This document shows positions 1-64,000 of a stretch of 64,000 bases of DNA, in pieces; position 1 is the first letter of the stretch; each line of letters starts with the position of its first letter. The stretch covers positions 2,108,001-2,172,000 of the forward strand of contig NZ_CP082787.1 of NCBI RefSeq assembly GCF_021462285.1, written 5' to 3'. The position numbers and the translations under genes were made by a program. The notes below the pieces were generated by a model that saw only the letters and a program-made list of their open reading frames with translations, did no database searches and was not told where the DNA came from. The DNA is from Serratia entomophila. Its GTDB lineage: Bacteria; Pseudomonadota; Gammaproteobacteria; Enterobacterales; Enterobacteriaceae.

Positions 1-750
<750 letters not shown>

Positions 751-796
751 TTATCACGTTGGGCCAGCCCGCGCACTGCTCTTATTGTGCTGAGGT

Positions 797-1243
797 TCAG
801 AACGGCCAGGCATAGCTGCCGACCAGCGACAGCGGGTAGCGCTCCGGCTGCTGATAGCTGCGGATACTTTCCGCCACCAGCCCGGAACGCAGGTTGGGCG
901 CCTGCAAAATCTCTTCGGCGCTCAGCCACAGGCAACGGTCGATGTCGCTGTCGTGCGGCTCGGTCGGCAACGGTTGTGCCAGTTCGATCGCGAAGCAAAA
1001 GCGCAGGAAGGGCGTGCGGTCCGGCGCGATCCACTGGTGCAGCCGCAGGAACGACTGCGGCGCGGCGCGGATGCCGGTCTCTTCCCACAGCTCGCGCTCG
1101 GCGGCCTGCACCAGCGTTTCGTCGGCCTCAAGGTGGCCGGCCGGCTGGTTCCACAGGGCTTTGTTATTGATGGTCTCTTCGACGATCAGGAATTTGCCGG
1201 CGGCGTGCACCACGCAGGCGACGGTGACGTGCGGTTTGAACAT
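797..1243 (-). CDS. nudJ: Nudix phosphatase NudJ
   Basis: Nudix hydrolase of 148 residues; the family member NudJ removes phosphate from HMP-PP and nucleoside tri- and diphosphates. The Nudix box is complete: [20 protein letters not shown] followed by TGI, matching GX5EX7REUXEEXGU. Length and N-terminus ([12 protein letters not shown]) match the enterobacterial protein. It sits 100 bp upstream of mnmA on the same strand, the conserved arrangement. The substrate in this strain is taken from family knowledge. Confidence 0.93.
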
Positions 1244-1252
1244 AGCGGCCCC

Positions 1253-1591
1253 TTACAGCGGTTTGTCGATGCGTTGGTAGATGTCATCCAGCTCGGCAAT
1301 GCGGGTTTTGTAGCTCTGCGACAGGCAATTGGCGTCGCTGCCGCACAGCTTGCGCTGCTCCAGCCAGCTTTGCTGGCGATCCTGCATCGCGCCGCGGGCG
1401 CCCATGGCGAACAGGCCGCGCAGGAATTGGTATTTGGTGACCATTTCCACGTCCTTGTCGCTCAGCGAACGGCTGGCGCAAACCGCTTTTTCATCGGCGT
1501 TGACCGCTTTGGCGCAGTCGAAGCTGGCGGCCTGCGCCGCAGAGGCCGACAGCAGGCCGGTAAATACTAGCGCGGTTAATGCTTTTTTCAT
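1253..1591 (-). CDS. LprI-like secreted protein (DUF1311 family)
   Basis: Small exported protein of 112 residues. It starts MKKALTALVFTGLLSASAAQA, a clear Sec signal peptide, which is why this ATG is preferred over one 20 codons upstream. The mature part has the LprI/DUF1311 pattern: SFDCAKA, EKAVC, the LSDKD helix, QxxWLxxRxxC, then CLxxxYxxRIxEL, giving four cysteines likely to form disulfides. LprI relatives bind lysozyme in mycobacteria; whether this one inhibits lysozyme is not shown. It ends 9 bp before nudJ and is probably co-transcribed with it. Confidence 0.75.
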   Translation of the reverse strand: MKKALTALVFTGLLSASAAQAASFDCAKAVNADEKAVCASRSLSDKDVEMVTKYQFLRGLFAMGARGAMQDRQQSWLEQRKLCGSDANCLSQSYKTRIAELDDIYQRIDKPL

Positions 1592-1607
1592 GACGGCTCC
1601 TTGCAGA

Positions 1608-2234
1608 CTACAGGGAATCAAGGGTTTTCCATTCACCGGGTTGCAGTTCACCCAATGAAAGATTACCCATACTGTAGCGAATCAGGCGCAGGGTAGGGAA
1701 CCCGATATGCGCAGTCATGCGACGCACCTGGCGATTTCGCCCTTCGAACAGGGTGATCTTCAGCCAGGCGGTGGGGATGGATTTGCGCTCGCGAATTGGC
1801 GGGTTGCGCGGCCACAGCCACTGCGGCTCGGCCACCAGCTCCACCCCGGCGGGCAAGGTGGGGCCGTCTTTCAGCGTGACGCCGCTGCGCAGTGGCGCCA
1901 GATCGCTTTCCTGCGGCGCGCCTTCCACCTGCACGAAGTACACCTTGCCGGTGCGTTTGCCCGGCTGGGTGAGCTGCGCCTGCAGCTTGCCGTCGTTGGT
2001 CAGCACCAGCAGCCCTTCGCTGTCGCGGTCCAGACGCCCTGCGGCGTAAACGTCGGTAAAGGGAATGAACGCTTTCAGCGTGGCGCGGCCGGCTTCATCG
2101 GTAAACTGCGGCAGCACGTCGAAAGGTTTGTTGAATAACACCACCCGGCGCGGCCCCTTGGCTGCAGGCGCTTTGGCGGCGGCGGGCTTGCTGAATCGTT
2201 TAACTTTGTGATTTGTAACAGGGAATTTTTTCAT
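1608..2234 (-). CDS. rluE: 23S rRNA pseudouridine(2457) synthase RluE
   Basis: RsuA/RluE-type pseudouridine synthase of 208 residues acting on 23S rRNA U2457. The catalytic loop [17 protein letters not shown] is present with the Asp at about residue 69, followed by the family [15 protein letters not shown] motif near the C-terminus. The start [10 protein letters not shown] is preferred over an ATG 10 codons upstream because it matches the family. The basic N-terminal tail is typical. It is divergent from icd, as in E. coli. Confidence 0.94.
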
Positions 2235-2272
2235 AACGGTTGAGATTACGGATGATAGGCGCATTATAACCG

Positions 2273-2287
2273 AATCCGTTTCGGATT
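2273..2287. promoter_or_regulatory. Inverted repeat upstream of icd, possible Cra-type operator
   Basis: The palindrome AATCCGTTTCGGATT lies in the rluE-icd divergent region, about 80 bp upstream of the icd start. It loosely resembles the GAATC-GNTTC core of Cra sites, and Cra acts on icd in E. coli. The assignment is an inference from position and partial match only. Confidence 0.3.
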
Positions 2288-2366
2288 GGCGCGGAGCGAA
2301 TATTCAAGTAGTATCTACACGCATCTTACAAAGCATTAACAAAAATTGCGCTTGAAGGAGAGGTTG

Positions 2367-3620
2367 ATGGAAAGCAAAGTAGTTGTTCCGGCAGAAGGTA
2401 AAAAGATTACGGTTGATGCCCAGGGTAAACTGGTTGTTCCGAATAACCCGATCATTCCGTTTATCGAAGGCGACGGCATTGGCGTCGACGTTACCCCTGC
2501 TATGATTCACGTGGTTGATGCGGCTGTGAAAAAGGCCTACCACGGCGAACGTAAAATCTCCTGGATGGAAATCTATACCGGCGAAAAATCCACGCACGTA
2601 TACGGTAAAGACGTATGGCTGCCGGACGAAACTTTGGATCTGATCCGTGACTACCGCGTCGCCATCAAAGGCCCGCTGACTACCCCGGTCGGCGGCGGTA
2701 TCCGCTCCCTGAACGTGGCCCTGCGCCAGCAGCTGGACCTGTATGTGTGTCTGCGCCCGGTGCGTTATTACCAGGGCACCCCAAGCCCGGTTAAACAGCC
2801 AGAGCTGACCGACATGGTGATCTTCCGCGAAAACGCCGAAGACATCTACGCCGGCATCGAGTGGAAAGCCGGTTCTGCGGAAGCAGACAAGGTAATCAAA
2901 TTCCTGCGCGACGAAATGGGCGTGAAGAAAATCCGCTTCCCAGAGCAGTGCGGTATCGGCGTTAAGCCATGCTCCGAAGAAGGGACCAAGCGTCTGGTGC
3001 GTGCGGCGATCGAATACGCCATCACTAACGACCGCGACTCCGTAACCCTGGTTCACAAAGGCAACATCATGAAGTTCACCGAAGGTGCCTTCAAGGATTG
3101 GGGCTATGAGCTGGCGCGCGAAGAGTTCGGCGGCGAGCCGATCGACGGCGGCCCATGGCTGAAGATCAAGAACCCGAACACCGGTAAAGAGATCGTGGTT
3201 AAAGACGTGATCGCCGACGCCTTCCTGCAGCAAATCCTGCTGCGCCCGGCGGAATACGACGTGATCGCCTGTATGAACCTGAACGGCGACTACATCTCCG
3301 ACGCCCTGGCGGCCCAGGTTGGCGGCATCGGCATCGCGCCGGGCGCCAACATCGGTTCCGACTGCGCGCTGTTCGAAGCAACCCACGGCACCGCGCCGAA
3401 GTACGCCGGCCAGGACAAAGTGAACCCAGGCTCGATCATCCTGTCCGCAGAGATGATGCTGCGCCACATGGGCTGGTTCGAAGCGGCTGACCTGATCGTT
3501 AAGGGCATGGAAGGCGCCATCGCCGCCAAGACCGTGACCTATGACTTCGAACGCCTGATGGATGGCGCCAAGCTGCTGAAATGTTCAGAGTTTGGCGACG
3601 CTATTGTTAAACACATGTAA
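2367..3620 (+). CDS. icd: NADP-dependent isocitrate dehydrogenase
   Basis: TCA-cycle enzyme converting isocitrate to 2-oxoglutarate with NADP+. Start [11 protein letters not shown] follows the Shine-Dalgarno AAGGAGAG; an in-frame ATG 7 codons upstream is rejected. 417 residues, essentially the E. coli length. The phosphorylation site controlled by AceK is preserved ([13 protein letters not shown], Ser114), as are the cofactor-loop and metal-binding stretches (ECGIG-like [42 protein letters not shown]). A strong terminator follows directly, so it is monocistronic on the 3' side. Confidence 0.97.
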
Positions 3621-3644
3621 TGGTGTGAGCGTTTGAATGAGAAC

Positions 3645-3669
3645 GGGAGCCTTAGGGCTCCCTTTTTTT
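3645..3669 (+). terminator. Rho-independent terminator of icd
   Basis: GGGAGCC (3645-3651), a four-base loop, GGCTCCC (3656-3662), then a run of seven T and an A. Perfect 7-bp stem. Confidence 0.9.
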
Positions 3670-3756
3670 ATTCAATATCATATATCGGCGTGAGCGTTCT
3701 TTGGCTCGCCATTTTAGTTGATTTGCTTACTGGGAATAATCCATAAGGAAAGGGAT

Positions 3757-4209
3757 ATGAAAGTAACCTATTTAGGATGTAAAACCGGCGTCTCCCCATG
3801 GTGGTTGATCGTTGCTGCGCTGACGTTAACGGGAGGGGCCAAAGCCGCTTCCACCAGTAAAGCCGATCCGATGAACCAAGAGGCCGACGATCTTTTTGCT
3901 TCTCTCGAAGGCAAAACGGTTCCCGCTCCCGGCACTGAAGAGAATGATTACGCAGCTCAGCTGCGATCCGCTATTGAAAACCATTTAAAAGATGCCGATG
4001 CTTATGCCGGTAAACGTTGCGCCCTGAAAATTACGCTGGCTCCTGACGGGCTATTGTTAGGTGTACAGGCTCGAGAGGGGGATCCGGCTCTTTGCCGCGC
4101 CGCTGTGCAGGCGATTACCCATGCCCGGCTTCCCAAGCCCCCGACGCCCGCTGTTTATAATGCCTTTAAAAGTAGCCTGTTGGAGATTCGCCCAGTAGGG
4201 GCTAAATAA
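3757..4209 (+). CDS. Exported stand-alone TolA C-terminal-domain protein
   Basis: 150 residues starting MKVTYLGCKT after the Shine-Dalgarno AAGGAAAGGG. Residues 13-30 form a signal peptide or anchor (WWLIVAALTLTGGAKA). From about residue 63 the sequence follows TolA domain III: QLRSAIENHL, YAGKRCALKITLAPDGLLL, GDPALCRAAVQAI, PKPPTPAVYNAFK. The two cysteines that make the TolA-III disulfide are kept (88 and 113). TolA's long helical domain II and its TolQR-binding N-terminus are absent, so it cannot act as TolA itself. It may be a periplasmic partner or decoy of Tol-Pal or of colicin/phage import. It lies between icd and a GNAT gene. Confidence 0.75.
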   Translation: MKVTYLGCKTGVSPWWLIVAALTLTGGAKAASTSKADPMNQEADDLFASLEGKTVPAPGTEENDYAAQLRSAIENHLKDADAYAGKRCALKITLAPDGLLLGVQAREGDPALCRAAVQAITHARLPKPPTPAVYNAFKSSLLEIRPVGAK

Positions 4210-4249
4210 CAGAATGGTTGCGGCTATATAAAAAATACCGGAGTCTGAA

Positions 4250-4669
4250 ATGAGGGTTCGCGCCGCCACAGAGGCAGATATCGCGGCTTTGACCGCCATT
4301 GACAGCGTCGCATCCGACGATGCGCTTCGCCGTGCTCAAATCCAGGCATGGTGCGCTTCGGGCGCTTGCTACCTGGTCGAAAGTGAAGGGCAGGTAATGG
4401 CCTATGGCGTGCTGAACGACCATTTCTTCGGTTGCGGGTTTATTGAAATGCTGATGGTGGCCGAGGGCTGCAGGCGCCAGGGGATAGGCGCCGGGCTGGT
4501 CGCCGAGTTGGCGCTCCTTTGCCCGCAGGCCAAGCTGTTTACCTCAACCAATCGCTCTAATTTGGCGATGCGAAAACTATTGCTGGACGCCGGTTTCATT
4601 GAGAGCGGTTATATCGAAAATCTTGATGAAAACGATCCGGAGTTGGTGTTTTTCATCCGGCCACGTTAA
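4250..4669 (+). CDS. GNAT family N-acetyltransferase
   Basis: 139-residue single-domain acetyl-CoA-dependent acetyltransferase. It begins MRVRAATEADIAALTAID, a typical GNAT first strand-helix, and carries the CoA pyrophosphate-binding motif A, EMLMVAEGCRRQGIGAGLVAELA (R-R-Q-G-I-G), then the second CoA helix TNRSNLAMRKLLLDAGFIESGYIEN. Substrate unknown. It starts 40 bp after the TolA-like gene, so the two may share a transcript, and converges with the membrane-protein gene on the other strand with a 4-bp overlap. Confidence 0.85.
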   Translation: MRVRAATEADIAALTAIDSVASDDALRRAQIQAWCASGACYLVESEGQVMAYGVLNDHFFGCGFIEMLMVAEGCRRQGIGAGLVAELALLCPQAKLFTSTNRSNLAMRKLLLDAGFIESGYIENLDENDPELVFFIRPR

Positions 4670-4947
4670 TAAAGCCGAACTTTCACTTCCTGCTGCTGCA
4701 AAACGGTGCTGACATAGCCATAGGCGCAGTAAAACGCCAGCAGCGCGCTCACCAGCACCATGAGGGAGGCTTTGAATTTAACGTCGCCGTCTCTCGACAG
4801 CCGATAGGCGCAATAGATAAAGGTCAGCAAACAGAGCAGGGTGAAGGCGATTGCCAGGGTGGCTATAAGATAATAATGACGAAAAAAGGTCTTCCATGTG
4901 CGTGTAGCAATATCGGCCCAGCATAGCACCGTTGGGCGAGGCCGCAA
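4666..4947 (-). CDS. Small two-helix membrane protein, unrecognised
   Basis: 93 residues from the first ATG. Two hydrophobic segments are clear: YLIATLAIAFTLLCLLTFIY and LMVLVSALLAFYCAYGYVST, separated by a short charged turn. I do not recognise the family. The start is uncertain: a sigma-70-like promoter (TTGCGG, 16 bp, TATGCT on the minus strand) overlaps the first codons, so a later non-ATG start or a shorter product is possible. It lies just after the terminator of the AI-2E transporter gene. Confidence 0.5.
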   Translation of the reverse strand: MRPRPTVLCWADIATRTWKTFFRHYYLIATLAIAFTLLCLLTFIYCAYRLSRDGDVKFKASLMVLVSALLAFYCAYGYVSTVLQQQEVKVRLY

Positions 4948-4952
4948 AAGCC

Positions 4953-4974
4953 AGGGGGCCAGATTTGGCCCCCT
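4953..4974 (-). terminator. Terminator of the AI-2E family transporter gene
   Basis: AGGGGGCCA (4953-4961), GATT loop, TGGCCCCCT (4966-4974): a perfect 9-bp stem. Read on the minus strand it is followed by GGCTTTT. It lies 22 bp past the stop codon. Confidence 0.75.
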
Positions 4975-4996
4975 GCAATCAAAGGTTCAACCCGGG

Positions 4997-6115
4997 TTAG
5001 CTGGCGTCGGGATGATTTTTTCCTTCCTCGATAAACTCTTCGTCGATCTCGTCGGTGGTTTCCTTGCTGTCGCGGCCGGACAGGATATTCCAGCAGGCGA
5101 TGAACAGCGCGGCGATCAGCGGGCCAATGACAAAGCCGTTGATGCCGTAGATTTCCATGCCGCCCAGGGTGGAGATCAGGATCAGGTAGTCCGGCATTTT
5201 GGTGTCTTTGCCGACCAACAGCGGGCGCAGGATGTTATCCACCAGCCCGATAATCACCACGAAGAAGCCCACCAGGAACAGGCCTTTCCACAGCATGCCG
5301 GTGGCGAAGAAATAGATGGCGGCCGGCACCCAGATAATCGCCGAACCCACGGCGGGAATGATCGACAGGAAGGCCATCAATGCGCCCCACAGCAGGCTGC
5401 CGTCGATGCCGGTAATGTAAAACGCCAGGCCGCCGAGCGCGCCCTGCACCAGCGCCACCACCACGGTGCCTTTGACCGTGGCGCGGGAAACGGCGGCGAA
5501 TTTCACGAACAGGTGGTGTTTCACGTGTTCGGACAGCGGCAGGGCCTCTAGCGCCAGGTTGACCAGGTATGGCCCATCTTTCAGCAGGAAGAACAGCAGG
5601 TAGAGCATTACGCCAAAGCCGACGGCGAAGTTGAAGGTGCCCTTGCCGATCAGGAATACGCTGCCGGCCAGGTATTGCCCGCCTTTCAACGCCACCTCGG
5701 AAAGCTGTTTCTGGATATCAGCCGCGTTGTCGAGCTTATGTTCGGCCAGGAAATGCTGCGCCCAGCCGGGCAGATGGCGCATAAAGTCGGCCAGCATCGT
5801 CGGCAGCTGCGTATCGTTATTCTGCAGCTTGGTGTAGATGACGTTGAACTCCATCGCCAGTGAAGAGGCGATGATCGCCAACGGCGTAAATACTATCAGG
5901 CAGATAACGCCAACCGTCAGCAGCGACACCAGCCCATTTTTTTCACCGAAGTATTGTTTAAGCTTTTTCTTCAACGGGTGGAAAATCACCGCCAGAATGA
6001 TGGCCCACAGCACCGAGGAGTAGTAGGGCCCCAACACGTCCAGAAAAGCGGCGGTCACGATAAAAAGGATCAGAATAAAAAATCCCTTCGAAATACCTTT
6101 AGACATCATACTCAT
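4997..6115 (-). CDS. AI-2E family transporter (YdiK-like)
   Basis: 372-residue polytopic inner-membrane protein of the AI-2 exporter/PerM superfamily. About eight membrane segments can be traced. Family hallmarks are ALVQGALGGLAFYITGIDGSLLWGALMAFLSIIPAVGSAIIWVPAAI and the LVGFFVVIIGLVDNILRPLLVGK motif near the C-terminus, followed by an acidic tail (TTDEIDEEFIEEGK). Members export small molecules or act as Na+/H+ antiporters; substrate is not deducible. The Shine-Dalgarno GAGGG sits very close to the first ATG, so translation may begin at the third residue (6109). Confidence 0.85.
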   Translation of the reverse strand: MSMMSKGISKGFFILILFIVTAAFLDVLGPYYSSVLWAIILAVIFHPLKKKLKQYFGEKNGLVSLLTVGVICLIVFTPLAIIASSLAMEFNVIYTKLQNNDTQLPTMLADFMRHLPGWAQHFLAEHKLDNAADIQKQLSEVALKGGQYLAGSVFLIGKGTFNFAVGFGVMLYLLFFLLKDGPYLVNLALEALPLSEHVKHHLFVKFAAVSRATVKGTVVVALVQGALGGLAFYITGIDGSLLWGALMAFLSIIPAVGSAIIWVPAAIYFFATGMLWKGLFLVGFFVVIIGLVDNILRPLLVGKDTKMPDYLILISTLGGMEIYGINGFVIGPLIAALFIACWNILSGRDSKETTDEIDEEFIEEGKNHPDAS

Positions 6116-6379
6116 CCCTCAAATGATAAATTCGCCAGCCATGGGCGCTGACTGAAAACAACCCTATCATTACCGCCGTTTAACCGGTAGCGGATTTTTA
6201 GCGTGCCGAACCCTGGCTTTCGCCCGGGCCGGGAGGGCAGGCAAAGAGGGGAAAGGCAGTCAATGATTAATAAAATTTATTGATTTTGTTTCATTTTGTG
6301 AAGCGCGCTTGATGATGGGCGATGCGTTGCCTAAGTTTGAAGTGGATCACATTTCACTACAAACTGAAGGGAAAGGCAG

Positions 6380-6517
6380 ATGGCTGAACACAAGCGGATT
6401 AGGGTAATTGAGAAGATGGCGTTGATCGCTTTTGCCGGATTGGTGCTTTATCTGGCGGCAACCGGCGCATTGTCGTTATCGGGCCTGGATCACCACTGGC
6501 CGTATCCGTCCAGATAA
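6380..6517 (+). CDS. Small single-pass membrane protein (45 aa)
   Basis: Short ORF beginning MAEHKRIRVIEKM, preceded by the Shine-Dalgarno AAGGGAAAGG at a good distance. A basic N-terminus is followed by one membrane helix (ALIAFAGLVLYLAATGALSL) and a short tail ending HHWPYPSR, the layout of enterobacterial small membrane proteins. The upstream 260 bp are AT-rich and promoter-like. I do not recognise a family. Coding status is inferred from the ribosome-binding site and the membrane-protein design. Confidence 0.55.
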   Translation: MAEHKRIRVIEKMALIAFAGLVLYLAATGALSLSGLDHHWPYPSR

Positions 6518-6605
6518 GCGTAATTTCCATACCTGCATGCGGTACGGATCCGGCGCCAGCTCGCGGCTGAGGCTGGATCCGTAAAGCCTGAGTCAGGGGC
6601 GCAGC

Positions 6606-7811
6606 CTATCGCCGGCCGGTTTTTAAAAGGAGCGCCAACGTCGTGGCCAATGCGGCGGCGGCCAACAGCAGCCCGGCGGGGGCGGTCCAACCGGCATAGG
6701 CGACGATGGCGCTCAGCACCAGTGGGCCGATGACCTGCCCAAGATAGTTGCCCTGCATTACCAGCCCCAGGCTCAGCGGGACCAGGCTGGGTTCCGGCGT
6801 GGCGGCCGGCGTGGCCGCCAGCAGGGTCGCGGGCAGCATGCCGCTGATGGCGCAAAACAGGAAGCACAGCGGGATCAGCAGCGCGACCGGCGTGGCGCTA
6901 AGGAAAATGCCCACCCCGGACAGCCCCATCATCAGGCTGGTGGCGGCCAGCAACGAACGGGCGGGGATGCCGCGCGACAGCAGCAGGCCGGCGCTAAGGT
7001 TGCCGATGATATTCGCCGCCACTATCACCGCACTGACGCTGCCCGCCGCCGCGAGCGAAAGCCCGACGCGCTGCATCAGGAATATCGGCAGGAAAGACAT
7101 CACCGCAAAGAACTGCAGATTATAGGCAGTAAAGATCAGCGCCAGCAGCAGCGGCTGTCGTGCGCGCAGCAGATCGGTCAGCGCGCGGCGCAGCTGCAGA
7201 GGAACGGCAGACGAAAAGGCCGCTGGGTTGCGGGTAGTGAGTGGCAGCAGCAGCGCGCTCAACAGCGTCAACGCGCCGCCGGCGAACCAACTCTGCTGCC
7301 AACTGCCGAGGTGCGGGCCGAAAAATAACGACAGTGCGATGCCTGCCGGCATGAAGGTGCTCCAGATACCGAACACCAGATTGCGCTGTTGCGGTTCAAC
7401 CAGCCGGTTGAGCACCGCGGGTGAAGCGACAACCACGATCACAAAGCCAATTCCCTCGATAAAGCGCGTGGCGATCAGCCCGGCGAAATCGTGCAGCGCG
7501 GCGCCGGCGAAGCTGGCAACGCTGATGACCAGCAGGCCGAGCAGCAGCAGGCGCCGGTCGCCCCAGCGGCGTACCAGCAGGCCGGCGGCAATGCCGCCGA
7601 ACACGCCGATAAACGGGAAGGCCGAAATAACCCAACTCAGTGACTCCAAAGAGCGGCCGAATTCGCGCTGCAGCTCCGGCAGGGCGATGGTCGCTTTGCC
7701 GACGTGCAGCGCGGCTGAAATGCCGGCAAGCAAGACGTTGGCGACCGCAATCCATTGGGTGGCGGGGGCGCTGGGGGCAGCCTCCAGGGCTGCGGGTTTG
7801 ATGGCTGACAT
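6606..7811 (-). CDS. MFS transporter, substrate unknown
   Basis: 401-residue major facilitator with about 12 membrane helices. The loop 2-3 signature is present (GLLVRRWGDRRLLLLGLLV) and so is the helix-4 region RFIEGIGFVIVVVASPAVLNRLVEP. The profile resembles drug or small-anion MFS exporters (CynX/NarK-like subfamilies), but no substrate can be assigned. The start MSAIKPAALE follows GGAG 8 bp upstream. It stands alone: the neighbours are on the opposite strand. Confidence 0.85.
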   Translation of the reverse strand: MSAIKPAALEAAPSAPATQWIAVANVLLAGISAALHVGKATIALPELQREFGRSLESLSWVISAFPFIGVFGGIAAGLLVRRWGDRRLLLLGLLVISVASFAGAALHDFAGLIATRFIEGIGFVIVVVASPAVLNRLVEPQQRNLVFGIWSTFMPAGIALSLFFGPHLGSWQQSWFAGGALTLLSALLLPLTTRNPAAFSSAVPLQLRRALTDLLRARQPLLLALIFTAYNLQFFAVMSFLPIFLMQRVGLSLAAAGSVSAVIVAANIIGNLSAGLLLSRGIPARSLLAATSLMMGLSGVGIFLSATPVALLIPLCFLFCAISGMLPATLLAATPAATPEPSLVPLSLGLVMQGNYLGQVIGPLVLSAIVAYAGWTAPAGLLLAAAALATTLALLLKTGRR

Positions 7812-8013
7812 AAAAATCTCCAGGGGCGGTAAAGGCCCGACTATGCGCTGGCGCGTTGGTTTCGGCAGTTCAATTATTGCTCTGCATCGTTGCGAAAGCG
7901 CACATTTCGGGCTTTTTCGCTAGCGGAGGCGTTAGAGACGGTGCGCGGCCGATCCCGATCATTGAAGATGCGCGTCTGGTCAGATAAAACTGTTGGCCTA
8001 AAAGGAGAAATGC

Positions 8014-8430
8014 ATGTACAGCGATAACGAGAAAAAGTTTTATATCATCCTGAACCGCAACCACGAAACCGCGACCCTGTTCAACGCCGCCTGCCACCTG
8101 ACGGCGGGTATCACCGATCTGATTGAACAGCGAGAATTCCATCATTATCCCAGCAGTATCGACGGCATCAGCGCCAATATGAGCCACTATCCTGTTGTGA
8201 TCCTGCAGGCTAAAAATAGCAGCCAGCTCAGCAGTCTGATCCTGAAATGCCGCGAAGAGCGGGTGCTGTTCAACTTTTTCACCACCACCATGCTGTCGCA
8301 TTCGGCCGAGCAGCAGATTGCCGACACCGCCAATAGCGAGTATGACCAGCTGGACTTTGTGGCGGTCGCTCTGTACGGCGAAACCGAACAGCTAAAGCCG
8401 TTGACCAAAAAGTTCTCGGTCTATCGCTGA
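8014..8430 (+). CDS. DUF2000 family protein
   Basis: 138 residues after the Shine-Dalgarno AAAGGAGAA. The N-terminal FYIILNRNHETATLFNAACHLTAGI and the central YPVVILQAKNSSQLSSLI follow the DUF2000 family, which has a peptidyl-tRNA-hydrolase-2-like fold but no established activity. No signal peptide or membrane helix. It is probably transcribed with the small gene that follows 85 bp downstream, though an AT-rich gap lies between them. Confidence 0.75.
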   Translation: MYSDNEKKFYIILNRNHETATLFNAACHLTAGITDLIEQREFHHYPSSIDGISANMSHYPVVILQAKNSSQLSSLILKCREERVLFNFFTTTMLSHSAEQQIADTANSEYDQLDFVAVALYGETEQLKPLTKKFSVYR

Positions 8431-8515
8431 GCAGTAGCGTACTGCGATCTGTCACCTTAAAAAATTTGGGGTTTTATGTTAAGTTGGCTGCTGACGTCAT
8501 CACAAGGAGAAAACG

Positions 8516-8725
8516 ATGTTAGAACAATATTATCCGGCAAATATGGGGTCCAAACCGGTCACGGACGAACAGCATAAACGATTAGTGGCGGTACAGGCGG
8601 CGCTGGAGTTGATCAAGGCCACCTTGTCCGACACCAACGACGGCAACGGCGTAGATTTCCAACTGAAGGCGGCCGAAAAGCACATTGGCCCGATGGCCGA
8701 CGCCATTCAGGAAGCGTTGAAATAA
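8516..8725 (+). CDS. Conserved-looking small protein (69 aa), unrecognised
   Basis: Soluble, mostly helical 69-residue protein (MLEQYYPANMGSKPVT, then DEQHKRLVAVQAALELIKATL and a second helix AAEKHIGPMADAIQEALK). The Shine-Dalgarno AAGGAGA is 7 bases upstream of the ATG and a promoter-like AT-rich stretch precedes it. No function recognised. Two hairpins follow the stop. Confidence 0.7.
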   Translation: MLEQYYPANMGSKPVTDEQHKRLVAVQAALELIKATLSDTNDGNGVDFQLKAAEKHIGPMADAIQEALK

Positions 8726-8743
8726 CCGCCTGTCTTGAATAAC

Positions 8744-8765
8744 GACCGTCCGAATTCGGGCGGTT
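8744..8765 (+). terminator. Hairpin after the 69-aa gene
   Basis: ACCGTCCG-AATT-CGGGCGGT (one G-T pair) lies 19 bp past the stop. It lacks a T run, so termination is only likely. Confidence 0.45.
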
Positions 8766-8771
8766 AGTGAG

Positions 8772-8821
8772 ATGGTCCCCCCCACCCTGTGAGCGGTACG
8801 CTGACAGGGTGGGGGGGCCAT
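8772..8821. repeat. Long near-perfect GC inverted repeat with C7/G7 runs
   Basis: The left arm ATGGT-C7-ACCCTGT and the right arm ACAGGGT-G7-CCAT pair completely except for one bulged T. The interior GAGCGGTACGCTG adds AGCG/CGCT pairs around a three-base loop. The result is one stem of more than 20 bp centred at 8796/8797. There is no T run on either side, so an ordinary terminator is doubtful. Confidence 0.85.
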
Positions 8822-8955
8822 AGATTTTATGGCGGTTTTACTGGCCGGGCAGGATTACTGTGATTTTTTCATTAGTGCATTGCCTTTTTCCCGGCTAGTG
8901 CCGTTTTCAGCGCCAACCTATTATGCAGGTCCGGTTAATCACCAGGTTTCCTGCC

Positions 8956-10011
8956 ATGTTCCAGAACACCGCATCATCAGTAGCATCACTGTGTCTTGGC
9001 GCCGCTATGTGTCTGGCAGCCGCTGCGCCGGCGCAAGGCGCGCAGACGATCACCTTCGTTCCCGATGTCGCCGGGGGATACCCTGAGAGCATCGCCTGGA
9101 ATGAACGCGCCGGGGCGTTTCTGGTTTCGTCGCTGCGCGGCGGGCAGCTTGGCCTGGTTTTTGAAGACGGGCGCTATCGGCGTTTCGCCGCCGGCCGCCC
9201 GCAAATCACCACCTCCGGCATTGTCGTTGATGCGGCGCGCAACCGCGTGCTGGTCTGCAATGAAGACGTCGGCATTGCGCTGAAAACGTCCCCCGGCACG
9301 CGCAACCGCATCGCACAGGTGCTGGAATTCGCTCTCGATACCGGCGTGCTGCAACGGGTGTATGATCTCTCGCCGTTGAGCAAAGGGCCGACGCTCGCCA
9401 ACGATCTGGCCATAGATCCGCAGGGCAATGTTTACGTCACCGACAGCTTCCAGCCGCAAATTTATAAAATCGACCGGGCAACCGGCGCGGCTTCGATACT
9501 GGTGCGCTCCGAGCGGCTGATGCCCGCCAAGGCCGGTGCGGCATCGGGTGCTCAGCCCTATCTCAACGGCATCGTTTACCATCCGGGCGGCTATTTGATC
9601 GTCGGTGACTATTCTCGCGGCCTGCTGTGGAAGGTGGCGCTGGATGGAACGCGCAAGCTAAGCGAGATCGCGCTGCCGCTGCCGCTGAAAGGGCCGGACG
9701 GTTTGCGCCTCAAAAGCCCCGACACTCTGGTGGTGGTGCAGTCGTTCCCGGGGGCGGATGGCAAGATGTCGGGGGATGTGACGCTGCTCTCTTCATCCGA
9801 CGGCTGGGCCAGCGCCCGCATCGCCGCAGTCGCTACGCCGCCGGGGCTGGACGGGCCGACCGCCGCGGCTATCAAGGACGGTGAGGTTTGGGTGGTTAAT
9901 TCCCGCTACCCGCAGCTGTTTGCCGACAGCGCCAAGGCGGATGGCACGCGGGAGTTTAGCCTCGTCAAAGTGGCGTTTGCCGAGAGCGGCAATGCCGCCG
10001 GGGCTCGCTGA
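8956..10011 (+). CDS. Exported SMP-30/gluconolactonase-like beta-propeller protein
   Basis: 351 residues starting MFQNTASSVASLCLGAAMCL, a Sec signal peptide with cleavage probably after AQGA. An ATG 11 codons upstream would weaken the signal and is rejected. The mature part shows repeated propeller strands: PESIAWNERAGAFLVSSLRGGQL, GIVVDAARNRVLVCNEDVG, NDLAIDPQGNVYVTDSFQPQIYKID, YLNGIVYHPGGYLIVGDYSRGLLWKV and GPDGLRLKSPDTLVVV. Such proteins include lactonases and ligand-binding propellers; the substrate is unknown. Likely periplasmic. Confidence 0.75.
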   Translation: MFQNTASSVASLCLGAAMCLAAAAPAQGAQTITFVPDVAGGYPESIAWNERAGAFLVSSLRGGQLGLVFEDGRYRRFAAGRPQITTSGIVVDAARNRVLVCNEDVGIALKTSPGTRNRIAQVLEFALDTGVLQRVYDLSPLSKGPTLANDLAIDPQGNVYVTDSFQPQIYKIDRATGAASILVRSERLMPAKAGAASGAQPYLNGIVYHPGGYLIVGDYSRGLLWKVALDGTRKLSEIALPLPLKGPDGLRLKSPDTLVVVQSFPGADGKMSGDVTLLSSSDGWASARIAAVATPPGLDGPTAAAIKDGEVWVVNSRYPQLFADSAKADGTREFSLVKVAFAESGNAAGAR

Positions 10012-10081
10012 AGCCAAGGAGCTCGCCGAACGCTCGCGGGGTTTCCTGCGCAGCCGTGATGTGCCTATAATACGCCGGTGA

Positions 10082-10097
10082 CTGTATAAATAAACAG
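10082..10097 (+). promoter_or_regulatory. LexA (SOS) box of the qnr gene
   Basis: CTGTATAAATAAACAG matches the LexA consensus CTGT-N8-ACAG exactly. It lies just downstream of a TATAAT -10 hexamer (10066-10071) and 8 bp before the qnr start codon. LexA control of qnrB genes is established, so this supports the identity of the gene that follows. Confidence 0.88.
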
Positions 10098-10105
10098 GGT
10101 GTATA

Positions 10106-10750
10106 ATGGGCCTGGCGCTAAAGAGTGAGAAAATCGATCGCAACCGCTTTACCGGCGAAAAAATCGAGAACGGCAGCTTTATTAACTGTGATTTTTCGGG
10201 CGCCGATTTGACCGGCACCGAGTTTATCGGCTGCCAGTTTTACGATCGCGACAGCCGGCTGGGCGGTAATTTCAGCCGTGCGCTGTTGAAAGACGCCAGT
10301 TTTAAAAGCTGCGATCTGTCGATGGCCGATTTCAGAAACGCCAGCGCGCTGGGGATCGAAATTCGTGAATGCCGGGCGCAGGGCGCGGACTTTCGCGGCG
10401 CCAGCTTCATGAATATGATCACCAGCCGTACCTGGTTCTGCAGCGCTTACATCACCAAAAGCAACCTGAGCTACGCCAACTTTTCCAAGGTGGTGCTTGA
10501 GAAGTGCTAGCTGTGGGAAAACCGCTGGAATGGGGCGCAGATCCTCGGCGCCAGCTTCAGCGGTTCCGACATGTCTGGCGGTGAATTCTCCGGCTTCGAC
10601 TGGCGTGCGGCTAACGTGACCCAGTGCGACCTGAGCAATTCCGAACTGGGTGAGCTGGATCTGCGCCATACCGATCTGCAGGGCGTGAAGCTGGACAGCT
10701 ACCAGGCTGCCCAACTGATGGAACGGCTGGGGATTGCGATTATCGGCTGA
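10106..10750 (+). pseudogene. qnr: Qnr pentapeptide-repeat protein interrupted by an in-frame TAG
   Basis: Chromosomal SmaQnr/QnrB-type gene; intact relatives protect DNA gyrase and topoisomerase IV from fluoroquinolones. The opening MGLALKSEKIDRNRFTGEKI and the pentapeptide coils (ADLTG, ADFRN, ADFRG, SNLSYANFSK) are characteristic. Codon 135 (10508-10510) is TAG, after KVVLEKC. Relatives have Glu there, so GAG to TAG is the simplest change. The same frame then continues for 79 codons with LWENRWNGAQILGASFSGSD to the normal C-terminus MERLGIAIIG. Full length would be 214 codons. The product as read is 134 residues, missing the C-terminal coils and the dimer interface. The 3' end overlaps the convergent LysE-family gene by 11 bp. 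Confidence 0.9.
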
Positions 10751-11363
10751 GGAGCTGTCTGATGCCCAGGCCGATAATCAGCGCGCCGCAGGCGCGATCG
10801 ATCCAGGCTTTACTGCGCCGGTAGGCGCTGGCGATGGGCGCGTGCGACAGCACCAGCGCCACCAGGCCATACCACAGGCTGGCGATCACCGCGACCTCCA
10901 GCAGCATGGCGGCGAAGGTGGGCATGGAGATATGCGCCGGCGCTGCCGACGAAAACACCGCGGCGTAAAAGGCGACCGATTTGGGGTTGGCTATGTTGGT
11001 GGCGACCCCCTGCAAGAACGCCGATCTGAAGCCGGCGTTCACCCCGCACGCCGCGCCGGCAACGCCTGAGCCGGGGGCTGCATGGGCGATCAGCCGATAA
11101 CCGAACCAAATCAGATAACCGGCGCCGGCCACTTTTACCGCCAGCGCCAGCCAGGGGAACAAGGCGAAAACCATACCGACGCCGAGCAGGGCGCTGCTCG
11201 CCCAGAACAGGTTGACCAATACGATGCCCGCCACCAGGGCGAAAGCCTCGCTGCGGCGCGCGGAAACGGCTTTGTGCGCAACGGCGACAAAGTTGGGGCC
11301 GGGGATCACCACGCCGACGATATAGACGGTGAAAACGGCGAGCACGGCTGACATATCGATCAT
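10740..11363 (-). CDS. LysE/RhtB family amino-acid exporter
   Basis: 207-residue inner-membrane protein with about six helices. Family signatures: VVIPGPNFVAVAHKAVSARRSEAFALVAGI near the N-terminus (the PGP motif of LysE exporters), GAGYLIWFGYRLI and FLQGVATNIANPKSVAFYAAVF. Relatives export homoserine, threonine or other amino acids. Substrate unknown. The start MIDMSAV could be three codons shorter. Confidence 0.88.
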   Translation of the reverse strand: MIDMSAVLAVFTVYIVGVVIPGPNFVAVAHKAVSARRSEAFALVAGIVLVNLFWASSALLGVGMVFALFPWLALAVKVAGAGYLIWFGYRLIAHAAPGSGVAGAACGVNAGFRSAFLQGVATNIANPKSVAFYAAVFSSAAPAHISMPTFAAMLLEVAVIASLWYGLVALVLSHAPIASAYRRSKAWIDRACGALIIGLGIRQLLSR

Positions 11364-11737
11364 CGGTTAACTGCCTGTCAGAAGGGGGGAACTCTAGTTC
11401 TATAATGAATCGCCGGTGTGATCCAGCAGTGCGGAAACTTTTTTACCGGCCCGTAGCGGCAGGCGCCAGCGGCCTAAGGCGGTAATAAATTTATGAGCCT
11501 TATGAATATAATTTAAAATATGCCTTGCTTAAATAATTCAGCTGTGTGTAAATAGCGTCATCGGTTTGTAGTACAGACCTTATGAAAGCAGTTTTAGTAA
11601 AGCAGTTCTCAGTATTAGCGATATCCCTCAGATACCTCTTCTCCCGCGAATTTTCTTCTCTAGTGCCCCATAAGTTTCCAATAAAAACAGACCTCTATCG
11701 CCATATGGCGTCGCAAAAATATAAAGGGAATATCTCT
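11364..11737 (+). promoter_or_regulatory. Cold-shock gene promoter region and long leader with cold box
   Basis: 374 bp without a gene. At 11561-11580 TCGGTTTGTAGTACAGACCT closely matches the E. coli cspA cold box at the 5' end of its mRNA. The transcript would therefore have a leader of about 170 nt before the start codon, as for cspA, whose leader refolds in the cold. The first 150 bp are AT-rich. I see no other element. The uninterrupted frame across the leader is not taken as coding. Confidence 0.7.
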
Positions 11738-11950
11738 ATGTCTAATAAAATGACTGGTTTGGTAAAATGGTTTGATGCAGGTAAAGGCTTTGGCTTTATT
11801 ACCCCGGCAGACGGCAGCAAAGACGTGTTCGTACACTTCTCCGCTATTCAGAGCAACGATTTCAAAACGCTGGACGAAGGCCAACAGGTTGAGTTCACTA
11901 TCGAAAATGGCATGAAGGGGCCTTCTGCCGGCAACGTGGTCGCGTTATAA
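11738..11950 (+). CDS. CspA-family cold shock protein
   Basis: 70-residue single cold-shock domain, an RNA chaperone that melts mRNA structure. RNP1 is KGFGFITP and RNP2 VFVHFSAI; the sequence starts [20 protein letters not shown] and ends [10 protein letters not shown], as in CspA/CspG. This ATG is the family start; the open frame upstream is leader. The cold box in that leader suggests cold induction. The paralog letter cannot be fixed without comparison. Confidence 0.95.
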
Positions 11951-12034
11951 TTTTCGGCCGAGGTACGATTTCTTACGACAGCGATGATGGTTTAAGCCGG
12001 AGCAGTTAAGAAATGAAATCCTCAGCCTGAATAA

Positions 12035-12060
12035 ACTCCGGGTTCGCCCGGAGTATTTGT
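12035..12060 (+). terminator. Terminator of the cold shock gene
   Basis: ACTCCGGG (12035-12042), TTCG tetraloop, CCCGGAGT (12047-12054), then ATTTGT. It lies only 5 bp before the tRNA-like element. Confidence 0.8.
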
Positions 12061-12064
12061 CAAT

Positions 12065-12143
12065 ACGTCATTAGCTCAGCAGGAAGAGCGGCAGCGAAAT
12101 TATCCGTTGGCGGACTGGGGTTCGATTCCTCGATGACGTTCCA
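12065..12143 (+). tRNA. tRNA-like element / degenerate tRNA with encoded CCA
   Basis: A cloverleaf can be drawn over 79 nt. The acceptor ACGTCAT pairs with ATGACGT over 7 bp and is followed by T and CCA. T8 A9 is present. The D stem is GCTC/GAGC with a loop AGCAGGAA that keeps A14, G18G19 and A21. The T arm is TGGGG-TTCGATT-CCTCG. The anticodon arm is odd: stem CAGCG/CGTTG (one G-T) with an eight-base loop AAATTATC, and two bases rather than one after the D stem. Conserved tertiary bases are retained, but no normal anticodon can be assigned. It may be a pseudo-tRNA or a tRNA-mimicking RNA. Confidence 0.55.
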
Positions 12144-12317
12144 ATAATTAATTATTATTGGCAACAGAAAAACAGATTGTCGCATAAATAATAATGCCGA
12201 TTTTCAGTCTATTTTTCTGTTGTGAAAAAGTTGTGCTTAGGCTGCGTAACGTTGGAGTGTTGGATGGACGCTTACGCCATAACATGACAGCCGGGAAAGT
12301 AACCGGCAAACATTGAT
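12144..12317 (+). ncRNA. Possible small RNA region ending in a strong terminator
   Basis: No ORF or convincing gene here. A hairpin GCCGG-GAAAGTAA-CCGGC and then a strong plus-strand terminator (12318-12345) close the stretch, although the nearest upstream gene already has its own terminator. The terminator must end the tRNA-like transcript or a separate small RNA. No defined promoter was found. Confidence 0.3.
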
Positions 12318-12345
12318 AACCCCGGCATGGCGCCGGGGTTTTTTT
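12318..12345 (+). terminator. Rho-independent terminator
   Basis: AACCCCGGC (12318-12326), five-base loop, GCCGGGGTT (12332-12340), then T5. It points rightward, against the convergent hydrolase gene, so it ends a plus-strand transcript. Confidence 0.88.
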
Positions 12346-12357
12346 ATGTCTGCTCTC

Positions 12358-13035
12358 TCAGCGTTGAGAATCCAGCAGCTCGTTGTTTTTCACTACGTCC
12401 TGCGCTTTCATATAGCTTTCAATCAGCAACTGATAGGCCGGGAAGATTTTGGTGTATACCTCAGCCCATTGCTGCGCATCATCGCGGTTCCAGCTGCCTT
12501 GCAGCTCTGAGGCGACGCCGGCGGTATCGATAGGCACCACGCCGGCCTGCACCACGCGCGCCAGGGTGATTTCTTGCGCCATTTTGGAATAGGTGCCGGA
12601 GGCATCGATCACCGCGAAGACCTTATAGCCTTCGGCGACCGCGCTGATGGACGGGAAGGCCATGCATACGCTGGTGATGGTGCCGGCGATAATCAGGGTC
12701 TTGCGGCCGGTGGCTTTTACCGCCGCCACGAACTCCGGGTTGTCCCAGGCGTTGATCTCGCCTTTGCGGGCGACGTACTGTGCATGCGGCGCATTCTGGT
12801 GGATTTCCGGGATCAGCGGGCCATTGGGGCCCTGCGGCACCGAGGCGGTGGTGATCACCGGCAGTTTGCTCAGCGTGGCGATGCTGGCCAATGCGCCGGC
12901 GCGGGCGCGCAGCTCGGTCATTGGCATGTCGGCGACGGTCTGGAACAGACCGCTCTGGTGATCAATCAACAGCAATACGGCGTCATTGACATCAATAACA
13001 GGACGTTGACCGTTAAAGTTTTCTGGAGCGCTCAT
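12358..13035 (-). CDS. YcaC-like isochorismatase-family hydrolase
   Basis: 225-residue cysteine hydrolase of the isochorismatase superfamily, closest in layout to YcaC. The catalytic triad is in context: Asp in [12 protein letters not shown], Lys in [13 protein letters not shown], Cys in [24 protein letters not shown] also matches YcaC. The start [10 protein letters not shown] is preferred over an upstream ATG because of the Shine-Dalgarno AGAAGGAAAA. YcaC's own substrate is unsettled. Monocistronic. Confidence 0.85.
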
Positions 13036-13302
13036 GGTTTTTTCCTTCTGTAGTCGGATGGTGATATGAAAATTAATGTTGAATAACCAGATGGTTAATC
13101 TCATTTCGTGCTCTTAGTTTAGGCACTTGGCGGAATTGCACTAGAGGGTGAAGGTGGGATTAATCGTTCCATAAATAGAACGATATTGAGCGACAGGCGA
13201 GCATCCCAACGCTGAACTAAAATTAAACTGCATAAGAAGCATGCGGAAAGCCCGGCAGGGAGCGCCATTCTGTTCACTAGCTCGATGCGGAGGGCAGTCG
13301 TC

Positions 13303-13731
13303 ATGGCTTATCAACATATCGTTGTCGCAACCGATCTCAGCGAAGACGCCGAGTTCCTGCTGGGCAAGGGCGCCAGGCTGGCCGCCGCGCTCAATGCCAA
13401 ACTTTCCCTGATCTATATCGATATCCACCGCACCGGTTATTACGCCGAACTGGGGGTGGGTGAATATAACTACACCGATCGCACCTTTTCGGAGCGGGTC
13501 AAGAACATACTCAATGCGATCCGCGGTCAGTCGTCCTACCCGGTGGAAGAGGCGATCGTCAGCCGCGGTGAACTGACGGCAGAGCTGAACCGGGCGGCTA
13601 AGGAGAAAGGGTTTGATCTGATTGTCTTCGGCCATCACCACGATGTCTGGAGCCGGCTGATGTCTTCGGCGCGCCAGGCGATCAACGATCTGAATGTCGA
13701 TCTGCTGGTGATCCCCATCGACAAAAAATAG
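13303..13731 (+). CDS. Universal stress protein (UspA family)
   Basis: 142-residue Usp domain. It begins MAYQHIVVATDLSEDAEFLLGKGARLA, has SLIYID after the second strand and ends IVFGHHHDVWSRLMSSARQAINDLNVDLLVIPI. The family ATP loop G-2X-G-9X-G(S/T) is not clearly present, placing it with non-ATP-binding UspA/C/D types. Start chosen at MAYQ; the ORF opens six codons earlier. A terminator follows. Confidence 0.9.
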   Translation: MAYQHIVVATDLSEDAEFLLGKGARLAAALNAKLSLIYIDIHRTGYYAELGVGEYNYTDRTFSERVKNILNAIRGQSSYPVEEAIVSRGELTAELNRAAKEKGFDLIVFGHHHDVWSRLMSSARQAINDLNVDLLVIPIDKK

Positions 13732-13736
13732 CGCAG

Positions 13737-13758
13737 CCCCTCGCCCGGCGAGGGGTTT
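13737..13758 (+). terminator. Terminator of the usp gene
   Basis: CCCCTCGCC and GGCGAGGGG (13737-13755) form the stem, followed by TTT. It lies 5 bp past the stop codon. Confidence 0.8.
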
Positions 13759-14000
13759 CTATCGTGTCTCATGCCCAATAGCCCCCATCGAAATAGTCAC
13801 TCTGGTAAATTTTATTATATCCATCAATAATTTGGCTTAATTCCGAGAATGCTTGCCCCAGCGCATTGAAATGGCTCCTGATACCTCTTTTTGGTTAACA
13901 AACCGCACGTTTTGACTGGCCTGGCGCCGCCGGGAGTTTTATCCTCGGGCAATGAGGATTTGTATGATTTATATAAATACGTTCACATGGAGGAGGTCTC

Positions 14001-14756
14001 ATGCGTTTTGACAATAAAGTGGTGGTCATCACCGGTGCGGGTAATGGCATGGGGGAAGCGGCGGCGCGGCGGTTTTCCGCCGAGGGCGCCATCGTGGTAT
14101 TGGCCGACTGGGCCAGGGAAGCGGTGGACAAGGTGGCCGCTTCGCTGCCGCAGGGCCGGGCGCTGGCGGTGCATATCGACGTTTCCGACCCGGTTGCGGT
14201 CGAGAAGATGATGAATGAAGTGGTGGAGAAACTGGGCCGTATCGACGTGTTGCTGAACAACGCCGGCGTACACGTGGCGGGCAGCGTGCTGGAAACCAGC
14301 GTCGCCGACTGGCGGCGCATCGCCGGGGTCGATATCGACGGCGTGGTGTTCTGCTCCAAGTTCGCCTTGCCGTACCTGTTGAAAACCAAAGGCTGCATCG
14401 TCAATACGGCGTCGGTTTCCGGCCTGGGCGGCGACTGGGGCGCGGCTTATTACTGTGCGGCGAAGGGGGCGGTGGTCAACCTGACGCGCGCCATGGCGCT
14501 GGATCACGGCGGCGACGGCGTGCGCGTCAACTCGGTGTGTCCGAGCCTGGTGAAAACCAACATGACCAACGGCTGGCCGCAGGAGATCCGCGACAAGTTC
14601 AACGAACGCATTGCGCTGGGCCGCGCGGCGGAGCCGGAAGAAGTGGCGGCGGTGATGGCGTTCCTGGCCAGCGATGACGCCAGCTTTATCAACGGCGCCA
14701 ACATCCCGGTCGACGGCGGGGCGACCGCCTCGGACGGTCAGCCGAAAATCGTTTAG
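14001..14756 (+). CDS. budC: meso-2,3-butanediol dehydrogenase / acetoin reductase
   Basis: 251-residue short-chain dehydrogenase that interconverts acetoin and meso-2,3-butanediol with NAD(H). The sequence from MRFDNKVVVITGAGNGMGEA to the end GGATASDGQPKIV agrees closely with what I recall of the S. marcescens enzyme (also called SlaC). The cofactor motif is TGAGNGMG, NNAG is at about residue 88, and the catalytic Ser (NTASVSGLGG) and YxxxK (YYCAAKG) are in place. Shine-Dalgarno GGAGGAG. It stands apart from the acetolactate genes. Confidence 0.93.
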   Translation: MRFDNKVVVITGAGNGMGEAAARRFSAEGAIVVLADWAREAVDKVAASLPQGRALAVHIDVSDPVAVEKMMNEVVEKLGRIDVLLNNAGVHVAGSVLETSVADWRRIAGVDIDGVVFCSKFALPYLLKTKGCIVNTASVSGLGGDWGAAYYCAAKGAVVNLTRAMALDHGGDGVRVNSVCPSLVKTNMTNGWPQEIRDKFNERIALGRAAEPEEVAAVMAFLASDDASFINGANIPVDGGATASDGQPKIV

Positions 14757-14769
14757 GCGTTAGCCATTG

Positions 14770-14793
14770 GGCCCGGCATCGCCGGGCCTTTTT
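14770..14793 (+). terminator. Terminator of budC
   Basis: GGCCCGGC (14770-14777), ATC, GCCGGGCC (14781-14788), T5. Confidence 0.9.
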
Positions 14794-14795
14794 GA

Positions 14796-16076
14796 TCACA
14801 CCCCAATGCGATCGCGCAGCGTATAATACGCGGCGCCGATGGCGGTGAACGGGATCTGCAGGTTGCGCCCGCCGAAGAACGGCAAATGCGGCAGCCTGGC
14901 GAAGGCGTCGAAGCGCTCCGCGTCGCCGCGCATCAGTTCCGCAATCAGCTTGCCCGCCAGATGGGTGCAGGTCACGCCGTGGCCGCTGTAACCCTGCATG
15001 TAATAGACGTTATTCTCCAGGCGGCCGAACTGCGGCATGCGCGACAGCGTCAGCAGGAAGTTGCCGGTCCAGCGATAGTCGATGCGCACCCCCTTCAACT
15101 GCGGGAAGGTTTTCAGCAGCTTTGGCCGGATCAGGTTGTCGATGTCGTCCGGGTCGCGTGCGCCATAGACCACGCCGCCGCCGTAAAGCAGCCGGTTATC
15201 GCCGGTAATGCGGTAATAATCCAGCAGATAGTTGCAGTCTTCGACGCAGTAGTTTTGCGGGATCAGCGCCTGCGTCACCTCTGGCGCCAGCGGCTCGGTG
15301 GCGACCACCTGAGTGCCGCACGGCATGCTGCGCTTCGCCAGGCGCGGCTCCAGCTTGTCCCCCAGATAGGCGTTGCCGGCGACAATCACGTAGCGTGCCT
15401 TCACCTGGCCGCCGGCGGTGCTGACGATAGCCGGTTCGCCGTGGCGGATGTCGGTCACCGCCGATTGTTCGAAGATGCGGCCGCCCTGCAGGCGAATCGC
15501 CTCAGCCTCGCCGAGCGCCAGATTGAGCGGGTGGATGTGGCCGCCGCTGTGGTCCAGCAGCGCGCCGACGTAGCGATCGCTGGCGATCTCCTGGCGCACC
15601 CGGTCGGCATCCAGCAGTTCGAGCTGGGTGTTGCCGTAACGTTCCCAGTTCTGCTTCTGCTCGATCAGCGCGTGGTACTGCTTGTTATTCAGCGCGGCGA
15701 AGATGCCGCCGGGGCGGTAGTCGCATTCGATGGCGTATCGCTTGATACGGCTGCGAATGATCTCTGCGCCCTCAAACATCATGCTGCCGAGCACCCGGGC
15801 GCTTTCCGGCCCGTAGCGTTGCTCAATTACGTCGATGTCGCGGCTGTAGGAGTTAACCAGCTGGCCGCCGTTGCGGCCGCTGGCGCCAAAGCCGATGCGT
15901 GCGGATTCCAGCACCACCACGTCATAACCGGCCTCTACCAGAAACAGCGCCGAAGACAGGCCGGTGTAACCGCCGCCGACCACGCAGACGTCGCATTCGA
16001 TAGACTCATTCAGCTGTGGGTAAGGCTGATGGTCGTTGGCCGAGGCCGCATAATAGCTTTTTACGTGTTCAGTCAT
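14796..16076 (-). CDS. puuB: Gamma-glutamylputrescine oxidoreductase PuuB
   Basis: FAD-dependent oxidase of 426 residues; second step of the glutamylated putrescine pathway, forming gamma-glutamyl-aminobutyraldehyde. The dinucleotide fold VCVVGGGYTGLSSALFL is near residue 31, the DAAO-family ARIGFGASGRNGGQ follows, and the C-terminal VYYMQGYSGHGVTCTHLAGKLIAE closes the FAD site. It lies 10 bp downstream of puuC. The normally adjacent puuE is not present beside it. Confidence 0.95.
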   Translation of the reverse strand: MTEHVKSYYAASANDHQPYPQLNESIECDVCVVGGGYTGLSSALFLVEAGYDVVVLESARIGFGASGRNGGQLVNSYSRDIDVIEQRYGPESARVLGSMMFEGAEIIRSRIKRYAIECDYRPGGIFAALNNKQYHALIEQKQNWERYGNTQLELLDADRVRQEIASDRYVGALLDHSGGHIHPLNLALGEAEAIRLQGGRIFEQSAVTDIRHGEPAIVSTAGGQVKARYVIVAGNAYLGDKLEPRLAKRSMPCGTQVVATEPLAPEVTQALIPQNYCVEDCNYLLDYYRITGDNRLLYGGGVVYGARDPDDIDNLIRPKLLKTFPQLKGVRIDYRWTGNFLLTLSRMPQFGRLENNVYYMQGYSGHGVTCTHLAGKLIAELMRGDAERFDAFARLPHLPFFGGRNLQIPFTAIGAAYYTLRDRIGV

Positions 16077-16086
16077 GATGAGGCCC

Positions 16087-17583
16087 TTATTCCAGCGAGA
16101 TCCAGGTGGTTTTCAGTTCTGTGAACTTATCCAGCGCGTGCAGCGACTTATCGCGGCCGTTGCCGCTCTGCTTGTACCCGCCGAACGGCACGGTCATGTC
16201 GCCGTCGTTGTAGTTGTTGACGAATACCGTGCCGGCTTTCAAGCCCCGCGCCATGCGGTGGGCGCGGCTCAGATCGCGGGTCCAGACCGCGGCGCCCAGG
16301 CCGTAATCGCTGTCGTTGGCCAGCTGCAGCGCCTGCTGTTCGCCGCTGAAGGTGGTCACCGCCAGCACCGGGCCGAAGATTTCGTCGCGCGCTACGCTCA
16401 TGGCGTTATCCACCCCGGTGAGAATGGTCGGGCCGAGGTAGCCGGCGTGATCGCCCTGCGGGTGCCGACGGCCGTCGAGGAACAGCGAGGCGCCCTGGCT
16501 CAGCCCCTGGTCGATATAGCCCGCCACTTTCTCGCAGTGGCCGCTGTCGATCAGCGTGCCCATTACCGTGGCCGGATCGAGCGGGTCGCCCGGGGTAAAT
16601 GCCGCCGCATGCTTGCGCAGCGCCTGCAGAAAATCTTGCTGAATACTTTCTTCCACCAGCAGGCGGGTACCGGCGATGCACACCTGGCCCTGGTTGTAGA
16701 AAATGCCTGCCGCAGCGCTTTGCGCGGCTTTGTCCAGGTCCGGGCAATCGGCGAAGACGATATTGGCGCTTTTTCCGCCGGCCTCCAGCCAGACGCGTTT
16801 CATATTGGATTCGCCGGCGTACTTCATCAGTTGCTTGGCAACCAGCGTGGAACCGGTGAAGGTGAGCGCGTCGACGTCGTTGTGCAGCGCCAGCGCCTTG
16901 CCGGCGTCGTGGCCGTAGCCGGGGACCACGTTCAGTACGCCGTCCGGCAGCCCGGCCTGCTGCGCCAGCTTGCCGAGCAGCAGGGCGCTCAGCGGCGATT
17001 TTTCAGACGGTTTGAGGACCAGGCTGTTGCCGGCGGCCAGCGCCGGGCCGAGCTTCCAGCAGGCCAGCAGCAGCGGGAAGTTCCAGGGAACGATGGCGCC
17101 GACCACGCCGATTGGCTCACGTTCGATCAACGCCAGCGCGTCGCGGCCGGTAGGGGCGATTTCGCCGTACACCTTATCGATCGCTTCGGCGTACCAGCGG
17201 ATGCAGCGGATAGCGCCCGGCACGTCGTCGCGCAGGCTGTGGCGGATAGGCTTGCCGGTATCCAGCGTTTCCAGCAGCGCCAGCTCTTCATGGTGCTGTT
17301 CCATCAGTGCGGCGAAGCGCAGCAGGGTGGCTTTACGCTGCGCCGGGGCCGCCTGTGACCAGTCGCCGCGCTCGAACGCGCCGCGCGCCGCGCTGACCGC
17401 CAAATCGATATCGACGCCGCTGCCGCGCGCCACCAGCGCCAGCTGGCGCCGGCCGGCGGGATCGTCCACGGCAAAGCTTTCCCCTTCGGCGGCCGGCTGA
17501 TAGCGGCCATTAATAAACAGTCGGTTCTCAATGTGCAGGGCTTGCGCCCGATGTTGCCAATACTGCAGGTGGTGGAAATCCAT
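16087..17583 (-). CDS. puuC: Gamma-glutamyl-aminobutyraldehyde dehydrogenase PuuC
   Basis: 498-residue NAD(P)+-dependent aldehyde dehydrogenase, third step of the Puu pathway. Catalytic Glu in VWLEAGGKSANIVF, catalytic Cys in FYNQGQVCIAGTR, cofactor motif FTGSTLVAKQ, and the N-terminal MDFHHLQYWQHRA of the PuuC group. It lies 15 bp after puuR on the same strand. Confidence 0.95.
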   Translation of the reverse strand: MDFHHLQYWQHRAQALHIENRLFINGRYQPAAEGESFAVDDPAGRRQLALVARGSGVDIDLAVSAARGAFERGDWSQAAPAQRKATLLRFAALMEQHHEELALLETLDTGKPIRHSLRDDVPGAIRCIRWYAEAIDKVYGEIAPTGRDALALIEREPIGVVGAIVPWNFPLLLACWKLGPALAAGNSLVLKPSEKSPLSALLLGKLAQQAGLPDGVLNVVPGYGHDAGKALALHNDVDALTFTGSTLVAKQLMKYAGESNMKRVWLEAGGKSANIVFADCPDLDKAAQSAAAGIFYNQGQVCIAGTRLLVEESIQQDFLQALRKHAAAFTPGDPLDPATVMGTLIDSGHCEKVAGYIDQGLSQGASLFLDGRRHPQGDHAGYLGPTILTGVDNAMSVARDEIFGPVLAVTTFSGEQQALQLANDSDYGLGAAVWTRDLSRAHRMARGLKAGTVFVNNYNDGDMTVPFGGYKQSGNGRDKSLHALDKFTELKTTWISLE

Positions 17584-17598
17584 ACCTAGCTCCGTTGA

Positions 17599-18156
17599 TC
17601 AGAATGTCGTCGGCGTATGGGCGCTGATAATCCGGCAAATCCGCGCCGACGTGTTGCTGAAACTGTGGGGAATGCCGGTGTTGATGGCGTAGCTCTGCCC
17701 GGCCAGCAGGTGATAAACCTGCCCGTTGACCTGCAGCACCACTTCGCCTTCCAGCAGCGTGCCTATTTCTTCCCCCTGGTGTTTGATGCGCTCGCCGGTG
17801 GTGGTGCCCGGCTCATAGGTTTCTATCATCATCGCCAGGGTGCGGTTGGGATCGCCGTTGTGGATAAGCTTCATTGACACCCCCTGGCTGCCAATTTCGA
17901 TCAGGTCTTCGTGATCGATGACGATTTGCGGCTCCGCCGGCTTATCCGGCTCGGCAAAAAACGCCGACAGCGACAGGCCGTAGACCGTCAGCAGCTTTTG
18001 CAGCGTACTGATGGCCGGGCTGACCTTATCCTGCTCGATGGTGCTGATGGCGCTGTGGGTCAATCCAGACAGTTCGGCTACCCGGCGCTGCGACAGCCCT
18101 AACTGCTGGCGGATCTGCGACAGACGTTTTCCCGGCGCCAAGCTGACATCGCTCAT
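17599..18156 (-). CDS. puuR: Putrescine utilisation repressor PuuR
   Basis: 185-residue repressor, the same length as E. coli PuuR. An XRE-type helix-turn-helix (GKRLSQIRQQLGLSQRRVAE, then LSGLTHSAISTIEQDK) is followed by a C-terminal cupin (GERIKHQGEEIGTLLEGEVV; GIPHSFSNTSARICRIISAH). It binds puu promoters and is released by putrescine. Start MSDVSLAPGK; its ATG overlaps the puuD stop by 4 bp, so the two are translationally coupled. Confidence 0.96.
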   Translation of the reverse strand: MSDVSLAPGKRLSQIRQQLGLSQRRVAELSGLTHSAISTIEQDKVSPAISTLQKLLTVYGLSLSAFFAEPDKPAEPQIVIDHEDLIEIGSQGVSMKLIHNGDPNRTLAMMIETYEPGTTTGERIKHQGEEIGTLLEGEVVLQVNGQVYHLLAGQSYAINTGIPHSFSNTSARICRIISAHTPTTF

Positions 18157-18914
18157 GGGCGTTTTTCCTTTTGATAGTTCCGGCAAGCGGTGATGAAACC
18201 ATCAAACAACAGGCGCGACAGGGCGTACTCTTCGCTGTTCCACTCCGGGTGCCACTGCACGCCGAGCGCGAAAGGCCGATCGCGCACGCTGATGGCCTCC
18301 ACCAGCCCGTCGGCGGCATGGGCCTCGATGCGGATCTCCGGGCCGAGGCTTTTGGCGCCCTGGCCGTGCAATGAGTTCACCCAGAATCTGTTGCAATCCG
18401 GTATCAGGTCCGAAAGGAGCCCCCCTTCCTGCACGATGACTTCGTGGGCGGGGGCGTATTGCTGTTCCAGCGGCAGGTCGTGGTCTTCACGGTGTTCAAG
18501 CAGCTCGGGCAGTTCGTACAGCCGGCGGTGCAGGGTGCCTTGGGTGGCGACCACCATTTCCTGCATGCCGCGGCAAATGGCGAAAAGGGGAATGCGCCTG
18601 TCGAGCGCGTGGCGGATTAGCGCCAGGCTCAATTCATCTCGCCCAGGATCGGCGTCAGGCTCATCGCCGTTTTCACCATAAAGGTGCGGCTGCACATTGC
18701 TGGGGCTGCCCGGCAGCAGAATGCCGTCGAGCTGCTCCAGCAGTTCCGCCAGCAGTTCCGGCTCGGCCAGCGCGTGCGGCAAGGCGATTGGCAGCCCGCC
18801 GGCGGCGATCGCGGCATTCAGGTACTTTTCTTGCAAGGTCTGTGTGAGGTGTCCGTTTAACCTGTACCTGCACATCACCACGCCGATGACTGGTCTGTTA
18901 AATATATTGCCCAT
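18153..18914 (-). CDS. puuD: Gamma-glutamyl-GABA hydrolase PuuD
   Basis: 253-residue class I glutamine-amidotransferase-like hydrolase releasing GABA and glutamate. Nucleophile elbow IPLFAICRGMQEM (Cys), catalytic His-Glu in LGVQWHPEWNSEEY. First gene of the leftward puuD-puuR-puuC-puuB operon, divergent from puuA across a region with two PuuR-like sites. Confidence 0.95.
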   Translation of the reverse strand: MGNIFNRPVIGVVMCRYRLNGHLTQTLQEKYLNAAIAAGGLPIALPHALAEPELLAELLEQLDGILLPGSPSNVQPHLYGENGDEPDADPGRDELSLALIRHALDRRIPLFAICRGMQEMVVATQGTLHRRLYELPELLEHREDHDLPLEQQYAPAHEVIVQEGGLLSDLIPDCNRFWVNSLHGQGAKSLGPEIRIEAHAADGLVEAISVRDRPFALGVQWHPEWNSEEYALSRLLFDGFITACRNYQKEKRP

Positions 18915-18929
18915 GCTATCCCCTTGGTA

Positions 18930-18946
18930 TGTTCGAAATTATGAAC
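18930..18946. promoter_or_regulatory. Putative PuuR operator 1
   Basis: TGTTCGAAATTATGAAC: an inverted GTTC/GAAC arrangement containing the AT-rich-TGAAC core of PuuR sites. It is 16 bp upstream of the puuD start in the puuD-puuA divergent region. Confidence 0.55.
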
Positions 18947-18967
18947 GATAAGCTTCTACACTGCCGT

Positions 18968-18988
18968 TTTCGTTCAATATTCTATAAA
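18968..18988. promoter_or_regulatory. Putative PuuR operator 2
   Basis: On the minus strand this reads TATAGAATATTGAACGAAA, again an AT-rich run followed by TGAAC, as in E. coli PuuR sites. Its spacing from operator 1 (about 38 bp) would place both on one face of the shared promoter region. Confidence 0.5.
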
Positions 18989-19134
18989 TCTAGCAGTGGA
19001 ATGGGCAATATTCAAACCAAAAGTAACACTTGCAAAACAAAATTGTTTCATCTACGTTTCATTTGTGGACATTATATTGAGCAAGATGGTCAATAAACAT
19101 CGACGACAGACAAAACACAAACGGCGGGTGAATC

Positions 19135-20553
19135 ATGCAGACCAACATCGTAGAAGTGGAAAACTTTGTTCAACACAATGAAGAAAGACGAAGTAGCGCG
19201 TTCCAGCGCGAAGTGAACAAGTATCTGGAACGTTATCCGTTAACCCAGCACGTCGACGTTCTGCTGACCGATCTCAACGGCAGCTTCCGCGGCAAACGCA
19301 TTCCGGTCGGCGGCCTGAACAAGCTGGAAAAGGGCTGCTACTTCCCGGCGTCGGTGTTTGCGATGGATATTCTCGGCAACGTGGTGGAAGAGGCGGGGCT
19401 GGGGCAAGAATTGGGCGAACCGGACCATATTTGCGTCCCGGTGCTGGGCACCCTGACGCCGTCGGCGGCCGACCCGCAATATATCGCGCAGGTGCTGCTC
19501 ACCATGCTGGATGAAGATGGCACTCCCTTTGACGTTGAACCGCGCAATGTGCTGAACCGAGTGTGGCAGCGTTTGCGTCAGCGCGGGTTATCCCCCGTGG
19601 TAGCGGTAGAGCTGGAGTTTTATCTCATCGACCGCCAGCGCGACACGGAGGGCTATCTGCAACCGCCGTGCGCGCCGGGCACCCAGGAACGCAACACCCA
19701 GAGCCAGGTGTATTCCGTCGATAACCTGAACCACTTCGCCGACGTGCTGAGCGAAATCGACGAGTTGGCGCGCCTGCAGGGCATTCCGGCGGACGGCGCG
19801 GTGGCGGAGGCCTCGCCCGGCCAGTTCGAAGTCAACCTGCATCATACCGACAACGTGCTGGAAGCCTGCGATCATGCGCTGGCGCTGAAGCGCTTGGTGC
19901 GCATGGTGGCCGAAAACCACAACATGCAGGCTACCTTTATGGCCAAACCCTACGAGGAGCACGCCGGCAGCGGCATGCACGTGCACATCAGCATGCTGGA
20001 CGGGCAGGGCAGCAACGTGTTCGCCGACGACGACGGCGAAGACTCCACGCTGCTGAAACAGGCGCTGGCGGGCATGATCGCCTTGATGCCGTCTTCCATG
20101 GCGCTGTTGGCGCCGAACGTCAACGCCTACCGCCGTTTCCAGCCGGGCATGTATGTGCCGACCCAGGCCTCGTGGGGGCACAATAACCGCACCGTGGCGC
20201 TGCGGATCCCCTGCGGCGACCGCGACAGCCATCGCGTGGAGTATCGCGTGGCCGGCGCCGACGCCAACCCGTATCTGGTGATGGCCACTATTCTGGCCGG
20301 CATTGTCTACGGGCTGGAAACGCCGCTGCCGCTACAGGAACCGGTCACCGGCAACGGGCTGGAGCAGGATGGGCTGCCGTTCCCTATCCGCCAGAGCGAC
20401 GCGCTGTATGAGTTCGAACACCAGCCGGTGCTGAAGGCGCTGCTGGGGGAAAGGTTCAGCCACGTCTATCTGGCCTGCAAGACCGATGAGCTGGTGCAGT
20501 TTGAGCGCCTGATCACCGAAACCGAAATTGAGTGGATGCTGAAAAACGCCTGA
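19135..20553 (+). CDS. puuA: Glutamate-putrescine ligase PuuA
   Basis: 472-residue glutamine-synthetase-type ligase joining glutamate to putrescine with ATP, first step of the pathway. GS hallmarks: VVAVELEFYLIDR, EASPGQFEVNLHH, ATFMAKPYEEHAGSGMHVHI, NVNAYRRFQPGMYVP and YRVAGADANPYL. Divergent from puuD. puuP lies 281 bp downstream on the same strand, a different order from E. coli, where puuP precedes puuA on the opposite side. Confidence 0.95.
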   Translation: MQTNIVEVENFVQHNEERRSSAFQREVNKYLERYPLTQHVDVLLTDLNGSFRGKRIPVGGLNKLEKGCYFPASVFAMDILGNVVEEAGLGQELGEPDHICVPVLGTLTPSAADPQYIAQVLLTMLDEDGTPFDVEPRNVLNRVWQRLRQRGLSPVVAVELEFYLIDRQRDTEGYLQPPCAPGTQERNTQSQVYSVDNLNHFADVLSEIDELARLQGIPADGAVAEASPGQFEVNLHHTDNVLEACDHALALKRLVRMVAENHNMQATFMAKPYEEHAGSGMHVHISMLDGQGSNVFADDDGEDSTLLKQALAGMIALMPSSMALLAPNVNAYRRFQPGMYVPTQASWGHNNRTVALRIPCGDRDSHRVEYRVAGADANPYLVMATILAGIVYGLETPLPLQEPVTGNGLEQDGLPFPIRQSDALYEFEHQPVLKALLGERFSHVYLACKTDELVQFERLITETEIEWMLKNA

Positions 20554-20702
20554 TCCGCTCAACCCCGCTACTTCCGCGCGCGTCCAGCGTATTTCGCCGG
20601 CTATCCTGTGGCCAGCGAGGCTGCGCGCAGCGGTACAGAATTTCTTCCATCTGGGCGTACAGGACGCCAGCGAGGAAATAACCATGATTGTTCAACCCGA
20701 AT

Positions 20703-20722
20703 GCACAGGCGTACGCCTGTGC
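20703..20722. repeat. Perfect 20-bp palindrome in the puuA-puuP gap
   Basis: GCACAGGCGTACGCCTGTGC is an exact palindrome about 150 bp after puuA. No T run follows. It could be a regulator-binding site or a processing/attenuation hairpin ahead of puuP. Nothing else is evident in the 281-bp gap. Confidence 0.7.
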
Positions 20723-20834
20723 CGCAGCGCCCTGATTTCACATCGCTCATCCCGCCGCCTGAGCAGCAGTATCCCCGCGGCCTCTCTGAATGACGTTAAA
20801 CGGTTAACAGCAGAGGACCAAGAGGGGAACTGCC

Positions 20835-22205
20835 ATGACGATTAAAGCCATCGAATGCGATCAGGCGGGCAAACCGCAGCTGCGTAAATCCTTGAAGCTG
20901 TGGCAGGTGGTGATGATGGGCCTGGCCTATCTGACGCCGATGACGGTGTTTGATACCTTCGGCATCGTCTCCGGCCTGACCGACGGCCACGTGCCGGCGT
21001 CTTATTTGCTGGCGCTGGCCGGCGTGCTGTTCACCGCCATCAGCTACGGCAAACTGGTGCGCCAGTTCCCAACCGCCGGCTCCGCCTATACCTATGCGCA
21101 AAAGGCCATCAACCCGCACGTCGGCTTTTTGGTGGGCTGGTCCTCGCTGCTGGATTATCTGTTCCTGCCGATGATCAATACCCTGCTGGCGAAGATTTAT
21201 CTGACCGCACTGTTCCCCGAAGTGCCCCCCTGGGTCTGGGTAGTGGGCTTCGTGATCATCATCACCGCCATCAACCTGAAGAGCGTCAACCTGGTGGCCA
21301 ATTTCAACACGCTGTTCGTGCTGGCCCAGGTGGCGATCATCGTGGTGTTCATCTTTCTGGTGGTGCGCGGCCTGCACAGCGGGGAGGGGCTGGGTACGGT
21401 GTGGAGCCTGCAACCGTTCATCAGCGAAAACGCGCATCTGTTGCCGATCATTACCGGCGCCACCATCCTGTGCTTCTCGTTCCTCGGCTTTGATGCGGTG
21501 ACCACGCTGTGCGAAGAGACGCCCGACGCCGCCAGAGTGATCCCGCGCGCCATCTTTCTCACCGCGCTGTACGGCGGGGTGATCTTCATCAGCGTTTCGT
21601 TCTTTATTCAGCTGTTTTTCCCCACCATTCAGCGCTTCCATCAGCCCGATGCGGCGCTGCCGGAGATTGCGCTGTACGTGGGCGGCAAGCTGTTCCAATC
21701 GATCTTCCTGTGCGTTACGTTTATCAACACGCTGGCGTCGGGCCTGGCGTCGCACGCCAGCGTATCGCGCCTGCTGTACGTGATGGGGCGCGACAACGTG
21801 TTTCCGGAAAAATTCTTCGGCTATATCCATCCCAAATGGCGCACCCCAGCGCTGAACGTGTTGCTGGTGGGGTTGGTGGCGCTGTCGGCGCTGTCTTTCG
21901 ATCTGGTTACCGCCACCGCATTGATCAACTTCGGCGCGCTGGTGGCCTTTACCTTTGTTAACCTGTCGGTGATCAGCCACTTCTTTATCCGCGAAGGGCG
22001 CAACAAGAGCTGGAAGGACCGTTTCAACTTCCTGTTCCTGCCGCTGGTCGGCGCGCTGACGGTGGGGGTGCTGTGGCTCAACCTGGAGAAAAGCTCGCTC
22101 ACCATGGGGCTGATTTGGGCGATGCTGGGTTTCGGTTACCTGGCCTATCTTACTCGCCGCTTCCGCCAACCGCCGCCGCAGCTGGAGCGCCAGCCGCAGC
22201 AATAA
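20835..22205 (+). CDS. puuP: Putrescine importer PuuP
   Basis: 456-residue APC-superfamily H+/putrescine symporter of the inner membrane, about 12 helices. Begins [24 protein letters not shown], with the helix-1 break [20 protein letters not shown], then [18 protein letters not shown] and [19 protein letters not shown]. Shine-Dalgarno AGAGGGGAA. It brings in the substrate of PuuA. A terminator follows. Confidence 0.94.
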
Positions 22206-22213
22206 ATCATCCG

Positions 22214-22240
22214 GGCGGGATCTTCCCGCCTTTCTTTTTC
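22214..22240 (+). terminator. Terminator of puuP
   Basis: GGCGGGA (22214-22220), three-base loop, TCCCGCC (22224-22230), then TTTCTTTTTC. Confidence 0.88.
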
Positions 22241-22297
22241 CCCTTCCCGGCAGTAGAGTGAAAATCCTGATAAAAAATAACCTTTTGGATGTGGTTT

Positions 22298-23191
22298 ATG
22301 GCTTCTTTGCCCAGCCGCAACAGGGCGACGCTGTTCGGCCTGCTGGCTATCCTGCTGTGGAGCAGCGTCGTGGGGCTGATCCGCAGCGTCAGCGAAGGCC
22401 TGGGGCCGATCGGCGGCGCGGCGATGATCTACAGCGTCAGCGCGGCGTTTTTGTTGCTGGCGCTCGGTTTGCCGAAGCTGCGCCGTTTCCCTCGGCCTTA
22501 TCTGATCGTCGGCAGCCTGCTGTTCGTCAGCTACGAGATTTGTCTGTCGCTGTCGCTGGGCTATGCCAGCAGCCGCCTGCAGGCGATCGAAGTGGGGATG
22601 ATCAACTACCTGTGGCCCTGTTTCACCGTGCTGATGGCGTTGGCGTTCAACGGGCAGAAGGCCAAATGGTGGCTGCTCCCCGGCCTGCTGCTGTCGCTGT
22701 TCGGCATTGGTTGGATCATGAGCGGCGAGGGCGGCTGGTCGCCGGCGCAGATGCTGGCCAATGTGCACAGCAATCCGCTCAGCTATGGCCTGGCCTTCAG
22801 CGGCGCGGTGATTTGGGCGCTGTATTGCAACCTGACCAAGAAAATCGCTCAGGGCAGCAACGGCGTGGTGCTGTTTATCACGCTGACCGCGCTGGCGCTG
22901 TGGTTGAAATACGCCTTCAGCACGGAAAGCGGTATGCAGTTCACGCCGGGCGTTACCCTGACGCTGCTGTGCGCCGGCGTGGCGATGGGCGCCGGCTATG
23001 CCGCCTGGAACGTCGGCATCCTGCACGGCAATATGACGCTGTTGGCCACCGTTTCCTACTTTACCCCGGTGCTGTCGGCGGTGTTCGCCGCCGCGGTGCT
23101 GCATACGGCGTTGACCCTCAACTTTTGGCAAGGGGTGGTGATGGTTACGCTGGGCTCGCTGATCTGCTGGCGGGCAACCCGTGGAAATTAA
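22298..23191 (+). CDS. yddG: Aromatic amino-acid exporter YddG (DMT family)
   Basis: 297-residue ten-helix transporter of the drug/metabolite superfamily; YddG exports aromatic amino acids and some other compounds. Matches include GLLAILLWSSVVGLIRSVSEGLGPIGGAA, LLFVSYEICLSLSLGYASS, QAIEVGMINYLWPCFTVLMAL and YAAWNVGILHGNMTLLA. Start MASLPSRNR is chosen by alignment with the E. coli N-terminus; the frame opens three codons earlier. Confidence 0.92.
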   Translation: MASLPSRNRATLFGLLAILLWSSVVGLIRSVSEGLGPIGGAAMIYSVSAAFLLLALGLPKLRRFPRPYLIVGSLLFVSYEICLSLSLGYASSRLQAIEVGMINYLWPCFTVLMALAFNGQKAKWWLLPGLLLSLFGIGWIMSGEGGWSPAQMLANVHSNPLSYGLAFSGAVIWALYCNLTKKIAQGSNGVVLFITLTALALWLKYAFSTESGMQFTPGVTLTLLCAGVAMGAGYAAWNVGILHGNMTLLATVSYFTPVLSAVFAAAVLHTALTLNFWQGVVMVTLGSLICWRATRGN

Positions 23192-23264
23192 CGGAAATTC
23201 TCCGTTGCCGCCGCAATGTTGAACTAGAATTTAACTAGCAATGATGCCTGAAGGAACGACGACG

Positions 23265-23537
23265 ATGAGAAGCGATATTCAATTTATCCAGCAACCTGAG
23301 ATTGACGTGCATCACTATGAGCGCGGTGATACCGTGCGCCTGACCACAGCGAATTTGCAGCATGAATATCAGCTGGACGTTTACATTTTACGCCGCGACG
23401 ACAAGCTGATTTACGGTTCGGTGGTCGCGGCGGCGCCCAAAACCGACATTCCGGTCGCCGGCTGGGAAGTCAAAAACGGCGAAGAAGTGGTATTCCGCCA
23501 GGAGAATATCGCCAAAGCGATACCGGCGGTGAACTAA
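23265..23537 (+). CDS. Conserved-looking 90-aa protein, unrecognised
   Basis: Soluble 90-residue protein: MRSDIQFIQQPEIDVHHYER, then beta-strand-like segments (TVRLTTANLQHEYQLDVYIL; KLIYGSVVAAAP; VVFRQENIAKAI). Shine-Dalgarno AAGGAACGA precedes this ATG; an ATG eight codons upstream has no good site. No family recognised. It stands alone between yddG and the glycosyltransferase gene. Confidence 0.65.
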   Translation: MRSDIQFIQQPEIDVHHYERGDTVRLTTANLQHEYQLDVYILRRDDKLIYGSVVAAAPKTDIPVAGWEVKNGEEVVFRQENIAKAIPAVN

Positions 23538-23745
23538 GCGCTTTCCCCGAGCCTTGCGCTGTTTCCTCATGCAGGGCTTTTGCTGAAAATTTTTTTGTTA
23601 TTCACTATAATCAACCGTTAAATTCGCTTTACGGCTATTTTTTATATCGGCAAATGATAAAAAATATCATTTGCTATTAGAAAAATCCGAAAGTTGTTGG
23701 TAGCATCATGGGAATGATGTGGCTCCAAATAGGGATATTATTGTT

Positions 23746-24618
23746 ATGACTCACCCTGCGGATATCGCACGCGTTTTTATCGGCTGCGACCCTAATGACT
23801 GCGATCTGGAACAGATGATGGTTCTGGAGTACAGCTTGCGTAAACATGCTTCGATACCCGTTCAGATCGTATGGATGCAGCTATCGCGCGATCCCGCCAG
23901 CTTCTGGTTCTCGGACGGCGAAGGTGAAGGCTGGACGACCGAATGTTGGGCAACGCCATTTTCCGCGTTTCGTTGGGGCATCCCCGCTTTTTGCAATTTC
24001 CAGGGGCGCGCTTTTTATTCTGATGCGGACGTGCTGTATCTCAGTGATATCGCTGAAATTTGGCATCATCCGATGGAAGAGGGCACCGCTATACTGGCCG
24101 CGGGTACCGGTAAGGATTTGCGCCTGGGTGAAATGCTGTGGGATTGCGAAGCGGGTGCGCGTTTCTTGCCGCCGCTCGAACAGCTGCGCGGCGATCGCCT
24201 GGGCCATAAAAAAATGCAGCAATTCTTTGAACAGCACCCCGAATTTGTCGCACCACTGAAGCCGGAGTACAGCAACCTGGATGGCGATGATCTGCCGCTG
24301 GAATCGTTGAAAGCGCTGCACTATTCAGATATGGGGAGCCAGTTCTCTCACCGTTACTCGTTGCCGCGGCTAAAAGCGGAAAATCGTCAGCACTGGTTTG
24401 ACGGTAAGATTTATGGCCACTACCGTGACGATCTGCGGGAGCTGTTCGAACAGTATTATCATGAAGCGTTACAGGCCGGTTATACCCTGGAGCAGTATCG
24501 CAACGTGCTGCCGTACGGCTGCTTTAACAAGCAGTCTCAGGAAAAGTATGACGGCAACCCGATCACTCGCAAGAAAAAGCCATTCCTGCAGCGCATGTTG
24601 GGCGGGCTTCTAGGTTAA
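23746..24618 (+). CDS. GT8-like glycosyltransferase
   Basis: 290 residues. The GT-A nucleotide-sugar pattern is visible: RVFIGCDPNDCDLEQMMVLEYSLRKH at the start, TPFSAFRWGIPAFCNFQGRAFYSDADVLYLSDIAEIW in the middle with the metal-binding D-A-D, and conserved HY/SD elements near KALHYSDMGSQ. No membrane segment, so cytoplasmic; acceptor unknown, perhaps a surface glycan. The ATG is preferred over a GTG nine codons upstream (23719), but that choice is uncertain. Codons and composition are less GC-rich than in the neighbours. Confidence 0.75.
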   Translation: MTHPADIARVFIGCDPNDCDLEQMMVLEYSLRKHASIPVQIVWMQLSRDPASFWFSDGEGEGWTTECWATPFSAFRWGIPAFCNFQGRAFYSDADVLYLSDIAEIWHHPMEEGTAILAAGTGKDLRLGEMLWDCEAGARFLPPLEQLRGDRLGHKKMQQFFEQHPEFVAPLKPEYSNLDGDDLPLESLKALHYSDMGSQFSHRYSLPRLKAENRQHWFDGKIYGHYRDDLRELFEQYYHEALQAGYTLEQYRNVLPYGCFNKQSQEKYDGNPITRKKKPFLQRMLGGLLG

Positions 24619-25047
24619 CATCACCGTCTTCCTGCTGACCTGAATTTTTCGATAGCCGGCGGCGCAATAGCACGCCAGCGAATAACGCACGCCGCTACAA
24701 TCCATCGCTTGTCGTTGCCCTTTGCTGTGCCGAGCCGACATTTTGCGTTTTGTCGTTGCCATTAATCACTTGATTACAATTGGCACAGAAACTGCTTTAA
24801 AAATCATCGTGCATGACAAAAATCACAACGATCGTGAATTTGCATGAAACATAATTTGACAAATGTGAACGCAATCGATTACCTATTCGCGAAATGCATA
24901 ACTGGATCACAGATTCTTACAGTCAGTGATTTCTATAATGCGCGCGTCGCCCGAGTTTGTTCGTGAAGGCAACGCCAGGTGTCGTCAGACTCATTGTCAT
25001 CTTTTCTAACGGGCAGGAAATGGCCCTTTAAAGCATGTGGTAATAAA
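24619..25047 (+). promoter_or_regulatory. tsx regulatory region
   Basis: 429 bp without a gene. A TATAAT hexamer is at 24934-24939 with no good -35. TGTGAACGCAATCGAT (24864-24879) and the TGCAT...TCACA element at 24895-24911 are partial CRP-like sites; the second is centred about 43 bp before the expected start, suiting a CRP-activated promoter. tsx in E. coli is under CRP, CytR and DeoR. The first 150 bp hold nothing I recognise. Confidence 0.5.
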
Positions 25048-25929
25048 ATGAAAAAAATAGCTCTCGCAGCAGGTGTCCTGCTCGCCGCGTCTTACAGCGC
25101 ATCATCAATGGCTGATAGCAAAGACAGTCAATACGTCTCCGACTGGTGGCATCAGAGCGTCAACGTGGTGGGCAGCTATCACACCCGCTTCGGACCGCAG
25201 CTGAACAACGATCTGTATCTGGAATACGAAGCCTTCGCCAAGAAAGACTGGTTCGATTTCTATGGTTACGTCGACGTGCCGAAGTTCTTCGGCGTGGGTA
25301 ACACCCCGGATCGCGGCATCTGGGACAAAGGGTCGCCGATGTTTATGGAGATCGAACCGCGCTTCTCCATCGACAAGCTGACCGGCACCGATCTGAGCTT
25401 CGGTCCGTTCAAAGAGTGGTACTTCGCCAACAACTACATCTATGATCTGGGCCACAACGCCGACGGCCGCCAAAACACCTGGTTCATGGGGCTGGGCACC
25501 GATATCGACACCGGCCTGCCGATGAGCCTGTCGTTGAACATCTATGCCAAATACCAGTGGGAAAACTATCAGGCTGCCAACGAAAACAGCTGGGACGGTT
25601 ACCGCTTCAAGGTGAAATATTTCGTGCCGTTGACCCAGCTGTGGGGCGGCAACCTGAGCTATATCGGCTTCACCAACTTTGACTTCGGTTCCGATCTGGG
25701 CAAAGACAGCAACTGGACCGACGGCACCGGCAAGCAGGTGCGCACCAGCAACTCGATCGCCTCCAGCCACATTCTGGCGCTGAACTACGATCACTGGCAT
25801 TACTCGTTCGTGGCGCGTTATTTCCATAACGGCGGCCAGTGGCAAGACGGCGCGGATATCGGCACGCCGCAGGGCCCAATCAAATCTACCGGCTGGGGCT
25901 ATTACATCGTTGCCGGTTATAACTTCTGA
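25048..25929 (+). CDS. tsx: Nucleoside-specific channel Tsx
   Basis: 293-residue outer-membrane beta-barrel that lets nucleosides through and serves as a phage and colicin K receptor in E. coli. Signal peptide [22 protein letters not shown], then the mature start [29 protein letters not shown] and a terminal barrel strand ending [10 protein letters not shown] with the C-terminal Phe. Start chosen at the signal peptide Met; the frame is open 23 codons earlier. Confidence 0.95.
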
Positions 25930-25955
25930 TTTTCCGTGGTATCAGAAACAGAAAA

Positions 25956-25980
25956 CCCCGCTTTGGCGGGGTTTATTTTT
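25956..25980 (+). terminator. Terminator of tsx
   Basis: CCCCGC and GCGGGG (25956-25971) with a four-base loop, followed by TTTATTTTT. Confidence 0.88.
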
Positions 25981-25984
25981 GTCA

Positions 25985-26164
25985 TCATTGCACTTGTTCA
26001 ACGGGTAAATGCTTCACCGGCATAAATAGCCGGCCTTTGATCACGTGGCATTCATTATCTATCCAACTGATGATCTGTTCCCGGCTTACGCCTTCTGATT
26101 GCGCGTAGCGAAGAAGATCGCCGTTAAAGTGTTGCGTGATGTATTCCATGAGGGTCATTTGCAT
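25985..26164 (-). CDS. Small Cro/YdaS-like HTH protein
   Basis: 59 residues starting MQMTLMEYITQHF, with Shine-Dalgarno CAGGAG 9 bases upstream. A helix-turn-helix is suggested by DLLRYAQSEGVSREQIISWIDNE followed by a short strand (CHVIKGRLFMPV), the layout of small Cro/YdaS regulators of phage origin. The longer frame upstream is not needed. The target is unknown; no phage genes are near. Confidence 0.6.
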   Translation of the reverse strand: MQMTLMEYITQHFNGDLLRYAQSEGVSREQIISWIDNECHVIKGRLFMPVKHLPVEQVQ

Positions 26165-26611
26165 ATCTTTTGCTCCTGAACGCCCACCCGTTGCCAGCCT
26201 GGCCACCGTGGGAGGTTGAGGTTTCTCAGACAGCGAATTTAAAGTATTGGCAACCAAATCTCAACATAAAGCACCAGTTTGGTGCAAAAGAACGCAAGAA
26301 AAAAGAATCCCGCACGTAAAGGCGGGAAGCATTCAGTATTATCACTGTGAATGATAAGAATAAGATTTGAGGCGCAACGAAAAAGAGCACGCTAACTCTT
26401 TTTTATTACCACTCCACGCTACCGGATCGCTTATTTTGCTGCAAGAAAAATCCGAGTGGAAATTCGGGATTTTCGAATAGTTTTGCACTGAGGCCATCTT
26501 GTGCCGGTGAGCCGCCGGCGGCCGAGATCCAAAGAACTCGGAGTTTTCCTCAAGCTTTATGTGGAGAACAGTGCCTATAGTGAATGCAATCACCCACGCA
26601 GGAAATACAAC
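26165..26611. other. 447-bp gap with possible minus-strand terminator
   Basis: AT-rich, no convincing gene. On the minus strand CCCGC-CTTTACGT-GCGGG followed by ATTCTTTTTTC (26301-26326) looks like a terminator with no annotated gene ending there, so a short minus-strand RNA may begin between 26330 and 26600. AAGAG-CACGCTAA-CTCTT at 26384-26401 is a weaker hairpin with A and T runs on its two sides. Confidence 0.4.
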
Positions 26612-27076
26612 ATGAGCAAGCGTCGTACAACTCTAACGGTTTTGGCGTTGATTGCATCTCTGGGATTGTCATCCGCTCCGGCATTGGCCGATAAGGGCGG
26701 CAACGGCCACGGCAACAATGGTAATCATGGCAACAATGGTAATCATGGCAACCATGGTGACCATGACAAAGGCAATAAAGCCAAAGGCGGCGAGCAGGAT
26801 CTGGTTTCCGTCAGCATTTCACGCGATCGCGCCCGCTCGCTGGCGCACAACTACGGCCTGACCGGTTACCGTTCGCTGCCGCCGGGCATCGCCAAAAATC
26901 TGGCGCGCGGCAAGCCGCTGCCACCGGGCATCGCCAAGAAAATGGTGCCGTCGTCAATGTTGCGCGATTTGCCGCATTACCCGGGTTACGAATGGCGCAT
27001 CGCCGGCGACGATCTGGTGCTGGTGGCGCTCAGTACCGCCATTGTGGCCTCGGTCATCAACGGCGTGTTTAACTGA
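26612..27076 (+). CDS. CigR/RcnB-like exported protein with Asn-Gly-His repeats
   Basis: 154 residues. Signal peptide MSKRRTTLTVLALIASLGLS ending at ALA. A low-complexity segment of NGHGNNGNHGN-type units (about residues 30-52) could bind metal ions. The tail has the CigR/RcnB-like tandem LPPGIAKNLARGKPLPPGIAKK and then GYEWRIAGDDLVLVALSTAIVASVINGVF, which may contact the membrane. In Salmonella CigR is an anti-virulence factor, RcnB a nickel/cobalt homeostasis protein; the role here is not known. DNA repeats encode the Gly/Asn part (26700-26765). Confidence 0.75.
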   Translation: MSKRRTTLTVLALIASLGLSSAPALADKGGNGHGNNGNHGNNGNHGNHGDHDKGNKAKGGEQDLVSVSISRDRARSLAHNYGLTGYRSLPPGIAKNLARGKPLPPGIAKKMVPSSMLRDLPHYPGYEWRIAGDDLVLVALSTAIVASVINGVFN

Positions 27077-27094
27077 CGCCCAGGGTGAAAAGTA

Positions 27095-27120
27095 AGCCTC
27101 GCTTCGGCGGGGCTTTTTTA
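27095..27120 (+). terminator. Terminator of the CigR-like gene
   Basis: AGCCTCGC, TTCG tetraloop, GCGGGGCT (one G-T pair), T6. Confidence 0.88.
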
Positions 27121-27186
27121 TTTGCCTGAGAAGGGGCGAACGTGATGAACTCGGTGCTTTATCCATTAAGGGCGAAGGGGAGCGTT

Positions 27187-27717
27187 ATGTTCAGGGCGTT
27201 ACTGATAGCCTGTTGTCTGACCAGCTTACCGGCGTTGGCCGACAGCGCCGTCGCGATAGGCGACCTGGTGAACCAGCGGCTGTCGTTGATGAAAGACGTC
27301 GCCGGCTATAAGGCACAGCAGCATTTGCCGATTGAGGATGCAGCGCAGGAGGCCCGGGTACTGGCCGACAGCCAGGCGGAGGCGGGGCGCCTGGGGCTGG
27401 AGCCGGCGTCGGTGCGGCCGTTTATTGCGGCGCAGATGGATGCCGCCAAGGCGATTCAGTATCGCTATCGCGCGGATTGGCTGGCGTCACCGGAGAAAGG
27501 GTGGCGGCCGCGTGCCCTGGAGAGCGTGCGGCCGCAGATCGCCAGGCTGAGCAGCCGTATCCTGCAGCTGCTGGCTAAACGCCTGCAGGCCGGGCCGCTG
27601 ACCGAAGCGGAGCGGGGCGCCTTTCAGCAAGCGCTGAACCAGACCAATCTTGGCGAGGCGGACAAACGACGCCTGTTTGACGCTTTGCTGGCGGTCAAAA
27701 CTGACAAGGCCGGCTGA
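27187..27717 (+). CDS. Secreted chorismate mutase (AroQ gamma class)
   Basis: 176 residues. Signal peptide MFRALLIACCLTSLPALA and a mature all-helical AroQ domain: IGDLVNQRLSLMKDVAGYKAQQ, IEDAAQEARVLADSQ, FIAAQMDAAKAIQYRYRADW. These carry the Arg/Lys/Gln set used to bind chorismate. Periplasmic chorismate mutases convert chorismate to prephenate; the physiological role outside the cytoplasm is debated. Start at the signal-peptide Met, 15 codons inside the open frame. Confidence 0.87.
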   Translation: MFRALLIACCLTSLPALADSAVAIGDLVNQRLSLMKDVAGYKAQQHLPIEDAAQEARVLADSQAEAGRLGLEPASVRPFIAAQMDAAKAIQYRYRADWLASPEKGWRPRALESVRPQIARLSSRILQLLAKRLQAGPLTEAERGAFQQALNQTNLGEADKRRLFDALLAVKTDKAG

Positions 27718-27720
27718 AGG

Positions 27721-29256
27721 CTAGTCGCGGTCGACGCTGCTGCGCCTGAAGGTCAGCACCCGGCTGCGATTGGCGATTAAATCCACGCTGTAGCCTCTGA
27801 AATAGAGGCAAAAGCGTTTCAACCAGGGGCCGTCGTTGCTTTCCACCAGCATGCGGCCGTTCCCCAGGGGGAGCAGCCTGCCGGTTTGCGCCGCCGGGCC
27901 GACGCCGATATGCACCCGATCGCCGCAAATTTCAAAGGCGGTGCGATACTGCGGGTGATACCACAGCCCCTGCGCGTGCTTCAGGCAGTCGCCGTTAGGC
28001 GTCACCGGCCGGAAGCTGCGCGCGACGTGGCCCACTTCACCTTCCACCGCTTCGCCGGTCCATTTCAAGCGGATCGGCATATGGGCGGACAACGACTCCG
28101 CATAGCCGTCGGCGGCCTGATACAAGGGTTCGCCGATCCCCAGGTAGGCCAGGTTGCCGTCTTTCACTTCCAACCAGTAGGGTTCCGCTACGGTGGCGTA
28201 AACGCCATCGGGGATGGCGTTGCTGCGCTGCGGCAGTGGCTCATCCAGCAGTGCCGCCATCACCCGTAACGCCATGTCGAAGCTGTCGCAGTCTTCGCGG
28301 TTGGCCACCAGCGCCACGCCGGCCTGCCGATCCTGGCTCAGCAAAAAATAGGTTTTGTAGCCGGCATGCGAACCGCCGTGCCCCAGCAGGGAGTGCCGCC
28401 CGAGCTGCGTGTGCGCCAGCCCTAAGCCGTAAGCGCTGAGCTGGCCCTGGTTGAGACGGCGCGGCGCGCTGAGCAGCGCCAGTACGCCGCGGCCCGGCCC
28501 CCGATCGGCCAGCAATGCCTGCAACCAGCGGGTGAGCGCGTTGGCGCTGCCGGTCAGGCTGCCGGAAGCCGACAGGTGCAGACCTGCGCTGGCCAGTTGC
28601 CAGCCTTGCGGAGCGCGCCAATAACCCGGCGCCAGATTGGGCACCACGTCGAACCAGCTCTCCGGCGCCCGCAGCTGCAGCTGCAGCGGTTGAGCGATGT
28701 GTTGTTGCACCAGCCGATCGAAATCATGGCCCTGGGCCTTCAGCGCCGCTTCGACCAGCCGGTAACCGGTGTTGGTGTAAGTGATCTCGCTGCCGGCCGG
28801 GTAGTTCAGCTTTTCCAGCCCTTCGATAAATTGCATCACCGGCTGAGCGTCGCTGACGGTATGCAGCGAAATCCCCAACAGGCCCAGCGTTTCGCGCACG
28901 TCGGGCAGCCCGCTGGTCATGTCCAGCGCCTGGCCGACGGTGACCTCGGCCAGCTCGGGCTGCAGGCCGGGCAGCAATTCGCCGAGGCGTTGATCCAGCC
29001 TGATGGCGCTGCCGGTGGCGCTCAGCGCCAGGGCGGCGAAGATATGCTTGGTGACAGAGGCGTAGCGCACCACGCTGTCGGCGGTGAAGGAGCTATTTTG
29101 CGCCAGATCGGCCAGGCCGGCGCAGGCTGTCGCCTGGGTTTGCCCGGCGTCGAACAGGGTTATCGCCCCGCCGGGTTCACCCTGGCCTTGCCATCCGGCC
29201 AGCAATTGTTCGGCAACGGCGCTTGCGGCGCGCCAGTTTAGCGGGGTTTCAGACAT
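27721..29256 (-). CDS. Serine hydrolase of the class C beta-lactamase / S12 peptidase family
   Basis: 511 residues, no signal peptide seen. N-terminal beta-lactamase-type domain: SxxK as SVTK (67-70), Y-x-N as YTNTGY, and HGG as LGHGGSHAGYKT. After about residue 340 there is a C-terminal beta-rich extension like the barrels of D-aminopeptidase DAP. Substrate unknown; a D-aminopeptidase or esterase role is more likely than beta-lactam resistance, because the protein appears cytoplasmic. It converges with the chorismate mutase gene, 3 bp apart. Confidence 0.82.
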   Translation of the reverse strand: MSETPLNWRAASAVAEQLLAGWQGQGEPGGAITLFDAGQTQATACAGLADLAQNSSFTADSVVRYASVTKHIFAALALSATGSAIRLDQRLGELLPGLQPELAEVTVGQALDMTSGLPDVRETLGLLGISLHTVSDAQPVMQFIEGLEKLNYPAGSEITYTNTGYRLVEAALKAQGHDFDRLVQQHIAQPLQLQLRAPESWFDVVPNLAPGYWRAPQGWQLASAGLHLSASGSLTGSANALTRWLQALLADRGPGRGVLALLSAPRRLNQGQLSAYGLGLAHTQLGRHSLLGHGGSHAGYKTYFLLSQDRQAGVALVANREDCDSFDMALRVMAALLDEPLPQRSNAIPDGVYATVAEPYWLEVKDGNLAYLGIGEPLYQAADGYAESLSAHMPIRLKWTGEAVEGEVGHVARSFRPVTPNGDCLKHAQGLWYHPQYRTAFEICGDRVHIGVGPAAQTGRLLPLGNGRMLVESNDGPWLKRFCLYFRGYSVDLIANRSRVLTFRRSSVDRD

Positions 29257-29507
29257 AGTGGCCTCCAGAGTGCGTGAACGAAATGGCCTTGCCGGCCTTA
29301 TCTCCTGGCCGCCGTCGACAGGCGAAGGCGTTCGGGGTTTTCGGCAGATTGTGGCGCAGTGCGCAATTCGTGGGCCGCTGTTTTGTGCGCAGTTCGGACC
29401 AGATACGGGGTTTCACTCAAAATTTTGATGCAGAGCGCAAATTGTCGTTTCGATCGTGGATTGCGGGGGGAGCGAAGCAGGCGCCGGGAACGACGCCTGC
29501 ACAGGCG

Positions 29508-30311
29508 TTAACGCAGCTGGGCTGCGCCCGCCAACAGGTTTTCGATCATTTGCTTCAGCAGGCGCTGCAGCGAGGCGGCACGCTCCGGCGCGAAGGCGAA
29601 GGGGTACCGTTCGGACATGTAGTTCACCTGCGCCAGCTCCAGCTGGATCGCATGCTGGCGTTCCTGTGGCTGGCCGTAGGCGCGGGTGATGTAACCGCCC
29701 TTGAAGCGGCCGTTCAGCACGTGGGTGTACTCTTGTTGCTGTTCACAGCAGCTGACCAGGCGGTCGCTCAGCGCCGGGGCGCAGCTTTCACCGCCGTTGG
29801 TGCCAAGGTTAAGGTCCGGCAGCTTGCCGTCGAACAGCCGCGGGATCACCGAAGCGATGGAGTGCGCGTCAAACAGCAACGCGTAGCCGTGCCTGGCCTT
29901 GATGCGCGCCAGCTCATCCTGCAGCTGCCGGTGATAGGGCTGCCAGATCTGTTGCAGATAGCCGGCGCGCTCTTCAGCGGAAGGCGCTTTGCCCGGCAGG
30001 AAGCTCGGACGGCCGTCGAACAGCACGTCGGGATACAGGCCGGTGGTGGCGGTGGTGTAGAGCGGTTTGTCGTCCGCCGGGCGGTTCAGATCGATGACAA
30101 AGCGCGAATAGTTGCCGACCAGCACGCTGGCCCCCATCGCCCGGGCAAAGTCATACAGCTGCGGAATGTGCCAGTCGGTATCCGGCAGCGGGCGCGCGTC
30201 GTCGGTCAGGCCGGCTTCTACCGCCGGCGTCAGCCGGGTGCCGGCATGCGGGATGCTGATCAGCAGCGGCAGGCTGCCGGCCTGGAAACTAAAGGGATCG
30301 CGAATGGTCAT
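29508..30311 (-). CDS. hutG: N-formylglutamate deformylase HutG
   Basis: 267-residue metal-dependent amidohydrolase, last step of the HutF-type histidine pathway, giving glutamate and formate. Begins [27 protein letters not shown]; the metal-site patterns SIPHAG, DTDWHI and LLFDAHSI are present. Its ATG overlaps the hutI stop by 4 bp, so it is coupled to hutI. hutF nearby makes its substrate. Confidence 0.93.
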
Positions 30312-31531
30312 TTACGTACTTCTCCTCGGAAAATCACCGTACAGGGCAGTTGACCGCCCAGCCAATAAGCCAGCTCAGCCGGCCGCGACAGCGGCCAATG
30401 AACAAAATCCGCAACCTTGCCGGCCTCCAGCGTGCCGTGGCTGTGCTGTAGCCCCAACGCTTTGGCGGCATGGGTGGTAACGCCCGCCAGCGCTTCTTCC
30501 GGCGTCAGGCGGAACAGCGTGCAGGCCATGTTGATCATCAGGCGCAGCGACAGCGCCTGCGAGGTGCCCGGGTTGGCGTCGCTGGCGATGGCCATCGCCA
30601 CGCCGTGCTTGCGGAAGAGGTCAACCGGCGGGCATTGGGTTTCGCGCAGCAGGTAGTAAGCGCCGGGCAGCAATACCGCCACGGTGCCGGCGTCGCCCAT
30701 GGCGCGCGCGTCCTGTTCGGTGGCGTATTCAAGGTGATCGGCGGAAAGCGCGTGATGCCTGGCCGCCAGCGCGCTGCCGCCGAGGGCGGAGAGCTGTTCG
30801 GCGTGCAGCTTGACCGGCAACCCGGCGGCTTCGGCGGCGGCGAACACCCGCTCAACCTGCGCCGGAGAAAACGCCAGATGTTCGCAGAAGGCGTCAACCG
30901 CGTCCGCCAGCCCGGCGGCGGCGGCCTGCGGAATGATGGTGTCGCACACCAGATCGATATAGTCGTCGGCGCGGTTGGCGTATTCCGGCGGCAGCGCGTG
31001 GGCCGCCAGGCAGGTGGTTTTCACCTCGACCGGCAACAGCTCGCCGAGCTTGCGCGCCACCCGCAGCATTTTCAGTTCGCTTTCCGGGCTCAGGCCGTAG
31101 CCGGACTTGATCTCCACGCAGGTTACGCCTTCCGCCAGCAGCGGCCGCAGGCGGAACAGCGCCTGCTCCAGCAGCAGCGCTTCGTCGGCGTCGCGGGTGG
31201 CCTTGACGGTGGAGATGATGCCGCCGCCCTGAGCGGCGATGTCGGCGTAGCTTACGCCGTTCAGGCGCTGTTCGAACTCGCCGCTGCGGTTGCCGCCGAA
31301 CACCAGATGGGTATGGCAGTCCACGAAGCCCGGGGTGATGATGCCGCCGTCGAATTTCACCGTTTCATCGGCGATCAGCGTGGGCGGCAACGCCGCATAT
31401 TCGCCAACCCAGACAATCTTGCCGTCGCGCACGGCGATCGCGCCGTCGCTGAGGGTGTGATACTTGCCGTCGCGCATGGTGACGATATCGGCCCCGTGCC
31501 ACAGGCTGTCGCAGTGAATCTCAGACGTCAT
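30308..31531 (-). CDS. hutI: Imidazolonepropionase HutI
   Basis: 407-residue amidohydrolase opening the imidazolone ring to formiminoglutamate. Metal motif [14 protein letters not shown], substrate region ETGGG-like [23 protein letters not shown], and later metal ligands KLHAEQLS and ASDANPGTS. Start [10 protein letters not shown]; an ATG 19 codons upstream would include the HutC palindrome and is rejected. Confidence 0.95.
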
Positions 31532-31566
31532 TGCTTTCCTCCGCCGGAGCCGCAGCTCCCACATGG

Positions 31567-31578
31567 TTGTATATACAA
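31567..31578. promoter_or_regulatory. HutC-type operator in front of hutI
   Basis: Perfect palindrome TTGTATATACAA, 35 bp upstream of the hutI start. The same TGTATATACA core occurs before hutF, and TGTATA half sites are known from HutC targets. Confidence 0.8.
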
Positions 31579-31691
31579 TTAAAAACAACCTAGCGCATTC
31601 ATCGGGATGTCACAAGAGGGGGGAGGCAATTTGTTATCGGGATGTGATCGAAAGCGGTGCCAGCGGGCGCCGGGAGGCGCCCGTACAGGGC

Positions 31692-32447
31692 TTAGACGTC
31701 GGTGGTGAAGCGGCCGAACAGCTGATAGCGGCTGCCGGGGTAGAGTAAGCGCGCCGAGGTGACCACGGTTTTACCGGACCAGGTGCGGCGATGGATCAGC
31801 AGGCCGGGTTCGTGATCTTCCAGCTGCAGCAGTTCGCGTTCGCGCCGCGTCGGCACCACCGCCTCGACGATGTGTTCGCCGGCGGTCAGCGGGGCGGCCT
31901 GCGTCAGATAGGTATAGGGCGTGACGCGGTCGAAATCCTGTTGCATGTAGTCCGGTGCGATCAGCGGGTTGACGCAGCGGTCTTCCACCTGCACCGGCAC
32001 ATCGTTTTCGTAGTGCACGATCTGCGAATAAAACAGCTGTTGGCCGGGCTGGATGCCCAGCGCCGTGGCTTCTTCTTCGCTGGCGGCGCGCGCCTTCAGC
32101 TCGAGGATCTTGCTGCTGTGGCGATGCCCGCGCGCGGCGATTTCATCGGCGATGTTATGCACCTCCAGCAGCGCGGTGTGCGCCTTGGCTTCGGCGACGA
32201 AGGTGCCGACGCCCTGCATGCGGATCAGGAAGCCTTCGCTGGTCAGCTCGCGCAGTGCGCGGTTGATGGTCATGCGGCTGACGCCCAGCTCCGCCACCAG
32301 TTCGCTTTCCGAAGGTACGCGTTGGTGCGGCTGCCAGTGGCCCGCGCGGATTTGGTTTACGATCGCTTGCTTGACCCGTTGGTAGATCGGGGCGGGGGTA
32401 TCGCTCATTGCAGCAGCCAGCTGTAACAGGGTCTGTTGATCAACCAC
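31692..32447 (-). CDS. hutC: Histidine utilisation repressor HutC
   Basis: GntR/HutC-family repressor, 251 residues with a GTG start; a start 13 codons in (MSDTPAPIYQRVK, 32408) is also possible. Winged helix at APIYQRVKQAIVNQIRAGHW, then VPSESELVAELGVSRMTINRALRELTSEGF, followed by a UTRA ligand domain (TPYTYLTQAAPLTAGEHIVEAV) that senses urocanate. It lies between hutI and hutF and probably controls both, through the two palindromes. Confidence 0.94.
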   Translation of the reverse strand: MVDQQTLLQLAAAMSDTPAPIYQRVKQAIVNQIRAGHWQPHQRVPSESELVAELGVSRMTINRALRELTSEGFLIRMQGVGTFVAEAKAHTALLEVHNIADEIAARGHRHSSKILELKARAASEEEATALGIQPGQQLFYSQIVHYENDVPVQVEDRCVNPLIAPDYMQQDFDRVTPYTYLTQAAPLTAGEHIVEAVVPTRRERELLQLEDHEPGLLIHRRTWSGKTVVTSARLLYPGSRYQLFGRFTTDV

Positions 32448-32512
32448 GACGTTAACCTCGTCAAATAAAAAAATAATAACACCAGTTTACTGTTGATGTC
32501 GGCGTATGTATA

Positions 32513-32522
32513 TGTATATACA
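32513..32522. promoter_or_regulatory. HutC-type operator in front of hutF/hutC
   Basis: TGTATATACA preceded by a TATGTATA half repeat. It lies in the hutC-hutF divergent region, 104 bp before hutF. Confidence 0.7.
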
Positions 32523-32626
32523 ACTAGGGGCCGCCGCGCCAGATTTATGCCGGCGGCCGCAAAAATTCCTGGATGCGCATCATCGTTGCGCGTTATTCGC
32601 CGTTACACCAACAGTGGAATACTGCC

Positions 32627-33997
32627 ATGCCTGCTTATTTTGCCTCACGCGCTTTGCTCCCTGAGGGCTGGGCGCACAACGTCCGCCTTGATGTTGATGC
32701 GCGCGGTTACCTGACCGACGTCACCGCCGGCGCCGAACCCGAAGGGTGCGTCCGACTGCACGGCGATGCGGTGCCGGGCATGCCGAACCTGCACTCCCAC
32801 GCTTTCCAGCGTGCGATGGCCGGGCTGGCGGAAGTGGCCGGCAACCCGCAGGACAGTTTCTGGACCTGGCGCGATCTGATGTATCGGCTGGTGCAGCGGC
32901 TGACGCCGGAGCAGGTAGAGGTGGTCGCCCGCCAACTGTATATCGAAATGCTCAAGGGAGGATATACCCAGGTCGCCGAGTTCCATTATCTGCACCACGG
33001 CGCCGACGGCAACCCTTACGCCGACCGCGGCGAAATGACCGGCCGCCTCAGCCAGGCGGCGCAGCAGGCCGGCATCGGCATGACCCTGCTGCCGGTGCTG
33101 TACAGCTACGCGGGCTTTGGCGCGCAGCCGGCTCAGGCGGGGCAGCGGCGCTTTATTCAGGACGCGGACAGCTATCTGCAGCAACAGCAGGTGATTGCGC
33201 GCCAGTTGGCGGATCAACCGCTGCAGAACCAGGGGCTGTGTTTCCACTCGCTGCGCGCGGTGGAGCTGAGCCAGATGCAACAAATTTTGCAGGCGTCGGA
33301 CACCCGCCTGCCGGTGCACATTCACATCGCCGAACAGCAGAAAGAGGTGAACGACTGCCTGGCCTGGAGCGGCCAGCGGCCGGTGGCCTGGCTGTATGAG
33401 CACCTGCCGGTGGATCAGCGCTGGTGCCTGGTGCACGCCACCCATCTGGATCGCGAAGAGCTGGAAGCGCTGGCGCACAGCAAAGCGGTGGCCGGCCTGT
33501 GCCCGACCACCGAAGCCAACCTCGGCGACGGCATCTTCCCCGGCGACGCTTTCCTGCACCATCAAGGGCGTTGGGGAATAGGTTCAGACAGCCACGTTTC
33601 GCTCAACGTAGTGGAAGAGCTGCGCTGGTTCGAATACGGCCAGCGGCTGCGCGATCAGCGCCGCAACCGCCTGACCACGCCGGAACAGCCGGCGGTGGCG
33701 GACGTGCTGTACCACCAGGCGCTGCAGGGCGGCGCCCAGGCGTGCGGCGCGCCAATCGGCCGGCTGCAAAGCGGTTATCGCGCCGACTGGCTGGTGCTGG
33801 ACGGCGACGACCCTTATCTGGCCGCCGCGCCGGACGCCTCGATCCTCAACCGTTGGCTGTTCGCCGGCGGTAAAGAACAGATCCGTGACGTGTTCGTCGG
33901 TGGGCGCCAGGTGATAGAGCAGGGGCGGCACGCGCTGCAGCAGCAGAGCAGCGCCGAGTTCCTGCAGGTGTTGAAAACCTTCCAGCAGGAGGCGTGA
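32627..33997 (+). CDS. hutF: Formimidoylglutamate deiminase HutF
   Basis: 456-residue amidohydrolase that deaminates formimidoylglutamate to N-formylglutamate. Metal motif PNLHSHAFQRAMAGLAEV, then HIHIAEQQKEV and GIGSDSHVSLN with the catalytic His/Asp set. Start MPAYFASRAL; the frame is open 18 codons earlier but lacks a Shine-Dalgarno. The next gene, hutD, overlaps its stop by one base. Confidence 0.93.
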   Translation: MPAYFASRALLPEGWAHNVRLDVDARGYLTDVTAGAEPEGCVRLHGDAVPGMPNLHSHAFQRAMAGLAEVAGNPQDSFWTWRDLMYRLVQRLTPEQVEVVARQLYIEMLKGGYTQVAEFHYLHHGADGNPYADRGEMTGRLSQAAQQAGIGMTLLPVLYSYAGFGAQPAQAGQRRFIQDADSYLQQQQVIARQLADQPLQNQGLCFHSLRAVELSQMQQILQASDTRLPVHIHIAEQQKEVNDCLAWSGQRPVAWLYEHLPVDQRWCLVHATHLDREELEALAHSKAVAGLCPTTEANLGDGIFPGDAFLHHQGRWGIGSDSHVSLNVVEELRWFEYGQRLRDQRRNRLTTPEQPAVADVLYHQALQGGAQACGAPIGRLQSGYRADWLVLDGDDPYLAAAPDASILNRWLFAGGKEQIRDVFVGGRQVIEQGRHALQQQSSAEFLQVLKTFQQEA

Positions 33998-34569
33998 TGA
34001 GCCTGACCCGTTTTGACTTCGCCGCGTTGCCGGTCAGCCCGTGGCGCAACGGCGGCGGCGAAACCCGCGAGATCGCCTGCTGGCCGCCGGGCGCGCAGGA
34101 GTTCGAGTGGCGCGCCAGCATCGCCACCATCGCCCAGGATGGGCCATTTTCCGCCTTTGCCGGCATCGATCGGTCGATTACCCTGCTGGAGGGCGACGGC
34201 GTGCGCCTGTTCAGCGCCGGGCATATCGATCACGCGTTGGCGCGGGTTGGCGAACCCTTCGCCTTTTCCGGCGATGTGGCGCTTAACGCCACCTTGCTGG
34301 GGGGCGAAAGCCAGGATTTCAATATTATGACCCGGCGCGGCCGCCGGGCCGCCGAGGTGCGGCGCGTGGCGCAGCAGGTTGTGCTGCCGGCCGGGCATGC
34401 CGGCGTGCTGTACGTGCTGAGCGGCGAGTGGTCTTTGCCGGGCGGCGTGACGCTGGGCGCGCGGCAGGGCGGCTGGTGGCCGGAAGATACCTTCAGCGGT
34501 GCCCTGAAGCCGTTGCGGCAAGATAGCGCTATTTTGTGGGCTGACATCACGGCCGCTAAAGCGGAGTAG
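33997..34569 (+). CDS. hutD: HutD family protein
   Basis: 190-residue cupin of the HutD family. Begins MSLTRFDFAALPVSPWRNGGGETREIACWPPG with the WRNGGG signature; FEWRASIATIAQDGPFSAF and the terminal cupin strands follow. HutD is thought to act as a governor of hut expression in Pseudomonas, perhaps by binding a pathway intermediate. Translation is coupled to hutF through the TGATGA junction. Confidence 0.9.
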   Translation: MSLTRFDFAALPVSPWRNGGGETREIACWPPGAQEFEWRASIATIAQDGPFSAFAGIDRSITLLEGDGVRLFSAGHIDHALARVGEPFAFSGDVALNATLLGGESQDFNIMTRRGRRAAEVRRVAQQVVLPAGHAGVLYVLSGEWSLPGGVTLGARQGGWWPEDTFSGALKPLRQDSAILWADITAAKAE

Positions 34570-34629
34570 AGTCAGAGGCCCGGTTATGGGATTATTCGTC
34601 TTTCCCATTGCTAAACGAGAGAAAGACGG

Positions 34630-35631
34630 ATGGCCTCGCTGAAAGACGTCGCAAAACTTGCCGGGGTATCATTGATGACGGTTTCCCGCGCCATCAATGA
34701 GCCCGGCAAGCTGCGGTCGGAGACCTACCAACGCGTCAAACGGGCGATCGATCAGCTCGGCTACGTGCCCGATCTGTCGGCGCAGCGTATCCGCGGCGAC
34801 AGCAATCGGGTGCAGACGCTGGGTGTACTGGCGCTGGATACCGCCACCACGCCGTTCTCGGTTGAAATGCTTCTGTCGATTGAAAAAACCGCGCGCGAAC
34901 ACGGCTGGAACAGCCTGGTGGTCAACCTGTTCGCCGACGACAGCGCCGAACAGACCGTCGATCTGCTGCTGGCGCATCGTCCAGACGGGGTGATCTTCAC
35001 CACCATGGGGCTACGGCAGGTCAACCTGCCGGCCAGGTTGCTGGATAAAAAGCTGGTGCTGGCCAACTGCATCAGCCCGGAACATCAGATTGCCAGCTAT
35101 ATTCCCGACGATGAACAGGGGCAGTACCACGCAGCGCGCGCGCTGATCGCCAAAGGCTATCGCGCGCCGCTGTGCATTCACCTGCCCGAAAGCACGCTGG
35201 CCGCAGGGCTGCGCCGCCGCGGGCTGGAACGGGCCTGGCGCGAGTCGGGCGGCGAATTGCCCCAGCTGCGGCAGTATCATCTCGATCTGAGCGGCGGCGA
35301 CGAAGGCTACCGCGACTGCGTGGCCCTGGTGGAACGGCATTTCTCCGCCGGCCGGCGCGATTGCGACGTGGTGGTGTGCGGCAATGACCGGGTGGCGTTT
35401 CTGGTGTATCAGCTGTTGTTGGCGCAGGGGTGGAAAATACCGCAGCAGGTGGCGGTATTGGGGTATGACAATATGGTCGGCATCGGCGAGTTGTTCCTGC
35501 CGCCGCTGACCACGGTGCAGTTGCCGCATTACGAACTGGGCCGCCAGGCGGCGCTGCACCTGATTGAACAACGGGAACACCGCGACCAGGTAAAGTTGCC
35601 TTGTCCGCTGCTGGAGCGTGGTTCACTGTAG
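34630..35631 (+). CDS. cscR: Sucrose operon repressor CscR
   Basis: 333-residue LacI/GalR-family repressor. Headpiece MASLKDVAKLAGVSLMTVSRAINEPGKLR, hinge YVPDLSAQRIRGDS, and the effector domain stretch DTATTPFSVEMLLSIEKTAREHGWNS that is typical of CscR. Released from DNA in response to sucrose breakdown products. It converges on cscA and presumably controls the cscB-cscA operon via the paired operators near 38.4 kb. Confidence 0.92.
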   Translation: MASLKDVAKLAGVSLMTVSRAINEPGKLRSETYQRVKRAIDQLGYVPDLSAQRIRGDSNRVQTLGVLALDTATTPFSVEMLLSIEKTAREHGWNSLVVNLFADDSAEQTVDLLLAHRPDGVIFTTMGLRQVNLPARLLDKKLVLANCISPEHQIASYIPDDEQGQYHAARALIAKGYRAPLCIHLPESTLAAGLRRRGLERAWRESGGELPQLRQYHLDLSGGDEGYRDCVALVERHFSAGRRDCDVVVCGNDRVAFLVYQLLLAQGWKIPQQVAVLGYDNMVGIGELFLPPLTTVQLPHYELGRQAALHLIEQREHRDQVKLPCPLLERGSL

Positions 35632-35665
35632 CTGGCAGGGCGCATGGCGTCGCGCCCCGCCTAGC

Positions 35666-37108
35666 TTAGGCCCAGATGCTCTCCAGCCGCCATCCTTCCA
35701 TATCGCCAAACTGCGCCTGGCCGCCTTCGGCAAACAGGCTGAGGTCACATCGGCCGTCGGCCGGGTAGATGCGGCTGGTCAGGCAGGCTTCGCCCTGATT
35801 GACGAACACTTCCAGCGATGAACGGTCGATGAATAACCGCAGCGGCAGCCGCTCCCCCGCCGGCAGCGCGACGCTGCGGCAGCCGCACAGCCCCGGCTCC
35901 TCGCTGAATCGCTCCAATACCAAGCGGTGCGCCTGATTGTCGACGTACAGCCGCGCTGCGCCGCCGATCGCCACGCCATAGCGTTCGGCGTCGCTGCCGG
36001 CCAGATCCAGGGTTATCTGCAGCTCCTGCAGCGCTTCGGCCAGCGGCCGCCGTTGATTGCGCAGCTTGAGCGGGATAAGCGTTCGGTGTTCGCGCCGCAG
36101 CGCCGTCAGTTCGCGCGCCGGATTCATCCGCACGCCGCCGTCTGCGCCCAGCGTCAGCTCGCGCGGCAGGGTGAGGGCGCCTGCCCAGCGATGCGCCTTG
36201 CTCGGCATCGGCGATTCCCACATGTCCATCCAGGCGAACAGCAGGCGACGGCCGTCGGCGGCGGTGAAGGTTTGCGGCGCATAGAAGTCGTGGCCGGCAT
36301 CCAGTTCGCAGAAGGGCCGGGTCGGCGTGAAATCATGGCCCGGCCGCCAGTGGCCGACCAGGTAGCCGCTTTGAAAACGGTTGCGGTTGCGGTAACCCTG
36401 CGCCGCCAGGCCCTGCGGCGAGAACAGCAGCAGGTGTTTCTCGCCCAGTGGGAAGAAGTCCGGGCACTCCCACATATAGCCCTGATGCAGCGCCTGAGCG
36501 CCGCCCAACAGGCGATCGAAGCGCCAGTCGCGCAGATCGGCCGAGCGATACAGCCGCGCCTGCCCCAGGCCATTTTCCTTGGCGCCGACCACCATCCACC
36601 ATTCGCCGTCTTCGCGCCAGACTTTCGGATCGCGGAAATGCTGAATGCCGTTCGGCGGCGTCAGCACCGGCCCGTGTTTGACGAAGTGCACGCCGTCTTC
36701 GCTGGTGGCCAGGCACTGCACTTCGCGCACCCGATCATCATCGCCGGCCTTGCCCAGCCAGACGTGGCCGGTGTAGATCAGCGTCAGCACGCCGTCGTCG
36801 TCCACCGCGCAGCCGGAGAAGCAGCCGTCTTTGTCGTAGTCTTCGCCGGGCGCGAGGGCGATCGGCTGGTGCTGCCAGTGCGCCAAATCGCGGCTGGTGG
36901 CGTGGCCCCAATGCATCGGCCCCCAGTTCTCGTCGTAAGGATGATGCTGGTAGAACGCGTGATAAACGCCGTCAATGCAGATCAGGCCGTTGGGATCGTT
37001 GATCCAGCCGGCGGACGGCGCCAGATGAAACTGCGGGTAGTAATCGTCCCGGCGCTCGGCGCGCAGGGCTTCGACCGCATGGTCGGCTTGAGCTAAGGCA
37101 TTTTTCAT
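35666..37108 (-). CDS. cscA: Sucrose hydrolase CscA (GH32 invertase)
   Basis: 480-residue cytoplasmic GH32 enzyme splitting sucrose to glucose and fructose. Catalytic blocks: nucleophile Asp in SAGWINDPNGLI (about residue 38), RDP in QHFRDPKVWRE, acid/base Glu in YMWECPDFF. A C-terminal beta-sandwich ends LSLFAEGGQAQFGDMEGWRLES. Its start overlaps the cscB stop by 4 bp. No fructokinase (cscK) is in the cluster, so fructose must be phosphorylated by an enzyme encoded elsewhere. Confidence 0.94.
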   Translation of the reverse strand: MKNALAQADHAVEALRAERRDDYYPQFHLAPSAGWINDPNGLICIDGVYHAFYQHHPYDENWGPMHWGHATSRDLAHWQHQPIALAPGEDYDKDGCFSGCAVDDDGVLTLIYTGHVWLGKAGDDDRVREVQCLATSEDGVHFVKHGPVLTPPNGIQHFRDPKVWREDGEWWMVVGAKENGLGQARLYRSADLRDWRFDRLLGGAQALHQGYMWECPDFFPLGEKHLLLFSPQGLAAQGYRNRNRFQSGYLVGHWRPGHDFTPTRPFCELDAGHDFYAPQTFTAADGRRLLFAWMDMWESPMPSKAHRWAGALTLPRELTLGADGGVRMNPARELTALRREHRTLIPLKLRNQRRPLAEALQELQITLDLAGSDAERYGVAIGGAARLYVDNQAHRLVLERFSEEPGLCGCRSVALPAGERLPLRLFIDRSSLEVFVNQGEACLTSRIYPADGRCDLSLFAEGGQAQFGDMEGWRLESIWA

Positions 37109-38364
37109 TGAACAGACTCACTTGATTTTATTGCGGATTGAAAGTGCGGCGTCCTGGTGGCGTTCTCGCCGCGCAGCAGGAAGCAAGAGATCAGCGTGGT
37201 GGCGGCCACCGCGCAGCCCATCAGCAGATAGGTGTCGGCGAAGCCGATGCGGTCATAGCCGTAACCCGCCAGCGGCGACAGGAAGCTGGCCATCACCTGG
37301 GTGATGAACTGGAAACCCACCAGATACAGCGTGGAAGACAGGCGGCTGTCGAAGCGGGTAGCGATGTACTTGAAGATGGCGATCAGCAGGATCGGCAACT
37401 CTATCGCGTGCAGCAGCTTCATGGCCGAGATAGTCAGCGCGCCGCTGACCAGCCCGGAGCCGAACATGCGCAGCGCCATCACGCCGCCCGCCAGCAGCAG
37501 GCCTCGCTTGGCGCCGATGCGGTTGACCAGCAGCGGCGCCAGGAACATGCCGCCGGCCTCGAGGAACACCTGCAGCGAATTGAGGAAGCCGTACATTTCG
37601 TTGCCCTGAGCGCGGGAACTGAACTGTGAGGCGAAGTAGACCGAGAACTGCTGGTCGAACACGTTATAGACGCTGATACCGAGCACGAACACCACCAGCG
37701 CCCAGAATCCCGGCATGCGCAGCAGCGCCAGCGCGTCCTGCAGCTTCAGATTTTCCGGCTTGCCGAACGCCAGGCCGGCCATGGCGTTGGGTTTCAGTTC
37801 GCGCACCTGGCTGAGCAGCAACAGAAACACCGCCGCCGAAGCGGAAGCCAGCCAGAAGTTGATGTTGGGATTGATATTGAAGATAAAACCGGCCAGGAAG
37901 GTGGCGCAGGCCCAACCCAGCGAGCCCCACATGCGGGCGCGGCCGAATTCGAAGCCGCTGATGCGGCTGACGCGCTCGGTATAGGACTCCAGCGCGCCGA
38001 TGCCGGCAAAGAAGGTGGCGCCGATAAACAGCCCGCCCGCCAGCGCGCCAAGCGGCAGGCTGTGCGCCAGCAGCGGGGCGTAGAGGTAAATGAAGAACGG
38101 GCCGGTCAGCAGCAGCATCACCCCGAGAAACTGCAGCAGGTGTTTGCGCAGCCCGAGTTTATCCTGAATAAACCCGTAAAGCGGCTGCGCGCACAGCGCC
38201 ACCAGCGAGATGGCGGAGAAAATCAGCCCGGTCTCCGCGCCTTTCAGGCCGATCTTTTGGTTGAGCCACAGCGAGATCAGAGAAAAACTGGACGACCAGG
38301 TGAAAAAGAAGAAGAACAGCAGGCCGCTGAGCAGCACATAATATTTTTTGGTTTCGCGGTTCAT
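37105..38364 (-). CDS. cscB: Sucrose/H+ symporter CscB
   Basis: 419-residue LacY-family (OHS) symporter, 12 helices. Begins MNRETKKYYVLLSGLLFFFFFTWSS; the LacY-type loop GFIQDKLGLRKHLLQF and the helix-4/5 region RMWGSLGWACATFLAGFIFNI are present. First gene of the cscB-cscA operon; two GTTAACGTTAAC operators lie upstream. Confidence 0.94.
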   Translation of the reverse strand: MNRETKKYYVLLSGLLFFFFFTWSSSFSLISLWLNQKIGLKGAETGLIFSAISLVALCAQPLYGFIQDKLGLRKHLLQFLGVMLLLTGPFFIYLYAPLLAHSLPLGALAGGLFIGATFFAGIGALESYTERVSRISGFEFGRARMWGSLGWACATFLAGFIFNINPNINFWLASASAAVFLLLLSQVRELKPNAMAGLAFGKPENLKLQDALALLRMPGFWALVVFVLGISVYNVFDQQFSVYFASQFSSRAQGNEMYGFLNSLQVFLEAGGMFLAPLLVNRIGAKRGLLLAGGVMALRMFGSGLVSGALTISAMKLLHAIELPILLIAIFKYIATRFDSRLSSTLYLVGFQFITQVMASFLSPLAGYGYDRIGFADTYLLMGCAVAATTLISCFLLRGENATRTPHFQSAIKSSESVQ

Positions 38365-38396
38365 AGTAAGGCCCTGATGGAGGAGAGTGGCTCATT

Positions 38397-38408
38397 GTTA
38401 ACGTTAAC
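38397..38408. promoter_or_regulatory. CscR-type operator 1
   Basis: GTTAACGTTAAC, a perfect palindrome of LacI-family type, 32 bp upstream of the cscB start. Confidence 0.8.
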
Positions 38409-38460
38409 CTTCAGCCTGATAAAGCACCCCGGTATGGCGATTGAGATGTTAATCACAAAA

Positions 38461-38472
38461 GTTAACGTTAAC
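38461..38472. promoter_or_regulatory. CscR-type operator 2
   Basis: Second exact copy of GTTAACGTTAAC, 64 bp upstream of the first (about six helical turns), which would permit looping by a tetramer or two dimers. Confidence 0.8.
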
Positions 38473-38531
38473 ATTTTTGCTTTGTGATCGGCGTCACAGG
38501 ATGCCGTGGGGCGGCGGGGCGCCCCGGGCGA

Positions 38532-39848
38532 TTAACGCTCGTTCAGCGAACGCAAATGATCGTCGCGGCGCAGGGTCATCAGCGCGAACAGGCTGACCAC
38601 CGAGGTGGCGACTACGTAGTAGGCCGGGATGTCGATGTTGCCGGTCTGCTTGATCAAACCGGTGATAATCAGGCCCGCCGAACCGGAAAATACCGCGTTG
38701 GACAACGAATAAGCCAGGCCCAGGCCGGTATAACGCACCCGGGTCGGGAACATTTCCGCCAGCATCGCCGGGCCGGGGCCGGCCAGCAGCCCGACGACGG
38801 CGCCGGCGGTCAGTACCGCGATGCCCTTGGTTACCAGTGAGCCCTGAGTGTCCTGCAGCAGGTGCAGCAGCGGGAAGGTGAACAGGATCACCGCAATCAC
38901 CGCCGTCAGCATCACCGTCTTGCGCCCCAGCTTATCGCTGACGATGCCGGCCGGCAGAATGGTCAGGGCGAAGCCGACGTTGGCCAGCACCGTGGCCACC
39001 AGCGCCTGCTGGAAGGTGGCGTGCAGCGACGTTTGCAGATAAGAAGGCATCACCACCAGGAAGGTGTAACCGGCGGCGGACCAGCCCATCATGCGGCCGA
39101 TGCCGAGCACGATGGTCTTCAGCACGCTGCCCAGCGTGACTTCCGCCGCAGGGGCGCCCGGCGCATCCTTTTGCTGAGCCTGCCGGAAGGTTGGCGTCTC
39201 CTGCAGCTTCAGCCGCAGCCACAGCGCCACGGCGCCCATCGGCAGCGCCAGCAGGAAGGGAATGCGCCAGCCCCAGTCATGCAGCTGTTCCTGGGTCAGC
39301 AACGCGGCCAGCAGCGCCACCAGGCCGGCGCCGGCCAACAGCCCCAACGCCACGGTCAGCGATTGCCAGGCGCCGAACAACCCGCGTTTGCCCCTGGGCG
39401 CAAATTCGGTCATCAGCGAGACCGCGCCGCCGAACTCTCCGCCGGCGAACAACCCCTGGAACATGCGCAGCAGGGTCAGCAACAGCGGGGCGGCGGCGCC
39501 GATCGAGGCATAGGTCGGCATCACGCCGATCAGCGCGGTGGCCAGGGTCATCAGCAGCAGCACGGCGATCAGCGTGGGGCGCCGGCCGATACGATCGCCG
39601 ATGCGGCCAAAGATCACCGCGCCGATAGGGCGGCAGAAAAACGCCAGCGCGAAGGCGGCGTAGGTCAGGATCAGACTGGTGATTTCGCTTTCACCCTGCA
39701 GGGTGAAGAAGTTGGCGGCGATAACGGTGGCGAGAAAGCCGTAAACGCCGAACTCATACCACTCGATAAAGTTGCCGACTGAACCGGCCAGCAACGCCTG
39801 CCGCGACTGGCGTGCGTCTATAGTGTGTTGGTCCATCCCCGTTCCCAT
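38532..39848 (-). CDS. MHS-family MFS transporter
   Basis: 438-residue metabolite:H+ symporter family member (ShiA/ProP/KgtP group). Begins MGTGMDQHTIDARQSRQALL, then SVGNFIEWYEFGVYGFLA, GRIGDRIGRRPTLIAVLLLM and FQGLFAGGEFGGAVSLMTEFAP, all typical of MHS transporters. Substrate unknown; dicarboxylates, shikimate and betaines are known for relatives. Not obviously linked to the csc operon, from which a 124-bp operator region separates it. Confidence 0.87.
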   Translation of the reverse strand: MGTGMDQHTIDARQSRQALLAGSVGNFIEWYEFGVYGFLATVIAANFFTLQGESEITSLILTYAAFALAFFCRPIGAVIFGRIGDRIGRRPTLIAVLLLMTLATALIGVMPTYASIGAAAPLLLTLLRMFQGLFAGGEFGGAVSLMTEFAPRGKRGLFGAWQSLTVALGLLAGAGLVALLAALLTQEQLHDWGWRIPFLLALPMGAVALWLRLKLQETPTFRQAQQKDAPGAPAAEVTLGSVLKTIVLGIGRMMGWSAAGYTFLVVMPSYLQTSLHATFQQALVATVLANVGFALTILPAGIVSDKLGRKTVMLTAVIAVILFTFPLLHLLQDTQGSLVTKGIAVLTAGAVVGLLAGPGPAMLAEMFPTRVRYTGLGLAYSLSNAVFSGSAGLIITGLIKQTGNIDIPAYYVVATSVVSLFALMTLRRDDHLRSLNER

Positions 39849-39936
39849 GCATTCGAATTATTGTCAGTCAGTTCTAAATTCATATGACAAAACAATCAAT
39901 TATTTTCAACGGGAAGTGTGAAGGGCGATAGCGGCA

Positions 39937-40059
39937 TCAGACGATGCCGTCGATTTTCCACCCGTGGGGGCAACCGTTGGCGAAGGCGGTGGGGCGCGGC
40001 ACCGGCAGGTCGCTTTGATCGAAACTGCCGGTGGCCAGCGCGATGGTCGGCTCATCATC
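39937..40059 (-). other. Possible gene remnant after the PhlG-like gene
   Basis: Directly after the TAATAA stop of the PhlG-like gene the same frame stays open for 40 codons, encoding DDEPTIALATGSFDQSDLPV, then PRPTAFANGCPHGWKIDGIV and a TGA. It reads like a protein C-terminus with normal codon use but has no start or ribosome-binding site. It may be a scar of a deleted gene or chance. Confidence 0.25.
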
Positions 40060-40062
40060 TTA

Positions 40063-40770
40063 TTACCAGAGTAAAGGCGCCGCCTCACGACCATTTTCGG
40101 CGTAGTACAACGACGGCAGGAACTGCGCCAGATAGCTGAATTCGTTATAGCAGTGGCGCATCAGATTAAAGCCAATCTCGTCCGACAGCTCGTCATGCGC
40201 GTTTGCGCAGGATTTACCCAGCAGAAAGCGGCTGCGCAGCACGCAGCCGTAAGGCGTGTCGCGTGCCAAATGCAGCATTTCACCGTCGCGGGGATCGCCG
40301 TTGTCGTCCAGCGCCACCTGCTCGCCGAAGCCTATACGGGCGCAAATGGCGGCAGATAGCGCCTGACTGTCGCGCGCCTGTTGCAGCGGTTGGGTGGCAA
40401 AAAAATCTTCGGCGGCGTGAAATTTGAGCCGGGCCGGTACCGGCGGCAGCTCCGCCAGCCATTCAACCGCGTCGATGCTGGCGCCAATGTAACTTTCGCC
40501 TTTTTTCCAGCGCCGGTCCCAGCCGCGGTGCTCAACGTGATCGTGCGGATGCCACCAGCGAATGTGCTGGGTGGTCTCAAAAAAGGTAAACCACCAGTCC
40601 AGCATGCGGCCCTTGCAGCCGTGCAGATCGGTGCGGATCGCCACGGTCAGCAAACCGTCGGTGCTGCGCGTTAGACCCATCTCCAGCCGCAGCGGTTCCG
40701 GTTTAAGCAACGCGTTGATATCATTAACGCCCCAGGGAAGCATCAGCGATTGATGTGTCATGGCGGTCAT
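40063..40770 (-). CDS. DAPG hydrolase (PhlG) family protein
   Basis: 235 residues. The family core is clear: GCKGRMLDWWFTFFETTQHIRWWHPHDHVEHRGWDRRWKKG, a His-rich metal-site region, and later LMRHCYNEFSYLAQFLPSLY. PhlG from Pseudomonas hydrolyses the antibiotic 2,4-diacetylphloroglucinol to the monoacetyl form using zinc. This protein is shorter than PhlG, so the substrate may differ. It is divergent from a TetR regulator across 84 bp, as degradation genes often are. Confidence 0.72.
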   Translation of the reverse strand: MTAMTHQSLMLPWGVNDINALLKPEPLRLEMGLTRSTDGLLTVAIRTDLHGCKGRMLDWWFTFFETTQHIRWWHPHDHVEHRGWDRRWKKGESYIGASIDAVEWLAELPPVPARLKFHAAEDFFATQPLQQARDSQALSAAICARIGFGEQVALDDNGDPRDGEMLHLARDTPYGCVLRSRFLLGKSCANAHDELSDEIGFNLMRHCYNEFSYLAQFLPSLYYAENGREAAPLLW

Positions 40771-40783
40771 CCTTATAAATTTG

Positions 40784-40800
40784 GAAACGGTATTTGTTTC
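40784..40800. promoter_or_regulatory. Putative TetR-regulator operator
   Basis: Inverted repeat GAAAC-GGTATTT-GTTTC between the divergent PhlG-like and TetR genes, positioned to control both. Confidence 0.5.
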
Positions 40801-40854
40801 TTAATTAAGACTATGCCGGTATGCTGTCTCTGTCAACGATTTCGAGGAACCATC

Positions 40855-41496
40855 ATGGCAAATGAAAGTGATGCAGAACCGCGCTCGCGTGGAAGACCTT
40901 CGGCCCCGGAGGCGGAGCTGCGCGCGGCGGCGGTTGAGGCTACTCTGGCGCTGTTGCTGACGCAGGGTTATGCCGCCACCACTGTGGACGCGGTGGCGAA
41001 GCGGGCCGGCATGGCCAAGAAGACCCTGTACCGATTTGCCGAAAATCGCGATGCGTTGGTGATGCAGGCGATAGCCAGTTGGACCGACGCTTTTCAGCCT
41101 GCATTTGAACAGGATGCGCAGCGGGCAGCAGAGGTGCAGCCACTGCTTGAGCAGGGCCTGCGCGCGATTGCGCGTCACGTGCTGAGCGTACAGGCGGTGG
41201 GGGTATTTCGCCTGTTGCAGAGCGAGTTTCCTGGGCGGGAGGCGTTGCTGGCGGCCTATCAGCGTAACGGCATTGAACGCGGTCGGGGCATTGTGACGGA
41301 CTGGTTGCAACGTCAGCGACAACGAGGGTGGCTGCGCGAGTTGGACTGCGCGCAGACCAGCGATCTGCTGTTGGCGATGGTGATGGCCGAACCCTTGCGC
41401 CAGATGGCGCTTGGACTGTTGCCGCCGGGCAGCGACATCGACACTCGCATCGCGGCGGCATTGGCGCTGGTGCTGCCGGGGTTGGTGCGGGGTTAA
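40855..41496 (+). CDS. TetR family transcriptional regulator
   Basis: 213 residues starting MANESDAEPRSRGRPSAPEA. TetR helix-turn-helix: AVEATLALLLTQGYAATTVDAVAKRAGMAKKTLYRFAENRDALV. The C-terminal helical ligand domain has no recognised signature. Probably represses the divergent PhlG-like gene and itself; the effector would be that enzyme's substrate or product. The frame is open 35 codons earlier, across the operator, and that extension is rejected. Confidence 0.87.
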   Translation: MANESDAEPRSRGRPSAPEAELRAAAVEATLALLLTQGYAATTVDAVAKRAGMAKKTLYRFAENRDALVMQAIASWTDAFQPAFEQDAQRAAEVQPLLEQGLRAIARHVLSVQAVGVFRLLQSEFPGREALLAAYQRNGIERGRGIVTDWLQRQRQRGWLRELDCAQTSDLLLAMVMAEPLRQMALGLLPPGSDIDTRIAAALALVLPGLVRG

Positions 41497-41502
41497 GGGG
41501 GC

Positions 41503-41520
41503 GGGCCCCATTGTTGTGGC
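41503..41520. repeat. 18-bp motif, copy 1, upstream of the LysR gene
   Basis: GGGCCCCATTGTTGTGGC, repeated at 42540-42557 before the alcohol dehydrogenase gene with 17 of 18 identities. It may be the binding site of the intervening LysR regulator. Confidence 0.6.
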
Positions 41521-41579
41521 TTTAGTTGAAGTATGACATGTTCATTATTAATGTCGTCTCACTATTTTTGGCCTGGAAA

Positions 41580-42494
41580 ATGAATAACTCTCACCAATTT
41601 AAACAAGGCGACCTGTTTGCCCTGACCGTTTTTCTTGCCGTCGCCACGCATCGCAGTTTTCATGCGGCGGCGGTTGAACTGGAGGTGACGCCCTCGGCGG
41701 TTAGCCACTGCGTGAAAAACCTGGAGCGGCGCCTCGACGTCCGGCTGTTTAATCGCACGACGCGCAGCGTATCGTTGACAGATGCCGGGGAGCAACTGGC
41801 CGCCAAATTGCGCCCCGCGCTATTCTCCATCACCCAGGCGTTGCAAGAGGTCGATGATTTTCGCGAAACGCCCAGCGGCACGGTGCGAATCAACGCCAGC
41901 GAAGGCGCCGTTCGCCTGGTGCTGCGCCCGTTGCTGGCGCGCTTCCTGGCCGCCTATCCGCAGGTTCACCTGGATATCGTCTGCGACGGCAAACTCAGCG
42001 ATATCGTCGCCGAGGGGTTCGACGCCGGGATCCGCCTGGCCGACGCCGTGCCGCAGGATATGGTGGCCATACGGGTCAGCGAGCCGGTGCGCTTTGCCGC
42101 CATCGCCGCGCCCGAGTATTTCGCCGCGTACGGCCGCCCGACGGCGCCGCAGGATCTGCTGCGCCACAACTGCATCCGCTTTCGTTTTGACAGCGGAGCC
42201 ATTTATCGCTGGGAGTTCGAGCGGCATGGCGTCGCCGAATCGGTCAACGTCACCGGCTCGCTAACCTTGACCGACCAGCCATTGATGGTCGACGCCGCCA
42301 TCGACGGTATCGGCATCGCCTTTGTGCCCGATCACCTGGCCGATGAAGCGCTGCGGGACGGGCGCCTCGAGCGCGTGCTGGACGAATGGTGCCCGGCCTA
42401 CCCAGGGCTATGCCTGTATTACTCCGGCCACCGCCACGTATCAAGCGCTTTGAAAGCGCTGATAGGCTGTATTCGCGAAGTGCAAACCCGCTAG
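41580..42494 (+). CDS. LysR family regulator linked to the alcohol dehydrogenase
   Basis: 304 residues, start MNNSHQFKQGDLFALTVFLA. Winged helix at FLAVATHRSFHAAAVELEVTPSAVSHCVKNLERRLDVRLFNRTTR, then a standard LysR effector domain of the CrgA/DsdC-like subgroup (GTVRINASEGAVRLVLRPLLARF; IRLADAVPQDMVAIRV). Next to, and in the same direction as, a Zn-alcohol dehydrogenase 139 bp downstream; a shared sequence motif precedes both. Confidence 0.88.
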   Translation: MNNSHQFKQGDLFALTVFLAVATHRSFHAAAVELEVTPSAVSHCVKNLERRLDVRLFNRTTRSVSLTDAGEQLAAKLRPALFSITQALQEVDDFRETPSGTVRINASEGAVRLVLRPLLARFLAAYPQVHLDIVCDGKLSDIVAEGFDAGIRLADAVPQDMVAIRVSEPVRFAAIAAPEYFAAYGRPTAPQDLLRHNCIRFRFDSGAIYRWEFERHGVAESVNVTGSLTLTDQPLMVDAAIDGIGIAFVPDHLADEALRDGRLERVLDEWCPAYPGLCLYYSGHRHVSSALKALIGCIREVQTR

Positions 42495-42539
42495 TCGCGC
42501 CTTCCATTGATGAACGCCGTTCACTTTAACAGTGAAGCC

Positions 42540-42557
42540 GGGCCGCATTGTTGTGGC
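42540..42557. repeat. 18-bp motif, copy 2, upstream of the alcohol dehydrogenase
   Basis: GGGCCGCATTGTTGTGGC, 76 bp before the dehydrogenase start; differs from copy 1 at one position. Confidence 0.6.
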
Positions 42558-42632
42558 CATGGCGCTGCTTTAGGCTTGGCAGACAAGGTGCTGAGCTTGT
42601 CTCTGCCGCCGCAACCCAGCCAGGAGATCGCA

Positions 42633-43658
42633 ATGGAAAAGAAGATGAAAGCCGTGGTAATGACGGGCGCCAATCGCCCCTGGGAAGTGTGGCAGGTGCC
42701 GATGCCCAAAGCCGAACCGGGCCAGGTATTGGTGAAAGTGCGCGCTTCGGGCATGTGCTACACCGATGTGTGGTCAACGCAAGGTTACGGCGGGGACATC
42801 TACCCGCAGACGCCTGGCCATGAAGTCGTCGGCGACGTGATCGAAGTAGGCGCCGGCGTGCATACGCGCAAGGTGGGCGATCGCGTCGGCACTACCTGGG
42901 TTCAGTCCGCCTGCGGCCGCTGCGCCTACTGCCGCGAGAATCGGCCTCTGACGGGGCAAACGGCGATGAACTGCGTTTCACCGCGCACCACGGGGTTTGT
43001 CGCGCAGGGCGGGCATGCCGAATATATCGCCATCGCGGCGGAAGGCACCGTCCTGCTGCCGGATGAGCTGTCCTACGTAGACGCCGCGCCGATGATGTGC
43101 GCCGGTTACACCACCTGGAGCGGGCTGCGCGACGCGGCGCCGCAGCCCCACGAGAAGGTCGCCGTTCTGGGCATTGGCGGCCTGGGGCACGTTGCGCTGC
43201 AGCTTTCGCAAGCCTGCGGCTTCGAAACTATCGCCATCACGCATTCACCGGATAAACACGCGCTGGCAATGCAGCTGGGCGCCGATCGGGTGGTCGACTC
43301 GGGAAAGGCGCTGCTGGAGAGCGGCGGCGCGGACATTCTGTTGGTGACAACCAATGATTTTGACTCCGCGCAGGAGGCGATGACGGGGCTGAGGCCGGAT
43401 GGCCGGGTGGTGCTTTGCGGGCTGGACTTCAGCAAGCCTTTTGCCATTTCGTCCGAGGGGGTGCCGTTCCATATGATGCGCCAGCGGGTGATAGGATCGA
43501 CGCACGGCGGGCAGCAGTATCTGGGGGAGGTTCTCAACCTTGCGGCCAAGGGAAAAGTGAAACCGATCGTCGAGACGTTCTCGCTGGATCAGGCGGGGGA
43601 AGCCTATGAGCGCCTCGCCGCCGGCAAGATGCGTTTTCGCGGCGTGTTCGTGCCTTAA
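42633..43658 (+). CDS. Zinc-dependent alcohol dehydrogenase
   Basis: 341-residue medium-chain dehydrogenase. Catalytic zinc ligands in ASGMCYTDVWS and TPGHEVVG; structural-zinc cysteines in SACGRCAYCREN and MNC; Rossmann motif VLGIGGLGHVALQ. Start MEKKMKAVVMTG follows CAGGAG; the frame opens 42 codons earlier through the operator motif. Similar to AdhP/YahK-like enzymes; the physiological alcohol is unknown and is probably linked to the effector of the upstream LysR regulator. Confidence 0.9.
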   Translation: MEKKMKAVVMTGANRPWEVWQVPMPKAEPGQVLVKVRASGMCYTDVWSTQGYGGDIYPQTPGHEVVGDVIEVGAGVHTRKVGDRVGTTWVQSACGRCAYCRENRPLTGQTAMNCVSPRTTGFVAQGGHAEYIAIAAEGTVLLPDELSYVDAAPMMCAGYTTWSGLRDAAPQPHEKVAVLGIGGLGHVALQLSQACGFETIAITHSPDKHALAMQLGADRVVDSGKALLESGGADILLVTTNDFDSAQEAMTGLRPDGRVVLCGLDFSKPFAISSEGVPFHMMRQRVIGSTHGGQQYLGEVLNLAAKGKVKPIVETFSLDQAGEAYERLAAGKMRFRGVFVP

Positions 43659-43680
43659 GCGGCGCGCAGGCAAAGGAAAA

Positions 43681-43703
43681 CCAGGGCGCCGCCGGCGCCC
43701 TGG
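43681..43703 (-). terminator. Terminator of the cytochrome c gene
   Basis: CCAGGGCGCC and GGCGCCCTGG (43681-43703). On the minus strand the stem is followed by TTTTCCTTT. It may also act on the convergent alcohol dehydrogenase transcript. Confidence 0.75.
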
Positions 43704-43714
43704 TCGAGAGCGGG

Positions 43715-45010
43715 TTAAGGTTTGTCGCCCTGCAGCAGCGCGGGCGGCGAGGGCAGGTTGGCGTCGGCGCGCAGTTTCCGCACCCGTTCGGCGCTGACGG
43801 TGGCGGCGGCCGGGTTGCCGAACTGGCGGCTGACGTAGTTGCTCAGTTCGGCGATCTGCGCGTCGTTCAGCTCTTCGGCGAACGACGGCATCAGGATCTC
43901 GCCCTGCCGCATGTCGCGATGCACGCCGTTGAGGATCACCGACACCAGATTCTTGCCGTCGGCGGCGCCGGTGCTGCCGTGGTTGAACAGCGCCGGGTAA
44001 GCGTGGAAGCCGCTGCCCTTGCCGGCGCCGTCCATGCCGTGGCAGGTCGCGCAGTTGCCGCTGAACAGCGTGGCGCCGGTTTGCGGATGTTCGCCGCTGC
44101 CGCGCAGCGCAAACACCGCCTGCGAAGGACTGCCCCAGCGGTCGCGCGGCCGGGTTTGCCGCTCATCGGCGATGGCCGGCACGCTGCGCAGATACACCGC
44201 CATCGCCTGCAGATCGGCTTCCGGCAGATACTGCAGGCTGTGCTCTATGGCTTCCGCCATCGGGCCAGAGGCCGAAGCGCGGCCCGGCACATGGCCGGTC
44301 TTCAGGTAGTTGACCAGATCCTGCTGCGACCAGCTGCCGATGCCGGCGTTGCGGTCCGGCGTGATGTTATAGGCGATCCAGCCGCCGAGATCGCCGCCGG
44401 CGAACGCTTTGTCCTGGTCCATGCCCATGGTCAGCGTGCGCGGGGTATGGCAGGTGCCGCAGTGCGCCAGCGCCTCCACCAGGTAGCGGCCCTGGTTCCA
44501 CTGGGCGCTTTGCGTCGCGTCCGGGCGCAGTTCGCCAGGCTCGAAGTTGAACCACTTCCAGAAGCGCATGCCCCAGCGCTGGTTGAACGGGAAGGCGAGA
44601 TCGGTTTGCGGCGTGGCCTGGGCCACCGCCGGCTGCGCCAGCAGGTAGGCCTTGATCGCCAGCACGTCTTCGCGGCTCATTTTGGTGAAGGCGTCGTACG
44701 GCATCGCCGGATACAGCTGCTGGCCGTCTTTGCCTACGCCGTCGCGCACCGAGGCGACAAATTCGTCGTCGCTCCAGCCGCCGATGCCGAACCGTTTATC
44801 GGCGGAGATGTTGGTGCCGTAAATCACGCCGAACGGCGTGCTGACCGGGTAGCCGCCGCCGAACGCCGGGCCGCCGGGCGCGGTGTGGCAGGCGGTGCAG
44901 TCGGCGGCGCGCGCCAGATATTCGCCGCGCTTGATAAGCTCGGCGTCGCTTTGCGCCCACAGTTGGCCGCTGACCAGCAGCGGCAACAGCGCCAGTAAGG
45001 TCTTTTTCAC
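43715..45010 (-). CDS. Triheme cytochrome c subunit of a membrane sugar/aldonate dehydrogenase
   Basis: 431 residues with a GTG start that overlaps the flavoprotein stop by 4 bp (GTGA). Signal peptide MKKTLLALLPLLVSGQLWAQ. Three heme-binding motifs: CTACH (38-42), CGTCH (184-188) and CATCH (320-324). It passes electrons from the flavoprotein to ubiquinone at the periplasmic face of the inner membrane. The longer open frame upstream is only the shadow of the flavoprotein gene. Confidence 0.92.
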   Translation of the reverse strand: MKKTLLALLPLLVSGQLWAQSDAELIKRGEYLARAADCTACHTAPGGPAFGGGYPVSTPFGVIYGTNISADKRFGIGGWSDDEFVASVRDGVGKDGQQLYPAMPYDAFTKMSREDVLAIKAYLLAQPAVAQATPQTDLAFPFNQRWGMRFWKWFNFEPGELRPDATQSAQWNQGRYLVEALAHCGTCHTPRTLTMGMDQDKAFAGGDLGGWIAYNITPDRNAGIGSWSQQDLVNYLKTGHVPGRASASGPMAEAIEHSLQYLPEADLQAMAVYLRSVPAIADERQTRPRDRWGSPSQAVFALRGSGEHPQTGATLFSGNCATCHGMDGAGKGSGFHAYPALFNHGSTGAADGKNLVSVILNGVHRDMRQGEILMPSFAEELNDAQIAELSNYVSRQFGNPAAATVSAERVRKLRADANLPSPPALLQGDKP

Positions 45011-46623
45011 GCCATGCCTCCTTTCAGGCTGTCCAGCACCCGGTCGGCCATGTGCAACGCCAGCGCCACGCCGGTCAGGGTGGAGTTGACGGTGGAAGCG
45101 GAAGGCATGACGCCGGTGCCGGCGATGAACAGGTTCGGGTGATCGTGGCTGCGGCAGTCGCCGTCCACCACCGAGTCGCCGCCATCGGCGCCCATGATCA
45201 TGGTGCCGGTGATATGCTGGTTGTTGTCGTAGACGCCGCGTTTGCTGTAGGCCGCTTCGGTGCCGCCCATCTGTTTGACGATGCGTTGGAAATCGAGCAT
45301 CGACTGGTCGTAGCCGCGGTGCACGTATTCGGGGAATTGGTAATACACCTCCAGCTTGGGAATGCCCCAGGCGTCTTTTTCGGTCTTGCTCAGCTGCACG
45401 CGGTTTTCCGGCTCCGGCAGCATCTCCAGCAGGCACTTCAGCAGCACGTAACGTTCGGCCTGAAACGCCAGCTTGTCGTTCAGCGCCTTGCCGTAATAGC
45501 CCTGGCGGATCAGCCGTTCGGTGAGATAGCGCACCGGCGAGGTATTGGCCACGTCGACCCGCAGCGCCGAGCGTTCGGCACGGAAGGCACCGTCGCGCAG
45601 GTTGTTGATGCTGCCGGGGCGCATCGGCCCGCGGCCGAACCAGACAGGTTCGTCGGCGTAGAACTCCACCGAGCTGCCGGGATGGTCCATCAGGTTGCGG
45701 CCCACCATGCCGGAGCCGTTGGCGATGCCGTTCGGGTAGCGCTCGCTGCTGGACAGCAGCAGGATTTTCGGGCTTTCGATGCCGTTGGCGGTCAGCACGA
45801 AGCGCTTGCCGGTGACCCGGTGACTGGCCTTGTTGCGGTCGAGATAGTGCACCGCCACGATATTGCCCTGGCCGTCGGCCTCGATGCGGTGCACCACCGC
45901 ATTGGCCAGGATGCGCACTCCGGCCGCCAGCGCCTTGCGGGCCGAGATGCCGCCGTGATACTGGGCGTCTATCGGGCACACCGGCATGCAGTTGTTATTG
46001 CCGCAGCAGGCCGGGCGGCCGTCGTAGGGCACGCTGTTGCGCGCCTGCGGGCCAATGCCCACTTCGTAGCCCAGGCCGGCGATGCGCTGTTTCAGGCGTT
46101 CGAAGCCGTAAGGCAACGGAATGCCCGGCAGCGGATACGGGCGCGAACGCGGCGAATCCAGGCTGCTGTCGCCGGAAACGCCCATCTGGTATTCCGCCTC
46201 GCAGTAATAGGGCTCCAGCTGTTCATAGCCGATCGGCCAGTCGCGCCCGACGCCATACAGGGTTTTCATCCGCATGTCGTTCGGCAGCAGACGGAACGCC
46301 TGCCCGGCCCAGTGCCAGGTGGTGCCGCCAACGCCGCGCAGATACTGGGCGCGGTAAGGATCCGGTCCCTTTTGAATCAGATAGTTGTTATCGCTCGGCA
46401 CAAACTTCGGCTGCGGCGCCCAGGGTTCGGGCGGGAAGGGCTCGGTGAAATCCCCTTTGAACGGCGAATTGCGGAACAGCTCGACCGCCTCATCGCGCTT
46501 GATCTCCGGCCCGGATTCCAGCATCAACACCGAGGCGCCGGCCTGCGCCATTTTCAACGCCGCCAGGGAACCGGCGATGCCGGCGCCGATCACCACGATA
46601 TCGGCACTTAATGAATCAGACAT
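45007..46623 (-). CDS. GMC flavoprotein subunit of a sugar/aldonate dehydrogenase
   Basis: 538 residues. FAD fold VVIGAGIAGSLAALKMAQAG (10-29), GMC C-terminus FIAGTGVMPSASTVNSTLTG. Four cysteines at 206, 207, 212 and 216 (ACCGNNNCMPVCPIDAQYHGG) match the Fe-S cluster loop of FAD-dependent glucose, gluconate and fructose dehydrogenases. Exact substrate (gluconate, 2-ketogluconate or a polyol) is not decided by sequence. It starts 8 bp inside the small-subunit gene, with which it forms an operon; it would be exported by the small subunit's Tat signal. Confidence 0.9.
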   Translation of the reverse strand: MSDSLSADIVVIGAGIAGSLAALKMAQAGASVLMLESGPEIKRDEAVELFRNSPFKGDFTEPFPPEPWAPQPKFVPSDNNYLIQKGPDPYRAQYLRGVGGTTWHWAGQAFRLLPNDMRMKTLYGVGRDWPIGYEQLEPYYCEAEYQMGVSGDSSLDSPRSRPYPLPGIPLPYGFERLKQRIAGLGYEVGIGPQARNSVPYDGRPACCGNNNCMPVCPIDAQYHGGISARKALAAGVRILANAVVHRIEADGQGNIVAVHYLDRNKASHRVTGKRFVLTANGIESPKILLLSSSERYPNGIANGSGMVGRNLMDHPGSSVEFYADEPVWFGRGPMRPGSINNLRDGAFRAERSALRVDVANTSPVRYLTERLIRQGYYGKALNDKLAFQAERYVLLKCLLEMLPEPENRVQLSKTEKDAWGIPKLEVYYQFPEYVHRGYDQSMLDFQRIVKQMGGTEAAYSKRGVYDNNQHITGTMIMGADGGDSVVDGDCRSHDHPNLFIAGTGVMPSASTVNSTLTGVALALHMADRVLDSLKGGMA

Positions 46624-47137
46624 GGGCGTTCTCCTTGCGGGGCGGTTGCGTCCAGAAATCGGGCTCGCCGGGGCAGTAGCTCGGCGGCGTCAGAGAGCCG
46701 CGCACCAGCTGATAACTGACGATGTTCTCAAAGGCGATGCAGATCCGTTTGGTCGGGGCGCCGACCACGCCGAGATACCAGCCGCTCATCAGCGCCTCAT
46801 ACAGGTCGGCGAGGCGTTGCGGCTGCCGTTCAATCAGCGCATGCAAGGCTTCGCCGCGCAGATCGGCATGCTGAGCCAGCAGCTCGCCAAGCAGGGTTAT
46901 TTGATGTTCAAGCTGTGGAAACAGCGGCCGTAACGCGGCGTGCAGCCGCTGCGCCAGCCGCGGGTCCGGCAGCGGTATGCCGGTCAGCAGGCGGGAAATG
47001 GCCAGGAAATTTTCCGGCATGGCGGCCGGTTGCGGCAGGGCGAAAGCGACGCGGCCCAGCAGGCTCTGGCCGACGGCGCCAGCCATCAACAGGCCAGCCG
47101 AACCGAGCACCAGCCGGCGGCGAGAAAGTGCGATCAT
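46616..47137 (-). CDS. Small subunit of the sugar dehydrogenase, Tat-exported
   Basis: 173 residues starting MIALSRRRLVLGSAGLLMAG, a twin-arginine-type signal (SRRRLVLGS). The mature part (PENFLAISRLLTGIPLPDPRLAQRLHAAL and CIAFENIVSYQLVRGSLTPPSYCPGEPDFW) fits the FAD-sorbitol-dehydrogenase small-subunit family, which folds and exports the flavoprotein. First of three overlapping genes of the complex. Confidence 0.87.
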   Translation of the reverse strand: MIALSRRRLVLGSAGLLMAGAVGQSLLGRVAFALPQPAAMPENFLAISRLLTGIPLPDPRLAQRLHAALRPLFPQLEHQITLLGELLAQHADLRGEALHALIERQPQRLADLYEALMSGWYLGVVGAPTKRICIAFENIVSYQLVRGSLTPPSYCPGEPDFWTQPPRKENAHV

Positions 47138-47174
47138 CAGGGGCGGCTCCTTGAACTGAGTAGTAGGTCCGTGG

Positions 47175-47639
47175 TTATTTCAGCGCGCCGGCCGCGGTGG
47201 CGGACGCCTGGTTGTCAGTCTCCTGCTTCGGCGTGCTGACGCCGACTGCGCCGACCACTTCACCGTTCAGCGTCAGCGGGTAACCGCCGCCCAGCGCGAC
47301 CGCGTGCGGAATGCTCAACACGGTGGTTTCGCCGCCCTGCAGGCGCTGCATAAATTTCAGCGAAGGGGTGCGGTACAGCGCCGACGTGCGCGCTTTGCCG
47401 ATCGACGCGTCGACGCAGCCGGGGGGCGCGCCATCGAAGCGCTGGAAGGCCAGCAGGCTGCCGGCGCTATCGACTACCGCCGCACAGCCGGTGCTGTTTT
47501 GCGCTTTCAGGCTGGATTGCACGCTGGCGATCGCCAGGTTGGCCTGGGCGTTGTCCAACTGCGGGTGCAGGGCGGCTGCGGCATGGCCGCTGGCCAGCGC
47601 CAGCAAGGCTGCGGCGCTCAGAGGGATGAGATGTTTCAT
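47175..47639 (-). CDS. Exported HbpS/GlcG-like heme-binding family protein
   Basis: 154 residues with signal peptide MKHLIPLSAAALLALASGHA. The mature domain is of the GlcG/HbpS type: LKAQNSTGCAAVVDSAGSLLAFQRFDGAPPGCVDASIGKARTSALY, then GGYPLTLNGEVVGAVGVS. HbpS of Streptomyces binds heme and senses redox stress. It precedes the dehydrogenase genes by 37 bp on the same strand, so probably the same operon. Confidence 0.82.
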   Translation of the reverse strand: MKHLIPLSAAALLALASGHAAAALHPQLDNAQANLAIASVQSSLKAQNSTGCAAVVDSAGSLLAFQRFDGAPPGCVDASIGKARTSALYRTPSLKFMQRLQGGETTVLSIPHAVALGGGYPLTLNGEVVGAVGVSTPKQETDNQASATAAGALK

Positions 47640-47783
47640 GCGTTGTTTTTCCAGTGCAAAGGGAAGGCAGCTTCCCTGGGGGTAATGTTATAGTTAGCTT
47701 GCTATGAATCTTTTGGTACAAAATACGCAGTTGCTGAGTTGTTAACAATGATTGGCGTATGAAAAATTATGGTTTTTTTGATG

Positions 47784-48671
47784 TTAATCACCGGGTGGGT
47801 AAATTTTGTTCAGCGCCGTCTGCCAAACGAAAGGCGTCAGTTGCGAATAGGCGAGATCTTGCGCCCGCATGGCGTCAACCAGCCCCTGCTGCGTTTCGAC
47901 GGTAGCCAGGCTCTGGTGGGGTTCTATCCCGACGTCGCGCAGCGTCTGCACCACCTCACGCATCTCTTCGGCCCGCCGCTTGCCGTGTTCCGCCACCCGG
48001 CCGATCAGGTAGTGGGGAAGCTGCTCGTCCCAGCCGAGCGACGGGAAACTGGCGTGCAGCGACGCCAGCACCGGCTGATCCACGCCGTAGCGCTGGGCGG
48101 CGCGCAGACACTCGGTAGTCAGCGCCTCCAGCCCTTTGATCATCACGCTGCGGCACATTTTGATCGCCGAAGCTTCACCGACGCTGGCGCTGTAGACCCG
48201 GCTGTTGAACCCCAACGCATTAAGCCGCGCGCCGATTTCCGCCGCATCGGCACCGCCCAGCAGCAGCGGAGTTTTGAGGCGTTGCGGCGGCACCGGCGCC
48301 ATCACCGCCACGTCGATATAGCCTGCGCCGCCGGCGGTCACCGCCTCCGCGGCGGCGCGTTTGGTATTGGGTGCGACGGAGTTGAGATCCAGCCAGGTTT
48401 GCCCCGCCCGCAGCAGCGGCGCGCACTGCTGCGCCACCGCCAGCGCGTTGGCGGCGGTGACGGCGGAAAACACCAGGTCGGCGCCTGCCAGCGCCTGCGG
48501 GAGCGAAGAGGCCAGCACGGCGCCGCAGGCCGCCGCTTTCTGCGCCATGGCAAGCGAAAGTTGGCTGTCATAGGCGCAAACGGCGAGGTGCTGCGCCCGC
48601 AGCTCCTGCGCCAGAATGCCGCCCACTTCGCCGAAGCCGATCAGCGCCACTGAAGGTAGAGTCGGGTTCAT
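47784..48671 (-). CDS. 6PGDH-like NAD(P)-dependent dehydrogenase in the gallate operon
   Basis: 295 residues, start MNPTLPSVALIGFGEVGGIL, a Rossmann GxGxxG variant. A central DLVFSAVTAANALAVAQQC and DVAVMAPVPPQRLKTPLLLGG resemble the beta-hydroxyacid dehydrogenase superfamily, and the C-terminal domain (IKMCRSVMIKGLEALTTECLRAAQRYGV) is of the DUF1932 type. Last gene of galB-galC-galD-this gene. It may reduce or oxidise a keto or hydroxy diacid made by the pathway; the function is not known. Confidence 0.8.
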   Translation of the reverse strand: MNPTLPSVALIGFGEVGGILAQELRAQHLAVCAYDSQLSLAMAQKAAACGAVLASSLPQALAGADLVFSAVTAANALAVAQQCAPLLRAGQTWLDLNSVAPNTKRAAAEAVTAGGAGYIDVAVMAPVPPQRLKTPLLLGGADAAEIGARLNALGFNSRVYSASVGEASAIKMCRSVMIKGLEALTTECLRAAQRYGVDQPVLASLHASFPSLGWDEQLPHYLIGRVAEHGKRRAEEMREVVQTLRDVGIEPHQSLATVETQQGLVDAMRAQDLAYSQLTPFVWQTALNKIYPPGD

Positions 48672-48684
48672 AGATTCTCCTGGA

Positions 48685-49776
48685 TTATTCTGGCCATACC
48701 GCGCCGGGTATGCAGACCTGGCCGGCAAATATCAGCCGCGCGCTGCGCAGCAGCCCGGCACCCCGCAGCGAATCGGCGCCTTCGCGCGCCGGATCGCGCT
48801 GCAGCAGCACGCCGAACTCGCCGCTGGGATGCTCGACGCTCAGGCGCAGCTCGGCGGCGTCGCCAACGCGGGCCAGCCCCTGCGCCACGCTGCCGGGGAT
48901 CAGGCAGGCGGTGGCGACGCTGACCGCACCGAGCACGCCAATCGAGGCATGGCAGCGGTGCGGGATGAAGGTACGGCTGCTGATCGCGCCGCCGTGGCGC
49001 GCCTCGGCGATCAGGGTCATTTTCGGTACCGTGCGTTGGCTGACGTCGCCCAGGTTCATTAGCGGCCCGGCCTGCAGGCGAATGCTTTCCAGCCGCGCCT
49101 TCAGTTCCGCATCCGCATCCAACTGCTCGCGGCTTTCATAGCCGCTGCGGCCCAGATCCGCCGCGCGCACCAGCACCACCGGCATGCCGTTGTCGATACA
49201 GGTCACGGCGACGCCGTCAAAACTGTTTTGCGGGCGGCCGGTCGGCAGCAGGGCGCCGCAGCTGGAGCCGGCGATGTCGTTGAAGGTCAGCGCGATTTCC
49301 GCCGCGCGGCCGGGAACGCCGTCTATCGCCAGCTCGCCGTCGTACCGCACTTCACCGGCGGGCGTGGCGATGCGCGCCAGCGCAGTCTGGCCGGTGTTCT
49401 GCATGAAGATGCGCACTTCGGTCACTTCGTCGCCGGCGCTGACCAGCCCGCGCTCAATGGCGAAGGGGCCGACCGCCGCCAGAATGTTGCCGCAGTTCTG
49501 CCCGTAGTCGACCTGCGGACGATCGACGCCGACCTGAGCGAACAGGTAGTCGACGTCGGCGTCCGGGCGGGCGGAACGCTTGACTATCGCTACCTTACTG
49601 GTCAGCGGATCGGCGCCGCCGAGGCCGTCGATTTGCCGCAGATCCGGCGAACCCATCACCGCCAGCAGCACGGCGTCACGTTGCGCGGGCTCGGCGGGCA
49701 GATCGTCTGCGAGGAAGAAGGCGCCTTTTGACGTGCCGCCGCGCATCAGCAGGCAAGGGATTCGGCGTTGGCGCAT
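48685..49776 (-). CDS. galD: 4-oxalomesaconate tautomerase GalD
   Basis: 363-residue PrpF-family isomerase converting the enol/keto forms of 4-oxalomesaconate after gallate ring opening. Begins MRQRRIPCLLMRGGTSKGAFFLADDLP; VDYGQNCGNILAAVGPFAIERG and HRCHASIGVLGAVSVATACLIPGS carry the two catalytic Cys/Lys regions of the family. The gene lies 1 bp past galC and 13 bp before the dehydrogenase gene. Confidence 0.92.
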   Translation of the reverse strand: MRQRRIPCLLMRGGTSKGAFFLADDLPAEPAQRDAVLLAVMGSPDLRQIDGLGGADPLTSKVAIVKRSARPDADVDYLFAQVGVDRPQVDYGQNCGNILAAVGPFAIERGLVSAGDEVTEVRIFMQNTGQTALARIATPAGEVRYDGELAIDGVPGRAAEIALTFNDIAGSSCGALLPTGRPQNSFDGVAVTCIDNGMPVVLVRAADLGRSGYESREQLDADAELKARLESIRLQAGPLMNLGDVSQRTVPKMTLIAEARHGGAISSRTFIPHRCHASIGVLGAVSVATACLIPGSVAQGLARVGDAAELRLSVEHPSGEFGVLLQRDPAREGADSLRGAGLLRSARLIFAGQVCIPGAVWPE

Positions 49777-49777
49777 A

Positions 49778-50491
49778 TCAATCCTCCAGCAGGTCGGCTG
49801 AGTCGTAATATTTCAGGCCTTTTTCCGCCAGCCGCGGCCGCATCCGGTAGATATCCAGCCCCAGTTCACCGTTGGCCATGCGCAGCCGCTTGCTCTCTTC
49901 CAATTCCGCGCGTTGGCGGCTGGCCGCCAGCACGCCCTCGGCTTCCGGCTGGCGCACCACCACCACGCCGTCGTCATCGGCGACGATCGCATCGCCGGGG
50001 TAGATAAGCTGCCCGGCGCACACCAGCGGCACGTTGACCGAGCCGAGCGTCTCCTTCACCGTGCCCTGGGCGTAAACCGCCCGTGACCACACCGGGAAGC
50101 CCATTTCGCGCAGCGTGCGGGTATCGCGCACGCCGAGGTCGGCCACCAGGCCGCGCACGCCGCGCGCTTTGAGCGAGGTGGCCAGCAGGTCGCCGAAGTA
50201 GCCGTCGCCACAGGGGGAGGTCGGCGCGACCACCAGAATATCGCCCGGCCGGCACTGTTCCACCGCCACGTGGAACATCCAGTTATCGCCCGGCGCCACC
50301 AGCACCGTCACCGCGCTGCCGGCGATGGCCAGATCTTGCTGAATCGGGCGAATGGCCGGATCCAGCAGCCCTTTGCGGCCCTGCGCTTCATGTACCGTCG
50401 CCACGCCGAAAGCCGCCAGCCCATCAAGGGTGCTGCCGCCGGCGCGCGGAATATTGCGGATAACCACGCCTTTTTTGCCGATGATGCTCAT
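49778..50491 (-). CDS. galC: 4-carboxy-4-hydroxy-2-oxoadipate aldolase GalC
   Basis: 237-residue class II aldolase (RraA-like fold) that splits 4-carboxy-4-hydroxy-2-oxoadipate into pyruvate and oxaloacetate. Matches [64 protein letters not shown] and [14 protein letters not shown] with the metal/pyruvate-binding residues. The start overlaps the galB stop by 4 bp. An upstream-extended frame is a shadow of galB and is rejected. Confidence 0.93.
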
Positions 50492-51228
50492 GCCAGCTCC
50501 CCCGTAACCCGAGGGAAGATGCTCTGATAGCCTTCGCCGTAGATGATGTTTTTGCTGCTGGTGATGCCGACGTTGCGCTTGGCCTGCACGCCACGCTGTT
50601 GGGCGACGCGGGTGTAGTATTCCCACAGGTGCTCCTGGCCGGCCATGCATTGGATGGCCTGGTACTTTTTGTCCCACACCTCGGTGATGTCCAGCAGCAC
50701 GTCCGGTTTCCACTCGCACTGTTCCGGCTGGTGCGGTTCGAACAGGTAGACCGGCGGCGCGCCGACGATCGGCTCACCCGGCCGGTAGCCTTCGGCCTGG
50801 GCGATGATGCGCGCCTCCTGCGTCAGGTGGGTGGCCAGCGGATGGTCGTAGTTATAGGGATCTTTCAGTGAATGCGTCAGCACGAAGTGCGGCTGCACCC
50901 GGCGGAACACGTCCGCCAGGCGGAACAGCGCCTCTTTGTCGGCGCGCAGCGGGTAGTCGCCCATGTCGAAAAATTCGATGCTGGCGCCGAGGATCTCGGC
51001 GGCGGCCTGCGCCTCCTCGCGGCGTGCAGCCTTCACCCGTTGTTCGGTCATTTCGCCCTTGCGCCACAGTTTGGCGGATTCGCCGCGTTCGCCAAACGAC
51101 AGGCAGACCACGTGCACCTGATAGCCGAGCCGGCCGTGCAGCGCGATAGCGCCGCCGGCGCGCCAGACAAAGTCGGCGGAATGGGCGCTGACCACCAGGG
51201 CGGTTTTGTTCGGGGTTGCATCACTCAT
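50488..51228 (-). CDS. galB: 4-oxalomesaconate hydratase GalB
   Basis: 246-residue PIG-L/LmbE-fold zinc enzyme hydrating 4-oxalomesaconate to 4-carboxy-4-hydroxy-2-oxoadipate. The family's [15 protein letters not shown] motif (usually AHPDD) and [22 protein letters not shown] are present. Start [10 protein letters not shown]. First gene of the leftward galBCD operon, divergent from the LysR regulator with 129 bp between starts. Confidence 0.92.
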
Positions 51229-51357
51229 TTTCGGGTTCCTTCGGTCTCGGGGATTCACTCCATGCTGGCAGCTCCGGCCGGCGGCGGATAATTCATTTGA
51301 TTGCAGCAGGTATGCGTTTTATTTATATTGCCAGCAGGCCGAAGCGGGGAGGATAGA

Positions 51358-52575
51358 ATGGAATATGACGAAAGTGCGCTGACAAACCTGATGCAAATCA
51401 GGGCATTCAGCCAGGTGGTGGCGCAGGGCAGCGTATCGCGCGCCGCCGCCGAGCTATTCAGAACTCAGTCGGCCATCACCCGTTCGATCCGCGATCTGGA
51501 GCTGCGGCTGGCGGTGCCGCTGTTCGAGCGCCATGCCAGCGGCATGCTGTTGACCGACTTCGGCAAGTGCGTGCTGCCGCGCGCCCGGCGGGCGATAGCC
51601 GAGCTGCATCAGATCCCGGCGCTGCTGCACCGCCTGCAGGGCAAAGGGACGGCGCGCGGCGACGCCGAGCCGCTGTACCTGTTCAACGTGCGGCGGCTGC
51701 AGATTTTTGTCTGCCTGTGCGAAACCCGCCATATGCAAACCGTCGCCACGCTGCTCGGCCTGAGCCAGCCGGCGATCAGCGCCGCGCTGAAGGTGCTGGA
51801 AAACGGCGCCGGCGTGGCGCTGCTGGAACGCACGCCGCACGGCATGGTGCCGTCGCTGGCCGGGCGCGAGATCGAACCCAACGTGCGCCGCGCGCTGAAT
51901 GAGCTGCAGCACATTCCCGCCGACATCGCCGCGCGTCGCGGGGTGCTGGAAGGGCGGGTGCGGGTCGGCGCGCTGCCGCTGGGCCGCACGCGGCTTCTGC
52001 CGCAGGCCATTGTGCAGCTGACGTCGCGCTACCCCGGCGTCAGCGTGGTCACCAACGAAAGCGCGTTTGACGCGCTGGCCAGCGAGCTGCGTTCCGGCGA
52101 TATCGACTTCATCTTCGGTGCGCTGCGGGCCAGCGACTACGCCGCCGATGTCTACAACGAGACGCTGTTCACCGAGGCGATGGTGCTGCTGGCGCGGCGC
52201 GGTCATCCGCTGGCGCAGCCGGGCCTGCAGCCAGGGCAGCTGAAGGAGGCGCGCTGGGTATTGCCGCGTTCGGCCACGCCGGCGCGGCGTTTGCTGGATG
52301 ATTGTTTTCTGGCGATGGAGATACCGGTGGCCAACCCGGTGGTGGAAACCGGCGATCTGGCGCTGGTGCGCGGGCTGCTGCTGAATTCCGACATGCTGGC
52401 TGCGGTCTCCGCGCATCAGCTGGAGCATGAGTTGGCCTCCGGCGAACTGGTGCGGCTGCCGCTGGCGCTGCCCGATACCGAGCGCGCCATCGGGCTGACC
52501 TGCCGCACCGGCAGCCTGCACTCACCGGCGGCGCAGGCGCTGATCGACTGTCTGCGCCAGGTGTGCGCCGCTTAG
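51358..52575 (+). CDS. galR: LysR-family gallate regulator with two helix-turn-helix domains
   Basis: 405 residues, about 100 more than a normal LysR protein. Two winged-helix domains: residues 11-70 ([20 protein letters not shown], then [19 protein letters not shown]) and 110-170 ([20 protein letters not shown], then [19 protein letters not shown]). An effector domain follows from about 200 ([32 protein letters not shown]). Placed between the two gal operons, so probably the activator of both. Start MEYDESAL follows GGGAGGA. The symbol is inferred by context with Pseudomonas galR. Confidence 0.8.
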
Positions 52576-53000
52576 AGCTGCGCAGCCTGCATCAGCGCGT
52601 AGCGGTAGCCCTGAATGCCGAAACCGCAGATCACGCCGTGGGCCACGTCGGACAGATAGGAATGGTGGCGAAACGGCTCCCGCTTGTGCACGTTGGTGAT
52701 ATGCACTTCGAACAGCGGCAGCGCCACGGCTGTGACGGCGTCACGTATCGCCACCGAGGTGTGGGTCCAGGCCGCCGGGTTGATCACCAACGCCTGCGCC
52801 TGGCCGCGGGTTTGCTGGATCCAGTCAATCATTTCCCCCTCGTGGTTGGTCTGGCGAAACTCGAGGTTAACCTCCAGCTCGGCGGCGGTGTCGCGGCACA
52901 GCCGTTCGATGGTCGCCAGCGTATTATGGCCATAGGTTTCCGGTTCGCGGGTGCCCAGCAGATTGAGGTTGGGGCCGTTGAGCACGTAAATGGTCTTCAT
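52572..53000 (-). CDS. aroQ: Type II 3-dehydroquinate dehydratase AroQ
   Basis: 142-residue dodecameric dehydroquinase. Catalytic elements: [17 protein letters not shown] with the Arg and Tyr, [17 protein letters not shown], and [16 protein letters not shown] plus [18 protein letters not shown]. Start MKTIYVLN. Placed as the last gene of the operon with the permease, gallate dioxygenase and amidohydrolase, it suggests quinate or dehydroquinate funnelling through 3-dehydroshikimate rather than aromatic amino-acid biosynthesis. Overlaps the galR stop by 4 bp. Confidence 0.92.
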
Positions 53001-53014
53001 GGTTTTTCTCCGGG

Positions 53015-53845
53015 TTAATCGGCAAAGCCAAACAGCCTCTGCGGCGTTTGCCATAAAATCTGTCGGCGGGTGGGGGCGTCAGGGAACAGCTGCTCCGCCA
53101 GCATCAGCAGCGTGCCCATGTCCATCCGTTCGGTGGCGCGCAGGAATGGCCAGTCCGACCCCCACATGCATTTTTCACCGCCGTAGGCGCTCAGCAGCGC
53201 CTGCAGGTAAGGCTGGCCGTCGCTGAACGGATAGCGCTGACGGGAAAACTTCGCCAGCCCCGACAGCTTGACGTAGGTGTGTTCACGCTGCGCGAGCGAC
53301 AGCAACGCCTGAAACGCCGGCTGTTGCAGGCCGGCGCGCACGTCCGGCCGCCCCGAGTGGTCGAACAGCAGCCGGGTGCGGCTGCGCGCCAGCAGCGGCA
53401 TCAGCGCCGGCAGTTGGTCGTCCTGCACCTGAATTTGCGCGTACATGCCCAGCTCCGCCAAACGGCCCATCAGCCCGTCCAGCCGCAGAAAAGGTTCGAC
53501 GCCGAGCATCGCCACGTTGAGCGCGATGCCAACCACCCCCTGCGCCTGCAGGCTCGCCAGCGTCTGGCTGTCGGCGTCGCGCGGCACCACCGCGATGCCC
53601 TTGTGGCGGCCTTCGCCTTCTGCCAGCGCCGCCAGCAGATAGCGGTTGTCGGTGTTGTAGGCCGAGGTGGGGCCGACGATCAGCGAATGGCGGATGCCGT
53701 AGGCCTGCATCACCGCGCGGTAATGTTCGAGCGTAGCCAGCTCGTGGCCCGCCGGGTGATAGCCGCTGTCCGCCGCGTAGGGAAAGCGCTGCGGATCGAA
53801 GATGTGATGGTGACAGTCGATTTTAGGCTGATCGAAAATGCTCAT
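53015..53845 (-). CDS. Amidohydrolase of the 2-pyrone-4,6-dicarboxylate hydrolase family
   Basis: 276-residue TIM-barrel amidohydrolase_2 protein. Metal-site motif [17 protein letters not shown], then [14 protein letters not shown] and [11 protein letters not shown], as in LigI/PDC hydrolase. LigI converts 2-pyrone-4,6-dicarboxylate to oxalomesaconate. PDC arises spontaneously from the gallate and protocatechuate cleavage routes, so the enzyme would return it to the pathway. The start overlaps the galA stop by 4 bp. Assignment to PDC is by context. Confidence 0.78.
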
Positions 53846-55104
53846 TTCGCCGCTTTCCCCGCTACCGAATACAGCACCTGTTGATTGCGCGTTTGCTGGA
53901 ACTCCTCCAGCGTCTGGCCGCGCATCGCCGAGTAGATATGCAGATTGGAGACGCCGACTACCGCACCGAGTTTTTCCAGCAGGAAGAAGCTGACGCCGTA
54001 GTGGATCAGCCCGCGCCAGTCGAGGTCGCGCAGCAGCCGCTGTTCCTCGGCGCTGAGTTGCGCTTCGTCGAACAGCGCCTGTTGCGCCGTATTGAAGCGC
54101 TCGCGCCAGGCTGGCTGAATCAGCCGGTGCAGGAAGCGATTGATGCGGATCGCCTTCAGGCTGCGGGCGTGGGTGAACGGATAGGTGCCCGGCAGTTGCT
54201 CCACGCCCGCCAGCTGCAGGTTGATTTTGTCGCGCTGGCGCTGGTGCACGTCAACCGGCGCTTCGCGCGCCTGGTTCTCGAGGATCAGCGTGGCGATGCC
54301 GGTCATCGACGGCAGGTAATAGGCCTGATGGAGTTTTTCGACGTTGGCCGACAGCGCGCCGCGCATAATCAGCCACATGATCACCTCGGCGCCCTCCAGC
54401 CCGCCCAGGGTGGCGTATTCCGCCAGGGTAATTTCGGTCAGACGTTCCGGATCGTTGACCAGCATGTCGATAAACTGCGCGTCCCATTCCGGGTTGTTGA
54501 AACCGCAGCGTTCACCGTGCACCTGGTGCGAGACGCCGCCGGTGGCCACCACCGCCACGCGCAGCTCCTCGGGGAAGCTTTCGATCGCCCGGCGCAGCGC
54601 CTGGCCGAGTTTAAAACAGCGGCGGGCGGAGGGAATGGGGAACTGCAGTACGCCGACCTGCAGCGGCACCACCTGCATCGGCCAGCCGTCCTGCCAGGGC
54701 AGCAGGGCGGAAAGCGGCGAAAACAGCCCGTGGTCGAGCGGCTTGTCCTGGAAAAACGACATGTCGAATTCGTCTGCCATCAGGCTGGCGCCGATATGCT
54801 GGGACAGCGCCGCATGGCCCTGAATGGGCGGCAGGTCGCGCGGGCCGCCGCCTTCATCGGCCACCGCATAACTGTCGTCGATGCCCAGCACGAAGGCCGA
54901 ATAGTGATCGAAGAAAAACGAGGTGACGTGGTCGTTGAACACGTACAGCAGCACGTCGGGCCGTTTCTCTTCCAGCCACTGCCGCATCGGCGCGAAGCCG
55001 TCGAAAATCGGCGCCCAGGCGCTCTCGTGCTGCTTGTTGTGGTCCACCGCAAAACCGATGGTCGGGGTGTGAGACACCGCCAGTCCGCCAATGATCTTAG
55101 CCAT
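53842..55104 (-). CDS. galA: Gallate dioxygenase GalA
   Basis: 420-residue extradiol ring-cleavage enzyme, a LigB-type catalytic domain fused to a C-terminal LigA-like domain, the same length as Pseudomonas GalA. N-terminal AKIIGGLAVSHTPTIGFAVD holds the first iron His; LYVFNDHVTSFFFD and VVATGGVSHQVHGERCGFNN hold other active-site residues. The LigA-like part begins near NRFLHRLIQPAWRERF. Cleaves gallate to 4-oxalomesaconate. Confidence 0.92.
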   Translation of the reverse strand: MAKIIGGLAVSHTPTIGFAVDHNKQHESAWAPIFDGFAPMRQWLEEKRPDVLLYVFNDHVTSFFFDHYSAFVLGIDDSYAVADEGGGPRDLPPIQGHAALSQHIGASLMADEFDMSFFQDKPLDHGLFSPLSALLPWQDGWPMQVVPLQVGVLQFPIPSARRCFKLGQALRRAIESFPEELRVAVVATGGVSHQVHGERCGFNNPEWDAQFIDMLVNDPERLTEITLAEYATLGGLEGAEVIMWLIMRGALSANVEKLHQAYYLPSMTGIATLILENQAREAPVDVHQRQRDKINLQLAGVEQLPGTYPFTHARSLKAIRINRFLHRLIQPAWRERFNTAQQALFDEAQLSAEEQRLLRDLDWRGLIHYGVSFFLLEKLGAVVGVSNLHIYSAMRGQTLEEFQQTRNQQVLYSVAGKAAK

Positions 55105-55127
55105 CCTGTACCTCTGTTTGCAAAGAA

Positions 55128-56507
55128 TTACCGGTTGTTCATGGTGCGCGACAGCGCGGGCAAATCGTTGAGCCCGATGCCTTTGACCATTTCCGCCGGA
55201 TGCGCTTTCTGATGATTAATGATAGTGATCGCCGCCAGCAACGCCGGGATCGCCAGAATAATGAAAATGCTGGTGGCGCCGGGGAAGATTCCCAGCAGCA
55301 CGCCGCCCATCGACGAGCTGATGATCGCGCCGCTGCGGCCGATGCCGTGCATCCAGCTGACGCCGGTGGCGCGCATTTCGGTGGGGTAAAACGCCGGGGA
55401 GAACGCCTGCAGGCCGGTTTGCGCGCCGTTGATGCACACGCCGCTGGCGAACACCAGCGCCGCCAGCACCGTCGGGCCAAAGCCCCAGATGCCCTGCGAC
55501 AGCAGGCAGCACATGCCCATCAGGTAGAACAGACCGATCACCCGTTTGGCGACGAAGCGGTCCATCAGCCCGCCGACCATCAGCCCGCCCAGGGTGCCGC
55601 CCAGCTGGAACAGACCGGCGATGATGGCGGCGCGCTCCAGCGAGAAGCCGGCGCCGCGCACGATGGTCGGCAGCCAGCCGTTCAGCAGGTAGATAACGAA
55701 CAACCCCATAAAGTAGGTCAGCCACAGCACCAGCGTGCCTTTGGCGTAGCCGTTGCTGAACAGCTGCAGCACCCGGGCCTTTTTCGGCATCACCGGCGTT
55801 TTCAGCACGAAGGTGGTGCCGGCGCTGAACACCCCGCCGGCACGGCGCAGGATCTGGGCGATTTTGTCCTTGTGGTGGTTGCGTACCACCATGTACAGCG
55901 TCGATTCCGGCAGGATCCAGATCAGCAGCGGCAGCATCAGCAGCGGCATGATGCCGCCGAGGAACAGTACCGCCTTCCAGCCGTAGTGCGGCAGCATGCC
56001 GGCGGCGATAAACCCGCCGGCGCCGGAGCCGATGTTGAAGCCGCTGTACATCAGGGTGATCATCAACCCGCGGCGGCGTTCCGGCATGTATTCCGACACC
56101 AGCGTCACGCAGTTGGGCATCACTGCGCCCAGCCCCAGGCCGGTAAGAAAGCGCAGCAGCGCCATTTCCAGCGGGGTGCGGGCGAAGGTGCTGAGCAGGC
56201 TGAACAGCGCGAAGCACAGGACCGACAGCAGCAGCACTTTTTTGCGGCCGAAACGGTCGGAGTAGGGGCCGGCGATCAGCGCGCCCAACGCCACGCCGAA
56301 CATGGCGGCGCCGAGGATCGGGCCCATTTCGGCGCGCGAAATGCCCCAGTCTTCGATCAGCGCAGGCGCAATAAAACCCATCACCGCGGCGTCATATCCA
56401 TCGAACATGATGATGATGAAGCACAGCAGCAGCACCAGCCACTGATAACCGGAGATGGGGCGGGAATCGATCCACGCTTTGACGTCGACAATGTTGTGGT
56501 TGCTCAT
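55128..56507 (-). CDS. Aromatic acid:H+ symporter (AAHS family), probable gallate permease
   Basis: 459-residue MFS protein of the aromatic acid:H+ symporter group (PcaK/GalT type). Signatures: IIIMFDGYDAAVMGFIAPALIEDWGIS (the AAHS D-G-x-D motif), GPYSDRFGRKKVLLLSVL, RFLTGLGLGAVMPNCVTLVSEYMP. First gene of the operon with gallate dioxygenase, 23 bp upstream of it, so gallate or a related acid is the likely substrate. Confidence 0.88.
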   Translation of the reverse strand: MSNHNIVDVKAWIDSRPISGYQWLVLLLCFIIIMFDGYDAAVMGFIAPALIEDWGISRAEMGPILGAAMFGVALGALIAGPYSDRFGRKKVLLLSVLCFALFSLLSTFARTPLEMALLRFLTGLGLGAVMPNCVTLVSEYMPERRRGLMITLMYSGFNIGSGAGGFIAAGMLPHYGWKAVLFLGGIMPLLMLPLLIWILPESTLYMVVRNHHKDKIAQILRRAGGVFSAGTTFVLKTPVMPKKARVLQLFSNGYAKGTLVLWLTYFMGLFVIYLLNGWLPTIVRGAGFSLERAAIIAGLFQLGGTLGGLMVGGLMDRFVAKRVIGLFYLMGMCCLLSQGIWGFGPTVLAALVFASGVCINGAQTGLQAFSPAFYPTEMRATGVSWMHGIGRSGAIISSSMGGVLLGIFPGATSIFIILAIPALLAAITIINHQKAHPAEMVKGIGLNDLPALSRTMNNR

Positions 56508-56756
56508 CGGGTACGCTCTCTGTTTTTTTTATTAATCTGTGATCGGATTAAAACTTTGGCCGCAGGCCGGAAACGTAAGAAATGAGCGCCAGTGCGTGTC
56601 GTTAGAATATTTATATCATTTTATTTATTTAAAACATGTAATTATAAAAATAATTGTCGGCAGCTCAGCTACCAACTTAGGGACTGTGGCGGTGAGTGTC
56701 TGCCGGAAAATGATTAACGAGGTATGAGTTTTGTTTATTTATGGGGAGTGAAAATA

Positions 56757-56779
56757 AAAAAGGGCGCCATCAGGCGCCC
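56757..56779 (-). terminator. Terminator of pckA
   Basis: GGGCGCC, ATCA, GGCGCCC (56762-56779), with six A before it on the plus strand, i.e. a T run on the minus strand. Confidence 0.88.
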
Positions 56780-56798
56780 GGATAAAACGGTGGGGAAT

Positions 56799-58418
56799 TT
56801 ACAGCTTGGGCCCGGCGCTTACCAGCTTTTCGCCCGCCGGGGTGACGGTGTATTTGGCGAAGTTGTCGATAAAGCGCTGCGCCAGATCCTGTGCCTTTTC
56901 CTGCCACAGCGACTCGTCAGCGTAGGTTTTGCGGGGATCGAGAATCGACGGATCGACACCCGGCAGCGCAGTCGGCACTGCCAGGCCGAAGATAGGCAGG
57001 GTGAAGGTCTCGGCGTTTTCGATTTCCCCGTTCAGGATGGCGTCGATGATGCCGCGGGTATCCTTGATCGAGATGCGTTTGCCGCTGCCGTTCCAACCGG
57101 TGTTCACCAGGTAAGCCTGCGCGCCGGCGGCTTCCATGCGTTTCACCAGCACTTCGGCGTATTGGGTCGGGTGCAGCGTCAGGAACGCCGCGCCGAAGCA
57201 GGCGGAGAAGGTGGGCGTCGGCGTCGTGATGCCGCGTTCGGTGCCCGCCAGCTTGGCGGTGAAGCCCGACAGGAAGTGATACTGAGTCTGTTCCGGCGTC
57301 AGGCGCGATACCGGCGGCAGCACGCCGAAGGCGTCGGCGGTCAGGAAGATTATCTTGCGCGCGTGGCCGGCTTTCGACACCGGTTTGACGATGTTGTCGA
57401 TATGGTAGATCGGATAAGAGACGCGGGTGTTTTCGGTTTTGCTTGCGTCGTCGAAGTCGATGCTGCCGTCGGCCAGCACCTGCACGTTTTCCAGCAAGGC
57501 GTCGCGACGGATCGCCTGATAGATTTCCGGCTCGGCCTGTGCAGACAGCTTGATGGTCTTGGCGTAGCAGCCGCCCTCGAAGTTGAATACCCCGTCGTCG
57601 TCCCAGCCGTGCTCGTCGTCGCCGATCAGTTGGCGGTTGGGATCGGTGGAGAGGGTGGTTTTGCCGGTGCCGGACAGGCCGAAGAATACCGCTACGTCGC
57701 CTTCCTCGCCCACGTTGGCCGAACAGTGCATCGATGCGATGCCCTGCAGCGGCAGCAGATAGTTCATGATCGAGAACAGGCCCTTTTTCATTTCGCCGCC
57801 GTACCAGGTACCGCCGATCAGCTGGATGCGCTCGGTCAGGTTGAAGGCGACGAAGTTCTCGGAATGCAGGCCCTGCTGCTGCCAGTCCGGGTTGGTGCAC
57901 TTGGCGCCGTTCATCACCACGAAGTCCGGTTCGAAATCGGCCAGTTCTGCATCGGTCGGCCGGATAAACATGTTTTTGACGAAGTGCGCCTGCCAGGCCA
58001 CCTCGGTAATAAAGCGCACCTTCAGGCGGGTATCGGCGTTGGCGCCGCAGAAGGCGTCCACCACGAACAGGCGCTTGCCGGACAGCTGATTGCCCACCAG
58101 GGTTTTCAGCCGTTGCCACACCTCCGGCGACAGCGGCTGGTTGTCGTTTTTACCGGTGCCGTTATCGGACCACCACACGGTGTCGCGCGTGGTGTCGTCG
58201 CGCACGATGTATTTATCTTTGGGCGAGCGGCCGGTGAATTCGCTGGTGTCGACATTGACCGCGCCCAGCTGGGTCAGGGTGCCGCGCTCCAGCGGCGGCA
58301 GGTCGGCGCGGGTTTCCTCGGCGAACAGCTGCTCGTAGCTGGGGTTATGGACGATCTCGGTGGCCTGGGAAATGCCGTAACGGGTGAGAGTCTGTGGGGT
58401 AACAGCGCGTGAAGACAT
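56799..58418 (-). CDS. pckA: Phosphoenolpyruvate carboxykinase (ATP)
   Basis: 539-residue ATP-dependent PEP carboxykinase making PEP from oxaloacetate. P-loop [18 protein letters not shown], metal-binding [24 protein letters not shown], oxaloacetate site TGRSPKDKY and the C-terminal [18 protein letters not shown]. Normally found beside hslO/ompR-envZ in Enterobacterales; here it sits between the gallate permease operon and a citrate symporter. Whether another copy exists elsewhere cannot be seen from this window. Confidence 0.95.
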
Positions 58419-58850
58419 ATTCTACTTCCTTATTAGTCATATTATGCCTTAATGCTGAGCGGTGCCGCGCGCAGGATTAAGGTTCGGATAAAGCTGACCG
58501 GATTCAGCTAATTGCGTTTCCGGTTCTCATTAATAAACAGGGGGCTTTGACGTCCCCCCTATAGCATAGCAGCGAATTTAAGCCTGCTTACTTTAATTAC
58601 AAAATGCTGACGATAATTAATTAAAACTAACATTAGCTGAAGGTCACAATATTGAATTCCTGCGGCGTAATTTAGTTCTGCTATTTTATTTTTTATCATA
58701 TCTTCGGTGCTGTCTAGCGTTTTATTCCTTATTAGAAAAACCAAAATTCGCAATGGGATTTTTCATAATTAGCTGTTTTGACTTGATAAAATTTTTTCAT
58801 CACGGTGAGGCAATGCCTACCGTACCCAACAGGTGTCAGCAGGGTGAATA
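58419..58850. other. 432-bp gap upstream of the citrate symporter
   Basis: The left 95 bp contain the pckA upstream region. From 58514 the AT-rich stretch is copy 1 of a direct repeat that recurs downstream of the symporter. A minus-strand frame of 64 codons here is not taken as a gene. A hairpin GGGGG-CTTTGACGT-CCCCC lies at 58540-58558, and the symporter's Shine-Dalgarno is weak. Confidence 0.6.
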
Positions 58851-58880
58851 ATGAAACAGATAAATGCAGAAATGGCCTGT
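58514..58880 (+). repeat. Diverged direct repeat, copy 1 (citrate symporter leader and first codons)
   Basis: Shares long blocks with 60241-60600: CCGGTTCTCATTAATAAA, GCTTACTTTAATTACAAAAT, GTCTAGCGTTTTATTCCTTA, ATGGGATTTTTCATAATT and the start ATGAAACAGATAAATGCAG. Length differs by a few bases between copies because of small indels. Confidence 0.88.
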
Positions 58881-60194
58881 GAGAAGAATGTGCCGTCGCC
58901 TGACTCATCAGGAATAATTAACCAAATCCGCCAGATAGATATCGGTGCGGTGCCGATTGCGCTGTTTGTCACTATTTGCGCGATTGTTGCCGTTTCGGCC
59001 TACGCTAACTTCCTGCCGAAGAATATGATCGGCGGCCTGGCGGTGATTATGACGCTGGGGTTTGCGCTGGCGCAGCTGGGCAAAAGTATGCCGTTGCTGC
59101 GCGATATCGGCGGGCCGGCCATTTTGTGCCTGATGGTGCCGTCGGTGCTGGTGTATTTCAATGTGTTCCAGCCAAACGTGATGGCGACGGTGCATCTGCT
59201 GATGAAAGACGCCAATTTGCTGTATTTCGTCATCGCCAGCCTGGTGGTCGGCAGCATACTCGGCATGAACCGGGTGATCCTGATCCAGGGCATGGTGCGC
59301 ATGTTTGTGCCGTTGGTGGTGGGGACGGTGACGGCGGTGGTGACCGGGCTGCTGGTGGGCAAGCTGTTCGGCTTCACCTTCTATCACACCTTCTTCTTTA
59401 TCATTGTGCCGATCGTCGGCGGCGGCATCGGCGAGGGTATTTTGCCGCTGTCGCTGGCCTATTCCGCCATTTTGGGCGGCGGGCCGGACCTGTACGTCGC
59501 GCAGTTGGCGCCTGCGGCGGTGCTGGGCAATATCTTCGCCATCGTCACCGCCGGAGTGCTGGCGCGCATCGGTATGCAGCGCAAGGCGCTGAGCGGCGAC
59601 GGCATGCTGATTCGCTCCGCCCAGGAAAATGCGGTGTTCGCCATCAAGGAAACCGGCGGCAACGTCGATTTTCAGCTGATGGGCGGCGGGTTGTTGGTGA
59701 TTTGCGCTTTCTTTATCGTCGGCGGCCTGTTTGAGCATATCCTGCATATTCCCGGACCGGTGCTGATGATCCTGTTTGCCGTATTGTGCAAATACTGCCG
59801 CGTGATACCGGCTTCGATGGAAACCGGGGCGCACAGCTTTTACAAGTTCGTCTCCACGGCGCTGGTATGGCCGCTGATGATTGGCCTGGGCATGCTGTAC
59901 GTGCCTTTGGAGAGCGTGGTGGCGGTGTTCTCGCTCGGCTACGTGGTGGTGTGCGGTTCCGTGGTGCTGTCGATGGGGTTGGTGAGCTTCCTGATCGCGC
60001 CCTATCTGAAGATGTTCCCGGTAGAAGCGGCGATCGTTACCTGTTGCCACAGCGGCCTGGGCGGCACCGGCGACGTGGCTATCCTGTCGGCGTCCAACCG
60101 CATGGAGCTGATGCCCTTTGCCCAAATCGCCACGCGCATCGGCGGCGCTTCCACCGTAATCGGCGCGACGTTATTGCTTGGTTGGTTAGTTTGA
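58851..60194 (+). CDS. citS: 2-hydroxycarboxylate family citrate/Na+ symporter
   Basis: 447-residue inner-membrane transporter of the 2HCT family. The two reentrant-loop motifs are present: IVPIVGGGIGEGILPLSLAYS and CCHSGLGGTGDVAILSASNRMELMPFAQIATRIGGA, the latter with the Arg that binds substrate in CitS. Length and N-terminus fit CitS; malate or lactate specificity of related members (MleP, CimH) cannot be excluded. The gene is bracketed by direct repeats containing its own leader. Confidence 0.87.
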   Translation: MKQINAEMACEKNVPSPDSSGIINQIRQIDIGAVPIALFVTICAIVAVSAYANFLPKNMIGGLAVIMTLGFALAQLGKSMPLLRDIGGPAILCLMVPSVLVYFNVFQPNVMATVHLLMKDANLLYFVIASLVVGSILGMNRVILIQGMVRMFVPLVVGTVTAVVTGLLVGKLFGFTFYHTFFFIIVPIVGGGIGEGILPLSLAYSAILGGGPDLYVAQLAPAAVLGNIFAIVTAGVLARIGMQRKALSGDGMLIRSAQENAVFAIKETGGNVDFQLMGGGLLVICAFFIVGGLFEHILHIPGPVLMILFAVLCKYCRVIPASMETGAHSFYKFVSTALVWPLMIGLGMLYVPLESVVAVFSLGYVVVCGSVVLSMGLVSFLIAPYLKMFPVEAAIVTCCHSGLGGTGDVAILSASNRMELMPFAQIATRIGGASTVIGATLLLGWLV

Positions 60195-60215
60195 GCCCAG
60201 AGAAACTTATGGTTC

Positions 60216-60240
60216 ACCGGGGTTGGATTGCCCCGGTTTT
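60216..60240 (+). terminator. Terminator of the citrate symporter gene
   Basis: ACCGGGG, eight-base loop, CCCCGGT, then TTT. It lies just before repeat copy 2. Confidence 0.75.
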
Positions 60241-60600
60241 GCGGTTCCGGTTCTCATTAATAAAACGGGAGGCCTTAGCTTCCCGCTATAATATAGCAGC
60301 GAATTGAAGCTTGCTTACTTTAATTACAAAATGCTGACGATGGTTAATTAAAACCAACATTGGTTTAGGGCGTAACATGGAATTTCCGCGGCATAATTCA
60401 CTGCTCCATTTTTATCATCTCTTCGGTGCCGTCTAGCGTTTTATTCCTTATTGGGAAAACCAAAATCCGCCATGGGATTTTTCATAATTCGATGTTTTTA
60501 CTTGATAACATTCTTTCTTCGCGCTGAGCTGCAGCCTGCCGTACCCCACGCTGGTCAGCAGGGTGAATGATGAAACAGATAAATGCAGGGATGGCCGCCG
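60241..60600 (+). repeat. Diverged direct repeat, copy 2, with a stub of a second symporter gene
   Basis: Second copy of the leader. It ends with ATGAAACAGATAAATGCAG at 60570, the symporter's first six codons. The frame then reads GMAAVRHAVYRMTIMFIFGRSR and stops after 28 codons without further similarity. It is a remnant of a duplicated symporter gene whose body was lost. Confidence 0.85.
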
Positions 60601-60785
60601 TGCGTCATGCTGTTTACCGGATGACGATAATGTTCATTTTCGGACGATCTCGATAGAGATTAGGATTTCTTTGCATTCAAAGTGCACAGTATATCCATCA
60701 CGATGCCAATCGGATGCTGCAGCTGCGCGCTGTCAGCAAAAATTCGAACACGTGGAAGGCTTCGAACATTTGGAGAGGTTGATCT
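60601..60785. other. Gap between repeat copy 2 and the monooxygenase gene
   Basis: Together with copy 2 this is the 591-bp stretch without an intact gene. The part after the stub has different composition and no recognised element except the Shine-Dalgarno GGAGAGG before the monooxygenase start. The junction of transferred DNA probably lies here. Confidence 0.4.
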
Positions 60786-62249
60786 ATGGGTGAACATGTG
60801 GATGTACTAATCATCGGCGCAGGGATCTCGGGTATAGATGCGGCCTACCATTTGCGGCAAACATGCCCTGATCGAAGCATTCTCATGCTGGATGCCATGG
60901 ATGGCTTTGGCGGTACCTGGTGGACGCATCGTTACCCAGGAGCGCGTTCCGATAGCGACTTGTTCACCTACGGTTACTCATTCAAACCCTGGCGCGGCGC
61001 TTCTATTGCGACTGCCGAGGAGATCCGCAATTACCTCGGTGAAGTCATTGCGGAAAATGATCTGGGCCGACATATCCGTTACGGGCATCGGGTGATGGCA
61101 GCGAACTGGTCGACCCAAGACAGGTGTTGGAGCGTGGAAGCGATCCGAACCGATACCGGCGAAATATTGCAATTCACGGCCGGGTTTCTGTGGCTGTGTC
61201 CTGGTTACTACCGCCATCAGCAGGGACATGTTCCAGACTGGCCGGAGCTGGAGCGCTTCGCGGGGGCGGTCATTCACCCGCAGAACTGGCCGCAAGATCT
61301 GAGTTGGAAGGGGAAAAGAATCGTCGTGATAGGTTCGGGCGCCACGGCGGCGACCCTTATTCCTGCGTTAACCGGGGAGGCGGAGCACGTCACGTTATTG
61401 CAGCGGTCGCCCACATTTTTTGTCGTCGAGCCAGCGGAACACGCGCTGGCGGCACCGCTGCGTGCGCTGGGGATCCCTGAGGAGTGGACGTACGAGATCC
61501 TGCGCCGGGCCTATATCGCACAGAATCTCGAGCTCAACAGGATGTCGCTGGAGCAACCAGAAGATCTGCGCAAGCAGCTGCTGGATGCGGTCCGCGCCCA
61601 GCTCCCCGACGATTTCGACGTAGAAAAGCATTTTAGCCCTCGCTACCGGCCACAGCAACAGAGGCTGGCATTTGTTCCCGGAGGCGATTTTTTTGTGCCT
61701 TTGCGTGACGGCAAGGCCTCCGTTATTACGGACAGGATCGTGCGTTTCAACGAAAAGGGGATCGTCCTGTCTTCGGGGGAATTTCTGGAGGCCGATATCG
61801 TGGTGACGGCGACGGGCTTCAACCTTTGTCTTTTCGGCGATGTGCTCTTCAGTATCGATGAGAAACCGGTGGACTTTACCGAGCACGTTACCTATCGGGG
61901 ATTGATGATCAACGATGTTCCAAACATGGCGTACACCCTGGGCTATTTGCGTACCAGTTGGACCATGCGCGCGGAACTGGTGAGCGAGTTCGTTTGTCGA
62001 CTGCTCGGATACATGGACGAGCGAGAGGCAAAGACGGTCGTTCCCGTACTGCGCCCTCAGGAAGAGAACATGCCGCATCTGCCATTCTGCGACCCGAATA
62101 ATTTCAATCCGGGGTACATCATGCGCTCCCAGCACATTATGTATCGGCAAGGCGACCACGCCCCCTGGCAGAGTCTGCGCGAATACGCGGAAGAACGCCA
62201 CGAGTTTCCTGCAGCGACGCTGGACGATGGCATTCTGACTTACGGTTGA
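60786..62249 (+). CDS. Baeyer-Villiger type flavin monooxygenase (EthA-like)
   Basis: 487 residues. Two Rossmann motifs flank the family fingerprint: GAGISG (11-16, FAD), FAGAVIHPQNWP (158-169, the FxGxxxHxxxWP signature) and GSGATA (183-188, NADPH). Length and the early GGTWWTHRYPGARSDSDLFTYGYSF fit the EthA-type group. It inserts oxygen into ketones to give esters. The esterase gene follows 20 bp downstream. Codon usage looks less GC-biased than in the neighbours, consistent with transfer. Substrate unknown. Confidence 0.88.
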   Translation: MGEHVDVLIIGAGISGIDAAYHLRQTCPDRSILMLDAMDGFGGTWWTHRYPGARSDSDLFTYGYSFKPWRGASIATAEEIRNYLGEVIAENDLGRHIRYGHRVMAANWSTQDRCWSVEAIRTDTGEILQFTAGFLWLCPGYYRHQQGHVPDWPELERFAGAVIHPQNWPQDLSWKGKRIVVIGSGATAATLIPALTGEAEHVTLLQRSPTFFVVEPAEHALAAPLRALGIPEEWTYEILRRAYIAQNLELNRMSLEQPEDLRKQLLDAVRAQLPDDFDVEKHFSPRYRPQQQRLAFVPGGDFFVPLRDGKASVITDRIVRFNEKGIVLSSGEFLEADIVVTATGFNLCLFGDVLFSIDEKPVDFTEHVTYRGLMINDVPNMAYTLGYLRTSWTMRAELVSEFVCRLLGYMDEREAKTVVPVLRPQEENMPHLPFCDPNNFNPGYIMRSQHIMYRQGDHAPWQSLREYAEERHEFPAATLDDGILTYG

Positions 62250-62269
62250 ACCGAGTATAAGGAGGCCAA

Positions 62270-63214
62270 ATGTCCGTAGATCCACATATTGCCGCTTTCC
62301 TCGATGCGTTGGCGAAGTCCGGCGAAAAGAAGTTATATGAAGGCACGCCTGAAGAGGCGCGAGCCGGCTATCGTGCCTTGGCGGCCAGCTTGCATCCGCC
62401 TGGCGCGACGGTTCCCGTTGGCAGCGTTGAAAATATTGTTGTTGATGGTGCATCTGGGGAGTTGCATGCAAGAGTCTACCGTCCCGATGGAAGCGGGCCA
62501 TTTCCTACCACTGCATTTTTCCACGGCGGTGGCTGGGTTATCGGCGATCTCGACACGCACGACAACGTCTGCCGAGAGATCTGTCGATGGAGCCGGGTCG
62601 TTGTCGTGTCGGTAGCGTACCGACTGGCGCCAGAGCATCCGTTTCCGGCGGCGGTCGACGACGCCATCGCCGCGATGCGGTGGGTGGTTGACCATGCGCC
62701 CGCTCTCGGGGGCAATCGCCTTGTGGCCGTCGCCGGAGATAGCGCGGGAGGCAATCTGTCGGCGGTGGTGGCTCAAGCTTTCCATGCGGACGGCGTCGAA
62801 TTGGCCGGCCAATTCTTGATCTATCCCGCGACCGATCTACCGGGTATCCATCATCAATCCTGGCGGCAGAATGCGACGGGCTATCTGCTCGATAAACCGT
62901 TGATCGAATGGTTCCTGCGCCATTATTCCGCTGAAGCGCGAAACTTTGAAGATCCCCGGATAACGCCTATTCATGCCGGTGATTTTTCCGGACTCTGTGC
63001 GGCAGTCATCGTAACCGCGCAATTTGATCCATTGAGGGACGTCGGCCTGGACTATGGAGAAGCGTTGCGTGCTGCGCGAGTGCCCGTTCATATCGAGCGG
63101 TGTCAGGGGCTAATACATGGCTTTTTCGAAATGGGGCAGCTATCGCCAGAGGCCCGGCGCGCGATCGAACGTAGTTGCAAGCGATTTGGCGAAGTGATTC
63201 GTGCAGCGCGGTGA
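62270..63214 (+). CDS. Alpha/beta hydrolase of the HSL esterase family
   Basis: 314 residues. Oxyanion motif HGGG (85-88, FFHGGGWVIGD), nucleophile GDSAGG (156-161, Ser158), Asp253 (FDPLRD) and His283 (GLIHGFF): a complete hormone-sensitive-lipase triad. Shine-Dalgarno AAGGAGG. Transcribed with the monooxygenase, it would hydrolyse the ester that enzyme forms, giving an acid and an alcohol. Confidence 0.92.
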   Translation: MSVDPHIAAFLDALAKSGEKKLYEGTPEEARAGYRALAASLHPPGATVPVGSVENIVVDGASGELHARVYRPDGSGPFPTTAFFHGGGWVIGDLDTHDNVCREICRWSRVVVVSVAYRLAPEHPFPAAVDDAIAAMRWVVDHAPALGGNRLVAVAGDSAGGNLSAVVAQAFHADGVELAGQFLIYPATDLPGIHHQSWRQNATGYLLDKPLIEWFLRHYSAEARNFEDPRITPIHAGDFSGLCAAVIVTAQFDPLRDVGLDYGEALRAARVPVHIERCQGLIHGFFEMGQLSPEARRAIERSCKRFGEVIRAAR

Positions 63215-63434
63215 ACCGGCATGTGCAATCGAATTATGTTGGCGACGCCCGTACCCGCGGAGCGATCGGCCTGGTCAGCCGCTTTAAGCGGGTGATTTCG
63301 TGCTGGCATAACGGCTACAGGCAACAAAAATAGTGCAATTAGGGTAAAAACCCGACAATTCCTATTAATATCGTCATATTAGCCTGACATAGTAGCGCGC
63401 AGAAGGCCGGGCTTGCATACCTCGGGCTTCTGCC

Positions 63435-63463
63435 GAATCGCCAACCATTCCGGTTGGCGATTC
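63435..63463. terminator. Perfect hairpin at the end of the small minus-strand gene
   Basis: GAATCGCCAACC (63435-63446), five-base loop, GGTTGGCGATTC (63452-63463): a 12-bp stem overlapping the stop of the next gene. No T run on either side. Confidence 0.5.
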
Positions 63464-63674
63464 ACTTTCCGTCTTTCAACATGTTAATCGCCGCGCCGAT
63501 CAGAATACGGTGTTCGATGTCGTGGCTCTCCGCCAACTGCTGCGCCAGATATTTTGCCAGCGTTTCTACCGATAAAACCTCGCCGCGATGACGCAGCTGC
63601 ATCACACCGTCGCCGATCAACCGGGCGACTTCATCCCAGACCGGCTTTATCTCCTGTTCCGAGAACATCATCAT
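63462..63674 (-). CDS. Small helical protein, possibly FumD/DUF2767-like
   Basis: 70 residues: MMMFSEQEIKPVWDEVARLIG, then DGVMQLRHRGEVLSVETLAKYLAQQLAESHDIEHRILIGAAINMLK. The layout (RxIGxxVxxLRxxG, then a helix and a terminal helix ending INMLK) resembles the DUF2767/FumD and related small enterobacterial proteins, a tentative match. The Shine-Dalgarno GAGG suits the second or third ATG better than the first. No signal or membrane helix. Confidence 0.6.
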   Translation of the reverse strand: MMMFSEQEIKPVWDEVARLIGDGVMQLRHRGEVLSVETLAKYLAQQLAESHDIEHRILIGAAINMLKDGK

Positions 63675-63835
63675 TTACCTCGGCTGGTTGATTTTTGGTC
63701 AATGTAGCAGTTGAGCCGGGGCTTCGCCACCGCAGCGGTCGCAGTATCTAAAACAGGAAGTATAAAAAACAAGGCATCAGTATTTCTTCTGCTTTTTACG
63801 TTCAATACTTGATGTGAGGAATATCAGGAGGGCGA

Positions 63836-63988
63836 ATGATGAAACTGGTCGATCAACTGGCGGAGTACTACCGCCTGAGCCGCAAGGCCGAAGTGCAAAA
63901 CCGGCTATGCCGGCTGTGGCTGCCGCAGGGGGAGGCGCGCGTTGCGTATCTGCGTGAACTGTTGGAACCTGAGGCGCGGCGGCATTAA
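63836..63988 (+). CDS. Small 50-aa protein, unrecognised
   Basis: Shine-Dalgarno CAGGAGG is followed by tandem ATG codons and MMKLVDQLAEYYRLSRKAEV, then QNRLCRLWLPQGEARVAYLR and ELLEPEARRH. Charged and helical, 50 residues, with codon use typical of the host. No family recognised. Confidence 0.55.
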   Translation: MMKLVDQLAEYYRLSRKAEVQNRLCRLWLPQGEARVAYLRELLEPEARRH

Positions 63989-64000
63989 CCGAAGGCTATC

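Follow-up and report, generated by a model that had tools for sequence, protein, structure and literature searches.

A gallate operon of Serratia entomophila carries an amidohydrolase-dehydroquinase gene pair with a possible role in quinate or shikimate use

We describe a gallate operon of the Pseudomonas putida type, found in a 64,000-nucleotide stretch of Serratia entomophila DNA (the window), which carries two additional genes between galA and galR: amH, encoding an amidohydrolase that lacks two substrate arginines of the 2-pyrone-4,6-dicarboxylate (PDC) hydrolase LigI, and aroQ2, encoding a second type II 3-dehydroquinate dehydratase (Table 1). The linkage of these genes recurs in other genera. 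In our estimation there is an even chance that the operon gained them as a module of quinate or shikimate use. Plants rich in tannins commonly contain quinate and shikimate esterified with gallate. If this reading is true, two plant-acid pathways are united in a single operon, and a testable role is offered for a clade of uncharacterised amidohydrolases whose present default annotation is PDC hydrolase or sulfomuconolactone hydrolase.

Table 1. Features of the gallate cluster and associated genes (positions within the window)
Feature	Position	Strand	Family models and remarks
galT, MFS aromatic acid transporter	55128..56507	-	PF07690; heads galT-galA-amH-aroQ2 run
galA, gallate dioxygenase, LigB + LigA domains	53842..55104	-	NF009904
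amH, COG3618-type amidohydrolase	53015..53845	-	PF04909; 4-base overlap with galA (ATGA)
aroQ2, second type II 3-dehydroquinate dehydratase	52572..53000	-	PF01220, TIGR01088
galR-type LysR regulator	51358..52575	+	PF00126 (2 HTH_1 stretches), PF03466; divergent from galB
galR-galB intergenic region, AACGCAT in conserved block	51261..51357 (bounds approximate)	.	alignment of relatives
galB, PIG-L-type 4-oxalomesaconate hydratase by position	50488..51228	-	PF02585
galC, 4-carboxy-4-hydroxy-2-oxoadipate aldolase	49778..50491	-	NF006731, TIGR02798; 4-base overlap with galB
galD, 4-oxalomesaconate tautomerase	48685..49776	-	NF033377
DUF1932 NAD-binding dehydrogenase	47784..48671	-	PF09130, PF03446
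HbpS/GlcG-like protein, downstream, associated	47175..47639	-	PF03928
Three-subunit membrane dehydrogenase, associated	43718..47137	-	PF12318 FAD-SLDH, PF05199/PF00732, PF00034
Membrane dehydrogenase, small subunit	46616..47137	-	
Membrane dehydrogenase, GMC subunit	45007..46623	-	
Membrane dehydrogenase, cytochrome c	43718..45010	-	

The open reading frames named in the original prediction all proved intact, and the gallate genes are real and correctly placed. GalA exceeded the curated NCBIfam cut-off of its model (842.6 bits against 412), as did GalD (550 against 440) and, with both aldolase models, GalC (388.5 against 179 and 345.4 against 304.5). GalB matched the Pfam PIG-L model, with all NCBIfam equivalogs below cut-off; the counterpart of its gene in the Klebsiella aerogenes cluster is annotated as 4-oxalmesaconate hydratase galB. 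The best NCBIfam match of GalT was PcaK (472 bits, under the cut-off of 770), it scored 402.7 bits with the aromatic acid/H+ symporter model (cut-off 418.55), and the name 'gallate permease' for this protein rests on gene position.

The same enzymes are encoded by the gal genes of P. putida KT2440 (galTAP, galR, galBCD), where, according to PMC9942251 and PMC12314914, the LysR gene is likewise divergent from galB and AACGCAT lies in the galR-galB gap; published passages on KT2440 mention only galTAP and galBCD. Compared with KT2440, the window gains amH, aroQ2 and the DUF1932 gene, whereas the porin gene galP is absent from its cluster. Of 12 aligned galR-galB gaps, 11 contain AACGCAT at the corresponding place, and the predicted P. 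putida GalR site is reported to contain the same 7 bases (PMC9942251); the region upstream of galT in the window gave no match to this motif. Clusters of similar layout, with galT, galA, galR, galBCD and the DUF1932 gene, are present on K. aerogenes plasmid pC9_001 and in enterobacterial genome G140, but both lack amH and aroQ; the DUF1932 gene is thus also part of gal clusters without these two genes, as at locus L113 and in K. aerogenes. The combination had been thought unusual for gallate clusters, and it is indeed missing from the compared enterobacterial genome, the K. aerogenes plasmid and Burkholderia multivorans.

Within the dioxygenase operon, galA, amH and aroQ2 are co-oriented; amH and aroQ2 are separated by 14 bases, and a ribosome-binding-like GGAGA precedes the aroQ2 ATG at position 53000. 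AroQ2 scored 205.8 bits with TIGR01088 (cut-off 169.85), and when it was aligned with the housekeeping dehydroquinase and with relatives from the PDB, all canonical type II dehydroquinase residues were present, which we take to be the lid Arg, Tyr, Asn, the TH His and an 11-letter stretch (not shown). The proposal of a type II dehydroquinase and a LigI-like amidohydrolase in this operon is borne out by positions, family models and recurrence of gene order. That aroQ2 is merely a displaced sole dehydroquinase gene, the case named as refuting the original prediction, can be rejected: another copy resides elsewhere in the genome, and such a housekeeping gene was found in all 30 Serratia genomes. 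The same five of these genomes contain galA, amH and a second dehydroquinase gene beside amH, while the remaining 25 have none of the three. Whether aroQ2 arose by recent duplication of the housekeeping gene was also weighed: the two copies are 55-58% identical, and the dehydroquinase tree groups the operon copies with each other and with Pseudomonas relatives, which is weak evidence, as the single housekeeping row in that tree has a long branch. We infer a catabolic role for aroQ2. AroQ2 resembles the type II dehydroquinases that serve quinate catabolism in being complete and encoded beside catabolic genes; unlike them, it has its gene within a gallate operon, in a genome whose 7 PF01261 proteins over cut-off include no QuiC match.

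A search for the gene order in other genomes, suggested earlier as a check, identified galT-galA-amH-aroQ in Serratia, Erwinia, Pantoea, Winslowiella, Rouxiella and Rahnella (nine further enterobacterial loci besides Serratia quinivorans; the loci analysed were those of the 80 best matches, out of 568 or more encoded amH relatives). Since this arrangement recurs across genera, and its genes co-occur in five of 30 Serratia genomes, it is not a product of chance. Other combinations also occur: Thioclava has an amH-aroQ pair (8-base overlap, followed by an MFS gene) without gallate genes, in Paraburkholderia amH is accompanied by aroQ and by the gene of a PQQ dehydrogenase (62% identical to that of the window genome), the gal operon of P. 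chlororaphis contains amH without aroQ, other Pseudomonas have amH adjoining gal genes without aroQ, and at locus L007 amH is found with a galT-like gene, galA and aroQ both being absent. Nine of 11 plasmid records with amH were inspected (the ninth by annotation alone); aroQ was present in four and a PQQ dehydrogenase gene in four. A plasmid search with the whole operon yielded no record reaching 80% coverage, and no galA match was detected in E. coli genomes. In the open-licence literature we found no report of an amH-aroQ module in gallate clusters, quinate catabolism or galloylquinate hydrolysis.

AmH has the fold and catalytic residues of LigI (Sphingobium/Sphingomonas), but is without two of its three substrate arginines; the two proteins are about 28% identical and their gene contexts are unlike. 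In the AmH clade, the His-x-His pair H12 and H14 is conserved in 80 of 81 rows (one row is a fragment), and the third histidine, H163, and the aspartate D231 in all 81. The substrate contacts of LigI are presumably Arg 124, 130 and 217. The first is replaced by Ala (78 of 81) or Thr (three of 81), the second is never Arg (0 of 81), and the third position is occupied by Lys (75 of 81) or Gln. The nearest solved structures are 2ffi, 4i6k and LigI 4d8l. The best NCBIfam match, 4-sulfomuconolactone hydrolase NF042924 (120.7 bits), is far under its curated cut-off of 500. All 16 long AmH homologs have a Tat-like signal, and such a homolog adjoins galT in three of five loci of this kind; the Pseudomonas branch (tree made by a quick method) is predicted to be Tat-exported.

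Many amH relatives have a neighbouring gene for a shikimate dehydrogenase, a dehydroquinase or a PQQ dehydrogenase of the quinate type. In 28 of the 80 loci an Aro-family gene lies no more than 6 kb from amH, and 18 of these 28 loci are not of the enterobacterial gal operon kind. With the 11 gal loci set aside, the 69 remaining loci gave 75 aroE/aroQ matches per Mb within 1.5 kb of amH, against 0 to 18 beyond 6 kb. Both counts used aroE and aroQ profiles built from genes of these same loci; the background is 0.7 per Mb (126 shikimate-dehydrogenase-type genes in 24 genomes, about 178 Mb). The AroE-type neighbours form three clusters, two with representatives above AroE cut-offs and a third below them, and one PDB match is 5-ketofructose reductase; we do not take these neighbours as proof of shikimate chemistry, and they may act on substrates of another type. 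In some of the AroQ proteins linked to amH, the conserved histidine of the TH motif has been lost. In 29 of the 80 loci there is no gal, aroE, aroQ, c10 or PQQ partner nearby. At further amH loci the neighbours were unrelated, among them PhaC, a DNA polymerase and a sulfate permease.

The substrate of AmH is, by inference, most likely an ester or lactone with a quinate- or shikimate-type ring, such as galloyl-quinate, which the enzyme would hydrolyse; we know of no amidohydrolase acting on galloyl-quinate. It might instead be a repair lactonase for a later intermediate of the gallate pathway or a sugar acid, its quinate-type neighbours reflecting general catabolic clustering. This appears unlikely, although AmH weakly matches both 4-sulfomuconolactone hydrolase and L-fucono-1,5-lactonase of COG3618, one frequent context is LysR, amH, galactonate-type MFS, SDR and TIM barrel, and sugar-type clusters (SDR, MFS, TIM barrel, lactonase) would fit part of the contexts: the aroE/aroQ density near amH far exceeds background, and the pocket residues checked are largely constant across contexts.

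Less probable still is a lyase, i.e. a new dehydratase acting after AroQ on 3-dehydroshikimate or a related ketone. The amidohydrolase superfamily includes hydratases of the LigJ type, which offer a precedent, and the Thioclava and Paraburkholderia aroQ-amH loci contain no dehydroshikimate dehydratase among annotated or matched genes. However, the Pseudomonas loci pair amH with gal genes in the absence of aroQ, and the neighbours of AmH in sequence and fold are lactonase-type. Moreover, 19 of 80 loci contain c10, a TIM-barrel neighbour that we considered as a possible dehydroshikimate dehydratase, beside which AmH would be redundant; the best curated match of c10 is QuiC (48.9 bits, cut-off 1200), and its profile matches 2g0w, QuiC1 (5hmq) and IolI with similar strength. 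The rescue of PDC from the gallate ring-cleavage product by a LigI-type AmH had been predicted originally; aroQ2 would then be a separate passenger. We regard this as improbable and unsupported, given the clade-wide absence of two substrate arginines, the exported Pseudomonas branch, the many relatives without ring-cleavage genes in the stretches compared, and the position of PDC off the gallate path, since GalA is described as converting gallate directly into 4-oxalomesaconate.

On the preferred reading, a module of quinate or shikimate use, gallate would be imported by GalT and opened by GalA, and GalD, GalB and GalC would yield pyruvate and oxaloacetate under control of the GalR-type regulator. 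AmH would split a galloyl-quinate-type ester or lactone, so that both halves could be handled by one operon, and AroQ2 would convert incoming 3-dehydroquinate to 3-dehydroshikimate, which would join the pathway by a presumed oxidation to gallate. The 3-dehydroquinate might be supplied in the periplasm by a separate quinate-type PQQ dehydrogenase. It had been stated that quinate dehydrogenase and dehydroshikimate dehydratase are missing; this holds for the cluster, but outside it the genome encodes two members of the glucose/quinate/shikimate family of PQQ dehydrogenases, one of them a candidate quinate dehydrogenase (C1:2470893-2473451). Against the preferred reading stand the 29 amH loci with no such partner, the loci with amH but no aroQ in P. 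chlororaphis and at L007, and the spread of this candidate, which 15 of the 30 Serratia genomes share at no less than 90% identity, 10 of them lacking galA. Protocatechuate 3,4-dioxygenase (PcaGH) was not found, the sole PF00775 protein of the genome being catechol 1,2-dioxygenase. With this dehydrogenase elsewhere and neither PcaGH nor a QuiC-type enzyme found, dehydroquinate carbon could therefore plausibly leave through gallate. The proposed link to quinate/dehydroquinate carbon likewise remains plausible in view of the added aroQ2, with its canonical residues, and of quinate/shikimate-type genes near amH relatives above expectation.

A bolder version, to which we assign a low probability, is that in some plant-associated enterobacteria the breakdown of quinate or dehydroquinate runs via gallate and not via protocatechuate, using AmH to release the ring acid, AroQ2, a dehydrogenase and then GalA. 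Candidate oxidants of 3-dehydroshikimate would be a side activity of AroE, the DUF1932 protein and the GMC complex. Such a catabolic route in bacteria, if real, would bear on gallate production. The three-subunit dehydrogenase containing the GMC protein adjoins the cluster in loci L003-L006 and L008, and partly in L101; the HbpS/GlcG-like gene stays beside the cluster in four of 80 amH loci and in L101.

The genes and their placement, as originally predicted, were borne out by domain searches and curated models. In this 5.15-Mb Serratia genome, the genes of the gallate transporter (galT), gallate dioxygenase (galA), a COG3618-type amidohydrolase (amH) and a second type II dehydroquinase (aroQ2) follow one another on the minus strand, with a 4-base overlap between galA and amH and aroQ2 starting 14 bases past amH. 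The LysR regulator gene galR runs in the opposite direction, and beyond it lie galB, galC (overlapping by 4 bases), galD and the gene of a DUF1932 dehydrogenase. Curated models back the identities of GalA, GalC, GalD and the dehydroquinase; GalB and GalT are putative assignments by family and position. The closest relative of amH among the protein-search matches listed is that of S. ficaria (95%).

Features adjoining the gallate genes or predicted to control them
Feature	Coordinates	Remark
FAD/cytochrome c membrane dehydrogenase of three subunits (a small subunit of FAD-SLDH type, a GMC subunit and a cytochrome c); HbpS/GlcG-like gene	43718-47639	beyond the gal cluster
DUF1932 dehydrogenase	47784-48671	adjoins the gal genes
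GalR-type LysR protein	51358-52575	HTH_1 matched twice in the domain search

The gallate core is already known: it matches the gal genes described for Pseudomonas putida KT2440 (PMC12314914, PMC9942251). In contrast to the window, the gal clusters of an enterobacterial genome (G140), a Klebsiella aerogenes plasmid and Burkholderia multivorans lack the amH-aroQ2 pair (the 341-residue amidohydrolase of the last is unrelated, giving no BLAST match to amH), and the pair is therefore an accessory module. The DUF1932 dehydrogenase is kept in the G140 and K. aerogenes clusters (51% and 57% identity, respectively) and occurs near galBCD in Rhizobium johnstonii, and it is likely to be a part of gallate use. 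The FAD/cytochrome c dehydrogenase and the HbpS/GlcG-like gene remain beside the gal cluster in several Erwiniaceae and Serratia loci.

The amH-aroQ2 module is real. Each of 30 Serratia genomes carries one type II dehydroquinase; galA is present in five, and the same five contain amH with a second dehydroquinase beside it. An order-wide survey of 247 genomes revealed galA in four and amH in three. Among the best 80 amH loci, drawn from at least 568 encoded relatives, the order galT-galA-amH-aroQ is found in ten enterobacterial loci (Serratia quinivorans, two Erwinia MAGs, Pantoea, Winslowiella, Rouxiella and four Rahnella), the remaining gal genes being absent downstream in Rouxiella within the stretch examined. 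Two loci depart from this order: L007 has amH and a galT-like gene but lacks both galA and aroQ, and the P. chlororaphis locus runs galT-galA-amH-galR-galBCD, without aroQ.

Within 6 kb of amH, galA was identified in 15 of the 80 loci and aroE/aroQ-type genes in 28, 18 of these outside the enterobacterial operon. With 11 gal loci excluded, aroE/aroQ density falls from 75 per Mb at up to 1.5 kb from amH to 26 and then 22 per Mb over the following two bins and to 5.6 per Mb at 4.5-6 kb; the three bins beyond 6 kb give 0, 18 and 0 per Mb. Across 24 of these genomes (~178 Mb), 126 shikimate-dehydrogenase-type genes were counted, or 0.7 per Mb. A TIM-barrel family (c10; with a weak QuiC-type match) neighbours amH in 19 loci. 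By our tally, 51 of the 80 loci lie near a gal gene, aroE, aroQ, c10 or a quinate-type PQQ dehydrogenase, and 29 near none. PQQ dehydrogenases near amH in P. capeferrum, two more Pseudomonas, Paraburkholderia and Burkholderia are 61-75% identical to the second such enzyme of the window genome, itself 39% identical to the first of its two. In P. largidicola and a second Paraburkholderia record, amH, aroQ and a quinate-type PQQ dehydrogenase lie within 9 kb, and aroQ overlaps amH by 8 bases in two Thioclava records. The conserved TH histidine is lost from the dehydroquinases of three Burkholderiales, P. largidicola (L117), Variovorax (L065) and one Caballeronia (L049), and these copies may therefore have another function; AroQ2 of the window retains all canonical residues. 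The Rhodoferax and Caballeronia loci with both aroQ and aroE (L061, L063, L049) also carry HMG-CoA-lyase-like, CoA-transferase III or thioesterase genes, which may hint at a non-aromatic route of quinate breakdown.

Rescue of 2-pyrone-4,6-dicarboxylate (PDC) by AmH, one half of the original interpretation, was not supported and fits poorly with an exported branch of the family. Among 120 homologs listed, all 16 of at least 330 residues bear an SRRxLL Tat-like signal. This branch covers five loci (L014-L018): three are beside galT, with galA 3 kb off, and two are without a gal gene in the stretch examined. Export of an enzyme encoded next to a gallate transporter is difficult to reconcile with a by-product formed inside the cell, such as PDC, and suits an ester or lactone from outside. 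The exported amH of P. laurylsulfativorans (L018:9809-10834) is split over two successive reading frames, a frameshift or assembly error. The other half, concerning the dehydroquinase, held, given the second aroQ beside amH in the five Serratia genomes. The reading we favour, at about even odds, is that a quinate/shikimate module was added to a gallate operon and that the substrate hydrolysed by AmH would be an ester or lactone of a quinate- or shikimate-type acid. Galloyl-quinate, as a guess at the substrate, would account jointly for the gallate and quinate contexts.

Entry of quinate carbon through gallate is chemically plausible, because AroE of E. coli can convert 3-dehydroshikimate to gallate, albeit inefficiently (PMC10992115), and plant enzymes of the AroE family are reported to do so well. 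The window genome has one AroE and no second shikimate dehydrogenase. For dehydroshikimate dehydratases and ring-cleavage dioxygenases, our genome search covered PF01261 and PF00775. Of the seven PF01261 proteins that exceeded the cut-off, three were identified as Nfo, 2-oxo-tetronate isomerase and IolE; the remaining four did not match QuiC, even with the E-value limit at 0.01. The single PF00775 protein is a catechol 1,2-dioxygenase; protocatechuate 3,4-cleavage, the usual end of quinate breakdown, was therefore not found. The quinate-type PQQ gene (at least 90% identity) occurs in 15 of the 30 Serratia genomes, five with galA and ten without, the latter counting against a tight link to the gallate cluster.

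As regards control, no AACGCAT-type match was seen upstream of galT in the window. In the galR-galB gap, AACGCAT stands within a conserved block in 11 of the 12 sequences aligned; the same 7 bases are reported in the predicted P. putida GalR site, and the GalR effector in that study is 4-oxalomesaconate (PMC9942251). The PcaQ-model match in the GalR-type protein begins after the first ~110 residues, and the gal regulators of relatives are of similar length to this protein.
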